Assembly (NCBI GenBank): GCA_944990035.1
Contig: CALYLX010000059.1
Span: 1-64,000, forward strand
Direction of reading: 5' to 3'
Origin: Clitopilus passeckerianus
Lineage: Eukaryota; Basidiomycota; Agaricomycetes; Agaricales; Entolomataceae
DNA: 64,000 nt
The notes beneath the pieces are model-generated. The model had not been told where the DNA came from. It was given only the letters and a program-made list of their open reading frames with translations, and did no database searches. The stretch's first letter is position 1; each line of letters starts with the position of its first letter. Below are positions 1 through 64,000 of the stretch, piece after piece. Both the position numbers and the translations under genes were made by a program.

Positions 1-50
1 TTTACGTATTGCTAAGGTTAATTGCGTCCTGTTACGAGAACTCATCAGCA

Positions 51-190
51 CCTAAACCTAAACCCTAAACCCTAAACCCTAAACCCTAAACCCTAAACCC
101 TAAACCCTAAACCCTAAACCCTAAACCCTAAACCCTAAACCCTAACCCTAAACCCTAACCCTAAACCCTAAACCCTAAACCCTAAACCCC
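51..190. repeat. Telomeric repeat array (CCCTAAA)n
   Basis: About 20 tandem units, mostly the heptamer CCCTAAA (G-strand TTTAGGG) with a few CCCTAA hexamers near 143-165. C-strand units reading 5' to 3' at the left end of the plus strand have the polarity of a left chromosome end. The array is preceded by 50 bases of non-repeat sequence (1-50), so it is not strictly terminal in this window. TTAGGG is the usual filamentous-fungal repeat; the heptamer is better known from plants. Confidence 0.93.
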
Positions 191-867
191 TAGGCCTTAG
201 ACCTCAACATACCATACAAATGCGTCGAGTATGACACGACGATGTCTAGTTGACATCCGTTTACGCATGCGTCTAGGTAACAACCGAACACTAACACTGG
301 ATTTGATTACTTCAGTCCAACGCTTGATCGCTAACGAGTAGTTTTGATGGATATCGTCAAGATCGCCGTTAGTATGGATGATGCAATGCGCCTTGGGCAG
401 TTCCGCTACATCCACTCGTCGAGATGATCGTTCGTCACCACTCCACTGGTTTCCCCGTGCCACAGGGGAAATGTCTAGAAGGTGTCGCATCGATCGTGGC
501 CTCACGAGGACCCGAGTTCAGCTGTTTCGTTACATCTCGTTATGTTCGCATTTCGTCATGTTAACGTTTCGCCGTTCCATCGCGTCTCGGACTTTAGCAA
601 GTCAACAACGAAAATAGCGCGCCAAGCTAAGTAAGTATAACACATGATAAGGAGTCCCGCACGGTTGCACGACGGCGCACCGTGTGGTGTCAGGTAAACA
701 CATGTCGACGGACTGATGAGCTGTATATAAACAGCGAAAGTTCTGGCCAGGTGGTTTCATCAACCTCTGGGACTTTCCAGACATCGCATCTGCCTTACAC
801 ACCTACTCCCAAGCTTCCAGACCTACGCTTCGCTCCGGCCTTCCAGCAAGGTCGTGAAACTCTACTA

Positions 868-888
868 CCCTAAACCCCTAAACCCTAA
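868..888. repeat. Internal telomere-like repeat
   Basis: Three degenerate CCCTAAA-type units, about 680 bp inside the main array and in the same polarity. They end three bases before the ATG of the next gene. This could be a healed older chromosome end, or telomeric DNA inserted by double-strand-break repair. Confidence 0.8.
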
Positions 889-890
889 GG

Positions 891-1958
891 ATGCTCCGTT
901 TAAACCTATGGTCGCTTCTGACTATCGAGTCAGTTGGTGCTAGAGGTCCACCTCCAATCAACAATACCTTTGGTATTCATACATCTATTGAGATTGAGGT
1001 AGGGCTAAATTTCTGTCTTTCTGATCTCCTCATTTATATCAGTTTCTTCTTTTAGCTCAGCAGCAATGAAGATGGAAACGACCATCCCACCGGCGTGCCG
1101 ATTATTGACCCTTGGTGCTTCCTCAACTTCGAGTCTCTTTTCATCTCCAGTGACTCGCAAAAGATGTACTCCCTGGAACGTCTTTATCTCGCTGCTCAGA
1201 TAACCCCTCTGCAAACGTCCTACTACGGACTTCCCATTGTTCAGCACGGAGTTGCCGATGAGTCGAAACGCACCAAGGAAGGGCAGCATGGATGGAGGTT
1301 CGGTCTTTCCACTGGCCAGAACGGGATTGGGGTGACCCTGGGGAGGTCGTCTCAGAAGGTTGCTGGCTCACAGTCGACAGAACGACGATGGGCCATTAAA
1401 TCACACATGAAAAAGGAGAAGGCGCAAAACTCGGTTGTCGTTGACTCCACATACTCGCATACCCCGTCCCATAATACTGGAGAGACCATCGAATGTGAAA
1501 GATTTGAACCTGGCCCACATTCCATCTTTGCCTCACCGAGTGAGGACGGTCGGATCTTACGTATCAGCATCAAGACGTTTTGGTCCTCCATTACCTCGTC
1601 GGCTTCCTCCAACTCTAGGTCATCAAGCTGGGGCCGATTCAGGCGGATGTTCCCTGTGAAGGACAGAAGTTCTCGACCTTTTCTGTTTGCGAACTTTTGG
1701 CATGAACTTTCCTTCGACCTAGATCTCAGTAAGATACGGGCTGAAAAATCATCCGGTGACACTTCAAAACTTGACGGCGATACAGTCGAAGGATCCCGGG
1801 CGCATCAAGATGGTCCTCACCCACACTTCCCCAAAACCGAAGTAGACGTTAAACAATGGTTGGACAGAGCTGTTCAGTTCACCATTCCACTCAAGCGGGC
1901 CGTCATCAAAGCACTCGCAGATGGTCGTGAGGAGGCACTCCGGGTAGAATCCAAGTAG
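891..1958 (+). CDS. Hypothetical protein, two exons, probably 5'-truncated
   Basis: Exon 1 is 891-998 (36 codons, starting MLRLNLWS). A 57 nt intron follows (999-1055, GTAGGG to a pyrimidine-rich TTTTAG). Exon 2 is 1056-1958 and begins LSSNEDGNDHPTG in frame. The product is about 336 residues, with no signal peptide or membrane segment. It has a Ser-rich basic stretch in the middle and a C-terminal KQWLDRAVQF segment. I do not recognise the family. The ATG follows the internal telomere-like repeat after only two bases, so normal upstream sequence is absent. The true N-terminus may have been lost, and the gene may be a truncated remnant. The protein-like composition over 300 codons and the clean intron argue that it was a real gene. 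Confidence 0.55.
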
Positions 1959-1973
1959 TAGAATCCAAGTAGG

Positions 1974-2204
1974 GCTTTCAACCGATCCTGTCATGATTCC
2001 TTTGTTCAGTGCGCCCTTTCCCCTTGATTGTACTTGCTTTTCACCGTTGCGAACAATATATCTGGTTTTCTACTCAGTACGACCTAGTTCCTCAATGAGC
2101 CTCATCCCAGTTTTCGGAGCACGCATAAAATTGTCAGGGGAGAAGGGTATTGCGCAGACTACGCGAGGCACTTCGACGACAACATGAATGTGACGTGTGT
2201 CTAG
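1974..2204. repeat. Inverted fragment of the 40-57 kb subtelomeric unit
   Basis: The reverse complement of 1974-2115 matches 41042-41180 (copy A) and 47279-47410 (copy B) over about 130 bp, at roughly 75-80% by eye; both include the core AGATATATTGTTCGCA or its close variant. The adjoining plus-strand stretch 2138-2204 reads GEGYCADYARHF in one frame. It resembles the last exon of the secreted Cys-rich gene at 57369-57879. The fragment starts about 15 bp after the stop of the preceding gene. Confidence 0.65.
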
Positions 2205-5200
2205 CCTAGAGCTGCTATAGGGCATTGGGTTTCTTAACTGCCGCAAGCCGATTTTATTGTCCATCTACAAAAAGCCTACATAAAATAATGGACAAACTGT
2301 ATCGTATTCTGGGCTATGGGTGTAGGCGCGTTGGAATATGACTATGGAGACATGGGACGAGAACGGTAAAGACGCACAAAAGGTGCGAAGATGGCATCGC
2401 CTAATGCCCAGGTGGGAGACGAACAAATTGACGGATGTCGAATCTCGACAGCGACCGGGCGAAGGACGACATATACCACAGGGTGAAGGGTGGGCTTCGT
2501 CCTGTCAACGTGATTCAGAGGCAGCCGCTCTCGTATAGTCGAAACTGACGTTCGATGTGCAAGCGACAGAGGTGACATCATTCATGACAAGGGGCGTGAG
2601 GTCAAGCTGGGAATTGAGTAAGAGAAACCTCTTGAAGTCGCCACGGCATTTGACAAGGGTGAGCGTCGCCGTGGGTATGACGAAGATGGGAACGGTTTTC
2701 GCATGTTCAGCGTCGTAGCCCTACGTGTAATCATGTTGTCGAGGTGTCGTGAGCGATCACACTAGAGGACGGTCCGTGCCCCAGGCGATCTCGACGACAG
2801 CAGGAGGGAATGGCAGCAAGTACGAGATAGCTTCGCCTATAGCACGGGGTATTAGCAAAAGGTTTATTGATGAGATACAAAAAGTGACAAACATTGCAAA
2901 CGAACAGCTGGCGTCACCACCGCCCGAAACCGAGTTGTCCTCATTTGGAGGAGAAACACGATGTGGAATGTGGTCTCCGGCTCCTGCACCCCAAATCTTC
3001 CAATCCGGACACGGTAACACAAGGGCCGTTGCTACTGTGGGCAATCCACGGAACGGAGGCGTTTGTGTTGGGGTGCTGCCGCGAGGAGGTCGCCCTGCCG
3101 TTAAGACGGCAGCGAAGCATAGGCGGACGTGCATAGGGACGAGCATGGGCATGTGCGGCGACACCCACAAGTGTACCCTGACACATTCGGGTCGTAAAAT
3201 GCAGCACGAATGTCCACTCCTTCGGCGTTCTGAAACGGCGGCCGAAGGGCTAGACCACGCCGAACAGCTTCAAAGAAGGGTATTTTCCGAATAATATTCG
3301 CCATTGGTGTATTCGTACGCCGTATTTGCTCGAGGGAAAAAGCGCTGAACTAGCTTCAGCTCGTATATGGGGTCAGTCCTGGATTCGAGGCAGATGTTCG
3401 TCGCCAGAACCATCCTTGCCGTCACGTTGACAGGTCAGATGAAGGAGTGCCTGTTAATGGACGTCAGACGAAGGTCAATCTGAGGCAATCCATAAAGTCT
3501 TACCAGAAGACAATTCTCTGCATATTCCCCTTGCGTTTAATAAATGCATGGGCCGAAAGTTCGGGGGGTTATGTTTGCTAGAGATGCCCCACGGTCAAGC
3601 TCCACCGGTCGTGGTCGTCATGGAGCGAATATTGGAGGGCTAAGGCCTTAGGGGTATGTCGCGGCAGGAAAGTAGGGGGTGGAGCTGGAGAGCCCTTGCA
3701 GCTCCTCGAGTGTGTGGGGAGAGGCCAGGAGTGGGCTAGCGGCAGGAGGATTCAAGTCGCAGTGTGCTTGTGGTGTTGACGACAACGACATAAGGATTGT
3801 GGGGACGTTTGGGGAAAGAGCGGGGTTGGAGGTAGCCTGCTTCTGAAAATCATGGCAGTTAGTTAAGGTCTTGCCATTTCGTCGAATCAACATACCGAGC
3901 AATGGGAGGATCCTCTGAACGTGCAGGTTTCATTCGCTTTGCATCTCGACTTCAGAGGCTGCAGCTCGCTGTGCCCGTACATTCCAAGGAACCATAAGGC
4001 CAGGCAGGGAGAGGTAACGAATGAATGTCTCGTTACGAGAACAGTCGAGATGTTTGGACGACAGGAAGGGTGGTGATTGAGAACATGGTGGAACGTGTGC
4101 AAGGAGAGTGCTGACTAATCGAGCACATGGCGGGAAAGATCACTAACGGCGCCAGATTTCTCGAAACACAACCTTGATTTCACCTATTTCGATGCTGGGA
4201 CCACTTACCAGAGAGGAGGTCTTACATTTATCCAGATACTGTCGCCCAATTGTCCTGAATAGCAGAGAATAGTAGCCACTTATGTCCACAGAATCCCTCC
4301 TCCCTGGTTTCATCCCTGCTTGTCGATCACCTTATCTACCTTAATATTATCGTCCGCGAATAAAATGCTCCCAAATGAATTCATTTAATGATACCATGTG
4401 TTTTTGAAGGAAACGCATTGTTTTGAACGAGGTATGGGCACGTCGATCCCACTTGACGCCCTTCAAATTGGGGAGGCAATGAGGCACTCCGGCGAGTGTG
4501 CAGATCTTACCATTGACATCGGCGACTGGACATCCCGCCAAGCTGCCTGAGCTCTACGAATTTCGTGGGGCGATATATTCAAGATACTTATCCCCTCCAA
4601 AAGGTGCAGCCTTGTCGAAATGCCATGTGATGAAACTTGAACGCAGGGGTTTCTGGCAATCTGATCAAGAGTGCACTTGCCACGTGAGATCTGTCTCCTT
4701 AGACGCATTGCGCCAAAATTGCGTTAGAAGCTATTCTGGCCGACATTATCACTGGAAGCCTGAGATAAGGAAGCAGCTATTCCTTCCGTTTTCCTCGCAT
4801 TGACAGGTGGGTCCTATTCAGACGAACCGCCGGTTGCCGGTTGCAGCCATAGCCGTCGGCGGCTTTGCGGCTTGGGAAGATAAGCGCGCATTCAATGCCC
4901 CGATTGGGAATGGATGACGAGTCCAGACCCTGTACATCTGTACACATCTCTGATCGTCATTCGCATCTCGCCGGACGTTCATTCAAAAGACAACCACCCC
5001 GCCCACAACGTGTGCTCGACTTCTGGAGGATCTGTTCATTGAACCAAGTCTTCAGCTACCGAGGTCGACAAATTTTCTGTGTCCCTGTTTCAGTCTTTTT
5101 GCACCCTGGACCCCATTCTACTGGTTTGCTAACAGGTCGACAGGCTCGTCTTCATTCCGAACCACTGAGGGACGCAGCCAACTCTGAACGGTTCTTTGAA

Positions 5201-7411
5201 GGAATAGCAAAGCTCAGGAACTGGTACAATTCTGTTCTTTGAGAGGCTGTTCCGGTCCGTTCGGTGATGAACAGAACGCAGGCTTCTGCATCATCGCATG
5301 GTGCTTCGCCGCGCTGGCTTTTACCGATAGAAAAAAAAGACGCCTTCCTCTAGCCCATTTATGCACAAAAGCTCGACCTATTCTATCAGAAGCTGTGAGT
5401 ATCAGAGCAGATTGCATAGCTTGTATCTCCTTCGACCTCGAGACCGATTTTCATGCAGCTTCTGCCGCAATGATCGTTGCTAAATCAGCGTGACCATCCT
5501 CGATTCCGCAATTTTAGGCCTCTACGCAGCGATATTTTCTCACCTGTACAACGGCCGCAACCATGAGCTCATGTGTTGTGCTATTTTCAACTCTCCAAAC
5601 CATGTAATGTGACGTGCGCTTGCAGGGTTTGTTCGATTGTCTCTCCTCAAATCTCCTGTCAGCGGCTCCAGCGAGCGCTTAATGTCTGTATATGCTTCTG
5701 ATGAGAAAAGAATACTGAACCGACTCCAACTCAAACCAGAAAACGCATGATGAAAGGCGGCTCTCCACGATAGCGATTGAACTCGGCGAAAGCGAGTATA
5801 CTCAATATTCAGGCCGGTGACAGCGACCGTATTTCCCACTATATTTACGCGCGTCTGTCAATGTACTCTCCCGTTTAGCACATCGTTAATTCTCGATTCA
5901 AGCTATGTATGAATATATAGGTTAGGACGCGCTAGATAATGACGTGATGAGAACAACTTACGCCACACTACCTTCCGTGATAGTGCAACGTCCTACCGAG
6001 TCCCACAACAAAAATTCGGACTCCCGCCGGAATTCTGTCCTTACCCTTGATTCTACTCTACGATAGGATGATATACTATCGCTTAGCTCTTGTGGAAAGA
6101 GTGAACGTTCCACAACTCCTATCAAGAACATCTCCGATATGGCCTCGCATTGAAAATTTACCTTATCCTACACATGAGAGTATCGACGAAAGATGGTTCA
6201 AGATAGGTCACTTGAAAGGAAGCATGCAGAAACCGGCAGCCGTCAGGTCTTCGAAGCTATTGAACCATTTGCTTCTTAGCACAGCTGACGACTTCAGTTG
6301 ATAGCCAGCTCCGTTATCGGAAAGATAGAGAGGATTAGATCGGACAATGAGATAGACCCAAACAACCTCGTAAGCTATCGAAACTTAGTGCATAGTTCTA
6401 AAAATTCTTCTTTGAAAGTGGTGTAGCGGTAGAAATGGCCCCAGGGTGTCGTAGAGAGCTCCAAAGAGAATCCGCACCTGGCGCGAGCGGTAAGATTTGG
6501 AGTAAAAGTAACTGCTACAGTCTTGATCGTCATGTTTTGACGAGTCTCAGCACTGCGGCCGTCCTTGCAGGCACCTCACCAAGGTCCATTCGGTTTGGTT
6601 CAAGCCCACGAATGAAACGACCCGCCGTGGTCCACTTTAGGCGGCGGCACCAGTAGACAGGCTGGGACGTCGGGTTGGTTCAGAAACAGACGGCCTTCCG
6701 GCGGTCCGCCTCGAGGTCGGCATGGTTCGACAGCAGACCCACCCAAACGCCTAAGTTGGTATTAGTGTGCTTCTGTGGGAGTGTGGCTGTTACCACAAGC
6801 AGGCGAACGATAGGTCTTGAAATGAAAGGGCCACACATGCTAGAGGTCGCCATTGTGCACCCTGGGTCCCTGGCCACCATTTCGACGACAGAAAGCACTA
6901 TGGGTACCCTCTTGATGTCGCGCCATTTAGCCAGGAGAATGCCTCAAACGCCCATGATCGACATTCATAACGGGCATGTGTTTGATCTGGGCATGGCACT
7001 CGTGATCTGTGCTCCGGGGCATTGCGCCTTGTACACAGCGTCTCCTGCAAGTATCCCTGATCATTTGAGACCGTTTCGTCTTCGCGGAAGCTCTTAGAAG
7101 AAGCCTTGCTTGTCTCTATTGTGTAAAGCGTTCACGTTGGTTCAGGCAGCCATTGTTCATTTCATGAACAGCTTGAATCGGACCGGCGGTCTTTTGTCGT
7201 TCGTCTATTGCATCCGGAGATGATCACAAATACGGAAAGCTGTCATTCCTGAACCAGCACCAATCAAGTCATCATAACGCAAAGAGCGGCCGCAGGTTGC
7301 CTAATTCGTTGCTAGACTCCTCGTTGGTATGAGCAATCTGAATGTTGCCTATCAGGAAATCCTCAATCCGGCATGTACTACGTATAAGACTGGAAGAAAT
7401 TTGAAGGAGGA
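2205..7411. other. Gene-poor stretch, no supported gene
   Basis: Open frames of 60-180 codons overlap on both strands here (for example 2749-3294 plus and 2757-3170 minus). None has a convincing start, splice pattern or recognisable domain. I see no rRNA, tRNA or inverted-repeat element. It reads as decayed subtelomeric sequence. Confidence 0.5.
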
Positions 7412-7507
7412 TTGATACGGCTCCGTTCTGACTTCTCGCAGAATCGTACGTTCGCCTCAGATAGCTCGACGCTATCTTATCTTTCGAGTCCGACACTCCT
7501 TCCTACC

Positions 7508-8380
7508 ATGTATTCGCCTCAGACGGATTTCCCTTACCTTCCCAGGAGGTCGGCTCCTCTTAGATCACGCTCACCATCGCGCAGAGCCAAATCGGTGGTG
7601 TACGATGATTCGGACTCCTCCGACCTTAGCTCTGATGACCAAGATTCCACTGTCCACCTTCAGCTAAGGCTGAAGAAGCCACAATTGCGATCTATATTGA
7701 AACATTCCCAGACGGTCCATGATGGATCAAAATCGGGTCACCGGTGCGTGTAACTGCCTATCCCAAATTAATCGATCATCTGGAAAGTGCTTTAAAGGTA
7801 TGCTATAACAGTCGTTCCCTACCGTTCAACGTGCTGCGGGGTGATCGTGCGTTTCGAGCACGTTTCCGATGTACGTCCTGTTTTCTGCTCCTACCTACAT
7901 ATTCAAATGTTGTTTCTCTTCTAGACTTTGGCGAACTCGGGCAAACACTACAACGGTCAATGCCCAACCTGCGATTCTTGGGGTAGACTCCAATCCGATC
8001 CTATCGACCCCACCGAACTAGCCCATTCCTCAGCCATGCATCGCACTTCTTACTCCTCAAACCCTTCCCCATCGCCAAAGTCGAGTCGGCGACGAGTGCA
8101 ATTCGCCGAGAAGCCAATGGTTTTCGACTTCTCTTCCGAGTCAGCACCATGCTTGGCCGCTGCTGTAGCTCTTGCACCTACGTCGTGTGCACCACCCCCA
8201 CGTGTCTCTTTCGACGCCATATACTCCCTATTCAACACAGACTTCGGAGAAGCATACCCCAATTCCGAATATTCAGCCTCACTGGGCTCAAACAGTGCCT
8301 CTAGTGAAATGTATGAGACGTTCATCCGGGTGATGAGCGTCGGTGGCCTTACCGTTCTCCTCTATTCCGTATTAACTTGA
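7508..8380 (+). CDS. Hypothetical Ser-rich protein with SILK-like and RVxF-like motifs
   Basis: Exon 1 starts at the ATG at 7508 (MYSPQTDFPYLPRRS) and runs to a GTGCGT donor near 7744. The last exon starts after a CTTCTAG acceptor near 7923 and ends at 8380. A small middle exon between 7812 and about 7830 would restore the frame, but its borders are uncertain. The N-terminal half is basic and Ser-rich, with an acidic DDSDSSDLSSDDQD patch followed by QLRSILKHSQ. The second half has HYNGQCPTCDSWG, then RRRVQFAEKP. RSILK plus RVQF in one protein fits the paired docking motifs of protein phosphatase 1 regulators. No catalytic domain is visible, and the PP1 role is an inference from two short motifs. 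Confidence 0.5.
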
Positions 8381-8784
8381 TATTTCGTTCTTGTGTATTT
8401 ATTTCACCATTAGTTATTTACTTAGAAGCACCCACATCGTAATAGCATTCGACAGCTGTAGCAAAAGAGAGGTTAACCAACATATGCTGTACTTATATCA
8501 TTGTAATGTATACGTAGAATGTCCAAAATGAGACTTCTCGACGAAGGGCGACATTGCTCTCGCAGCCTCTCATCATAACCGGGTGATAGTACAACGATAT
8601 GCATTGAGACAGACAGAGACTAATGCAACAAACACCAGGGAATACAATGACATGCAAGAGATGCGAAAGAATTGATGCGTAGGTTCAAGAGCAGGTAATG
8701 AAGATATAATATCAGGCTCATACGACCGTGGAAGTATACGACCGATAAAGCAAAATAAAAATGCAGAGATATGGTATTAGCGAA

Positions 8785-11741
8785 TCAGGATTTGCCGTTC
8801 GGGCTTTTCGGTAGCTCGAAGGTAACTCTTGCTTGTTCCGATGGCTCCTCTCCAGGGCTATCATCACTTGGTTGGCGAGGTGACCTGGGAGATTCATCCG
8901 CGAATCGGATCGAACGAGCCGGCGAGCAATCCCTAGAAGGTGGCAAAGAATAGAGGGCCTGAATATGCTGCAGTCGGCGGTTCTGGAGAGAATGGGAGCT
9001 ATCGGCAGTGTCGGGACGTGGGGATTTTCGTGGTGTTCCGGGCCGCCATGACGGTGAGGGAGATGGTGGGGCTGGGCGGGAAGCCTGGAGATGAGAGATG
9101 GAGTGTGTGTGTGAACGACCTCGCCTTTCGGAATCGTCACGAGGGGGAGACGGTGATGGTTCATTCAGAGAAAGTCGAGGTGGTGCATGGCTTCGACGAA
9201 CGGAGTTCCGACGGCGGGTTCGAGGAGCGGTACCCACTGGCTGTGATTTCGAGGTCGATGGTTTCATCTTCTGCGATTTCCCGTGGTGCTCCGACGTCGA
9301 GGGGCCCACTTGAGAGCTACTGGGTGCTTCAGCCTCCGGACTGTTATCCGACACCCAGCCTTCGTCCTCGTCCTGGGAGCCCTGCCTCTTCTCCTCCGGC
9401 CGCCTCTGGTCGTGGTCGGATAGAACCTCCTTGACCTGAGACTCGATTTCCTCCAACTTCTCCTCAACTTTATGGCCCGCCTGATTTTCCATCCCGGCCG
9501 TCGTCTTCTTCAACCCTTCAAGGAGTCCCAGCGATTGGCGGATCTTGTGCACAGTGTTCGCGTGTGGATGGCCATCTTCGTTTTCAGACCGAACAACCTC
9601 GACATCAACCTGCCAAGACAGTTAGGATCTGACATAAAAAAGGCAACGAGCTTGCTTACATCCTCGCCAGCGCTCCCTTGTCGCTCAATGACGGTTCTAT
9701 GAGGTTCGTGCCACTCGACATATTGAGCGGTGCCATCCGGAGGAGTATCGGATTGTGGTTCTTCTGTGATTTCCGCACTCTTCCTCGATCCAACACTTCC
9801 CCGCTCATCCATGGTTTCGCTTTCCACCTGAGACTTCTCTCGGATAGTGAGTGACGGAGCTGTAAGCGTCCCAGAGTCCTGCATCTTGTCGGACTGGACC
9901 TCCCCACGTTCCATGACGTTGTCGCGGTTGATGACGATGTCTGCTGCACCACGATTAACGAGACGAGCTTGGTTCGTCCAGTCGGGTAAGGAGGCGTGCC
10001 GGGACCATGTACGGGATACGGTACGAACGCGTCGGCCAAGTGAAAAGCCGGGGATGGAGAGGCCGTGAATGGTGATGGAACAAAGAACCATGAAGGCGAC
10101 GATGGGCTGAATGGTCTTGGAGAGCAGCTCGACTTGATGGTTGTGTTCGTTGTTCTTGGCGTCATGCTCGATATACTCGTTTGCCAGAGTTGAGATGAAG
10201 ACAGCACCTGGGGTGAGAGACGTTAGCGCGAAGTCAACCACCAGTAATTTGCCAAGAACCTACCAACACCGATGGGACCGAAGTGGCCGCTGAAGACGGC
10301 TTCTCGGAATGTCTTGATATCCGGGATCCACTTATACAGGGCGATAATGACGGGGAGTCGCCTCAACAAGAGGATAAGAATGGCGATGACAATCAGTCGC
10401 CAGACGCTCAAAGTGAGCTCCTCATCAACAAAGGAGGAAAATGGCATCCAGGCACCAATGTAGACAAAGCAGGCGATGTTGAAAAGGAGATCAATGACCG
10501 AACTGAACACGGATTCTTCGGTTTGGCGGTTGAAGAACCCGTCCCAGGCGAAGGCAGTTCCGCACGCGAAGGCGGCAAGGAGATCATCTGAACCCAGGAG
10601 AGTGGTAACCCCGATGGTGAGAAGTGCGAGGGAGATATATTGGGCAACGTATGACTGTCGGTCAATGAGAGAATTGCGCTCGCAGAATTTCATGAGGTAG
10701 CGGAAGGCAAAGCCAAGCATCACTCCAATGACGCTGCCAAGGATGACTTGATCTAGAGAAATAATGTTAGCGAAGCATTCATATCGTGGATCATGATGGA
10801 CGTACATAGCCATAGGAGAATAAACCAGTCTCGAATCGCCAAGCCAGTGGACTTGTCAAGCGTGAGGTATAGCGCAATGAACAAGAATGGGAAGGCTGCT
10901 CCGTCATTGCAACCGCTCTCCGCCGCAAGCAGGTGACGAAGGTGAGCGGGGACGTGCTTGTTGGCCCATTTTCCTCCTACGACCGCCGCAGCGAGAATAG
11001 GATCCGTAGGTGTGAGGCAGGCGGCGACGGCAAGGGAAGACAGGAAGTTGAGGCCGGGGATAAAGGCATAGATAAAACCAGCCGAGACGAACCAGCCCTG
11101 TGATAGTGGTCATATGTAAGCCTCAGGTTGAAAAGGCGGAGATGAAACTCGAATGACTTACCCAAGTCATGACAGGTCCGAGCAGGAAGGCAAGACTTTT
11201 CCAATGCCTCTTCATGTACGCCTTGGGCAATTCGACGCCGATCGCGAATACTCCTATCGCGAGGACGACACGCGTAATTTCCAGTGTGACGATGTTGGTA
11301 ATGTTTTCATGCCCTCCGCCCCATGCATGAGGGTCTAGTAGATTTGCGCCGTAGGGACCTGAGAACCGTCATCAGCATCTCCGCACCAGAAACCCAGCGT
11401 AAGTGAAGCGTACCGATGATAACACCGAAAATAAAAGCGAGAGGGGCTTCTCCAATGTACAACTATAGAGAAAGATATCAGTCCGATACGGCCCAGGTGA
11501 AAACTGGTGACGACGTACTCGTTCTCGAACAAATAACGAGAACATGCCAAACTGTATTGAAAATTTCAGTTCAAAGCTCGATTCCGAAACGGACTGCAAC
11601 GTACGAGGACAACGAAGCCTCCGATACATGCATAGAAGACGTGGGGTATGGTGACATCGAACTGAAAGAAAGCTAGCTTTGGTCATCGTTCACGACAGCG
11701 ACGAGGAAGCGAATACTCACAGGCTTAAAGTACCAGACCAT
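8785..11741 (-). CDS. Plasma-membrane Na+/H+ antiporter (Nha1/Sod2 type)
   Basis: A multi-exon gene of about 830 residues. It would exchange Na+ (or K+) for H+ at the plasma membrane for salt tolerance and pH control. The start is the ATG at 11741 (MVWYFKP, donor GTGAGT). Short exons then encode FDVTIPHVFYACIGGFVV, LYIGEAPLAFIFGVIIG and PYGANLLDPHAWGGGHEN. Family hallmarks are visible in order: ACLTPTDPILAAAVVGG, the ion-site region AAESGCNDGAAFPFLF, many hydrophobic helices, then FSGHFGPIGVGAVF. The last roughly 380 residues are hydrophilic, rich in Ser, Pro, Arg and Glu, with coiled-coil-like sequence; this is the long regulatory tail typical of fungal members. Introns are 45-65 nt. The reading frame looks intact. 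An ACGCGTCGCGTC site lies about 520 bp upstream. Confidence 0.93.
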
Positions 11742-13022
11742 GACGTCGTTTTCTCCAGTAAGAGGCTATTCGCTGCCGGCGGGTCAGATTGAGGGCTTGT
11801 AGGGCGAATATCCCTCAGACGATCCTCGAGAACGAGTCGAAAGGAGTTGATCTAGTCGAGGTTCGAACGTAGAACCTGGAAGCTGTGAAGTGGGGTCGCC
11901 TTTGATTGCGTCCAGGATGCCCGGTTTTTGTTTTATACGGAGGTCATCGCAGTTCCTGCCGAGCAAAGTAATGTTTATTTGTAACTGCTTACATCAGGCA
12001 CGTGTATCCTATATCCGGCTAACCGCCAAGTAAAATTGCTGTGCAGTTTCCTTCCTCCCTATCGTTCCGTTGCTATCATAAGCTTTTGCCCTGCCGTTTC
12101 AGCACTTCATTAGATGCGTCGGTCGGCCTTCATTACCCTAATTTTTGACTACACTTCACAGTGAATTGCAGATATTTCTCTGACATCGCCCGGACTGGCC
12201 ACGTACGTAAAATCTAACTCCAGGAGCATTTCATTCAGGACTTTGGCTCTAAATCTACACGCGTCGCGTCTCGAAATGACCGCCAAATGAGGGCGTGGAA
12301 ATGGTTTTTTTTGGCCTTTTCACCCTGTAGTTGCTATTCTGGGCCCTGGTCTAAATTTACCCATCGGCATGATCCCTCCTGTCACCGAGATGAGAATGGC
12401 ATTATTAGGTGTAAAAAATTGCACACCATTCTGGTGAATTGTCACCATATCGAAGATTTTTTCGCCTCCATTCTATTCAGTGCTAGAAGAAGTGATGCTC
12501 CACCAATCACGAATGCATCGTATTCTGTCGATGTGCAGGGGGTTTAGGCCTGCACCTCAGTCTATAGGCCTCATGACTCGCCACCTTTCTGGCTTTGGAA
12601 GCCCAGTCGCCAACCGACTCTTCTCTCCGCCACCTCGTTTTCACACAGACGACCTCTATGCAGGGTTTTTTTCTAGTGGGACCTGTTTTGCGTCATCCGC
12701 GGCCCTGCTTTCATCTCGCTTATCAGTTGAGCGGTATGCCCAAACGGAGGTACCAAACCGATGCCTGGCCTCGCCTATTCTAGTTCACCGTCTGAATGTA
12801 GCCTCTCATCCATTAGAAAAGCTCGTGAAAGCTCTACAGAACTTCTGTTAGATTTTATCTGTGGCGTGATATCGAATCACATTCATGTGGAGCGCCTTAT
12901 CATCGATGTGCCACCTCCAAGAAATGCCAAGGGTTAAAGCAGTAGTCACCTAAGGATCACGTCAGCATCGATCACTCAGCGTCGTCGAATGCAGACAGGA
13001 AAACGTTTTGCTTCGCCGCCTA
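11742..13022. other. Intergenic region, no supported gene
   Basis: Upstream region of the antiporter. It contains the ACGCGTCGCGTC site at 12259-12270. Plus-strand frames at 12287-12851 overlap each other and have no recognisable content. Confidence 0.5.
12259..12270. promoter_or_regulatory. MluI-box-like site ACGCGTCGCGTC
   Basis: The core ACGCGT is the binding site of MBF (Mbp1/Swi6) in yeasts. The same extended word occurs at 30604-30615 and 33848-33859, with close relatives at 19637-19652 and 35143-35155. Here it lies 518 bp before the antiporter ATG, so assignment to that promoter is weak. Confidence 0.4.
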
Positions 13023-13031
13023 TTCAATACG

Positions 13032-13129
13032 GGATAAATCTATAGAGGAACCCCAATTTGGCGTGAACCCTTCTCATGAACCCCTTGACTAAGCTGATCG
13101 CCGAGTCCCCGCATCAGGCTGGGTTTGAA
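13032..13129 (+). repeat. Left 98 bp terminal inverted repeat of the MULE
   Basis: By eye this is an exact reverse complement of 14193-14290. Similarity stops after GGGTTTGAA. Confidence 0.95.
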
Positions 13130-14192
13130 AGTCAGGCAACGGGCTGAACGTTCGTTGAGAACATCGAGTTGCATCCAGCATTGCTTTTTGGCTTATGAAA
13201 ATTTCTTTCAAGTGCCTTTTTCTCAATATATACATTAGAATTACATGCCTTATAGGCCTTTGAGTTGGATAAATGCATCCTACCGAAGGTATGACCCTAA
13301 AAACGACACATAAGACGTGATGAGCACACATCTGTATCGCTTGTAAACTGTTAAGTATCGGATGGTTGTAGGTCAGCGGCACAGCAACTAGACATGAGGC
13401 ATATCTAATTGCAACCCGTAATGCAAAGGGTGGGAGAATGGGCAAGGGCAAGCGGCCTTGGCGAGGAGATCTTCTACAAGAAAATGAAGTTCTGCGTATG
13501 ATCCAAGGCGTAGGTCGATGTCCGGACGTGAGGGAGAGATAGAGACAGTAATTTTAGGCCATATACTTGTAGTACACAATCCGAGAGCTAGCGATGATCA
13601 TTGAAGATCTTCATTATTTTCACGGAGGCACTCAAATGTTAGGCAGTGTAGACAACTCTGCTCGAGTCCGTCAAAGCTTTTCGCAACCTCTGTTGCGCAA
13701 GTATCAGGATATCTCTCGGTACTAGTGACACCACTATTTCAAGCATTCTTACCTCTGTTGGTGTCCAGGTCTCGTTTTTGAGCAATCCGATGCCCTAGCA
13801 CGTTCAACTGCAAAATCATAATAGTCATTGATTACCTGCCAGTGGAAAAGAGGTTAAGTATCGAGAAGACGACAAAAGCAAGCACATTCTAGCTACACAG
13901 CATTCCGCCTTGTGGCTAATACATGAGAAATGTGACTTTTCTACAAGTTCATCGCCCACCACATATAAATATCATGGTTCAGGTTGGATTCCTGTGAGTC
14001 GAGGAAGTACTAGAGGCACGTTAAGCTCGAGAAAACCCGCTGTTGAGCAGCCCGGCCGATTATTAAGTTATTACTATCGCAATTTAAACACGTAACTTTA
14101 TTCTTGGCTAAACTACGACAGCAGAAACTCAACGGTCTGCCATGACGAACAAGAACGTTGCTTGAGGGATGGGAAGACCTCTGCTCGTCAGA

Positions 14193-14290
14193 TTCAAACC
14201 CAGCCTGATGCGGGGACTCGGCGATCAGCTTAGTCAAGGGGTTCATGAGAAGGGTTCACGCCAAATTGGGGTTCCTCTATAGATTTATCC
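14193..14290 (-). repeat. Right 98 bp terminal inverted repeat of the MULE
   Basis: Exact reverse complement of the left repeat, followed directly by the target duplication TTCAATACG at 14291-14299. Confidence 0.95.
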
Positions 14291-14299
14291 TTCAATACG

Positions 14300-16405
14300 A
14301 AGGCATCAATGAAGCAGCAATGAGTTGATTGCAAGAGACTCGTGTTCACGTTCGACTGTTAAGCTCCTTCCGCGGGACCGATAAGGCTGAAAATACTCAC
14401 TGGCGTGCTCTCGCCCTCAGAAATGCACTGAAAAAATGGCCCATTGAGATCTCTGATCAGGTATTTGGCTACACGGGGTAATTCTATCATATCTTTCTCT
14501 TGCGGGTGGCGGTTGGTATATTAGCAACGTGTTGGTGCTTAGAACTTTCTTCGACAAGCACGCCCTCCTTGAAGCCATCTATATCAATCGTGTTTGTGGA
14601 GAAATAGACTTCTTAGAGCCAATTACACCGTAAACCTCATGATAACGCCTCGGCCAACTCATGGAAACTTTGGAAAGGAAAATCTTCGCCGTCGCGCTCT
14701 ACGCGAGGCTGGGAACGGTTCCTCAAGACAGGAAATGAACTGCTGAGAATGGTAGTTGGGGAGGTAAATCCTGGTCTTTCCCTCTTCGGGATAGACGAGG
14801 AATATGATTTTCTTCGTTGACAGAGAAACGGCCCTTCATTTAACATGGTAGACATGTATCGGCTGGTAAAGTCTCAATTGTTTGAACAACCGTTGGGGAT
14901 TCAACGCCCGAAAACATGTGGAGGAAAACTCTAATGACTCACTTGAGAGGCGCATTGTAGGCGAGCCCTCAGAGTTAAGATATCCAATAACCGTTTCAAT
15001 TTTTACGATCCGCCACGACTTCAAGTGAATTGCAGATCCATGCCCTGGTCTGGTCAACAGACTAAAGACCGCTATAGTACTCTAATAGATTCGAAAATAT
15101 GTTTCCTGGGTTAGAACTGAAGATATTAGGTTTGGGCGTGAACGTCTCTTCGTGTCCTGCTTCATGTTCCGGAATTTGATTTCTGTCTACCATCAAGGGA
15201 AGCCACACCATCCGCTGGGAATGTGCCATTTGTCCATATTACCATAAAATTGTCGTCCGACCTATTGCAGGAGAAAGGTTTGATTCTCCATATCGGCTTC
15301 AACAGAGTAACAGCAGAGTACTAAATAGGTACAGGACCGGGCTCTCCAGCCGCTGTAATCAGTCTACTAGGATACATCGGCTTCTCTATGAAGTATCCTA
15401 CCGACTCGGACAACGCATTCTAAGTGATAAAGTCTTTAAAGCAATTAAATAGCGCTTCATTCATTCTTCTGTTCCGTTCTGAGTTGCCTTCATATGCCAT
15501 AGAACCTGTAGGGACCAATTTAAATGTCGGCATACTTACGAAAGTTTCAACAGATCCTCCGTACTGAATCAAACACAAGACGCTCCAGAGACGCAAGCTT
15601 AAATGATGCGACTTGTCAGATATTCATGAATGCCCCCATGAAGGACATCCCTCACGTTTAATACACTTGGAGCCAGTCTAGAGACTCCACAGATACTGCC
15701 GACGAGAATTTGAGCTAAAGTTGGGGTGGCCGTAATAGCAGCGAGTGCGATAAGGCTGAGAAAGTATTGCGAGTTCGAGGTTGTTAAATTGGCTTGTGTT
15801 CGTCGAGGTTAACCTCGTTGATGTCTGAATAGGCTTCAGAATGACTCTCTTTATATCATCTGCCCAGTTCTTTAAGCACTGGTAACATCCGCAAAGTATC
15901 TCCGTTCATAAGCGTGTATATCACGCCGGTGTATGAGTTTCTAGGGAAGGCTATTTTAGCGAGTGCAGCGCCATTACTACTTCCAACGAAGCAGATTCGA
16001 TTCAGAAGAGGCAGGAATATTATAGCCTTGGCTATGCTCAGCCTGACGGTGCGGGGTATAGCCAAGGCCTGATATAAGAACTTTGTTCTGTGCAGAGTGA
16101 CGGAGCTTTGGTGTATGCGAATCGAATCAGGGTAACCTGGTTCTCTACTGGCATCGTCAACATTATCAGACCGCGGGGAAACGGTAAAAGCACTCGGATT
16201 CATTGTCTACCGAGCGATTACAGGGGTAGTGATCACCAGAGCACGGTGAAGTTAATTAAAGGTGTCACTCGATTCCGGTCAGCGGGGTATTACGACGGGT
16301 ACAGCAGCCCAATCCAAGCATTCGCGACTGATTTCCAAGGTGAATCCATTGGATGACTCCAGGTAGTAGAGTAGTCGACATACAATCCCCACTAATCTAC
16401 AATTC
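14300..16405. other. Gene-poor stretch between the MULE and APC2
   Basis: Only short frames are present, such as minus 14637-15057, which may be exon remains. No frame connects by splicing into a recognisable protein. Confidence 0.45.
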
Positions 16406-19400
16406 TTAGCTATTTAATTTCCATACGCCATCCTTCCCCGTAACGAGACCCTCCTGTCTCGCGGCCTCCAGGAATGCAGCCAGTTGTTCGGCGGTGCGAT
16501 CATACCCAGGCGCAAATTTCAGCATAGTTTGTATCCGATCCAAAGGTAGAGCTCCGAGATTCGTAAGCATACCCTCGATAAACTATGATAAATTAAATTA
16601 TCAACTATAGGCGAGAAAGAGAAGAGTTGGAATGCATACCTTCCAATAAACGCGCATCTGTTCCGCTTGTTGCTGCTGTGCTGTTGGCGCTGCCGGAAGT
16701 TCAGGGGCCGCGGGTGCTACAATGAGTGTCATCCATCAGTCGATAGTTCTGACGGGAGTTGACACATGAAACCAACCTGTGCGACCATGATGACTCGGTC
16801 CAGCTGAAGGTTCTTCAGCGACCTCTAGTAGTCTGAAAGTTCCTTCCTCGTCTTCCTTCAGCACTCCGAGGTCTACCCAAGTCAATAGTGCTTTCAACGC
16901 GGCGCTCCTATCACACGACCCAACACCCTTGATCAAGTCGTCGATGTTCCAGATATCTAGGGAGGCGAACTGTGATCAGAGGCAAACTCGCTGGTAGGGC
17001 AAGGAATGCGACGTACTCTGTTGCGAGAATAGTTCTATGAAAGCAGCTTCCAATGGCGGCACGTCAGCCTCGATCGATCGATCTTCAAGCTGTAGCTCAA
17101 GGTGAACTGTCCCGAGATGAGACAGCCACCGAAGGCGCTTATCAGGTTTGAACACGTTGAACTCCTGGCTATAGGATTCCTGCAGCCTAAACCTCATCAG
17201 CAATGATCATGCACGGGCAGAGAGCTGACATACTCGCGAAATTGTCCAGGCATGACGATATCACTTGATTCCAGTTCAGGCCAGAAATGTTGCGAAATGA
17301 CGGTTGGATGAACAATCGACTACAAACGTGGCTTCATTAGTTCAGGCACGACGGAAATGAAATGACAGCCACTTACAGGCTTCTGTGACTGTACATGGGT
17401 GTCGGTTCGCTTCGAGTCTGTCATATCCTTCATCATGACCTCGCACACCTGCAGCGCCGTTTCCCCAAACCGAACCTTGAGGATCTCAACGTTACGACGC
17501 TATGGCACGTGTTAGCGTCATGACTGATACCCTAGGGACTACAGACGGCATACCTCCTTCTCGACTTTTTCGGTATCGTCTCCGCCAATTGCAAGCAGTC
17601 TCTGCGCTAGGAGGACTTGTAGCTCCTTGACGAAAAGGTCCTTTGAGTCATATATGCTGACGAGGGTGCTGATGACGTCACTGGGTTTGTTCGCCCGGAA
17701 GTCTGAAAGAAACGCTATCAAGAAGGGTTCTGGAAATGCTCTTGAACGCGTACCTGGTCCTGCGTCAATTGGTTCTGGCTCCCAGTGCGGGTCGCTATAG
17801 TCTTCAACGTCTGGTTGTTGTAGGGGTTGAATTGGCTCGTTCTCATCCACCAGAGAGTCTCCATTGTCGTCGTCCCCAACCAGGTTTGCAACGATACTCC
17901 GAATGGTATCTGGACGCTCCCTGGAAGTATCTGAGTCAGTAATGATCCATGGATAGATAATGGACCGTACCTGAGGTATCGTCGTATCGGGTCTGCAACC
18001 TTGTATAGCAAGACACCTGGAGGGTCGATGATCCGCAAGCACTTGATGGTTGCGACGTATTGCTGGAGTATGAGTTTCGTATCGGCGCCGGGATGTAGCA
18101 GGCGTTTGCGGTTTCTGCATCCGAGTTAAGTTTTGAGATAAATATCCAGGAGTTTGGAACGTACGCTTGACGGAGCGACTGGACGAGACCTGAACGTTGA
18201 TCAACACGTTGTAGGCATTCCTGGGCGGGAAGGTAAGTATTGAGGTAAAGAACGCGTAAAAAAGGATCCTTACCTTGAGGTCTTGTAGCGCACCCGACGA
18301 ATCGGGGTAATCAATGATTATGTCGAATATTTCCCGGGTTCTGTAACACATTGTCAGAGAAGCGCTCAGATGAATGTGAAGCAGCCGCACCTGAGGTCAC
18401 ACAGTGTCTTGTTCATATGAAAGTCGAACCTTGAACCAATGCCTTTGAGCATCGCACGAGCTTCCTCAGCTACAACAAAACATCAGCAAGCGGTTCTGGA
18501 ATCCACGGAACGAAGGCCTACGTGTAGTAGCACCCTTAGCGTAAGGGAACAGCATCCACATAACCATCTTGTCCGACATCCAGGTTCGCAGGTCGTCAAG
18601 CATTGGCCTGGACCACTCCCCCGTACATGTAGCTAAGACGTGTTTTTCGATATGCTCGTAGCCACAGCTAGCGACGACTGCATCGTATCGGTCGAGGAGG
18701 CCCAGCAGGTCAAATGCGTTCCATAGTTTAGGGTCTTGGGGTGGCGGTCGTTCAATGGTGGATCCGTTTGGTGAAAGTGTTGATTCGACAAGGGCCTTGA
18801 ATCCACGGGCAAAGGATGGTGGGAGTGACGAGTAAAGAAGGGTTTTGAACTCTAGCGAGAAGGAGGATGTGAGGGTGGTACCGAAACTAGATGCGGATTG
18901 TGAGCATGGAAAGGCGGCAACAATGAAGGATGGGGACCTACTCCTTAGTCGGTGCCCAAGCCATACACCAGCCCGAAAGTCGATGTATGAGGTTGAGTAT
19001 TGAAGCAACGTTGGCCGTGTTCTGGCGGGGAGGACGTCAGTTATCGTGCTGGAGCTGCAGGGATGTAAGATACCTCATACTCCTCCATGTAGTGCTGAAT
19101 GTCGTTCCTAACCAGGGCAAATTTCTGGCGTACAGATTCTGTAAATATTTAGCATGCAACCTAGAGATAAAAACCGCTGTGGCTTACCGAGATATACCTC
19201 TAGTAGGGCAGGTAGTCTCCTTGACTGATTGACGATATCCAAAGCTGCTCTGAGTCTGTGATGGTCTATAAATCGATCAACGGATTCTGCAGGGTGGAAT
19301 TTCCAAGACATACCGATGGATTCCTTGGATTCTCTGCTTGGTTCGTCAGTTGGCCGCAGGAATGCCTCGACAAGTTGCCACGCCTGAGGTCATGGTGAGT

Positions 19401-19541
19401 ATCCGTTCAGCAGCGAAGAAATCCAAGACATACCTGACTGAAAGCCATAAGTCCTGCTATACCAGGGTCTTTGCGGTTGATCTTCGTAAAGGATTCCTGC
19501 CATTTTGCAGCAACCTGGTGCAGGAGGGCCTCAGTAGCCAT
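16406..19541 (-). CDS. apc2: Anaphase-promoting complex subunit 2 (cullin-like)
   Basis: APC2 is the cullin-fold scaffold of the APC/C ubiquitin ligase and pairs with the RING subunit Apc11. The gene has at least ten short introns. Starting from the ATG at 19541 (MATEALLHQVAAKWQESF), exons give an N-terminal cullin-repeat region (FDLLGLLDRYDAVVASCGYE). Next come YVATIKCLRIIDPPGVLLYK, VADPIRRYLR, ERPDTIRSIVANLVGD, PSDVISTLVSIYDSKDLFVK, ELQVLLAQRLLAIGGD and ILKVRFGETALQVCEVMMKD. The C-terminal part has FWPELESSDIVMPGQFREFQ, FNVFKPDKRLRWLSHLGTVH and EADVPPLEAAFIELFS, then a winged-helix end (MLKFAPGYDRTAEQLAAFLE, terminating GVWKLNS). These match the APC2 pattern closely and no break was seen. 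An upstream frame MAPTLNVPTQ at 19738 stops after 23 codons, so I prefer 19541 as the start. Confidence 0.93.
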
Positions 19542-19636
19542 TCGGAGGATGTTGGTGCAAGGCAAAGATGCGCGAATCGGAATCCGGATGAACAGCAATC
19601 GAGTCAGGTGATTTCGAGTTCAAAGCGAATGATCAA

Positions 19637-19652
19637 ACGCGTCGCGACGCGT
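19637..19652. promoter_or_regulatory. Palindromic double MluI cell-cycle box upstream of apc2
   Basis: ACGCGTCGCGACGCGT is a perfect 16 bp palindrome holding two ACGCGT (MCB) cores, about 96 bp before the chosen apc2 ATG. MCB elements recruit MBF for G1/S transcription in yeasts, which suits a cell-cycle gene. Use of this site here is an inference. Confidence 0.6.
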
Positions 19653-20229
19653 CTCAAGTAAAATCTTTCATCGCTGGTAGATTTTGGGCGCAATTACTTC
19701 CTCAAGGATCTGAGTAGGGACATTTAGCGTAGGAGCCATCCTGCTTCTCTCTGAAGCTCTAAGGTGAAACCCGAGCCCATTGCCAAGTCTAGCCTAGCCC
19801 GAGGTGCGTGATCGAATGTCACAGCTGTCACTCAAGTGATGGCGAAGATTGACTGTGAGGCTCTCAACTTGACTTTCAATTCATCCTCCAGGATCTTCGA
19901 CTCGGCCAACTGAGCCGTTCTGCTCAAAACGCCGCATCTAAACGACAAAACATCATACTTCCGCCTTAACGCCGAATGAATATCCCAGGGTATGTCTTCT
20001 CACTTTTTTTGAAACCATTTCTCTATGCTGACTTGCCGTTCGGTCAACTTGCAGATGACAAAACTCGACCTACCCAGGCACGAGCGGAAAGCCGCAGCGT
20101 GATGTCGAACATATCTTCTGTGCTTGGCAGCTATCTCGAAGGCGAAGGCAAATCATACCTTAATATTTAAGGTGTGCTCCACCTGACGGATTCAAGCAGT
20201 CACCCTACGTCAATCCCTACTTCCACGAA

Positions 20230-21227
20230 ATGGTCTCTAAACTTTCCGCTCCTTTTATCTTGGCCCTCGCAGCTAGTGCTACTGCCGTTCGAAACAGTCT
20301 CTACGTTCTTCATGAAGTCGAATCGCCTGGTCTTGGCCTGGATGGATTGACGCCTATTGGCGTACAGAGGGCTTCAACCTGCATTCCTAATGTCAGTTCT
20401 CCAGCCCCTTATGCTTAAAGATGGCTCAACTAAATTTTGTCTAGGTCTTCGCAAACAAAGGCATCGGCAAAATTATCTCCTGCACCCCGGACCTCATTAC
20501 TGGCGCCTGTTGGACTGCTGTTTCATCGGTTCAACCGCTTGCTGACCAGCTTGGCCTAGAGGTCGACACTTCCTGGTAGGTACCTGACATTCTGATATTG
20601 GGCGCATCACCTGATACATACCGAACAGCGGTAATGGGGAAGACGCAGACGACGACTGCGTGAACAACCTTATCAACGACTTCGCTGCCACTAGCACTAA
20701 AGCTATCCTAGTGGTCTGGGTAAGCGTGATTGCTGATGACCACTCCATACGCCTAACTAACCAATTCCTGACAGGACGCTGGTGATGAGGACAACTTCTA
20801 TGAAAACATCGATATCGAACTTCCTGAAAGTGATGATGATGACGAGGGAGCGATATATCAGTACGTCTTCTTCTCTCAAGTTCCTTCGCTGCGTGTTCTT
20901 ATAACTCTTTTTCTCTACAGTCACGACGAATATGTCACGATTCGTGGTGGCGCCTTCATAGGCTTTGCGTCACAAGACTGTCCCGATATTGACGGCCAAG
21001 CACCCGGAACTGGGGTCTACTCGAAACAGGCAGCACCTTCGGACTCCAAAGGCACCGATACACCTGTTCCTGATAGCGAGACGCTTCCTTCCGCTGACTC
21101 CACTGCCGACGCACCGCCCGCGGAATCTGCCCCAGCCGTCAAGAAGAGGAGCCTGGTGATGAAGTCATTGAAGAGGAGGGCGGTGAAGCCGAGGCAGAGG
21201 AGGTCCGTGTCAAGGCTCTCTGCCTAA
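20230..21227 (+). CDS. Secreted histidine-phosphatase-fold (PGM-like) protein, likely pseudoenzyme
   Basis: There are five exons: 20230-20391, 20445-20575, 20629-20719, 20775-20860 and 20921-21227, giving 258 residues. The frame is continuous across all four introns. A signal peptide (MVSKLSAPFILALAASATAV) is followed by YVLHEVESPGLGLDGLTPIG and VQRASTCIPNVFANKGIGKI. These line up with the phosphoglycerate-mutase core pattern in which RHxE is followed by LTPLGxxQA. The later motifs PLADQLGLEVDTSCG and TKAILVVWD fit a fungal secreted branch of the superfamily. The catalytic Arg-His pair is replaced (LHEVES), and the usual late His after the LVVW segment is not evident. An acidic DEDNFYENIDIELPESDDDD stretch and a basic C-terminal tail with several KR/RR sites (KKRSLVMKSLKRR) follow. 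It is probably non-catalytic. Confidence 0.75.
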
Positions 21228-23248
21228 AGTTGATGCTTGGGAGCTTCGCCTTGCTATAAAATGCACCTCGTGCCTAAACGAGGCCTGCCGTTGAAAGTTA
21301 TACCTTTTGGGGACGCTTATTCTTATTCGTATTCTATCGTATACCACCTTCCCTTACCACACGTAAACACACTCTTTTCGACTTTGCGCTCCTTCCTGCC
21401 CTTCCTGTTAGGTTGACCCGCGTCGTGAGGTAGACACCCGCCTTCAATGATACGTCGGACATGGTGTATTAGTCACTCTATGTCTACTATCCACAAACTA
21501 GAAGCTGGTACAGGAGCAAACCCCACCACACTCGACCCAGCCGAATACTCCAATCCATAAAACGGATACGGATGGTCGTTCAGGAACGCGAGCATCAACA
21601 ACGATCAACAAGTTCCCTCCTTGCACCCATTAGGGTTCGTACCACTCTCGACCTCCAGTCAGACCGTTCAAGCCTCCATAGAAGTCTACAATGGCGGTTA
21701 TGCGTATGAGATGCAGCTAGCTGTTTTCTCCCGGTATGAGCATGACCAGACTCAGCTGGGAGGCGTCCCACCTTCAGTGCATCACGAGGATTGTAGCCCG
21801 GGACTCATACGAGGTACGCTCCTAAATCGTCTTTTCGGCTACATGGAGGACTCAAAGGCATCTCGCACGGCAGAAACTCAAGGTCCAAGAACTACGTTCA
21901 TATAAAATAATCCTGCTCGGTCGCGTTGAACCCAACTCCTCGCCATCTTGTCGCCATCCCGACGGCCGAGCGACAGAAGATTTCGACCTCAACAGAGAGT
22001 ATGGTTTCAGGCAGAAAACTGGGCAATCGGCTCACCAATGTGACGAAGAGGTAAGTTCAGACCCAACCGCCGAAATACTCTCCTTAGAAGTGTACTGACC
22101 ACCGGTTGCTTCAGGTTCCTTCGACACGGATACAAGTGATATTGGGTCAAACTGGACAGAACTACGTGAGATGCGAGTGAACGGACATTAAAGGCTATTT
22201 TCTTACCTCCCTTATGTGGCTGTAGGCATCCTCGGGGTCTGGCAGGAGTTAGCGGCCTAAAAATTATGATAGTGAATTGGGTGACATATGTACTAACGCC
22301 CTGTATCTCCATCTGTAATACGGTATCAATGAGGCTATAAAATATCTATCTGGCAGACTGAGCTTGCGCTGGACGGAGAGCTGCAACCAGTGTTCTTTGG
22401 GATGATTGAGGCCCTTAAATTACGAAAGCCACGTTGAGACACATTGACACATTAAATTTGAGCTAGTCGTGTCACCCTCTGCGTTCTATTGACCACCACC
22501 ATTTGCCCTCTCAACCAACGCAGTCAAACCCATGTCTGTTCTTGCCTCCGGACTCTACACCATCTCTCGCTTCAGTGGTTTTCTCGGTATCCACTAGGTT
22601 CCGGGAAGCAGAGATGTCACCAAGTCGGGTGACGATGAAAGTCCTGCCACGTGAGACGACTTAGAGGTAGATATTCAGAATTCTCCTAGGGCAACAGTTC
22701 TGACGAGACCGTATGCACTCGGTGGAAGATAACCGTCAACGAAAATAAGAAAGTTACTATCCGAAATAAAGTCGATTCGTTGACACCACGGTACTTAAGC
22801 TACGATGGGACACCTGAAGACTGGGGAACGGTCAAGGTCAGATCCTAGCCAAGAAGTTGGGACCTCCGGCACTGTTCCATTTCTTCACAGAAAAACTGTT
22901 TCTAGTGAGTATGCTTTATTCTGAACATCAAAGAAAAATCTCACATTTTGCCCCGAATTCCAGTATCCCGCTCTCTAACGACACATTAGAAGGGCCTGGT
23001 GGGCCTGCGACCGAGCTGGTTGTCGACCATCCACGGTGGAATCGAGCGAAGGTGAATACATCGCTCGCGAAGAAAAGTAAATTGGAAAACAAAGCTGACT
23101 CTGAACTAGGTGGTCCTATCCGCACTCGAGCCAACGAGCGATGGGCAGGCTTGGATCTTTCAGAAGGTTGATTGAGGATGAGGTGCTGGAGGCGCATCCA
23201 CTGAAGTATATCGCCAAGTTCACATACCTGAACCTGAAGCCATTATTG
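21228..23248. other. Intergenic stretch, no supported gene
   Basis: Short frames only, such as plus 21621-21905 and 22857-23171 and minus 22007-22312. None has a splice pattern or a domain I can support. Confidence 0.45.
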
Positions 23249-23870
23249 TCATTCAGTGTAAACAAAGACATTGTACATAGGACTTGACATAGGACATGAA
23301 TCCAGTAGAGTAGTTGGTAAATTGGGTTCAGAAAATAAAAGCAGATTCTGTGCGGAAATTAAACCACAAGCAGCCCTTGCTTCGACTACCCAAACATTAT
23401 GAATGAGAAGCTTACAGAAACTCAACATGCGAGGCTGGTGGACCTCCGTGATGAGTTCATAATCCTCCACACCAGCACAGACTTTGACCTTGTCAGAAAG
23501 ATGGAAAGGATCTCTCATCCCTTCGCCCTTCTTGCAAGCCCAACCAAAGTCCACGTGTAGCCTTTTACAAGGTCGTACACCGTGCCAGTCTTGCCTGAAC
23601 CGAGAGCATCGCCAGCCGAGAGCATCGCCAGCTTTCCGGTCTTTGACTAGGCAAACGGCAGCGGCGAGCGGATCCGGAGCCCGACGTTCGAGATTTGAGA
23701 CGGGAGAAGCGGCGGATTCCTGGCACAATTATGTTTATTAGAATAAATATACAGGCGGGGGCAACTTATAAGCCTACCATCCGAGCCACGACATCTCTGC
23801 GGTAACGCACTGGAGCAGCATATGCGAAAGCGTAGGAGAGGCAAAGAATAGCGACGACGGAGAACTACAT
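23249..23870 (-). pseudogene. Secreted-protein pseudogene (ATG followed directly by TAG)
   Basis: Read on the minus strand, 23870-23778 gives ATG, then a TAG stop, then FSVVAILCLSYAFAYAAPVR. This is a typical signal peptide whose second codon is a stop where AAG (Lys) would be expected. After a short intron (23777-23720) the frame continues as ESAASPVSNLERRAPDPLAA with a KDRKAGDAL stretch. It later reads DPFHLSDKVKVCAGVEDYEL. A perfect 16 bp direct duplication (23600-23615 and 23616-23631) lies inside and shifts frame; on one side the sequence reads SGKTGTVYDLVKGYTWTL. The nonsense codon plus the duplication suggest a recently disabled secreted protein. The family is unknown. Confidence 0.55.
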
Positions 23871-24195
23871 TGCTAGAGTAGGTTGAGATGTTCGAGGACC
23901 AGCCTAAAGTTTATGGACCGTTTGGAGTGCCCTTTAATACCAGTTGATATCTCTGGGGAAATAGATATCCCTGCGGGTGTGGTTCGTCCCAGGACTTGCA
24001 CCTCGCATGTTCTTTAGCCGTTTGCGTGGGCGACCAGGTTTGAAACCCATGTCAACCCCTGATGGCTATCAGTTTTCATCAGCCAAATGTGCTGAGAAAA
24101 TCCAAGAACAATTTGTCGCATACGTTCCTCCATTTTCTTCGGTGTTGTTCTAGATAAACGGGATATTGCCTTCTTCTAGAACCAGGAAATCGATT

Positions 24196-24537
24196 TTATC
24201 CTCTTCTCATAGGCGGCTTCCCGTTTATTATATTTGTTCTCGGCTCATAGCGGTCGAACCTTCTAAGCACATACGCACCACTACGTGAAATCCGACGCTT
24301 GCTCTCATCTCTCTCCCTCAAAATCACCCGCATGGGACCATAGCGACCCCCCTTGCTCGGTACATTGCCGGGCCTGATGCATGATGGTATCGGACCCAGA
24401 CAGGAATTGACATCAAACTCTCCCTCAAACTCGAACGCCAGACAAGGCAGGCCGAATGAATTTTCACCGGATGATCCATAGATGTAATGATGAGGGCCGA
24501 ATTGGTGCTTCCGCCGACGGGATAAGCGTGTATGCAC
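24196..24537 (-). CDS. Possible ORF without ATG, uncertain
   Basis: A 113-codon frame with protein-like content (GENSFGLPCLAFEFEGEF, then a basic C-terminus) faces away from the F-box-like gene at 24665. It has no ATG near its 5' end and would need an upstream exon. I recognise no domain. Confidence 0.22.
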   Translation of the reverse strand: MHTRLSRRRKHQFGPHHYIYGSSGENSFGLPCLAFEFEGEFDVNSCLGPIPSCIRPGNVPSKGGRYGPMRVILRERDESKRRISRSGAYVLRRFDRYEPRTNIINGKPPMRRG

Positions 24538-24664
24538 GTGTATGACTTAAGTAAACGGCCCACTCGCGCTTTCTTTCAGCGCTCATCTGCAGTTTAAACG
24601 TCTTAGAAATATATAGCCTAGGTCACTTTGGACGACTTTTACCTCAAAGCTCCCCAGGTCGGAA

Positions 24665-25903
24665 ATGTCTCGCAACGCGTGCCTGGTCACCCCCGAACCC
24701 ACCTTCCCACTGGATGTCATCGATGAAATCATTTTCCGCGCAGCACCCGACTCATCTACACTCCTAGCTCTAGGTCTCCTCTGTCGGTACACTCTACACC
24801 GAAGTCGATCACTTTGCTTCGAAAAGTTATCCTTCACGGCCCAAGATGAGAAGCTTGACCGTTTCCTTGATCTTGCCGATTCTCCATTAACATCGATCCC
24901 GTCTGTCGTCCGGACTATCCAATTGGATGACATGTTTGTATTTCGTCGGCATCAATACCGATTGAGACACATCGAAGACGTTTCCCGTTTAGCAGCAAAG
25001 TTCGCTAATCTGGCGAGTTTAAGGCTCACATGGTATTTATGGCACCAAATCCCTGCTCATCTCGTCCATCTTCTGGCGTCTTTACCGGCCAAGAACGTAC
25101 ACCTTGACTCCACGATATATCGTTATTCTGATGACTTCTTGAAACAACTTCGGAATTTGCCATCGACCATGGAACGCCTTTCCCTTTTGAAGATTCACGT
25201 ACAGATCGGAATGGTAGAAGCCGCCGACTTAGAGGGATTGAAGATCTTTAAACATCCCTTACACTTCGAATTGCTGGATAGTCATTCCATTCAGCCCTTT
25301 CAACGTGTATGGGACCCCTCATCTCTAGGCATGCCACAGTTCACAGTCGACTCATTCATAGTCATCCTTTCGTCGGACAGGGAACACGATACAGCCTTTA
25401 TCTGTCGGTTTCTCACTCGCATCGGCCCCAATTACGACGACTCTGTGTTAATTTGTGTGACCCTTTGTTTGATCCCGGTGAGTAATGGGTTTGTTCAAAC
25501 TTGGAAAACAATCGTTAAATACTATTCTTGTTCAGATTCCTTTCCACTCTATTCGCAGATCAATCCATCGACTTGCACTGGTCTGACCGAAATCACATAT
25601 GGCTTCATAGAGATGAACGAGAACCAGTCTATACTCTTTGGTCAGATGTGGAACCATTTGGAGTCCATACCCTCACCATTCGTCACCAGATTTACGCTGG
25701 TGATTGATCTGGATACATTCGCAAATGGCCTAGAAGCGACACTGGCCGCTTTCCCTTGGATAGAGACACTTCGGCGCCTGCATAAGATATTCCCAACGAT
25801 TACCCACTTCAAGCTTAAAGTGGGCTCGTACAATCTGGACTGGCGAGAGAGCTCCAAAGACCGGGTAAGATCGTCTTTGAGGCGTATGAGTGGAAGCCAG
25901 TGA
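24665..25903 (+). CDS. F-box-like / leucine-rich hypothetical protein
   Basis: A 412-codon frame from the ATG at 24665. The N-terminus FPLDVIDEIIFRAAPDSSTL followed by LLALGLLCRYTLHRSRS resembles the degenerate F-box that opens many basidiomycete F-box proteins. After that come leucine-rich segments (FANLASLRLTWYLW, LASLPAKNVHLDSTIY) typical of solenoid C-terminal regions. Such proteins would be Skp1-Cullin-F-box substrate adaptors. An 81 nt stretch at 25479-25559 starts GTGAGT and ends TTCGCAG. Its length is a multiple of three and it contains no stop, so it can be spliced or retained without changing frame. If spliced, the product has 385 residues. Confidence 0.7.
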   Translation: MSRNACLVTPEPTFPLDVIDEIIFRAAPDSSTLLALGLLCRYTLHRSRSLCFEKLSFTAQDEKLDRFLDLADSPLTSIPSVVRTIQLDDMFVFRRHQYRLRHIEDVSRLAAKFANLASLRLTWYLWHQIPAHLVHLLASLPAKNVHLDSTIYRYSDDFLKQLRNLPSTMERLSLLKIHVQIGMVEAADLEGLKIFKHPLHFELLDSHSIQPFQRVWDPSSLGMPQFTVDSFIVILSSDREHDTAFICRFLTRIGPNYDDSVLICVTLCLIPVSNGFVQTWKTIVKYYSCSDSFPLYSQINPSTCTGLTEITYGFIEMNENQSILFGQMWNHLESIPSPFVTRFTLVIDLDTFANGLEATLAAFPWIETLRRLHKIFPTITHFKLKVGSYNLDWRESSKDRVRSSLRRMSGSQ

Positions 25904-28333
25904 GTCTGGCTGGGGTATGTCAAGCTTTACGCTTTTAAATGTCAGGCTTCAGCTAACAGTTTCGACTTAAACAGTACAGGATCCATGGAAGAGACATGAT
26001 TGATTGAAGGAGAGAAGGATATGGAACAGGAAAACTTAGGGTACTATAATCTCATCCTGGACGTATCATGAATCGCTCCGCTAGCCCACTGAAGATGAAT
26101 GCCTCCATTTCCTAAACGGATCACACTGCGGAGGCTAAGGTCGACAGGATCTTCATCCATAGTGGTATCGCACTCAACAAAAGAGGAATTGAGAACGAAT
26201 TGGTTCCTCGTGGACTACGCCCCGGTGGAATGGGTGGAGAAGGTGGGATGGCGAAGGTAATGGTATCGGAAGGGGACTGTTGCTTGGGGATTCGGGAAAG
26301 AATGTAGGGACACGCTGGTGCAGCGTAACGCCCAAGTTTCCTGGTTCATCCTATCCGAACCGATGCTGAGCTTGATCGGCATTTCAACATCCACCAGCTT
26401 CTACGACGATGTTTCCCTCTCATGGAGGCTCCTAGGTAGCTCCTCAAGTCTAGGGGCATGCGCAGCTGCGAAGACGAGGTTCTTGAAGCCGACGAGCAAG
26501 GAAGTTAAATTTCGGATTTCAATGTTGCATGTTGGGGCGGCACAGCCACACGAAAGCAAGAAGGAAGCAGTGGATTTTGCAGCACCAAGCAGTGGGAGAA
26601 TTTGTTCTCGACAAACGGTCTTGAGGTGGGGATTCGATATCGTCGGTGGTACCCACAGGGAGGAGCTAAGCTCAAACTTCCCATCTCTCCAGTGAACAAG
26701 GCCAAACATGAATGGGATGGGGTAGTGGGGAAATGTTGTCGTGGGTGGGCAGAGAGCTGGTTTGCCTGGAGCGAGGCCCTGGAGTTCCATTGACGAGGGT
26801 CTGAGGCCTATCCCCAAGCTCCAGCAGGTGGTGCATCGAATTTGAAGGATTCCTCCTCGCTCATTTCCTTCTCCAGCCCGGGTAATGCGAACCCCCCAAA
26901 CTTCCTCCATTTCCTTGCCCCTTCATTCATTGCCATTTGATTCCCATCTCCATTCATCTCCCGTTGACAAGTTCGGATGGGTTAGAACCTTGCTTATTCG
27001 GGCTCCTAGCCAGCTGTATAGCTGATTCGCGAATGGTTGGGATCGGAGGGTCTCGCTGGTGTGCACGGGCAGGTACAACAGCAGTCGCCGGGAGTGAAGA
27101 TATTGGAGGTGGGGATACGGTTGAAGAGAATGGGAATGTGCTGGTACTGGTGGTTGCCTTCCCCGGGAGCGCACAACCTGTTGCAAACTTGCACTTGCAT
27201 GTTCCGCTGTGGGAGGCAGCCCCACCGCAGAACGTTCGAGGAGAATTTTTTTTCGTCGCTGTTGCAGCTTCGGGGATGATGCCGAGGGTACAACAGGAAA
27301 ATGGTATGACTCCACAGGAAGGTGCCATGTCAAGTCGTCGAGATACCCTCAACCCTGGCCAGCTTTGCTCAGCGAGGCAGGACTGAATGGCAGTTTTTTT
27401 TTCCAAGCTCTTTCTTCTTATGCCTCTTGAGTACCCCCGATGACGCAGTGAGTTCTCCGTCAGTCGACACTACGTGCATGGACAATGGTCCCGAGGGTGG
27501 TAGCGCCAATGAGGTGGGGCAGATGACCACGACCATATGGTGGAAATAGAGATGGGCAACGGGGTAATGAGGTGCCATGAAGCCAGAAGTCCCTGCCGAA
27601 CAATCCGGCATCAGGTCCTGGACGTATCAAGCCGAAGGATTGGCAATGGCACCTCGACGGGAAAATGCTCGTTTCGTTCATTGGGTGAACACGAGGATAA
27701 CGAGCAAGAAGTGGGGCAGGGCTTGGTTCTATGCATCGAGGTCGACTCTCCAGGGGCAGTATTAGAGCTGGGTGTGGGTTGGATGTGGGTGGGTAGAACA
27801 CGACCTCCGAGTCATCTCGTTGCATCTCGTCTTGGCCACTGCAAGGCTGGTGGACTGATAGAGACAGCCTCAGCTTCTGGGTGCCACGACAGCAGGAAGC
27901 TAGTAGCCTTGCTTCATTCAGCGCTTGTTTGAAAGTTGGACTCCATGGCGTTGAGCGCGGAGGTTGTCTATAAGGAAGTGAATCAGGACGTTTGGTTGGC
28001 GATTTGGGGTGTAAAGTCACGCACCACAACTTAACAAGGCTGATTATAGCAGTAGTAAGCTCATACGGACACCTGTGCCATAGGTTTTGAAAGAAATTTG
28101 CGAAAAATCATCGAAGAACGACGGCAATGAGCGTTGGGTGGACAGGTTGATGTGGACCGGGACATCGATCCGAAAACGCCGACCCCAATGAACTCGGCTT
28201 CTTCCGTGACTTGATCAACAAACCCCAGTTGGAACGGAAATTATCTCTTAGGAGTGAAAGCTGACCTTTTCTCCCATCGCCTCGACCAACAAGTTGAAGT
28301 GCTAATGGTTTACACAGTAAGTAGTGCGACAAG
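25904..28333. repeat. Repeat-derived stretch, no supported gene
   Basis: A G-rich plus strand carries many overlapping open frames on both strands and no splice logic. The part near 27880-28010 (GCCTTGCTTCATTC, then GTTGTCTATAAGGAAGTG) resembles 39404-39540 and 45735-45850. This marks it as a member of the dispersed family described at 45300-46080. Confidence 0.4.
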
Positions 28334-28510
28334 TTAGTTTATCTCACCACCCGACATGATCTGCCTGATAACTGCAGGGTCTGTAATGATCATGTACACA
28401 ATCTTGGTCGTAACATCGCCATTGTAAATATGGACATCACGACCGGCATTGTTAATGTGGACGGCACCGCCCGCTGTAATGGTGGAATTCTGGATCTGAA
28501 TGTTTCCACT
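28334..28510 (-). other. C-terminal G/N-rich beta-solenoid-like motif of the Hsp70-like protein
   Basis: The last roughly 60 residues contain two alternating-hydrophobic turns, NIQIQNSTITAGGAVHI and NNAGRDVHIYNGDVTTKI. Then comes a hydrophobic IVYMIITD stretch. The pattern (Gly-Gly and Asn turns between short beta strands) recalls N-terminal motifs of fungal STAND/NLR and kinase-like proteins, and amyloid signalling motifs. It is in frame with the Hsp70 part. Confidence 0.55.
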
Positions 28511-30310
28511 AGGGATGGGGCTTGGCATTGAAGAATCTATCGGGCCGTCATTTTCGCGCCTTTTCGGAGCTCGATGGGGACCGTTGAGGTGGAAAGATAT
28601 AGCGCCGTCCGCAAGCGCCCGGTCTCTGGAACCCGTGAACGATTCTTAGCTGAGAGCATGAGTAAACGTTCGAAAAAGCTCACACGTGAGAATCCGGCCG
28701 GTCGACGTCTAGATGAGCAAGCGCGTCTTTGACCTGATCAAAGAGATATGAATTATTGGAAAATTCTCCAACCAGGACGACACCCTAGATGAATGCAACC
28801 GAGTTTAGGCTACAACAAGCATACGCATAATGGCGTACCGCAATCCTCACGTTCGCCTTTCGTTGTTGTAGATATATACCTTCGACAATACAATCGATCG
28901 ACGGCTGAAAGAACTTAGCAACATCAGCCCTGTAACAGAAGTTTCATATCCAGAATGTTGGATGAAGGAAGTTGCTGACGTACCCTGAGAGCGTGAGCCT
29001 ACCAGCCCGTATATTCAAGGACGGGGCAGTGTCACGATGTCGACCGAAGCGAATGAACATTTGCTGAGTTGAGTCTTTGAATACAGGCTTTGTATACCTG
29101 TCAAACCCGGCGGTGATAACTTGGAGGTGTTCGTAGAACTTGGATCCCTCGAGGTGCTCTAGGACTGAGATAGGTGCTACAAGAGGGTAGACATCTATGG
29201 GGAGGACGAACTGTTCAGGAATTCATAGGCTCGACTCGTGACAGAGAGGGACCCGTGCGGGTAGCCTAGGTAATTCCTCAGTGGATACATCTACTCAGGA
29301 AGAAACATACTTACATTCTGCAGTGGCTACCTCCCTGAGACTCGTTTCCGGCGAATGTCCGTACGCAGTAATCTGGACGGTTTCTTCCCCCACATCGACT
29401 ATGAGGACGGCATTATCACTCTAAATAGGAGCACACGTCAACATCATGAGGGAAAAGTGCCGTCGCTGAACTGACCTTGACAGGCTCTGAGATAAGACCA
29501 CTTTCAATGCAGAAATACAGGCTCGCAACTCCTTCTGGTACCAACCTGATTCTTCCCTGCCCCAATTCTGTGTCCGGCACCAAACCTGCTAACACCGCCG
29601 CTTGTCTCAACCGCCGCAACTGTGGTCCTTGCCAGCCATTTGGGTAGGTAATTACATATTCGATCTTAGGCTCGACCGATTGCCACAAGGATGGCCCGTC
29701 GACGTGGATGTGTGAAATGTAGTTCTTCGCGCAATCGTGTAGATAATTCATAAAATCGGCCAAAACGCGGACAACGGACTTTCCGGGAGGTAACGGGGGG
29801 AGGGATGAATCGTGGTACCCTGACACGAAATTTGGGCTCATGTGGTGCTTGAACCTGTGGATATGACGATTACGAAGATTTGGGACCCACTTAGAGAGAA
29901 GTAAACGAACCATTCAGCTTTCGCCCATTCTTCGTCCTCCGCTTGTTCTCCGATGCTCTCTTGAAGCGCCTCAGCCCCAACGGCGCGTACCTTTCCGGCT
30001 TGGTCGTAATATATGATTGTTGGTATCTTGGACTCGCCGCTAACGAATTCTTGACCTGGGTATCTATATTTTCAACGTTAACTGCTTGGTTCAACACGAT
30101 CAATCAATCGTGAGCGACCGTACCGATTGACACCTTGAATCACTGGTACCTGTCCAGGATCAAGAATACTAATCACTCAGTTATCAGCGACTGCTCAACA
30201 TTTCGATCATGGTCGTACCTGTAGGCAATCCTGCTAAATGTGTTACCGATGTCGAAAGCGAGCACGACTTTCCTTACGGCGCCCTTGTATGAACTGCGTG
30301 TTGAATACAT
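28334..30310 (-). CDS. HSPA12-like Hsp70-family protein with C-terminal G/N-rich motif
   Basis: A multi-exon gene of about 500 residues. Exon 1 gives MYSTRSSYKGAVRKVVLAFD and IGNTFSRIAY (phosphate-1 loop). A 50 nt intron leads to SILDPGQVPVIQGVNRYPGQ, then SKIPTIIYYDQAGKVRAVGA, ADFMNYLHDCAKNYISHIHV, IEYVITYPNGWQGPQLRRLR and VPEGVASLYFCIESGL. The phosphate-2 loop, normally DxGGGTxD, reads VDVGEETVQI, so ATP handling is doubtful. Later exons give QMFIRFGRHRDTAPSLNIRA, GVVLVGEFSNNSYLFDQVKD and RPDSHV, then RALADGAISFHLNG as in the family. The last exon runs on through PKRREND into NIQIQNSTITAGGAVHI and NNAGRDVHIYNG, ending SGGEIN. An upstream in-frame ATG at 30448 would add 46 residues. Confidence 0.82.
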
Positions 30311-30603
30311 GGTAGCCACGGGTGGCAGAAGACTGAATGCGATGGTTCGTAGCAGATTTGGCTTCTTATCTTTCGCCACATACCCTTCCAGCTGCTTACG
30401 GTCAGCCTGCCGAGATTGGCTATCCATATGATCTCGGCTTGTGTCCATCACGTTGTCGCATGCGAATTATAAATCGTATAATCGTTGACCTCAAATGAAG
30501 AGCAGCGCAATATGCAAAGGGGACAATGGTCGTGCAAGTCTGGTTCGAGCCAAGGTACCAGGTATTTGCCTGAAAGACACACCAAACCACGTGCCACATT
30601 AAA

Positions 30604-30615
30604 ACGCGTCGCGTC
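30604..30615. promoter_or_regulatory. MluI-box-like ACGCGTCGCGTC with nearby E-box
   Basis: The site lies 156 bp upstream of the ATG at 30448 and 294 bp upstream of the one at 30310. A CACGTG E-box sits just to its left in plus coordinates (about 30588-30593). The same pairing recurs at 33835-33859. Confidence 0.45.
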
Positions 30616-31032
30616 CACACCACCGAGCTCATTTATGTAACTGAAGAGCTAGATGAGCCGGAACACTCGACCGTGACGCGTAGTCTGGCTTTCAATATAG
30701 GCCCAAAGCCTATAACCTCGGCTCACTGTATGAATATATAGGCAAGCCCGCGATACAAAATAGATATTCTTCGAGAACAAGCTAAACATAGCAAAAACAT
30801 CGACTGGACGAAATATCTCCAATATCATACATTTATCGCACACACAAAGAAAAGATAAGCAGAGAAACATCTTAGAAGCTAGGCGCTTAGTCGAAGCCCG
30901 ACCTGACACCTCGTAAATTGTGGGTAACAGAATATCCGCCTTCTCAATCTGGAACCCTGCCAGTGTGCTGGCAAAGCAGAGGATTTCAGCTTCCTCGCCA
31001 AATAACGTAAGAGAGCTATACCAACCGTCTAA

Positions 31033-31233
31033 TTAGATGCACTTTGGCTTGCAGTCTCGAACCTCGCTGGCGACCTCCTAGATTATAGGCAGACGGTGAT
31101 CAGAAACGCCTCCAAATTTTGCTTTTATATTACATACCATGGTCATATTTTCTCCAGTGATGAGAGAAGGGGCAGCAGTCACACTGAGAACTGCGGCAGC
31201 CGCAAGAAGGATAGTGTAGAAGATGCGAGACAT
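31033..31233 (-). CDS. Small secreted peptide
   Basis: Exon 1 is 31138-31233 (32 codons), starting MSRIFYTILLAAAAVLSVTA, a clear signal peptide, followed by APSLITGENMTM. A 60 nt intron (31078-31137, GTATGT..CTAG) joins exon 2 at 31033-31077 (EVASEVRDCKPKCI, stop). The mature part would be about 26 residues with a CKPKC motif. Alternative splicing further downstream is possible, so the C-terminus is uncertain. No family is recognised. Confidence 0.4.
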
Positions 31234-31774
31234 TCTCTGATGTTTGGTGTGGTGAGTTTGAAGAAGGTTTCAGACGACTGAGGCTGGGGTAGAACAGCTG
31301 TGCTGGCTTGCTACTTTACTTTCATTTGCCTTGGTTTATATACTTTTCTACCTCCTCTATATCCTTCGAGTCAGGCGGCCAGTAGTCCCCTCACCACCTC
31401 CTTGGCTCTTGCCAAGATGTGATAGCCGACTACTGTCCTTGTGAATGTCGCCCACAAAATCACCGCCGTGGTGAGGGAAAGTCCATCATCTTTGATTCAC
31501 ATGTTGTTTGTAGACCTACATATATAGGAAAGAGAGATCTCAGTCGACACAGGCAGACGGTGTATCACGGAATGATTTAACCAGCTCACGCTCCCGCCTG
31601 GAATTTGAAGTTAAACCCTCAAAGTCAGAATAGACGGATACTTCGAGCACGACTTTAAGGCAAACTCTATTTTAACGTACGCAGTCAGACGTTGCCTCGC
31701 TCTCTCTCAGAGCATGTTTCTCCGAACTACCCCAACCACACCCCTACTCCGACCCCACCTTCCGATGACCTGCC

Positions 31775-32143
31775 ATGTTCGGCGCTGAAAATGATATGTG
31801 GGTCCTTGAATACAAGACGCTTCTAAATCCCGTAGAATATTCTCGTTTCACCGACCCGCCCTACCCCTTGAGTAGTCGCATGGTGAGTATCTTTGTGGAT
31901 AGTCTAGAAATAGCACATATGGTAAATGTGTGGGTGATACTCGTGGTGGACTCCGTACAAGGTGGTGTACCATGAATTGGAGTTCATTTCACCGATTATT
32001 CAAACTGTAACCAGCTAAACGGATGCTACATTGGGCGTTGGAGACGAGGCCCGGAAATATCGTTCAATCCTGTATATTGGGAACTACGAGTTTGGACAAA
32101 TCTACTCGCACTTGGACATCAGGTTATTGATAATACCGATTGA
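31775..32143 (+). CDS. Small hypothetical protein, two exons
   Basis: Exon 1 is 31775-31882 (MFGAENDMWVLEYKTLLNPV, donor GTGAGT). Exon 2 is 32015-32143 (LNGCYIGRWRRGPEISFNPV, then YWELRVWTNLLALGHQ, stop). The frame is kept across a 132 nt intron, which is long for this region and may hide a small exon. It would encode about 78 residues with no signal peptide. Low confidence. Confidence 0.33.
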
Positions 32144-34172
32144 CGGTCCCGTGCCCCAGGCAAATCCGTGAACGGAGCCATCGTCGCCTCTACATGGTTG
32201 GACTCATGGAAGCTGTAGTTCTTCCGAAAGATGTGTCGACATCCCCGCGGGATGTTTCCTATTTTCGTTTCCTATCCTGTCCAGCCGCTTACCGTGGTAA
32301 AGGCCTTTCCCTCAGCTTCGCTCCTTCCTCCACAACGCCCAAGCGGGTGAAACCGCCTCCAGGGAGCAAGCCGAGACATCTCTTATCTTTCGATCCCTCT
32401 GAGAAAGTTAACAAGCCACTTAGTGGACGACAGCAACGGCACGGTGTAGTCCATATGGGAGGCGACTACTACATGGAGCAGTCGGATGAGAGATGATAGC
32501 GAGGATGGAGTCCCGAAACTGGGAGGGAATAGCGTTTTGCCGTGCGACGTTCGAATATGAATTGCAGTTCGTGGGCTAATGCAGGAGGTGAAACGTTGTA
32601 GGCAGACACTGATGCATTGCGTCCATGTGGCACATGAATAGACACCGGCATACGAGGGGATGTAGGTGACTGGGAGGTTCTCGACAGTAGATTCGGAGGT
32701 GATAGAGTCCCGATGTGTTCATGGTTCCAATAATGTGTTCATAGTGAGGTGGAACTCGCGACGAACTTCCTGGGCTGTCAATGCTGCTGCGAGCAAGCAG
32801 CTCCAGTAGGCACCGGTATCGTGGGAGGTAAAGAGATGAGGCTCAGCCTCCATTATCGCGGAGCTTCGCTCCTGACTTCTGTTCCTTTCATGCTCCATCC
32901 GGCTCGATAGTCGCGCCACAAGACCAACTACGCTTGAATCCTGGAATACGATATCCAGACACAGCCGGCGTCGAAAGGGTAGAACCCTAATCCTAAACTG
33001 GAGGTCCTGGTGCCCTGACGTTTGTGAACGGGACCGATTGGGAAGTTGAGGGCTCAAGGCCAACATAGGGGGCCGGATCCAGCAAGAAACTCGAAGGTCT
33101 TAGAATGACCTGTATTGGTATGCCAAGGTAACGTGCTCGTTGCGGAGGTTGGTGTTTGATGTTAGGAGAGGAAGGATGAACTGCCAATGATCGACTCCTT
33201 TCTCCGGCCAATAAAATGGACAATGGCAGAGAGTAGGTTCCTTGGGAGGCTGTTGAGGGAGGGTGGGCGCATTCGAACGCTAAGAGTAGCTCGACGGCAC
33301 GATGGGAGAAAGGTGCTCGGAAGGGAGGGGTGCGCAACAGGATGGTCGCCTGTTGATATGGCGGGGCGTAGTCGGAGGGCTCCAAGAAAGAACATTCGGG
33401 AACAATCTACGAGCAAAGGCCATGATCAGCACGACTCCATTTTCAAACGAAGTCGAATCACCTTAGAACTCCTTGGTAATTAGGATGCTCGACAGACGGT
33501 TGAAACAGATAGAACCAGGCTCGTTTTCATCTGTGATGTCTGACGTCGTAGTCGCCGCCCTTGAACGTCAGATTTTGGCCCAATGCAGGTGTCAACAGCA
33601 AAGGCCCAGGCAAGCAGAGCGAAGGCGGAAATGTTTGGCCCAATGAACTTGAGGTGTCCGATTACATCCGGAGTATTTTCTTAAGGGTAGAACTTTGTTG
33701 CAGGAGTATGTGAGATTAGAGTCCCTAGAGCAGCGCAGCTCGATAGCATGAGCATCATCGGATGGATCAAAGGCCAGGAAATCCTTTGGTGAACTGACGG
33801 AGGCGGAGTCGGGACCCGGAAAGGTATGTTTCGCACCACGTGATTGAACGCGTCGCGTCCTTTACGGTTTAAAATTATCACAATCAGGCGGGCGTTGAAC
33901 CCCGCCAGCAACCAGCGTACAGGCGAGTTACTGTGTTCACTTGTTACGGCTCGTATATTCAGAGGGCTGACTACAGAAGTGCAAAGTACCAATGGCTCAT
34001 ACAAATAACCCTTCGCAGAAGAACCCGAAAAAATCTAGAGGAAACCTTCTCAGATCCTTCTGTAGATCTTTGATCACAATGTAATAGATTTGCCTGACAC
34101 CAGTATATACTGTATTCTCAGGCTTGGATAGATAGGATAGTGAGATAGTTCAATACACTATTAGACCTCCTC
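32144..34172. other. Decayed stretch, no supported gene
   Basis: Frames on both strands are broken by stops every 30-80 codons. A short minus stretch near 33200-33250 (LPRNLLSAIVHFIGRR) has F-box-like flavour. An ACGCGTCGCGTC site lies at 33848-33859 next to CACGTG, with no clear gene start beside it. Confidence 0.4.
33848..33859. promoter_or_regulatory. MluI-box-like ACGCGTCGCGTC next to CACGTG
   Basis: CACGTG ends five bases before ACGCGTCGCGTC, and a TTTAAA lies about 10 bp after it in plus orientation. No flanking gene start could be supported, so this may be the promoter of a lost gene. Confidence 0.35.
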
Positions 34173-35037
34173 TTACTGCATACCAGGAACGACATCCTGC
34201 AGATGTTCTTTCTTTAGGCACCTGGCAACGACGCCGCAAGTACGACACTTCCTCTCAGCTGGCTCATAGTCATCCTCACTATATCCACCATCAAACATGG
34301 GTGGGTGCCTATCGCCATGATACCGTTTTCGACCAGTGCCATGAAGATACGACGGGGCCAAGAGGCAATATCTCTCACCGAAATTGGCGGTCGGGCATCG
34401 GCATGTTCCAGGTAGCCAGTCGGAGAAAGGGGTACATTGAAAGATCTTCGGAATGTCAATGCCATGGAAAATGTCATACTAACATACATGCTCACCCTGT
34501 TTTTCTGGAAGAGTGCAACCTTCGCAGATAGTCCAGTCGCAGGTAGTACACCTCTTGAAAGGGCCTCCTATGTCCCCAGTCTCTTCTTCTTCGCCAAGTA
34601 AGCCAGTCGGCGGATAAACTTTGAACCTCTTGAAACAGCCATCGCAGGCCGACACCGGTTGTGGGTTTCGCGCCCGTTCGACCCAGGCAGCGTCTTCCAT
34701 TGCGGTAACCTGCCCCAAGGAATAGTTGGGGCCGCTATATTTCTTCATCATCCTCTCTGCCCTGTGTGTAGTAATGGAGGTTTAACACAAGCACTTCGTT
34801 TATGAGCCTTCCAGACTTCCGCCTGGCATGCTGGTCTTATAAGTAGAAGGTGCTATTAGAGGGACATTGAACGCGCTATCAAGGAATTCAGTCGACTTAC
34901 GAGCAATAGCTAAGAATTAAGAGATACTCAGAACTGAATATGGCGTTCAAACAATGAACTTACACCGTTCCGTGGCATTTCGAGCATTGTTTAGATTTCT
35001 CGCATTCCGCCTTGCATACGTGGCAATGACGCGCCAT
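34173..35037 (-). CDS. MYND-type zinc finger protein with Cys-rich tail, possible frame break
   Basis: Exon 1 starts at the ATG at 35037 (MARHCHVCKAECEKSKQCSK, then CHGTV) and stops at a GTAAGT donor. A 9 nt microexon (CTATTGCTC) flanked by TTCTTAG and GTAAGT, followed by the next exon, gives VYCSPACQAEVWKAHKRSAC. This completes a textbook MYND finger (CxxC..CxxC..YCxxxCQ..W..H..C). Downstream, 34751-34490 reads ACDGCFKRFKVYPP, then RCTTCDWTICEGC. After a 42 nt intron it continues FQCTPFSDWLPGTCRCPTAN and CRTCGVVARCLKKEHLQDV, ending at 34173. The two halves are in different frames around 34760-34790 and I found no clean intron between them. Either an unusual splice or a frameshift separates them. 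Confidence 0.6.
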
Positions 35038-35142
35038 GGTAGGAGAGCAAGGAGGAGCTTGCGAAGCCTCCTGGCCAATCTAGTTCGGTGGCCAGGAACA
35101 TGAAAAGGAGTTGGGACTGTTTCTTCACACCATGTGATCAGG

Positions 35143-35155
35143 TGCGTCGCGTCGC
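35143..35155. promoter_or_regulatory. Variant MluI-type site upstream of the MYND gene
   Basis: TGCGTCGCGTCGC lies about 106 bp before the MYND ATG, preceded by CATGTG and followed by AATTTAAATTT. It differs from the other copies by the first base of the ACGCGT core. Confidence 0.35.
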
Positions 35156-36234
35156 ATCCAGAATTTAAATTTCACCTGGATGAGAAGCAGTACGATTCGA
35201 AGAAACTAGCCAGCTCTCTCAACACATATCCAAAGCACCAGGCAGGCATACTGTGTAACCTACGAGTACGTATGTCTAACCTGATACTCCCACATATGAT
35301 CCCAAGCCACCCAGGAGACTCCAGCATCCTTCTTGCCAGTGGCAATCTTGTAGAAGAGTACGAAGGAGCTTCCAAAGCCTGGTGGCGAATCAGACCAGAC
35401 CAGATGCCGTACGAAGTAGATCCTTGATGCATCTTCTGAATCTGCGGGGATACACGGTACAGAGGATAGCTGACCGTCATCTTTGTACTTTTCGTTCCGA
35501 GAATCAATTCTCGAAGGGATATATCATATCATATCCACGACCTCCCTACTGAGTCGGAGAAAGCCCAAACAACCCCGCACTATTGAATTAGGAATAAAGG
35601 TGAAAACGGTGGGTATACCCTCGAACAGGAGATACCTCCAACTTATCTTGTCAGCCCTGGTGCTTTAAGGAGTCCATGATGCGCAGTGAAATGTAATCAG
35701 GATTCGCTGGAATAGTAGGTAGCTTACGCAGTGAAGGTGGAAATATAGGTCAACTAGCTTTCCGTGGCAAAGTGGATGATGGGGAAACAGTATGTTGCAT
35801 ACAGGACGAAATAGATAGGAAAACTAGAAGCCGATGGATTCCAGAAAGCAATTACGACATATGTAGATAACAGGATAATGTCCGAGGAAGTCTTCTCGTA
35901 TGAAAGTGTACCATTGACAACACCGAGAAATAGTATCTTCGCGGGATTGAAAACGTGAGAAAGAGTGAAGTGCTAGGGGAGTGGAGTTTATGGGAAAAGT
36001 CTTTTGGACGTTCATGAGGAGGGAGGATAGGGGACATAACAATATGAAGCCAAAGGCTAAGCGAGTCGGTAACCGTATCATCACTAGAGTACCCCAAATC
36101 CTCCATTCCATTCCATCCTAATCCTGACCTCGGCACCACCCGGCCACTGGCCACCTGGTTATCTCCACGATAAGCCAAAGGGTCCACCGCTCTCGCTATG
36201 GGCTGGCCGATGCGGTGCGTTAATGGATGTGAAA
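35156..36234. other. No supported gene
   Basis: Plus 35134-35427 and minus 35172-35507 overlap and neither is convincing. No repeat structure was noticed. Confidence 0.4.
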
Positions 36235-36765
36235 TCATATCGGGCATTGTAACGGCAAAAGAACGAAGTTCTTGAAACCAACGGGAATATGATTCTCGTT
36301 TCTCTCGTATTTCCAAGAAGGGAGTCGTAGGCGGTGTGGTAAACGGAGGTTTGACCGACATTTCCGGGTCTTGATACGCAATATTTGAGGATAATCACAG
36401 GTCGTAATTATGGTCCGGGATAAGATACGATTGAAGGTGGAGACGAGCGTGCGCTGGGGCATGGTTGTGCCGGAAAGAAAGACATGCGGGCTGAGGAACA
36501 CCCCGGGGAAATGTTGACGCCTAGCCAGCCCAACACGACGCAACACTTCTTCATCGTCCTGCTGCTCAACCTCATCCCATCCTCCATAAGCCCAATCTCC
36601 CTCTACGTAACTCCTCGAATCGTCCTGCACAGGGAGCCTCAAGACGAGGTGCTTGACGTCAACGAGCGAGGATAACATGTTCCCAATTTTTTCGTTTGAA
36701 CATGAGAGCACAGCCACATGCCCGTAAAAGGTGGGTTGGGGAACGGAGAACACATTCGTGACCAA
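36235..36765 (-). CDS. F-box/LRR-like remnant ORF
   Basis: A 176-codon frame. The part from 36765 reads FYGHVAVLSCSNEKIGNMLS, then LVDVKHLVLRLPVQDD, resembling a leucine-rich scoring segment of F-box proteins. It has an acidic middle and a basic C-terminus. There is no F-box within the frame. It may be an exon of a decayed gene whose other parts (minus 36801-37103) are out of frame. Confidence 0.33.
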   Translation of the reverse strand: MVTNVFSVPQPTFYGHVAVLSCSNEKIGNMLSSLVDVKHLVLRLPVQDDSRSYVEGDWAYGGWDEVEQQDDEEVLRRVGLARRQHFPGVFLSPHVFLSGTTMPQRTLVSTFNRILSRTIITTCDYPQILRIKTRKCRSNLRLPHRLRLPSWKYERNENHIPVGFKNFVLLPLQCPI

Positions 36766-37200
36766 AATAGAGGAGCCGAGCTCGAACTCTATAGACTTCG
36801 TTATCGGGGATGTTCGTGCCAGTACCGGAAGTGTACAGGTGAATGCCGAATATGAGGGTCGCAGAACCTCGTTGCGCTGGCGATGGTGTTACTGCTGCTG
36901 CTGCAGGTCCCCAACGCTCTGGAGCGAATTACTTCCAACACGTAGATGCAGTTCTGACGCGGAAGCTTGAAACCAGGATTCAAGTAGGTGGCCTTCATCT
37001 TCTCCGAGCTCGGCGGATTCCTATTCTTCATCACCAACTTCCACCATTCGAGATCCATTCCAGCTAACGCTCGGCATGAGAGCATCATCAAGCTTCCTCC
37101 CAATCTTGCCTCCCAACGTACTCCTGAATCCCGACTCTAAACACGACCAGTTGCATTCGTTCCTCGTTAGGACCCAGGTCATATCCTCCAACTTCAAAAC

Positions 37201-37860
37201 TTCATGCTGAATGACGTATGCAACATCGCGCGAAAGATGGCAGATAAAAGGTGACATTATCACCTGCGGGTGCGGGTAGCATGACTGGTTGTGACGACGA
37301 AACCGGTGGACGAGATGCAGATTGGCTGGGGTTGGGGTATGTGGTATTCATCCGAAGGACCATTAGGGCGAAGGTGTCTATCCTTCTCAAGGCGTAGTAG
37401 CCGAATATGTTTTCCCAGCTACATGGTCGAGTGGATGGGACCATTGGTTCTCGGAGAGGGTACGGGTCTCTAATCCGTGGAATCTTCATCGTCTCATCTT
37501 GTCACATCCTACTCCGAGTCCAGAGCTTCAGGCCAATTGACATATGCAGCATCTCAAGAAAGAAGGCAAATGCAAGGCGACGAGTCTGCCGGTGCGAGTG
37601 GAATGGCTGATAGGAAGTTGAGGCCGAAATCGAAAGGTTGGATGGGGGAGTACGTTGGGATAGGGGGGAGACGAGGTCCATCCTAATGCCCATCTGCAGG
37701 CAGAGGATCCATCCTTCAAGAAGGCGAAGTCGGATACGATGTAGCTGTACCAGCTGCGGGAGGAAGGGAGGTGGGGGACCTGCAGTCCTTGCGCAGGATA
37801 GTGGCAACGCTCCAATGTAGGTCTTCTCGGAACCTTCATCGCCTCGCCTCATCCCTTCCT
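37201..37860. repeat. Two degenerate tandem copies, period about 330 bp
   Basis: The 37201-37520 stretch and the following 37530-37860 stretch align at roughly 65-70% by eye. For example, AATGACGTATGCAACATC pairs with AATTGACATATGCAGCATC, and both end with a CTTCATCG(T/C)CTC word. Minus-strand frames end in LPSFARCCIRHSA and LPSFLRCCICQLA respectively, so a short coding unit was probably duplicated and then decayed. Confidence 0.5.
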
Positions 37861-37869
37861 CCTTCATAT

Positions 37870-39200
37870 CTCTTCAACCCGTCTCCCAACCACCACCACG
37901 GTCAACCTCCCAGTTCGCACTGGTCAGAGATTGGGGTGATTCGCAAGGGACGGGGAGATAAACCGGCACTCCATGGCCCAAAGCACCCAGCCATCTCGTC
38001 GGTGCAGGGATGACTGGGACGCCAGACGTCAGCTATCCAGGATCATGGCTGTCGGAGGATATCCCTGGAGCCAGTTCGAGCGAGGTCCAATGTCGTTGAG
38101 GACCCGATGTTGCATAGGCGAGGATGTTGGAATTGAGACAGCCGATGATGCCTGAGGGGCGACAGAGCGTAGTAACCGGCTACCGTTGCTTATTGCTCGA
38201 GATGGGAGGTAAAGGCGGGAGATGATGCTGACGACAGGTTTCATCATGTACCTCAGCTGGGTGGGCGAGGGTTTAGGTGGAGCCCGGAGGATGACACCCG
38301 TGACGAGGAATCCAAGGCTGAGGCCCAACCCTCAGGAACGTGACAGCGTGAAGCCACGAGCATGTTGACATGCCTGTAGGTCCAGAAGTATGCCCGTTGT
38401 TGGCGGCGGCGGCCATACGACACGTTCCAGCTAGGAAAACCACGACGAGCAAAAGCTCCATTTGAATTCGGTGTCGGTGCTTTGGAGCTTCACGAGTGGG
38501 GATAATGAATGTGGGATATGCAATCTTCGCGACGGTGGAACATTCGACCTGTGAGGCCAAGTCCGAGGCCAGGAGCGAGCAAAGCTCAAGCTCAACTTCG
38601 AGATGCTGACATTGACCTTGGTATAGCGCAACGAGACCAGGAGTCGTATGATAGCCAGCGGCTTCTGTGAATAATACGTCGACGAGCACAGAACTTGACA
38701 GTATGAACCAATGCCGACGGTCTATGGGCCTGGGGTGTGACGAAGTTTCCGGGACCTCCGAGGGTGAGAATGGCAAAAGCTCCTGCTGTTAGCGGTGCCG
38801 ATGGAGCAAACAAATTGAAGAATGGGCGGGGCCATATAATCTTCATCCACATCGGGTATTCGACCTACAAGGTCGTGGGAGGCACATGAGCGAGCGAGGC
38901 TCAAGCTCAACTCCGGGGTGCTGAGGTTGGCACTGGTGGTTCCCTGCGTAAGGTATTCGTGCGGCGGGTGTATGCGCGCATACGAATTCGGTTGGGTGAG
39001 ATGAAGGTCCTTCTTGAGGTGGCCCCGCGTTGGCTAACCCAGCCTAGCAGTGGCAACATCTCTCAGTTCTGCCGTCTGTGGACAGTTCCGGGTGCAGTAG
39101 AGATGTCGAAGATGTATAGGTTGGTCGTAGGATACGAGCTTGTAAGCGTCAGGGTGGGGAGTACGGGACGAAGTTGCGGTGGTTGCAGGTCCAGGTGCGG
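37870..39200. repeat. Dispersed subtelomeric repeat family, copies at 38.2-39.0 kb
   Basis: Words such as GGTCGTG(T)GGGAGGCAC and AGGAGCGAGCAAGG with AAGCTCAAGCTCAACTTC recur here, at 45480-45560 and at 60670-60720. The 38470-38640 and 38850-38950 stretches are themselves related. No protein-coding pattern survives. Confidence 0.5.
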
Positions 39201-40220
39201 GAGGTAGGAGGCTGGTGAATGGCTTTATCCATCAGCTTGAAAACGCGAACGCATACTCGTAGCCGCAGGTTGCTAAACCCTAAGCCACATGGTCGTAGAC
39301 AGAGGATAGGATAGACAGGTGGCGAGGATGAGGAACAAATGAAGGTTGACGAGGTTGACGAGGAAGGGAAGCAAGGGGGAGATTCCTCGGCGGTAGAGTC
39401 TCAGCGTCAAGATGCCACAACTGCAGAGAACATCTAGTCTTGCTTCATTGTGTTCTTGCGCCTCCGTAGGATTATTTCAGTGAGTTGAACACGGAGTCGT
39501 CTGCAAGGAAGCTGATCAGGACAAGCAATATGAATAGGTAGAAGATGGACGAACCAGTACTTCATTGAGGCTCCCCGTCTAGCAGAAGTGAGCACATAGA
39601 GATACATGAGTCGTAGCTTCTGGAGCGGCACTAGAGTATAACCTCGAGGCCGTGAAGGAATAGCGTAGTCACGATATGGCGGTCAGAAGCGAAGATGGTC
39701 AATGGCCAAGGTTCGGAGTTAGCCGGTGCAACTGACCGAAACCCCGAAAAGGCTCAAATTCTCGTTTCTCCCGCCTGTTGTCAATCATCTCTGTCCATTG
39801 GCGAGCACTCTGTCATCTGACTGTTTAACTTGACGGCGAAGATCGTTCCGACCGAGGATCGATGCCTCGAAGCTGGGATTAACCCTCATACCTGAGCTCA
39901 ACGTGGAAGCCAGGTCCGTGCTAGAGACCTATGGCAAAAACTATGTACAGATACACCAAGCTCGTATCGTAGACACAAGCATTAATGCCGTCTTTTGCCA
40001 ACCGGACATGTCTTGATACATTTGGTAATGTTGCTGTCGCCTACTCATCTGCCCGTTTCTCTGCCCGCCCGTGATCCATTCCTCGCCTCCTCTATAACGC
40101 ATCTGGCCCTTATCGCTTTCTTTCCCCGGACTTACCTCACAACGAAAACTACCGTTAATATGTACGGGTTGGTGGCCTCAAAAGGCCCAAGCTTTAGGAT
40201 ACATACCTCATCGCATTTCT

Positions 40221-40658
40221 ATGTTACCACTGGATCGAAACGACATGGTTTTGGGTCGTGGTGATACAAGCCGTTGTCCTGCGAAATTTGTCACTCTTTT
40301 CATCTCATCAACATGCCCTTTACTATTATCCTCTCTTACAGACAGCCACCTCGAGGGACACGACATCCACCAGTATCACCAGTCACGGCACCTCGGCAAC
40401 ATGACTATACGAAGGGCTACGACGCTGAATGGGCGAACAACTGTCTACAACTTTATCATACCTGCGGACATGGTCACCCTCGTCAAACGCCGTGGCGAGT
40501 CCAAGAAGATGCACAATGTCCAGCTTGGCCTCGACTCCCAAGTACCTTGCCACGAATGGCATCACTTCGTCGCTCGGACACCAATTTTTGGTCTTCGTCA
40601 TACGAGAAGAGCTACCTCCAGGGAACGTCAACGGGACGGGGCCCACCCTCCGTCTTGA
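40221..40658 (+). CDS. Conserved ORF of the duplicated unit, unknown
   Basis: The coding-like part starts at an ATG near 40401: MTIRRATTLNGRTTVYNFII, followed by a lysine-rich RRGESKKMHNVQLGLDSQ. The homologous stretch in copy B (46710-46860) begins MASQRATTLTGRTTVYEYDF but then shifts frame and stops, so B is disrupted. No domain is recognised. Confidence 0.38.
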   Translation: MLPLDRNDMVLGRGDTSRCPAKFVTLFISSTCPLLLSSLTDSHLEGHDIHQYHQSRHLGNMTIRRATTLNGRTTVYNFIIPADMVTLVKRRGESKKMHNVQLGLDSQVPCHEWHHFVARTPIFGLRHTRRATSRERQRDGAHPPS

Positions 40659-41041
40659 GGCATATGGTGTCAAAGCATCTGATAGCTGAGACTATTGCCC
40701 CCAAGCCTCGACATCCATCAACTCGCTCGTCTCCAATCCAAACTTTTAGACGACACATCTTTGTCTGTGTTCACGTCTTTTAAGTTTCTCCATCTCGATT
40801 GTTCTCGGCCCCTGTCTTGTCGTGCTACAATATTCAAAAACTCTGAAGGCTTGGAATATGATACAGCTTGTCTATTATATTACGTGGGCTTGTCGTAGTA
40901 CAGAGAACGAATCCGTATGTGATGGACGCGAAATTTGACTTGTGGTCGTTCAAGGATCCCAATGCCCTACAGCGTAGTCGGGAGAATATCCTTTTCCTCC
41001 CTCAATATATCCCAAGAATCGTGCGTGTGTTTAGAAAATTC

Positions 41042-41208
41042 AGGTAACACTTATTGAGAGACTCGGTTATACTTGGGGAAAACCCAGATATATTGTTCGC
41101 AGTAATGAAATACAAGTACAATCGAGGGAAAAGGGTACACGTAACGAAGAAATCAGGGCCGCATCGGTTGAAAGCTCAATCGACGAAGAGTTCATGGAGA
41201 TAGTATGA
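41042..41208 (+). CDS. Conserved exon of the duplicated unit, unknown
   Basis: After a TTCAG acceptor the frame reads VTLIERLGYTWGKPRYIVRS, then NEIQVQSREKG, ending EEFMEIV at a TGA. Copy B has the same open frame at 47279-47434, with about 70% identical residues. The inverted copy at 1974-2115 has an early stop. Two open copies suggest this was coding, but its partner exons are uncertain. Confidence 0.38.
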
Positions 41209-41379
41209 GAATAGGATCAGGTAAGAACGAAAAAGAAAGAAGAAGGATCAAGAAAAATCCACAAAGTAGTTCAGGAAACGTCGCTTCCTCGTAAGAAGCT
41301 AACGGAAAGCCTAGAATTCTATTTATTAGAGATGTCGACTCGTTCATCGAGCTCAAAGGTCTCACCTTGCCCTAGTATT

Positions 41380-42452
41380 TCACTTGTCGTGGTGATCGTC
41401 CTTGCCGTGGTCGTCACCTTTGCCATCCTTACCCTTCCCATGATGATCATCCTTCCCGTGGTGGTCGTCCTTGCCAGGGCGGCAATGCTAAGGGGGAAAT
41501 GTTTAGATACGGCGACGGAGTCTATCGGAATAAACCCCTTACCTTCTTGCCGTCCTTCCAATAGCAGTCCTTGCCATGGTCGTCGTCGCGGCAAATCTAA
41601 AATGGACGTTAGGGGTTACATTGGCGAAAATTTACTTCGTGGCCTTACCTTCCTGCCGTCCTTCCAATAACAGTCCTTGTCATGGTCATCATTACGGCAG
41701 ATCTGAAATGAGAATATTAGGTACAACGACGACGACAGTCGTCTACCATTTACCTTCCTGCCATCCTTCCAATAACAGTCTTTATCGTGATCGTCGTGGG
41801 GGCAGACCTGTAATGGGAAGCGTCAGATACACCGGCCATATTTTGAACCTTCTACGAGCCCATACCTTCTTGCCGTTCTTCCAGTAACAGCCTTTGTCGT
41901 GATCATCATCATCCCGACAAATCTGTTATGGGAAGGACTCGTTAGCCCTAATGACTGAGTGTACAGCCTTGCCAGTTCTTACCTTCTTCCCGTTCTTCCA
42001 ATAGCAGTCCTTGTCGTGGTCGTCGTCGCGACAGATCTATTACGGGAATCTTAGATACAGAAAGAGCTGTTCTGAGCGTCTATGTCTCACCTTCTTCCCA
42101 TTCTTCCAATAGCAGTCTTTGTCGTGATCATCATCCCGACAAATCTGGAATAGATATCAGATACAGAGACGCGACAAGTAATTGATTAGAGTCCATTACC
42201 TTTTTACCATTCTTCCAGTAGCAGTCTTTGTCGTGGTCCTTGTCAGGGCGACAATACTAGAAGGAAATCGGTTAATACATCAGATTTTGTATCCTTCGTT
42301 GGTCAAAAATGCCATACCTTCTTTCCGTTCTTCCAATAGCAGTCAAGGTCGTGACCTTTGTCGGGACCGTCACCGCGAGGAAGAACTCCCGCGACAACAC
42401 TGCCGACCACGGCACTGAGGACGAGAGCGAAGAGAGGATTAAAGAACTTCAT
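41380..42452 (-). CDS. Modular secreted Cys-repeat protein, copy A (9 exons)
   Basis: Exons (minus): 42318-42452, 42200-42256, 42091-42144, 41983-42036, 41866-41922, 41754-41807, 41649-41702, 41543-41596 and 41380-41487, giving 208 residues. Every intron is phase 0 and about 55-66 nt, with GT..AG borders. Exon 1 encodes a signal peptide (MKFFNPLFALVLSAVVGSVV), a GVLPRGDG spacer, then DCYWKNGKK. Each of the next seven exons encodes one 18-19 residue module such as ICRDDDHDKDCYWKNGKK, starting at xCR and ending at KK or RK. The last exon gives HCRPGKDDHHGKDDHHGKGK and stops after about 35 residues. There are sixteen cysteines, about one every nine residues. Module acidity (DDHDKD) suggests cation binding, and the KK ends suggest possible kexin-type processing. 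No known family is recognised. Confidence 0.85.
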
Positions 42453-43729
42453 TAGAGAGAGGAGATAGAAGTTAACAGAAAGCTTGAAGCTGAAGATTCT
42501 ACGAGGTGAGCTGAGGGTTTTTATACCATTTATCGTTCTGAGGATCCAAAAGCACTCACTTGCGAGATTTGAAAAGTCAGACCTCTTTGGCCATGAATTT
42601 CGTCACATACAGCCTCACGCAGACCACTTGGAATGAGGTAGATGAGGACGTTAGCCAATCAGAAATCTTGAGAGGTTTCTGAAGTCTCGCCATAGATGGA
42701 TTCGTCCACTGAGTGGGTACTTGGCAGGATCTTGGCGAGATGTAAAAGCTGTGGTGCTAATATGTTTTGCTACTGGCTTGCATTCCGGTGAAGTTGCAAG
42801 CGGTGTTCGTCCCCCTTCTATCCGGTTATCAATCGACATTTTAGACACGTTTTTGGCAATTAGTACAGTATATCTACCACTCTTCTGGTTCACTCTAATG
42901 TGGAATGGGCGACTGGAGAGCTGACGGATCTCAGACCATAGAGTCGATCCACGAGCCAAGCCAAAGTGATCGTCAGGTACCAACTACCTCGATGATCATG
43001 AACACGCATAGGATTCTTGGAGAGAGCTTTAGGCTTGGCGAAATGTTGATCCATGTCGTGCCCGCCGTTCCGTTTCCACAGTTGCGATCGGGTACCGATG
43101 ATCCTGCACCGACCTCATCTTCGGGAGTCCTACAAGTAACAAAATAGTACTTCATCTTGATGCATCTCCTAGACATTTTATGATCTCTGTAAATCGTAGC
43201 GATGTAGGAATAGCCTTTCCGAGAAGATGGTTGAGGCTGAGCGCTGAATTTTGGGTTCGTCGCTGTTTAGGCTGGTTGGCGGTGCCTGGAATCAGAACAT
43301 GGAGCCTCAATGTAATTTGAATATGAACGTGCAGCATGGGCATCTCGGCCTTTTCGTCATAGGAGCCGCAATATTTACTCGTGTGGTCGATCTATATTAG
43401 TACAAAGCGGCGGGCATGAAGGCTGGTAGCATGAAATCACGATGGCCAACGGCCATTCGAGACCTGAAAACGTTGAGATGTCGGTGTAGCATTGTATCTG
43501 CCTTGGCGAACAGGATTTTCTTCGTGAACGAGTAATCTCTAGCAACATTCTTGAACGGAAAGAGGGTCCATAAACGAGGGGAAGAAACTCTGTGTTACAA
43601 GATTCCCGCAGAATTGGAGTCAAGATTGTAGTTTGACCGTCGAGTGTGGAGGGCAGCGTACTCGTAATTCAAAATCAGGCAGGTCTTTGATGTTCAACTA
43701 CCTAGATGGATATTTATCGGATTCAGTGA

Positions 43730-45170
43730 ATGGCACTTAGCGCGGGAACCGGCGACCCTTTAGCCGGACCCTGGGAAAATATGCACAGACGAGCGGATTC
43801 TGTGGCCAGAGGTCTTTCAGTTCTGAAGGTAAAACTGTCTCCGTTTGGCGCGCCTCAGGTAAGATCCTTTTTTTTTCAAGCTTCAATTCTCTATCCTAAT
43901 CGTATATGTTAAGTAAAGTTGACGTGTCACTATTCCGAGTTCTATCCGCGATAGGACGAGGTGTGTCTGTTGTGCGGTCGGCTCAGTAGATCGGGGTACG
44001 GGATCTTATCCGTCGGGGAATCCATCCTTATGGGGAGTCGAATTGGGTTTTAAAGGCAATACGGTGGTCTTCAGTGGGGCTGCGGTGATGAGTATCCCAA
44101 ACTAGCTTGATGGCCCGGCATTAGCAGAGGCGGAGGCCGATTGGCTACTAATCGGACAGACTTGGAATCCATCGCGCACCCAAAGGGCGCCGAGGTCCAG
44201 CTTCGGAACTGTACAAGTCCTTCGACAGGATTTCTTATGAAGAGGATTTCTCACCGGGTGCTAGAATAGCGCGTCTCCAGCTTTATGTTTACGAGAATAG
44301 CCTCGTTCTTGGGCTCGGTCACGGTATGGAATCAATCGGCCCGGTTACGATTTGTTCCAGGGCTTCAAGTCACTTACACGGAGTCCATATCTGCTAAGCA
44401 ATTCGTGTCATGTCCAGTTTTGAACCTATGAAATCTGAATCAAGTAATGTATTGGTTTCCAATTCCAACCTATATTCGTCCACAGTAAGTCCACAAAAAC
44501 CTAGGCCTCCAGCACCTACCGGAAACTTATGGGACTCGGATTCCGCCGTGCGAATGCAACGGCGCATTGGTGACAAAGTTTCTCGTTGCAGTCGGCGAGA
44601 ATTTTCTTCTATTTCTACGTGACCCTCCACTTTGTTGGAATGCGGGGTGGGATCTACACGACGGATGGGTCTAAACTCCGAAGCTACCAAGTATTGTTGG
44701 CTAAGTTCGGTCGTTCAGAGATGTTCCCTTCAGGTACATCGGGTGGAATGAGCCCTCGGTGTTCGATGCTCAGCCAGCACTGCATCTTCCACCTCACTTC
44801 TCCTAAGCCCAAAATCCCCAAGCTCCGAGCTTCCCCACCCATTCTGCCCCGGGTGAGAAATGGAGGAGCCAGTACGGCCAGTGGGCCACAGACGAAGGTC
44901 GCACATTTGCATCAGTCGAACTCGGAGATAGAGCTGATGCAAATGTCAGCTTTCCGGGACTGTCGTCAATGATGGGTGCAGCGGGTTCCGGGAAAGGGTT
45001 TTCACCTGGCCGGGCATGGAAAGCCAGCAAAGGCATTGTTACGGGTCCTGCTGCAAGTGTAGGCGCGGATGCAGATATAGGAACGTGCGTGGTGGTGCAG
45101 CTCCTTGATGTACGGCAAGAGTAGAGGGCCTCGAGGGCCCAAGCTCGACGATGTTCTCCCGAACACGCTT
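43730..45170 (+). other. Possible plus-strand gene remnants
   Basis: 43730-43858 reads MALSAGTGDPLAGPWENMHR up to a GTAAGA donor. 44148-44330 is open and protein-like (SYEEDFSPGARIARLQLYVY, then ENSLVLGLGH before a GTATGG donor). 44410-44622 reads MSSFEPMKSESSNVLVSNSN. A further open stretch near 44830-45125 includes SSMMGAAGSGKGFSPGRAWK. I could not join these into one frame, and copy B has a related but different first exon at 50800-50920. Confidence 0.3.
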
Positions 45171-45299
45171 TCATCTACTACCTGGATGACAGGTGCTGCT
45201 GCTGATGACAACGTGGATGCAGGCCGTGCACTTGGAATACCCGTTCTCGATATCAATGAATCTGATGTAGCGAGGTGATACCACGACTCCTAATCGGAA

Positions 45300-46080
45300 T
45301 AGGCAGCTTGCGTGAAGGATACGCTGCCGGGCCAGAACTTGACAGTATGATGCAATGTCAACGTGTTCATATGCCTGGGGTGCGACGAAGCTTCCAGGAG
45401 CTAGGAAAGTACGACGAGCGGGAGCTTTAGTTTATGCTGGTTTCAAAGGAGCTGATGAGGAGGAGAATGGCGGGGGAGATATAGCCTTCATCGGGTATTC
45501 GGTCTACGAGGTCGTGTGGGAGGCACAGGAGCGAGCAAGGATTGATGAAGGGATGGGAAACGGGGCAAGCAGAATGCTCAACTCGACATTGACGAAGTCG
45601 ATGAGGGGCAGGACGCAAGGGAGATATTCGACGTCGCTGCAAATTCCATGAACAGAGTGGCCAGAGTCCAATGGGGCTCGGATTTCGGCCGCGATGAGCC
45701 TGGTGGATTGACGGCGACAGAGTCTCAGCGTCTAGGTGCCACGATTACAGAGAACGTCTAATCTTGCTTCGTGGGGTTCTCGCGTTTGAGGAGGACTAGT
45801 CTACTGTGTTGAATATGGAGTCGTCTATAAGGAGCTAGATCAGGACAAGAAACAGGAATATGGTAGATGGGCGTACCACTACTTCATTGAGACTCCTCAT
45901 CTAGTAGATGATAGCTCATAGAAACATATGAGTCATAGCTTCCAGCGCCGCGTTCGAGGATGAGCTCGAGGACGTATAGAAATCGCGCAGTCGGAACCAT
46001 ATGGCCGTTCCGTGTTGTCCGAGTTAGCCGGCGCAACTGTCCGAAACTCCGAAAAGGTTCAGATTCCATTTGCCCCGCCT
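45300..46080. repeat. Dispersed subtelomeric repeat family, reference copy
   Basis: Related stretches lie at 27.8-28.0, 38.2-39.8 and 60.2-61.4 kb. Shared words include AGTCTCAGCGTC..GATGCCACAACT, TCTAATCTTGCTTC, GGAGTCGTCTATAAGG and TTAGCCGGCGCAACTGTCCGAAAC. The family flanks the left side of copies A and B, so it may have mediated the duplication. Confidence 0.55.
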
Positions 46081-47612
46081 GTGGTCAATCGTCTCAGGCC
46101 ATTAGTAGGTACTCTGTCATCTGGCTATTCAACTTGACGGCGAAGACCATTCTGGCCAAGGATCTATGCCTCGAATCTGGGATTAACCCTCATATCCGAG
46201 CTCAACGTGGAGCTAGTTCCGTGCTCGAAGCCTTTGGTAAAAAGGATCTACAACTACACCAAGCTCGAACTATAGATACAGGTATTAATGCTGTCTTCCT
46301 CCGCCCGAATACGTCTGGGTACATTTGGAGATGTTTCTGTCGCCCGCCCATTTGCCCGTTCCTCTGCCCATCCGTGATCCATTCCTCGCCTCCTTATAAC
46401 GCATATGGCCCTAATCGGTGTCTTTCCCCCAAATTACCTCATGATCACAACAGAAACTACTGTTACTATGTACAGACTGGTAGTCTCGGAAGACGCAAAC
46501 TCGAGGATACACGCCTCATCGTGTTTCTATGCGATCCACTGGAAGGGAACGACTCGGCTTTAGGTGGTGGGAATACAAGCAGTTCTCTTTCGAAGTTGTC
46601 ATTTTTTCCAATCTCATCAATAGGCGCTTTACTAATACCCACTCTCATAAACGGCACCCTCAATGGACACGACGTCTAGCAGTATCACCACTCACGGCAT
46701 CCCGACAACATGGCTTCGCAAAGGGCTACGACGCTGACTGGGCGAACAACTGTCTACGAGTACGATTTCATCATACCTCACGGGCATACTCACCCCCGTT
46801 GAATCCCATGGGGAGTCCAAGAAGATACTCAGGGTTCAATTTCCAGCCTGGCCTCGAGCCCTTTATCAAGAATGACGTCACCTTCATATCACCCGCACCA
46901 TGAATCTAGAGGAGCCACCTCTAGAGCACGCCAACGGGATGAAGCCCACCCTCCGCCTTGGTGCATGTGGTATTGGTATCTGGTCGCCGTCTTTGTCATC
47001 CGTCAACTCGCCCGTCTCCCACTGGGGCGCTTAGACGACACATCCTCGCCCCTTCCATACCTTTTCTCCATCTCGACCATTCTGGTCCCTCGTCTCCGTA
47101 TTTACCATCCGACGCCCACAAACACTCGAACCTCAAGGCCTAGAATAGGATACAGGCCGTCTGTTATACTACGTAGGCTTGTTATATGATACATAATGAA
47201 TACTATGGGATCAGCGAGAAATTTAACTTGTGGCTGTCAAGAAATTCTAGCTCTCGTGTGCGTGCTTTGAAAACCGGAATGACGCTTATTGAGAGACTCA
47301 GTCGTACTTGGCGGAAAACTCGATATATTGTTCGCAGTAATGAAATACAAGTACAATCGCGGAGAAACGGTATACGGAACGAAGTAATCAGAACAGCATT
47401 AGTCGAAGGGTCGACCAACGAAGAGTTTGTGTAGAAAGTACGCGAAAAGGGTCATGTAAGAACGAAAAAAAACGAAGGACGAAGCAAAGTCCACAACGTC
47501 GTTCAGAAAATGTCGCTGGCTCGTACGAAGCTAACGATGAGTCTAGAATCGCGGTGGTTAGAAATGTCGACTCCGTCCATTGAGCTCGAAAGTCTCACCT
47601 GGCTCGTATACT

Positions 47613-49538
47613 TTACTTGTCGTGACGATCGGGCTTGCCATCGTAATCGTTCTTTCCGTGGTCGCCCTTGCCATGATCGTCCTTGCCCTTGCCGTGGTCG
47701 TCCTTTCCATGGTCGTTCTTTCCGTGGTCGTCCTTCCCATGGTCGCCCTTCCCCTTGCCGTGGTCATCCTTGCCGTGATCATTCTTGCCATGGTCCCTGC
47801 CGTGGTCGTCCTTACCATGGCCCTTGCCGTGATCGTCCTTTCCATGGTCATCCTTCCCGTGATCTCTCCCGTGATCGTCTTTGCCGTGGCCCTTCCCGTG
47901 GCCATCCTTGCCATAGTCGTCCTTCCCGTGGTCCTTGCCATGGTCGTCTTTTCCGTGGCCCTTGCCGTGATCGTCCTTGCCATGGTCGTCTTTGCCGTGA
48001 TCTTTGCCATGGTCGCCTTTGCCGTGATCCTTGCCGTGGTCGTCTTTTCCGTGGCCCTTGCCGTAGTCGTCACCTTTGCCATCCTTCCCCTTTCCATGAT
48101 AATCCTTCCCGTATTGATCATCCTTTCCAGGACGGCAATTCTGGGAGGAAAATGTTTTAGATACAAGACGAGAGTCCACCTGTAAAGCTCTTACCTTGTT
48201 GCCGTCTTTCCAGTAGCAATCTTTGCCATGGTCGTCGTCGCGGCAAATCTAAAATGGAGTTATAGGTTAGGTTGACGAAAGCACACTTAATGGGCCTTAC
48301 CTTCTTGCCGTCCTTCCAATAACAATCCTTATCCTTGTCATCCTTGCGGCAAACCTAGGGTGCAGCTGTTAGGTGCTACAAGGAAAACGTAGAGCGATCC
48401 AATGCTTACCTTCTTCCCATTCTTCCAATAGCAATCTTTGTCGTGATCGTCATGGTGGCAGACCTGTTACGGAGAGTGTCAGGTACGGTGGTGAGATTCT
48501 GGACCGTCAACGAGCCCATACCCTCTTGCCATTCTTCCAGTAACAACCTTTGTCTTTATCATCATCCCGACAAATCTATTGTTGGACTCGTTAGCCTCAG
48601 AAACGGACTGTGCAAACAGGTCGGTTCTTACCTTCTTGCCGTTCTTCCAGTAACAGTCCTTGTCATGATCGTCGTTACGGCAGATCTAATACGAGAAGCG
48701 TTATAAACAGATGTATCTGCTATGAACGCATATGTCTCACCTTCTTGCCGTTCTTCCAATAGCAGTCTTTGTCATGGTCATCGTGATGGCAGATCTGTAT
48801 GAGAATCATTAGCCCAGGCCACCAAGTATGTCTCTATGCCAGTTCTTACCTTTTTCCCGTTCTTCCAGTAACAGTCCTTGTCATGGTCGTCGTTACGGCA
48901 GATCTAATACGAGAAGCGTTGGATACAGACATATCCGCTATGAATGTATATGCCTCACCTTCTTGCCGTTCTTCCAATAGCAGTCTTTGTCATGGTCGTC
49001 GTGACGGCAGATCTTTTTGAGAATAATTAGCTCGACCAAGTATGCCTCTATTCCAGTTCTTACCTTTTTCCCGTTCTTCCAATAGCAGTCCTTGTCCTTG
49101 TCATCGTCACGGCAAATCTGAAACGGGAAGCGTTAGACACGAAAATAATCGCTCTTAGCTTCCATGGCTTACCTTCTTCCCGTTCTTCCAATAGCAATCC
49201 TTGTCCTTGTCGTGATCGTCATGGCGGCAAATCTGGCATAGATATCAGTTACAGTGATACGACAAGTCAACGATTAATAGGTGCTTACCTTTTTACCGTT
49301 CTTCCAGTAGCAATCTTTGTCGTGGTCCTTGTCAGGACGACAATACTAGAAGGAAATCGGTTGATACATCAGCGTCCAAATGTTTCGTCAGTCAGAAATT
49401 CCGTACCTTCTTTCCATTCTTCCAATAGCAGTCGAGGTCGTGACCTTTGTCGGGACCACCGCGAGGAAGAACTCCCGCGACAGCGCTGCCGACCACGGCA
49501 CTGAGAACGAGAGCGAAAAGAGGGTTAAAGAACTTCAT
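47613..49538 (-). CDS. Modular secreted Cys-repeat protein, copy B (13 exons, long HGKD tail)
   Basis: Exons (minus): 49407-49538, 49289-49345, 49173-49232, 49064-49117, 48959-49012, 48850-48903, 48741-48794, 48632-48685, 48522-48575, 48410-48463, 48301-48354, 48195-48248 and 47613-48140, giving 420 residues. Exon 1: MKFFNPLFALVLSAVVGSAV, then GVLPRGG and DCYWKNGKK. Eleven module exons follow, nine of them exactly 54 nt, each encoding variants of ICRHDDHDKDCYWKNGKK. All introns are phase 0, so exons can be gained or lost without frame damage. The last exon begins NCRPGKDDQYGKDYHGKGKD and continues about 170 residues of DDHGKD/GHGKDDHGK repeats made almost only of Asp, His, Gly and Lys. There are twenty-four cysteines in all. 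Possible roles are cell-wall cation binding, metal sequestration, or a repeat-peptide precursor. No known family is recognised. Confidence 0.87.
47640..48125 (-). repeat. Minisatellite encoding the HGKDD tail
   Basis: Degenerate 15-18 bp units (plus strand CCGTGGTCGTCCTTGCCATGG-like) code for DHGKD and GHGKDDHGK on the minus strand. Third-base variation between units while His/Asp/Gly/Lys are kept argues that the minus-strand frame is the selected one. Confidence 0.75.
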
Positions 49539-50930
49539 CAGAGGCGATAGAAGTGAACAGAGAGCTTGAGCTAAAGAAATTACGAGGTGAGCTGAGAGTT
49601 TTTATACCGTTCATCGTTCGAAGGATCCGAAAGTACTCACTTGCGAAGTTTGAAAATACAAACCTCTTTGGTCATGAATTTCGTCACATACAGCCTCACG
49701 CAGACCACTTGGAATGAGGTAGATGAGGACGTTGGCCAATCAGAAAACTTGAGAGGTTTCTGAAGTCTCGCCATAGATGAATTCGTCCATTGAGTGGGTA
49801 CTTGGCAGGAGCTTGGCGAGATGTAAAAGCTGTGGCGCTAATAGGCTCTGCTGGCTTGCATAGCTGCAAGCGGTGTCCGTCCCCCTTCTATTCAGTTATC
49901 AATAAGCATTTCAGACCATTTCTTGGTGCTTACCGTACGCCTACGCCTCTCCTGGTCCACTACAATGTGGATTGGGCAAATAGAGAGCTGACGGATCTAG
50001 AGTTCATTCCCGAGCCAAGCCAAGTGATCGTCAGGTACCAACTGCCTCGATGATCATGAACATGCATAGGATTCATGGAGCGCCTTTCAAACTTGGCGAA
50101 ACGTAGCTAAGTGTTGTGCCCGCCGTTCATTATCCGCGGAGACGATCAGGCACCAATAATTCTGCACCGACCCAAGCTTCAGGTGTCGCCACAAGTAATG
50201 AAACAGTGGATCATCTTAATGATTTCCCTAGCCATTTTATGAGCTCTGTATAGCGTAGAGGGTGTCAATGTGTGAACAGTCTTTTTGAGAAGATGATTGA
50301 AGCTGAGCGCTGAATTTTGGGGTCGTCGCTGTTTAAGCTGGTCAGCGGTATGGTGGTGCCTGGACTCAGAACATCGAGCCCCGACGTAATTTGAATATGA
50401 GTATACAACATTGGCATCTCGGCCTTTTCGTCATAGGAGACGCAATATTCACTGGTGCGTTCGACCTATATTAGTACAAAGCGGCGTAAATAGGTGCTGG
50501 AAGCCTGAAATCACGACGGTAAACGGTGATAAGAGACTTGAACACGTTGAGATGTTGGCGTAGCGTTGTATCTTGGCGAAGAGGATTTTCCTGGTGGTAA
50601 TCTGAGTAACGGCGAATGTATACAAGATAGCGACATTCTTGAACGAGAAGAGGGTCCATAAACGAGGGGATAAAATTATGTTGCCCTAGAATTAGATATT
50701 GGGTGCGGAGGGAGGCAAGCTATGAGTAGAGATGCATGTAATTCAAAATCAAGCTGACGTTCGAGACTCGGTGAACCGGCTACATGCGCTCTACGCCGGA
50801 CCGTGGGAAGATATGCACAGACCATAGAATTCTGTTTCTGGAGGTCTCTTTGCATCAGTCTGTCAGTGTCAGTCAGGCAGATCATCTCCGTCCGCTTCGC
50901 TCAATCCGCAGGTAAGCTCATTTTCCTTCA

Positions 50931-52076
50931 AGCTGCTACTACCGCGTATGCCATTGCTAATAATGTACTTTTCAGCCCAACCAACGTCCACGATGCAAGA
51001 AAGCCCACCATGCGACGTGATTCTTTAAGCTTCAACCTCGGTTGACTGCTAACTCCGTTGATTTCGATCAAGACCGTCAAAATTTCTTAAGGCGAAGTAC
51101 TCTAAAGCTATACCAGCGAAGACTCCTACATTCTTGAACTCGCGTGTCCGAACTGGCCAAAGTCTCGGTTCGGCCCCATATTTCGTAGGTACCGTTTTGC
51201 TACTTCAGAAAAAGCAATGACTGACGTGCGTTTTTCTCATCAGCCATGGTACGTCTCTACGGAGCGCAGCCTCAAGTTATACTGTGTGGATTAAGCTAGT
51301 CGTGGTTCCACACATGGTGCCGCTACTGGCTCCGAAGCAGAGGCTAGACCAGCCCTCTCCCAACCAATGTTCAACGTCAACCATGTCGCCTAGCTGCTAT
51401 CTAGCTGGCACTAATATCTGCACCTTTGGGACCTGTAGGTCCTCGAAGTCAACTACTTCCACTCGGAAATGAAGTGGCCGGCCCTCCAACTTCAATCTTC
51501 ACGTCTTTCGTCGGCTCTACGGCGCGAGTCGATACAGCTGCATGGAGCGTGCCAAAGGTTGACCATATTCTATTGGGCGTGATCAGAGCGAGACTCGGGA
51601 GGTTTGTCCTCCGTTGCTCGAGTCTCTATTTCACGTGGCTAATTTCCAACATCCAGAACGTCCTGGCGGATGTCATACCGTAAATGCCTCAACGGATTCT
51701 TCGGTAGCTGCAAGCTGTATATTGTCTCATCCGACGGTGTTTTTCTTTCTGGCGCCAAAATTATTGTTGTTCCGGCATATAACGATCTCAATGGGCTAAT
51801 GCATCTGTATGACATCCGTCGTATCGTCCTCCGAGGTCTATTCTATTCTCTGTCCCTGAATGAGAGCCATTCTGAACACCTGCTGCCAGGCCTCAAACCC
51901 TCGAACATCCTCTGCAATTTCAAGGCTCGAATCAAGCTCTGCAAACCCGGGATCTCTGGAAACCCCATCGACCTTACCGCCAACACTGTGGTGAACGTCG
52001 GTATACATGTGCGTGAGTCGGATAGAAAAAATCCTGACATTCACCAACTAAATCGTTGGATTCCCCTAGCTTGAAC
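50931..52076 (+). CDS. Unknown gene remnant, plus strand
   Basis: 51670-52010 has strong coding character, with C-ending codons: IVSSDGVFLSGAKIIVVPAY, then NDLNGLMHLYDIRRIVLRGL, ending near VVNVGIHV at a possible GTGCGTGAG donor. Upstream open pieces include VDFDQDRQNFLRRSTLKLYQ (51057 on) and SVPKVDHILLGVIRARLGRF (51530 on). They are in different frames with stops between, so the gene is either unusually spliced or broken. No domain is recognised. Confidence 0.35.
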
Positions 52077-52385
52077 GCATTTACGGTTACTCGCTACCTG
52101 TATTGACAAACAACCAACGAAAGCAGAACCGAAGCGTGGCCCAAAGGGACGGGAGGCGGGGTGTCCGTTCTTGTCGACATTGAGCAGAATATGCCCCCCG
52201 ATGATGATAGCGTCGCTGGTGGCCCAGGAATGGCTTCTTGAATGGAAATGGGCTGCATGACCCAGGATGGGCACCCGAGATACATTTCCTTTGTTCTCTG
52301 TACTTTTATATCACGCGAATGGATTCCATTTGACAATTTAGTTGTGCGTAATGTTCAGAAGTCGTTGTTATCCTAAGTAGCACTG

Positions 52386-53104
52386 CTAGAAACAGGCTCC
52401 AATAGCGCCGAAAAGTCCTCCCGCTATTGCACTATCGTAAGGCCCAAGATCACCATGCTGAGGATTCCCTCTACTATGCCTCGACCAGAGCAGAATCAAG
52501 ATAATTGTATGAAGCTCGTCCTCTGAAACGCTGGGCTCGACGATTACGGTTGGCGCTGCTTTCTTCTGTAACAGTGAGGACCCTTGCTGATGGAAAGTTA
52601 CAATAGGGCTGGGCTCCACTTTTCCCGACTGTATTCTATGGACCTGGGAAGTTTAATTACTGGGACCGCCGATGCATTACAGAGAGGCGACTATAGGCTT
52701 ACCGTCCAAGTTTTTGTCAACCTATGATATCCACTCCGCCATTGTTTGCCCCCAATAGTCCATCGTCTCGCAGATTGCTGGCTAGACGGGAACAAGGTGT
52801 CAGCCTATAGCGGATCCGTTACGAGAGCTCTGGCTCTAACTTACAAGTTGACTATTTCACCCAACGCCACAGTAGGTACTTCGTAGGTCACACCATCCAT
52901 CTTGAGCATATCCGGATCTAATCGCCCTTCCACCCTCCATTGAGCGACCTTCGACTGACCATTCGGCGAAGTGACTGTGGTGTAATCCAGCTCTCTTCCT
53001 CTGAAGACTTTAGATTGGATTATGTACTTCGTGGGAGAGGTAGTACTGGACAACGTGGCGTCGTAATAATTAGCCTTGTTATCGAAAGTATATTGCGTAG
53101 CCAT
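52386..53104 (-). CDS. DUF6593-like protein
   Basis: Three exons (52845-53104, 52703-52781, 52386-52643) give 198 residues in a continuous frame. The N-terminal part (MATQYTFDNKANYYDATLSS, then TKYIIQSKVFRGRELDYTTV and SKVAQWRVEG) has the short beta-strand pattern of the DUF6593 family, which is expanded in Agaricomycetes. Exon 2 includes RRWTIGGKQWRSGYHRLTK, matching the family's W-containing strand. Exon 3 is a longer C-terminal region ending FGAIGACF. There is no signal peptide. Function is unknown for the family; a tubby/scramblase-like fold has been suggested. Confidence 0.65.
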
Positions 53105-53290
53105 GGGTGGATGATTCTGGGGCTGGGATGCGTATTTGGTTATGTCCTCGCTCCCGTAGAGTTTTCGTAGTTTTATACGCTATGAATTTACACAGAGATC
53201 ACAGGCCGTGAGTAGCGGAGATGCAGTGTACCTTGGAATGAGACATGATCGTGGTAGACATTGAGAAGCTGATTGACAAGCCTCTCTAGT

Positions 53291-53472
53291 ACATAGTTGA
53301 AGCGCCAAGCCCCCGAGAGTATAGGAAACGAATGGGATCTGCCAAGGATCTGCAGCAGTTTGAGCAGGAGATCATTGACGCCAGTGAAAGTATTCTACTC
53401 GATAAAAGTCATTGGATCGGTACCCTCGAGTTCAAGCTAGGTCAGGTGGAGATCGTCAGAGAGGAGAGATAA
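53291..53472 (+). CDS. Single exon of an unknown protein
   Basis: After a CCTCTCTAG acceptor the frame reads YIVEAPSPREYRKRMGSAKD, then LQQFEQEIIDASESILLDKS, ending VEIVREER at TAA. It is helix-prone and protein-like. The upstream exon is uncertain: ATGATCGTG with a 39 nt intron would fit but is short. The promoter would overlap that of the DUF6593 gene. Confidence 0.32.
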
Positions 53473-54520
53473 GAATCAAATTAAACAAAGCCTCGTCAAG
53501 AATTGTTGATCGTTTTTCCAGAGCTGTCATCTTCATCATCCAAATCAGAATACCGAACGGAATTGGGGAGCAAACATGATTCCAACCGCCATATTGCTAT
53601 GATCAAAACCGAGATAGAATCATCGAATTTTGCATCGCACGTCTCAAGATATGACTATCGAGTATGGCTGGTCACGGTTTTGAACCTTTCCGAGTGGCCC
53701 CTAAACGCTGATGGGCTTGCGCCTCCAAAGGCTCGTCAAACGACTGATTGTTCGTGATTGGATTCGGATGCAGTTGAATATATTTAGACATACCAAACCA
53801 GCGAAAAGGCGGGGATTTCATAAAGCAGAGCATCTATCATTTTTGAAACCCTTACAAGGATGTTAGCCTCGCCAAAGATTACAGAACAGATGGATTACCA
53901 CGGAAACCCTGCGATGGTGGGGATTCGTGACCAGGAAAGCCCTGCATGGGATCAGGTGTGGGGGTAGGTCTACATCGAGCTGACTCAGCCAGTCCATCCA
54001 CCGGAGATATATACCGCACAACGCCAGAGCACAGACGCTCGTCGAGAGTCTCCGCCTTGAGGTCGTCTGTCAATGCGAATCATCATGCATAATGGCCCGG
54101 GTGAATAAGACTCAGCTAAACAAATCTTTACGTATCCTTGCAGGCACCGTGAAATACCACGATTAAGGGGCTGGAGCCGTAAGACATACAGGTACCTACT
54201 TCCCAACTACCTTTCCTGGGGAGTTGAACGTAACATAGCCTACAGCCTAGGCCTGGAGTAATACAGCGTTGACAGGGAGGAAGTTTTTAACGGCCTTGAG
54301 TGAGCTCTTGTATTCGGGGCAAGAAGAGCATGAATTTGGCGTTTTACTGCATTGGGCCACTAGGCCTTTCAGCATTGAGCAACAAGTTGTAATCGACGAT
54401 AGTGGAGGGGATGAATCAATGCCACCCTTCAAGACGATTCAGAGGCGGCGGCCGGGCCGGATATTTGTTTGGTCAAATGGGCAGTCTGACTATGGGGGCG
54501 TGGAGCGACCTAGCTGAGTT
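53473..54520. other. No supported gene
   Basis: Short frames (53503-53757 plus, 53985-54206 minus, 54269-54517 plus) show no motif or splice logic. Confidence 0.4.
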
Positions 54521-54540
54521 TGAAATGACCTACTGGATAT

Positions 54541-54556
54541 AGTAGGTCGACCTACT
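54541..54556. repeat. 16 bp perfect palindrome AGTAGGTCGACCTACT
   Basis: Two more GACCTACT half-sites lie at about 54526-54533 and 54572-54580, so the CTACT word occurs in a cluster over 55 bp. Confidence 0.8.
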
Positions 54557-54639
54557 CTATATGGGAACTCGACCTACTTATTTTGGACACGCTGAGAGCA
54601 CTCATTTGGCTCGGCCAGATTTGACGTGCTCTGGAGCAA

Positions 54640-54720
54640 TTGTGCGTCAAATTTAAGTAGTGAAAGTGTACACATAGCGCGCTTTCACTGTACTTAGACG
54701 CGCTCCGCGCGTTTTTGAAA
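54640..54720. repeat. Clustered hairpins, possible element terminus
   Basis: GTGAAAG (54660-54666) pairs with CTTTCAC (54682-54688). ACGCGC-TCC-GCGCGT (54698-54712) is a tight GC hairpin followed by a T-rich run. This arrangement is common near ends of fungal non-coding repeats. No matching second end was found. Confidence 0.4.
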
Positions 54721-55214
54721 ATTTTTTACCTGCTATCGGCCGAAAATTACGCAGAATAACGCATTCATGGCCAGTTTTGCACCTAAAGCCCGGATTTTTT
54801 GGCCGTTTGCGAGAATCCACGCGCCAGTCGAGTTTAATATCGATGTCTTGTAACTATTTGCGGCTGATTACAGAGTTTTGAGTCCGATATTGCACTGATT
54901 TCGGCCAAAATGAGCACTTTTGATGTGGAGGCAACTCGAGGAAGAGCTATCTCAGAACGATGGATTCATAGGCTAAAGCTTCGCAACTCAAAAAAACATA
55001 TGTCTTCAGCAGTTGGAGTATTGGGAATGCTACCAGAATAGCATTAACTCTACTCTTTCTTGTGTAATTCAGTAATTCCTTCCCAGCTTCTACCCAAGAT
55101 TGCGCACTTTACAAAGTAGCTGATGGTCTGGTAATTCTTCTCAATAGACCAAAGGCACTAAGTAGTACATCAAAGGTATTCCCGAGCCCCAATCATTGTT
55201 CGCTCTCGCAATCT

Positions 55215-55830
55215 TTAATGAATTAGAATTTCCTCTGTATTTACCTGGCCTTTCTGGCGAAGATTGGCCGTCATGACCTCGTAACTATATTTTTTAGACA
55301 CACTATACCTTGAAACTACCTGGATTTTAATGCGATTGCTTTGAGTTGTTACACAGGAAGACTGTTCGTCAACCCTCCATTCATCCGTGCGCTCAATTAT
55401 GTTGCTTGATTCGAGTGCTGGACCTTTGATCTTGACATGTCGGAGAGTATTTCCTTGAGATCTGATGCTCTCCGACGATTTCCACACGCGCTTTCTCTTC
55501 CTCTCTTTCCTCCCCTTAATTAATTAATTAATTAATTTTTCTTCCTCCGCGAGGCCCCCACCTATAGTCAGAGTGCCTGCTTTGCGACCAAACAGGCATC
55601 ACCACGGTCCGAAGACCCACATCTCTTCCGAGTCCTCCGGTGAGCATCACCCTCATCTCGAACCTCTCAACACATTCTATGCCTACGCAGTCCTGCTTAC
55701 GGCTTAGTACTACGCTAGAAGGAACTTGAAAATTCTCACCTGGGAGCACCCGGTAAGTCCACCGTGCATGCGTTCGAATCGAGCCGGATTTATGTACCAA
55801 GGTCACAACATAGGATTACGCCTGCCAGAG
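55215..55830 (-). CDS. Possible hypothetical gene split by a (TTAA)n tract
   Basis: Minus-strand pieces include HKSGSIRTHARWTYRVLP up to a GTGAGA donor (55740), then DCVGIECVERFEMRVMLTGG ending GGRKIN at 55528. Beyond the tract, VWKSSESIRSQGNTLRHVKI and DEWRVDEQSSCVTTQSNRIK run to a GTAG donor near 55321. They could be exons of one or two genes. No start codon is supported. Confidence 0.28.
55514..55535. repeat. (TTAA)n microsatellite
   Basis: Five and a half TTAA units in a row. Confidence 0.9.
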
Positions 55831-56750
55831 TGCGACTCATGGAATATACAACAATTACAGGATAAGAGATCGGAGATAAATCATCTCTGAAACATATAGC
55901 GGCTTGTGACCGCGTTTTCAGAGGAGAACGAGTGCTATAGCCCCGTCAGGGGAGTGTGATTGTCATCACACCATGCAGGTACGTTTAATGTCTAAAATAT
56001 GGCATTTTTAGGCTAAATATTATTTCTTAGGCCTGAAAACACTCATATTCCTGCGTTATGTCTCTGGTGGCGGACTCTCCTAAACCCAGATACGACGGTG
56101 AACCAACATGCCGCTCAGCAACCCCAATCAATCCTTCCACCAAGGCGACCCGTGCCACGAACAACCATGTCCTAAACCTGCTCACGTCAGTCGACGTATC
56201 GATCCCGCAGGAAGCTCCTTCTCCGCCTCCAGCAACACCTCCCCGACCGCTCTTCTTCTCTCGCTGAGCAACGTCCTTGACCTTGTGCAAGCCACCCAGT
56301 ACCACAAGCACGATCGAAATCCTAGGATATGCTAGATCGTCGATATGGCACTATGTTCTTCGTCAACAAGTATATCGGCGCTGCTACATGCACCGATACT
56401 CCTGTCGGTCCTTCCAAACATAAACCCATCTGCCCTCGGTGTTCCGCCTGCCATCCCAGTCGAATCTTTCTCGTCGCGTTCAACCCTTGGCCTCGTCTGG
56501 AACACGCTTCTAGCGACCGCATTAGGGCGTTCTGTGGTTCCGAAGCTGTGGCCAGCCGAGGTTTCGCCGCAGCATGGTTGAGGCTTGGGCTAACTACGAT
56601 GAGTTCAGCGATACATCCCATACCAAGGATTGCTACGAGTGAATTCGATGTCGAAACCTTCACCTACGTAAGTCGAATGACCTCCCTTTGATTATCTTGG
56701 CACTAACATCGATGTAGTATATATTCCAGTCACTCCTCTAGGCTAGCTTG
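55831..56750. other. Unresolved open frames
   Basis: Plus frames at 56058-56335 and 56329-56691 overlap with a minus frame at 56322-56663. The plus side has a possible donor near 56669 and an acceptor near 56718. No domain is visible. Confidence 0.3.
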
Positions 56751-57368
56751 GTCCTCCTGAAAATCCGGCTTTTGCAATGCCTCGCCTCCACCGACCAGCT
56801 GCTGTCGCAAGTGCTCGTGTTCGTTCCCCGGAATTATCTCACTATCTGCTACTCCTATGCCCCGATGAGAAGCCTCGGAAAACAGAAGCTTGAGGATACA
56901 TGCCGCATTATGTTTCCACGTGATCCACTCGAAAGGAACACCACCTCGACAACATTATGTGTACGTGGTTGGGTAGGACTATGATCCAGAATATGCGACG
57001 ATCGTCCCTACTGTCGTCGCCCGTACTGACGAGTTGAAGTGGATGCTCAGTTTCCACCCTGGCCTCGAGGCGCCATGTCATGATGCACCTTCCGTCGCTC
57101 GGAACTTGGCCTTCACTGTCGAACCTCGACGCGTGTCAACTAGCCAATCTACCTAGATGTTCAGGCAACTCGTCTTCGTCGGCGCCCCATGTCCTTTTCT
57201 TCGGAACGTCCTTCTCATGCTCTATCTCTTTTAGTCGGAGCCCAAGGTCCACAAACCGTCGAGAAGCCAACAGTAAGGTGGTTTGTTATATTACATATGT
57301 TTGTTATAGGATACATAACAAATGATTATTTCTGTGACAGGACACCTAATTAGTGGCCGTTGAGAAAC
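56750..57368. repeat. Third, partial copy of the duplicated unit (copy C)
   Basis: GAATTATCTCACTATC.., CTTGAGGATACATGCCGCATTATGTTTCCACGTGATCCACT and TTTGTTATAGGATACATAACAAATGA match 40130-40240 (A) and 46430-46545 and 47155-47210 (B). Similarity ends near 57360, just before the secreted Cys-rich gene. Confidence 0.6.
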
Positions 57369-57879
57369 CTAGTCATATGGAGACCCCTTTCCAGACTCAT
57401 TGCCTTCACACCACTTCGCGTAGTCTGGGCAATCTCCTTTCCCCCTCTCGATGAGTCCATCCTTAAGCCTCTGTTAGGAGAAGAGCAATCCTCAATTATC
57501 GCCAGCCAATTTGTCACAGTATAGGAGAAAAAACACGTACGTATATACATTCGAAGTTAGGCTCTAGCTGTCCATCTACGTTCTCCAAATACCTAACACA
57601 ATGTGAGTATCGGGTATAGTTTTACATTGCGCGAGCGTAGTAGGAGACGCCAGTATTATCGTAAAAACGTACTTGCATACGAGCTGGTTATCCGTCTCTT
57701 TTCTGTCCTGCTCGTACGGGCTATTTGGACAGCACCACAGCTATAGTGCGAAGGTTGAGTCCGCTGAAGCGCCGGTGCTGGTAGAATGAACTCAGTGGAC
57801 ATACCCCTCCATCTTCCAGTGCGGCGGCAGCAGCAAGAGAGACAATCGTGGTGAGGGAGGTTAGGTTATGGAAGCGCAT
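57369..57879 (-). CDS. Small secreted cysteine-rich protein
   Basis: Four exons (57805-57879, 57673-57740, 57541-57592, 57369-57470) give 98 residues, with the frame intact through three introns. The signal peptide MRFHNLTSLTTIVSLAAAAA is followed by LEDGGLWCCPNSPYEQ, QLVCKYLENVDG, NFECIYRLKDG and GDCPDYAKWCEG. The mature chain has six cysteines in about 75 residues, fitting three disulfides. It is effector- or knottin-like by size, but of no recognised family. A relic of its last exon lies at 2138-2204, beside another fragment of the duplicated unit, so the gene was probably part of that unit originally. Confidence 0.65.
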
Positions 57880-58441
57880 TTGATAAAGTCGTCCGAGGTA
57901 TGGATGAAACGAGGTGTCTTGGGGTATTTAAATGGAATGGCCGCATGCTATTCATACTCTAGGATACGCAGATAGCTTCGGGTTTAGGGTGTCCAATCCA
58001 CCTGTCTACGAGAAGCACAGGGTTACCTCACGCCAGGCTTGTTCGCTCTAAATGTCCCGATCCTTGAGCTGATAATGAACATGCACCCGCAATAGTGTGT
58101 ATGTCACTTTTGACAACGACATCCTTATCTCCGAACTCGCACCTCTGGGAAGAAATCGACAAGGGGGCTTGCTTCAAGGTACGCAGCGCATATCTTGATC
58201 CTTACGGAAAGCTTCATGGACACCACGATAGATTCTGAACGCCTTCCTTGCCCATAGCTGCTGCTCTGGCCTCCAACGGTGTCTGTCTTCTCGACTATTC
58301 CGCCATATGATAGAAAAGTCCATGGTTGATCATTCGTGAACAGTTGTATAATAGAGCTCTGTCTAACTACTCAAGTCCCGTGCACTACAACAGTGCTACA
58401 ACGACTTCAGGGAAGCCTATCGTCGAAGTTTCCTGCCGAGC
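57880..58441. other. Intergenic, no supported gene
   Basis: Upstream region of the gene ending at 57369 and downstream region of the gene ending at 58442. No repeat or gene was seen. Confidence 0.5.
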
Positions 58442-59333
58442 TCACTCAGGGCAGCAAGGGTACTTCTTGCCCGGACCACAAAGAGTCTTGTCCGTCCGAC
58501 ATCCACAATACTATTTCCAAAACCCAACACATTAGCTTCCTTGACTAACCCTGTCCCAAACAAATCGACGTACCCTGTAAGTATCGAACTCGTTTTGAAT
58601 GACGCAAACTCCCTTCGTCCCATCGGCGGCGTCACAGCATGGAATATATCCATCGATACAGGACTCCCCAAAGTTGAGACACGTAGGGTTGACGTGCCAA
58701 ATTTGCTTGGCAGTCCCGTCGCCCGTCCCAATGGTCACTTGGGCACCCGCCTTTGGATCGGCGACGCCCCAGAACGCAGTGGCGCCTCCATCCTGAATAC
58801 TGTCCATCCAAACCGAGGTTAGAGATGTAATTGAAGGCAAAGAGGAAAGTAGATCCTCACGTATAGTCATCATCTTCGTTTGACGTGAGCCTCCACGCGT
58901 AGGCACCTGCTGGACGAACGTCGATCACGTTATTTCCCCAGGCGGCTTGAAGGTTTGGAGCTGGGACCGGGGAGATGGTTTGGGTGGTAGCGTCATAATT
59001 CTTGAGAGTCCACTGGTACATAGAGACGAGAGTGAGTTTGTGAAGTTGACCATGGCTACATAAAACTGCCTACGGTCTGGTTATCCGCCTTGGTGAAAGG
59101 AGTAACTGTGAGGACGTTTCCTTGACCATTGAACGTAATTGCCAGTTGTTGGCCAGTGGGCGAAGCCTTGTTGATGATGTGGTAATTCCTCTCAATGGGA
59201 CGGTCTACAGGGAGGATTTTGACTCAGACAACAGTGTAAAATGCGATATAGTCGTAGACTTACCGGCCAGGACCGATGTAGCTGTAGTAGTGATGAGACC
59301 AAGAAGCAGAGAAGAGGCAGTGAAAGGCTTCAT
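58442..59333 (-). CDS. Secreted beta-trefoil-like protein with Cys-rich tail
   Basis: Five exons (59264-59333, 59074-59204, 58861-59012, 58574-58799, 58442-58510) give 215 residues, with the frame continuous. The signal peptide is MKPFTASSLLLGLITTTATS. The central 120 residues (YHIINKASPTGQQLAITFNG, TPFTKADNQTWTLKNYD, WGVADPKAGAQVTIGTGDGT, AKQIWHVNP) have the repeated short strands and Q-x-W turns of ricin-B/beta-trefoil lectins. The tail is CLNFGESCIDGYIPCC, a GTKGVCV segment and RYCGCRTDKTLCG, ending YPCCPE. It carries ten cysteines with C-x6-C-x6/7-CC occurring twice, so a knottin-like unit may be duplicated. Carbohydrate binding is an inference. Confidence 0.7.
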
Positions 59334-60200
59334 GATGAAATGGCTCGAGGGTGGACAAGTGGCGAAAGGTCGTCAAATTTCGGCAGCTCTTTTATACCTG
59401 AGCAAAAGGGTCGGCGGAAAGGCTGGCGTTTTGCCATTTGAGACCTTTCAGGGTTAGTCCCTAGGATTATGGGCGCACTCGAGGATTAACGGAAGATGCA
59501 TGTCAAAGGCAAGAGACAAATTCAGGTGGCCCCATCCACTCTGCCGAATTGGACGTTGACGGGAAGTATGTATGTCCTATTTTGAGCCGCCAGCGTGTTT
59601 TCATAACGAGAAATACATAGTGCTAAATCCGATCGAATGATCTGTATTAGGCTCGCTGAGAAATCAATGGAGAAATTCTGCAGGCTGCTTTCATGTATGG
59701 GAAGAGTTGAGAAAGGAATGCTGCAAATCGACGAAGCTTACCCAGAGTGTGGCACATTATGATTCCGTCATGTTCGAACTTACACGCGTCTTGCACGTGC
59801 CTGGTTAATTAATTTCTCTTGGCAGTCGCTGTGCGATCACACCTTGATGTGTCTGACAAAATTACATCCTCGCTGTGAACGATGCCAGGCGTAGCTACTC
59901 TGACCGCGAAGAAGATATGACCATTTCTAAACCTGAAGCCTTCTCAGTTCGAACTTCACGTCTAACTCACAGTGGCCATCCTGCAGTTGGAACGGTCAGG
60001 GGTGCGATTCGATTTTGAATTGACATTTATTCTAAGCCTATTCGCCTCGACTGACAATGAATACCTGCTCGTACTGATAGCCCTGAACTAACGACAGCAT
60101 GAATGGCTTGGGATCTTACATGTGCAAGTCCCCATATGATCCTTCATGTACTAGGCCCACCAACGAACGCTATCGCGGTACAAACGCAAGGAACTTCAAG
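59334..60200. other. Intergenic, no supported gene
   Basis: No open frame over 60 codons with coding character and no repeat was noticed. Confidence 0.5.
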
Positions 60201-61420
60201 CCTGGCTTCCCTGACTCGTTTAAACCATTCAAGTGCTTCAACGAGCTCAAGCTCAACCTATAGGCGCCGAAGTTGACTCTGCCACCCTCGCGGGTACCCC
60301 CACAGCTGTATCCAGTTGCGAGGTGGGAGGCAGAGGTGTAAGATGATGCTGTGATGGGGTTCTTCCTGTACCGCAGCTGGTATACGAGGGTTTAGCCCTT
60401 AGGTGTAGCTGTGAAGGGCGACACCAAAGCCTTGACATCCAAAGTCGAGGATCGACATCCGAAAACACGGGAGTGTGGAGCTACGAGTATGCTGACGACC
60501 TCGTGGATCCGGAAGTAGGCAAGTTGCTAGAGTTGGTATCCAATGCGATGTTTCCGAACGACGAATGCTTCGACGAGCAAATGTTCTAATTGATGTCGGT
60601 GTCGATATTTCGGAAGTTCCGGGGTGGGGATGAATGTCAGAGATGCAATATTCTCGGGACGTGCGATCTATGAGGTCGTGTGAGAGGTACAGGAGCGAGC
60701 AGGGCTCGGGCTCAACTTCCTGGGGCTGATGTTGACGCTGTGGATTATCTGCGTGATGTATTCGCCCGCCAAATGTATTGGGGCACGCATATCCGATCGG
60801 ATAAGAGGGAAGGCTCTTCGGAGGGGTAACAAGGAGTATAATTTGTTCCTGAAAAGCCGCTGTTTGAACCCCAGGTTGAGGACTGAGGATGGGATATACA
60901 GGCGACGAGCAAAAAGATCATGTGGCCGTTGGCGAGTTGGCGAGGGAAGGGGACTGCCACCGAGCAAGGGAGAGATACATTCTTGGGACTGGAGGAGAGA
61001 GGACCTCAGTGCCACAATTCGATGGCTGCAGTAAGCTTTCTATCCCGCTTCTTTGTGTCCTTGCATGCAATTAGTGGCCTAGAAGGAAGTGGGCAGAACA
61101 GGAAACATCAGCGAAATGGGTGGTAGATAGACGAACCGGTGCTTCATCGAGGTTTCGTCAATCGCCAAGCAGGAGTAGCCTCGTATGCAAAATATACTAG
61201 CAGCACCCGGCGCAAGACTATGAGTTTGAGGGCGAAGAGAAAAAACCATGTAATGAGGACGATATGGTCGTTCCAGAAGCCTTCCGGTTGCAACGGGATT
61301 GCGCTCGAAACCGTTCGGGGTTAGCCGGACCAACCCTCCGAAACTCCGACAGGATTCATGCTCGGTTTCTCCTGCTTTGCTTCCACTTACTGGTCAAAGA
61401 TTCCGCGGACATTTGCACGC
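60200..61420. repeat. Dispersed subtelomeric repeat family, copy at 60-61.4 kb
   Basis: 60660-60740 matches 45500-45560 (GAGGTCGTGTGAGAGGTACAGGAGCGAGCA). 61300-61370 matches 39715-39770 (TTAGCCGGACCAACCCTCCGAAACTCCG). It is diverged and non-coding. Confidence 0.5.
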
Positions 61421-62320
61421 CAAGTAATGTCCATTATTCTATTCTGCCGTAGAAAATCCGTAAACGTGGTCGTCTTCGCGGGCGCCTGAAGCTTCATCTC
61501 TACTCCCCACCTTTTATGCACATTCCTCCAATAAGATCGTGCGTTCCATCTATGCACAGCCAGGTCTAATCAGCCGAGTTCTACTTTCTATACACATACG
61601 AACGGTGAGGGTGTCATTGAGTTGGGGTAGAAATAAACGTTCGTCTATCGAGAGATCCAGCTCGACTCAAGAGTAGAGTTATTCGCGATCATCTGATTTA
61701 CTGACGGCAACAAATCGAGTTCAGACAGAATGGCCTAGTGGAGGAATCTAAAGGCAAAAGGGGTGACCACTAGAGGCCTCAATCAGAGCGCTTTGACAGA
61801 CCGACCTCTACGCCAGGTGGTCCTTTCATCGAGACTCACCACCGTTATCGCGCCAACCCCAGGAACTCCTACAGCGAGTGTTCCAGGGCACTCCACCTCC
61901 ACATGTGCGTCTCTAGATTCTGTCAATGAATCCCATCAACTTACCATCTTACGGAGGTTTGTTCGTGACAGGTGCGCATCGCTCGGGGCCGCCGTATGGA
62001 TTCGAAGAATGACATTGAATTCATTATTCAATCGGTCTTCTCGACAAACGTTCAACGCTGATAACGACCGCTGTGAAGCGACGATTTTCCACAAGATCCG
62101 CACAGATGATGATTTTGACAAGGATCGCACATCAACGACGCTCGCATGCTCCCCTTGTAATTATGACTTCTAAATCATTGATCTACAAAAATATCCATAC
62201 GGTCCTTCATATGTTCTGGGCTCACCGATACATGTCACTACGGTATAAAAGCAAGAATCCCGAGCTTGGCATCCCTCACTCATTCGAGCCAGTTAAGTCC
62301 TTCACAGTTCCTTCATCAGA
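61421..62320. other. Upstream region of the GH25 gene with one weak ORF
   Basis: Plus 61763-62173 is open for 136 codons from an ATG (MTTRGLNQSALTDRPLRQVV) and ends with an acidic DDDFDKDR patch. It lacks any recognised motif and may be chance. Confidence 0.25.
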
Positions 62321-63162
62321 ATGCTCCGCACCGCCGCTTTCGCTCTTCTCGCCTGCGCGACCTCCGCGCTCGGCCTAGTCCACGCCATCGACTCGTCCCA
62401 ACTCGTCCCCACCGCGACCTTTACCAAAGCCAAGGGTCAAGGCTTCACCAAGGCCATCATCCGTGGCTACCAGGAGGCATGCAGCGTAGGCGGTCGCGTT
62501 GACCCCAACTTCGTCTCCACCTACAACAACGCTCGTGCTGCAGGATATACCAATATCGATACTTACTGGTACCCCTGCACTGGCTCAGGCAACGCCTGCA
62601 AGTCCTTCGCCACTCAAATCGCTGAGATTGGCGCTACCTTCAACGCTCATTCCATGAAGATTGGCACTATCTGGGTCGATATGGAGAAGGACTCTGTTTG
62701 CAACACCGTAAGTAGATCATTTTGAATACGCTCGTTGTCCGTGATTACTGAGTACCACCCGATTGTAGTGGAACTGGGGTGCTGCCGGTAACTTGAGCAA
62801 GGCCAAAGAAATGGTTGCGGCCATGAAAGCCTCCGGCTACAAATTCGGCATTTACAGTAGCCCTGGAGGTAAATTACTCTTTCGTTTAAGTGCTAGCTGA
62901 TTGCTAATGGCTGGCTAGAATGGGGCTTGATCTTCGGCTCAGCCGGTGTCGTGCTTGATACCAGCTACCCTCTATGGTACGCTAACTGGAACAACGACGA
63001 GAGTCTCACCTACGGCTCTAAATTTGGAGGGTAAGTGCCAGTGTATTCTTCGCTTATGAACACGCTCGCTGACTATGCGAAAGATGGACCTCTATCGTTG
63101 GTCACCAATACACTGACGTATCGGCTTCTGGGCTCTTTGACCTCAACGTCTTCGCTAGCTAA
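62321..63162 (+). CDS. Secreted GH25-type (CH-type) lysozyme
   Basis: Four exons (62321-62707, 62769-62868, 62919-63030, 63084-63162) give 225 residues in one frame. The signal peptide is MLRTAAFALLACATSALGLV. The chain starts AIDSSQLVPTATFTKAKGQG, with FTKAIIRGYQEACSVGGRVD, then NARAAGYTNIDTYWYPC. The family's core acidic pair region is GTIWVDMEKDSVCNTWNWG, then SGYKFGIYSSPGEWGLIFGS, YPLWYANWN and GHQYTDVSASGLFDLNVFAS at the end. The DTYWYPC and WVDMEKD motifs fit catalytic residues of GH25 muramidases, which cut peptidoglycan. It is probably an extracellular antibacterial enzyme. No break was seen. Confidence 0.88.
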
Positions 63163-63679
63163 GCGTATGGAGAAATTCGGGGTTGTAGGATTATCGCGGA
63201 ATGTAACCACGTGTATAAAATAAAGACATGCATGTCAAGAATTATGTTCACCTCGGTCATCAGTAGCTCTGCAACCTCCTCTGTGACACCGTGTACCCTC
63301 ATCTCAAGATCATCGCCATAGATCATTCTCCTCTAACACCGCCGTTGAAGAGAGCAGTGACGTTGGCGTATTCCTCAATATCTGAAAGAGAGATATGACC
63401 GGACGCAGTGAGTAGGTGGCCGGAGCAACGGTCCGAAGCTCCAAAAGGACTCTTGCTTCCGGTGAGGAGAAATCGGACAGGACTGGCAATTCCTCCATGA
63501 AAGCTGCTTTCATCAATTGTCGTTACTTCGAGACTAAATTCGAAAACCAAATCCGATGGATTAATCCCACAATGAAATGCTGTGTCTCTGACAGGCACGT
63601 GTACTCTACAGGCAGTGCAGGATTGGTTAGCGCCCAAGTCTGATCCTTCTTGTTTTCTCTACTTCCTTCTACTCGCGGG
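63163..63679. other. Intergenic, no supported gene
   Basis: Short minus frames at 63310-63637 overlap a plus frame and show no domain. Confidence 0.4.
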
Positions 63680-64000
63680 ATGGTCGTCGTCCAGAACTTT
63701 TCCAATTCGAGCTTCAGTGTTGGAGGGTCGTACACGAATGTTGTCAACCTCAATATAGTGACCCATTCCTACCATCAGAAAGGTGCGCTTGGCCCGTTCT
63801 CGTGTCATCCCGGATTGCTTAAAAGTGGACAGCGATACAGGTGTCTTCAAAAAGAAGAACACTTTCCAAGCCAGAAAGCCTTTCAGATATTTTTAACCGG
63901 GTGGAACATCTTCAGCGGACTGCGAAGAAGCTTTCTGGCGAACTGAAGCTCGCCATCTGTTCACCGATCACATACGGGGATTTAGCCAGGACTCTGGATG
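63680..64000 (+). CDS. N-terminus of a gene with G/N-rich motif (cut by window end)
   Basis: Exon 1 is 63680-63782: MVVVQNFSNSSFSVGGSYTN, then VVNLNIVTHSYHQK. A 50 nt intron (63783-63832, GTGCGC..GGACAG) joins an exon reading IQVSSKRRTLSKPESLSDIF, then VEHLQRTAKKLSGELKLAIC and YGDLARTLD, open to the window edge. The N-terminal turn (F-S-N-S-S-F-x-V-G-G-S-Y-T-N-V) is of the kind that opens many Agaricomycete STAND/NLR and kinase-like proteins. It resembles the C-terminal motif of the Hsp70-like protein at 28334. The effector or NTPase domain would lie beyond the window. Confidence 0.65.

Follow-up and report, generated by a model that had tools for sequence, protein, structure and literature searches.

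Two tandem genes built from small exons

The window, by which we mean the whole 64,000-nt stretch of DNA analysed (contig C59:1-64000, in a genome of 64.8 Mb in 160 contigs), carries two related genes on its minus strand. Gene A was modelled by a script that chained phase-0 exons, starting from an ATG, and gene B is its paralogue. Both lie in a tandem duplication whose B side (39388-43593) and A side (45712-50681) are offset by about 6.2-7.1 kb (blast rows below 150 bp dropped). The features are:

47613..49538 (-), gene A, entire coding span, 13 exons, 420 aa (exon-chaining model)
49407..49538 (-), gene A exon 1, 132 nt; N-terminus signal-peptide-like by eye, then first half-hairpin CYWKNGKK
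49289..49345 (-), gene A module exon 1, 57 nt, YCRPDKDHDKDCYWKNGKK
49173..49232 (-), gene A module exon 2, 60 nt, ICRHDDHDKDKDCYWKNGKK
49064..49117 (-), gene A module exon 3, 54 nt
48959..49012 (-), gene A module exon 4, 54 nt, acceptor AAG
48850..48903 (-), gene A module exon 5, 54 nt
48741..48794 (-), gene A module exon 6, 54 nt
48632..48685 (-), gene A module exon 7, 54 nt
48522..48575 (-), gene A module exon 8, 54 nt
48410..48463 (-), gene A module exon 9, 54 nt
48301..48354 (-), gene A module exon 10, 54 nt
48195..48248 (-), gene A module exon 11, 54 nt
47613..48140 (-), gene A last exon, 528 nt with stop; closing Cys, then D/H/G/K low-complexity tail
48624..49213 (-), tandem array of exon-intron units in gene A, period 109 (48626-49213), with a 218-bp two-unit higher order (48624-49205) (Tandem Repeats Finder)
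41380..42452 (-), paralogue gene B, 9 exons, 208 aa, 7 module exons (57, 54, 54, 57, 54, 54 and 54 nt)
39388..50681 (unstranded), tandem duplication containing B and A

In the exon-chaining model the 12 introns of gene A are 51-61 nt long, and all are GT..AG. A sequence-only reading of this DNA had described 13 exons, nine of 54 nt plus one of 57 and one of 60 nt, and exon chaining re-derived exactly these counts; that account mentions neither the D/H/G/K tail nor the second gene, paralogue B. It had also spoken of microexons. The exons do fall within the 6-81 bp range given for schistosome micro-exon genes (MEGs; PMC10526429), but 54 nt exceeds the 36 bp or less that is usual for microexons (PMC11121469), hence our term small exon. 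Splicing and transcription of gene A and its family are predicted.

A scan of both strands for in-frame exons of the pattern AG, xC...C.W.., GT returned 18 matches, 11 in gene A and seven in gene B, and none elsewhere in the whole 64-kb window. Forty dinucleotide-preserving shuffles gave one match in total (mean 0.025). Plus-strand open reading frames of 216 and 201 aa lie antisense to the repetitive tail exon (window 47510-48185) and are most likely a side effect of low-complexity sequence.

The family and its paired contigs

A whole-genome search with the first exon, whose counts are lower bounds, found at least six copies, spread over four contigs and three genomic positions: C59 carries A and B, C139 carries A2 and B2, C138 carries C and C57 carries C2. 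Four further matches among the ten obtained (E 0.001-0.05) were the first module exons, similar in sequence, of A, B, A2 and B2. With a degenerate CYWK pattern, 59 matches were found across the genome, 43 of them inside the family loci on C57, C59 and C139. The 16 scattered matches were rejected as additional members and attributed to chance, as the reversed pattern also gives 16.

The contigs that carry the family mirror each other. C59 (window 35.6-54.5 kb) aligns with C139 (18.4-36.9 kb) in broadly collinear segments that are about 65-93% identical (blast rows below 80 bp dropped), and C57 aligns likewise with C138 (88.8% over 5.7 kb, 82.4% over 2.5 kb). The 5-kb flank of gene A matches C139 and is otherwise mostly multi-copy repeat, with minor short matches to C97 and C157 among the 40 of 60 candidates scored; the flank of C2 matches C138, with minor repeats on C8 and C114. 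A single locus assembled twice was rejected, since the paired contigs differ by at least several per cent across long collinear flanks. We infer that the fungus is heterozygous and that each pair represents its two nuclear haplotypes. STE3-type pheromone receptors were found at several loci, some on mutually mirroring contigs (e.g., C66 and C69), which we take to be in keeping with a basidiomycete. A multi-copy repeat of about 1.1 kb at window 54480-55585, with copies elsewhere up to 97% identical, is missing at the collinear C139 site (between 36877 and 36898), which would suit an insertion in one haplotype only, perhaps of a solo LTR.

The reading frame is open in all six copies, and a TATA element lies 68-73 nt upstream of the ATG in each. 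The 44 introns of the family are 51-61 nt long; 43 start with GT and one with GC, the latter being a B2 intron (L009:5535-5585) that has GT in allele B. Intron retention would break the frame in 38 of the 44 and leave it intact in six, and an unspliced reading was rejected on this ground. Between B and B2 the modules gave dN 0.022 and dS 0.338, and the first exons 0.010 and 0.069; for the first exons of A and A2 the values were 0.010 and 0.334, and for those of C and C2 0.060 and 0.105, a weaker contrast. In the dN/dS analysis 296 of 435 exon pairs were dropped because dS was undefined or saturated. At sequence level, the B/B2 module values show purifying selection on the modules. Over all pairs of the 38 modules, mean exon identity was 0.79, compared with 0.58 for the following introns and 0.48 for a shuffled-intron null.

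Repeat anatomy and the predicted product

Each repeat consists of two 9-residue halves, C-YWKNGKKI and C-RHDDHDKD. Cysteine spacing is constant across exon junctions: the segment CYWKNGKK/IC (slash at the junction) is a C-x8-C with exactly 8 residues between cysteines at 44/44 junctions. Within exons (n = 38) the gap is 8 residues in 30, 9 in seven and 10 in one. In the residue-column table, which left out the eight module exons that are not 54 nt long, C2, D5, K9, C11, Y12, W13 and K14 are invariant among the remaining 30 of 38, and G16 is present in 29 of these 30. Trp occupies hairpin position 3 in 43/44 cases, gene C being without this otherwise constant residue. All six proteins have an even number of cysteines (24, 16, 26, 16, 2 and 4) because exon 1 and the last exon contribute one apiece. 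Gene C, which has two exons and no module exon, keeps exactly two cysteines, a pair that would make a single hairpin across its sole intron.

In the sequence-only reading each exon encodes one module. Since the length-fixed C-x8-C straddles every junction (44/44), the exon is probably not the structural module but out of phase with it; this suggests that repeats correspond to exons and hairpins to junctions, with each intron splitting a disulphide-closed beta-hairpin. We lean towards a secreted and probably elongated chain of such hairpins, with Asp/His linkers and usually a D/H/G/K tail, for which multivalent binding would be the likeliest role. The hairpins would mostly read C-Y-W-K-N-G-K-K-[IVYHN]-C and turn at NG, and Asp/His-rich stretches of 8-10 residues would link them. 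Each would be half-encoded by either neighbouring exon, the phase-0 intron falling between the turn and the last strand residues. A cysteine recurs nearly every 9 residues, and pairs that close the linkers could form in place of the hairpin pairs. Secretion, the hairpin fold, disulphide pairing, metal binding and location are predictions from sequence, and the signal peptide was judged by eye from MKFFNPLFALVLSAVVGSAVA.

The layout resembles that of the designed, disulphide-constrained hairpin peptide bhpW, CTWEGNKLTC (template 1N09; PMC2427033): both segments have 10 residues, with Cys at positions 1 and 10 and Trp at position 3, and a mid-peptide turn, which is predicted for the family segment, is by our own reading part of this layout. 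The bhpW peptides differ in being isolated synthetic peptides with a central GN, as opposed to NG here, and the likeness is one of layout, not of relatedness.

As to function, the hairpin chain may bind multivalently at the cell wall or outside the cell, where repeat number would set valency. Our first guess for the ligand is putative divalent metal ion binding through the Asp/His linkers and tail. The tail of gene A holds 29 His and 47 Asp in 175 residues; if a cut at residue 22 is assumed, the remaining 398 residues of the protein contain 98 Asp, 44 His and 88 Lys. The net charge of the module region, however, is +1.3 to +10.8 in A, A2, B and B2, owing to lysines, and the tails of two of the six members (B2 and C2) are slightly positive; the positive module region and these two tails speak somewhat against simple cation binding. 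C and C2 are mostly tail, with one or two hairpins, and B2 is the reverse: its tail has 11 aa, and the D/H/G/K tail is dispensable in some members. On contig C83 (L013, ~4465-5030) a different secreted-looking gene has a DYDHGKDKDHGK-type tract that resembles the gene A tail, with a hydrophobic region after it, and such D/H/G/K tracts may be found again in unrelated secreted proteins of this fungus.

The same junctions permit another product, which we consider possible but rather unlikely: a Kex2-processed repeat protein (KEP), cut in the Golgi after KK and trimmed of the KK, so that each exon yields one near-identical 16-residue peptide of the ICRDDDHDKDCYWKNG type. The peptide would carry an internal C-x8-C disulphide and act in signalling or on a host. 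A dibasic pair sits at 42 of 44 junctions (36 KK, five RK and one KR), with just one pair elsewhere in the six proteins, which places the predicted Kex2 cut sites at the exon ends. The published KEP rule asks for three or more tandem repeats, each 8 aa or longer, between KR, KK, RK or RR (PMC7329392); by inspection it describes A, A2, B and B2 but not C or C2. Work on KEPs in the agaricomycete C. cinerea names KK among dikaritin separators (PMC9769878). KEPs, dikaritin precursors included, share with this family a start that is signal-peptide-like by eye, near-identical short repeats and a dibasic pair at nearly every repeat end. The family differs from them in that its separators are mostly KK, which Kex2 uses less than KR or RR (PMC6339444), and in a fixed Cys spacing that crosses the would-be cut instead of lying within the peptide. 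Also against the KEP reading, variant dibasic sites favour RK (5) over KR (1), several of them probably shared by descent, and two sites are lost. Furthermore, the terminal fragments would each bear an orphan Cys that all six genes nonetheless keep, and C and C2 have no such repeat array.

Homology searches covered about 5.8 billion predicted proteins, a space in which fungal proteomes may be thinly represented, so that absence from it is weak evidence. The exon-1 open reading frame had no candidate there. Gene B gave 19 matches of 1266 candidates at E <= 0.01, and residues 28-272 of A2 gave at least 53 with the best 7984 word-sharing candidates scored; the best E-values were 6e-9 and 1e-14. 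Seven of the matches, examined whole (P0001, P0003, P0006, P0007 and P0020-P0022), are YWKNGK-repeat proteins that have the strings CYWKNGK or YWKNGK in common with the gene A family. Their period is different: by eye, successive strings are separated by tens of residues that include GNDVYVAG-type segments. We rejected the matches as homologues on content, not score, on the strength of this period and of a pattern scan in which none of the 59 retrieved proteins had the module. The few matches with a named organism are bacterial. A CxWx[NDH]GxxxC segment was found in one of the 59 retrieved proteins (P0034). Matches to PDB sequences were weak (designed TIM barrels and a tryptophan oxidase) and offered no convincing relative. 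The claim that the module and layout belong to no described fungal family is borne out in part. The module occurred in 0/59 retrieved proteins and had no Pfam match above gathering score when A, B and C2 were scanned (A and C2, 0 families; B, best E 0.8, below the cut-off), but the layout fits the published KEP definition by inspection (PMC7329392).

Repeat-number variation and known systems

As assembled, the positional alleles have 11 (A) and 12 (A2), 7 (B) and 7 (B2), and 0 (C) and 1 (C2) module exons; the counts are read from an assembly in which repeats could be collapsed or misplaced. Last exons measure 528/273 nt in A/A2, 108/36 nt in B/B2 and 429/309 nt in C/C2, so that tail length differs in all three pairs. 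Within gene A, units 3-4 and 5-6 are 87% identical across 218 bp, introns included. This two-unit duplication and the 11/12 and 0/1 alleles bear out the proposal of the sequence-only reading that there is one repeat per phase-0 exon and that the exon-intron unit is gained or lost.

Intron comparisons followed the same units. B and B2 introns match one to one (0.77-0.93). Those of A and A2 match in order at the ends alone (first unit 0.71, last 0.83); in the interior the better matches pair units at different places in the array, such as unit 4 of A with unit 7 of A2 (0.78). In its first two units A2 is closer to B (0.95 and 0.89) than to A (0.71 and 0.64), which suggests that the tandem genes exchanged sequence. 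By eye, the last exon of gene C (L011:4403-4831, compared with C2 at L012:4791-5211) resembles the start of the C2 module exon joined directly to the tail, a form that would result if a deletion took the remainder of a C2-like module exon together with its intron.

An exon with its following intron spans 105-115 nt in gene A, and 9 of the 11 units are not multiples of three. If there were no introns, duplicating such a unit would in most cases shift the frame, and it is splicing that makes gain or loss of units frame-neutral. Tentatively, and as something we hold to be less than an even prospect, we propose that introns buffer the expansion of the repeat: duplications and deletions that fall in introns would change repeat count harmlessly, and the two nuclei would supply length variants of an outward-facing protein, possibly multiplied by exon skipping. 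In the hairpin-chain reading that we favour, copy number would shift by recombination between the ~109-bp exon-intron units, and the frame would stay open and all cysteines paired whatever the number of whole exons between first and last.

It is very improbable, in our estimate, that the array is a mere minisatellite by-product, an unstable stretch of DNA whose repeat number has little or no selected function. The Tandem Repeats Finder periods of 109 and 218 bp would fit such an origin, as would the differences in module number in two of three positional allele pairs and in tail length in all three. dN is nevertheless far below dS in the B/B2 modules and in exon 1 of A/A2, frames are open in 6/6 copies, and exons are better conserved than adjoining introns, although none of this shows that repeat number matters.

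Variety might itself be the function, if similar phase-0 exons were skipped to give a set of secreted isoforms, an idea that comes from schistosome micro-exon genes. Each of the 11 internal exons of gene A can be skipped singly in frame, and one A acceptor is AAG and one B2 donor GC. Length variation is already present in the DNA, however, and we judge this splicing-based reading improbable.

Exon-per-repeat genes are well known in animals. Collagen exons of 54 nt match in size, and a collagen-type origin was rejected, there being no Gly-X-Y. Many-small-exon secreted genes of one phase or of triplet length are already known in animals, and the nearest layout precedents found are schistosome and aphid genes. 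Schistosome MEGs likewise encode secreted proteins on many small exons, mostly multiples of three (PMC10526429), and very short triplet exons are seen here too (11/11 internal A exons of 54, 57 or 60 nt). They differ in having introns of 100 to almost 5000 bp (PMC10526429), against 51-61 nt in all 44 family introns. In addition, MEG exons are stated to be 15 bp long in the large majority of cases, and the genes belong to animal parasites, the comparison being by description alone (PMC10526429). The same source cites tandemly repeated exons encoding 81-base repeats (Davis 1988, in PMC10526429). Aphid bicycle genes, which are candidate effectors, have many unusually small internal exons of one phase; theirs is phase 2, with CYC motifs, in insects (PMC9168663), whereas all exons here are modelled as phase 0.

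Among fungi, the SP7-like effectors of arbuscular mycorrhizal fungi are secreted proteins with hydrophilic tandem repeats, and have a conserved intron before the first repeat (PMC11333574), whereas gene A has an intron at every repeat boundary. Functional microexons were stated in 2024 not to have been described in filamentous fungi before that study's own case (PMC11121469), which cites limited earlier fungal microexon work. In the available portions of the fungal literature on microexons, exon-per-repeat genes and tandem exons we found no such fungal family, and the word 'exon' has 0 occurrences in the available main text of the KEP studies (PMC7329392, PMC9769878 and PMC6339444).

Genes of this class are likely to be mis-modelled by annotation. 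Whether the product is a peptide precursor or an intact hairpin chain is a clean either/or question. If intron-buffered expansion is true, indels of any length that end in introns would change the repeats of a secreted protein without damage to frame or disulphides, and a fungal array whose exon number differs between alleles would offer a tractable natural test of intron-aided expansion of coding repeats.
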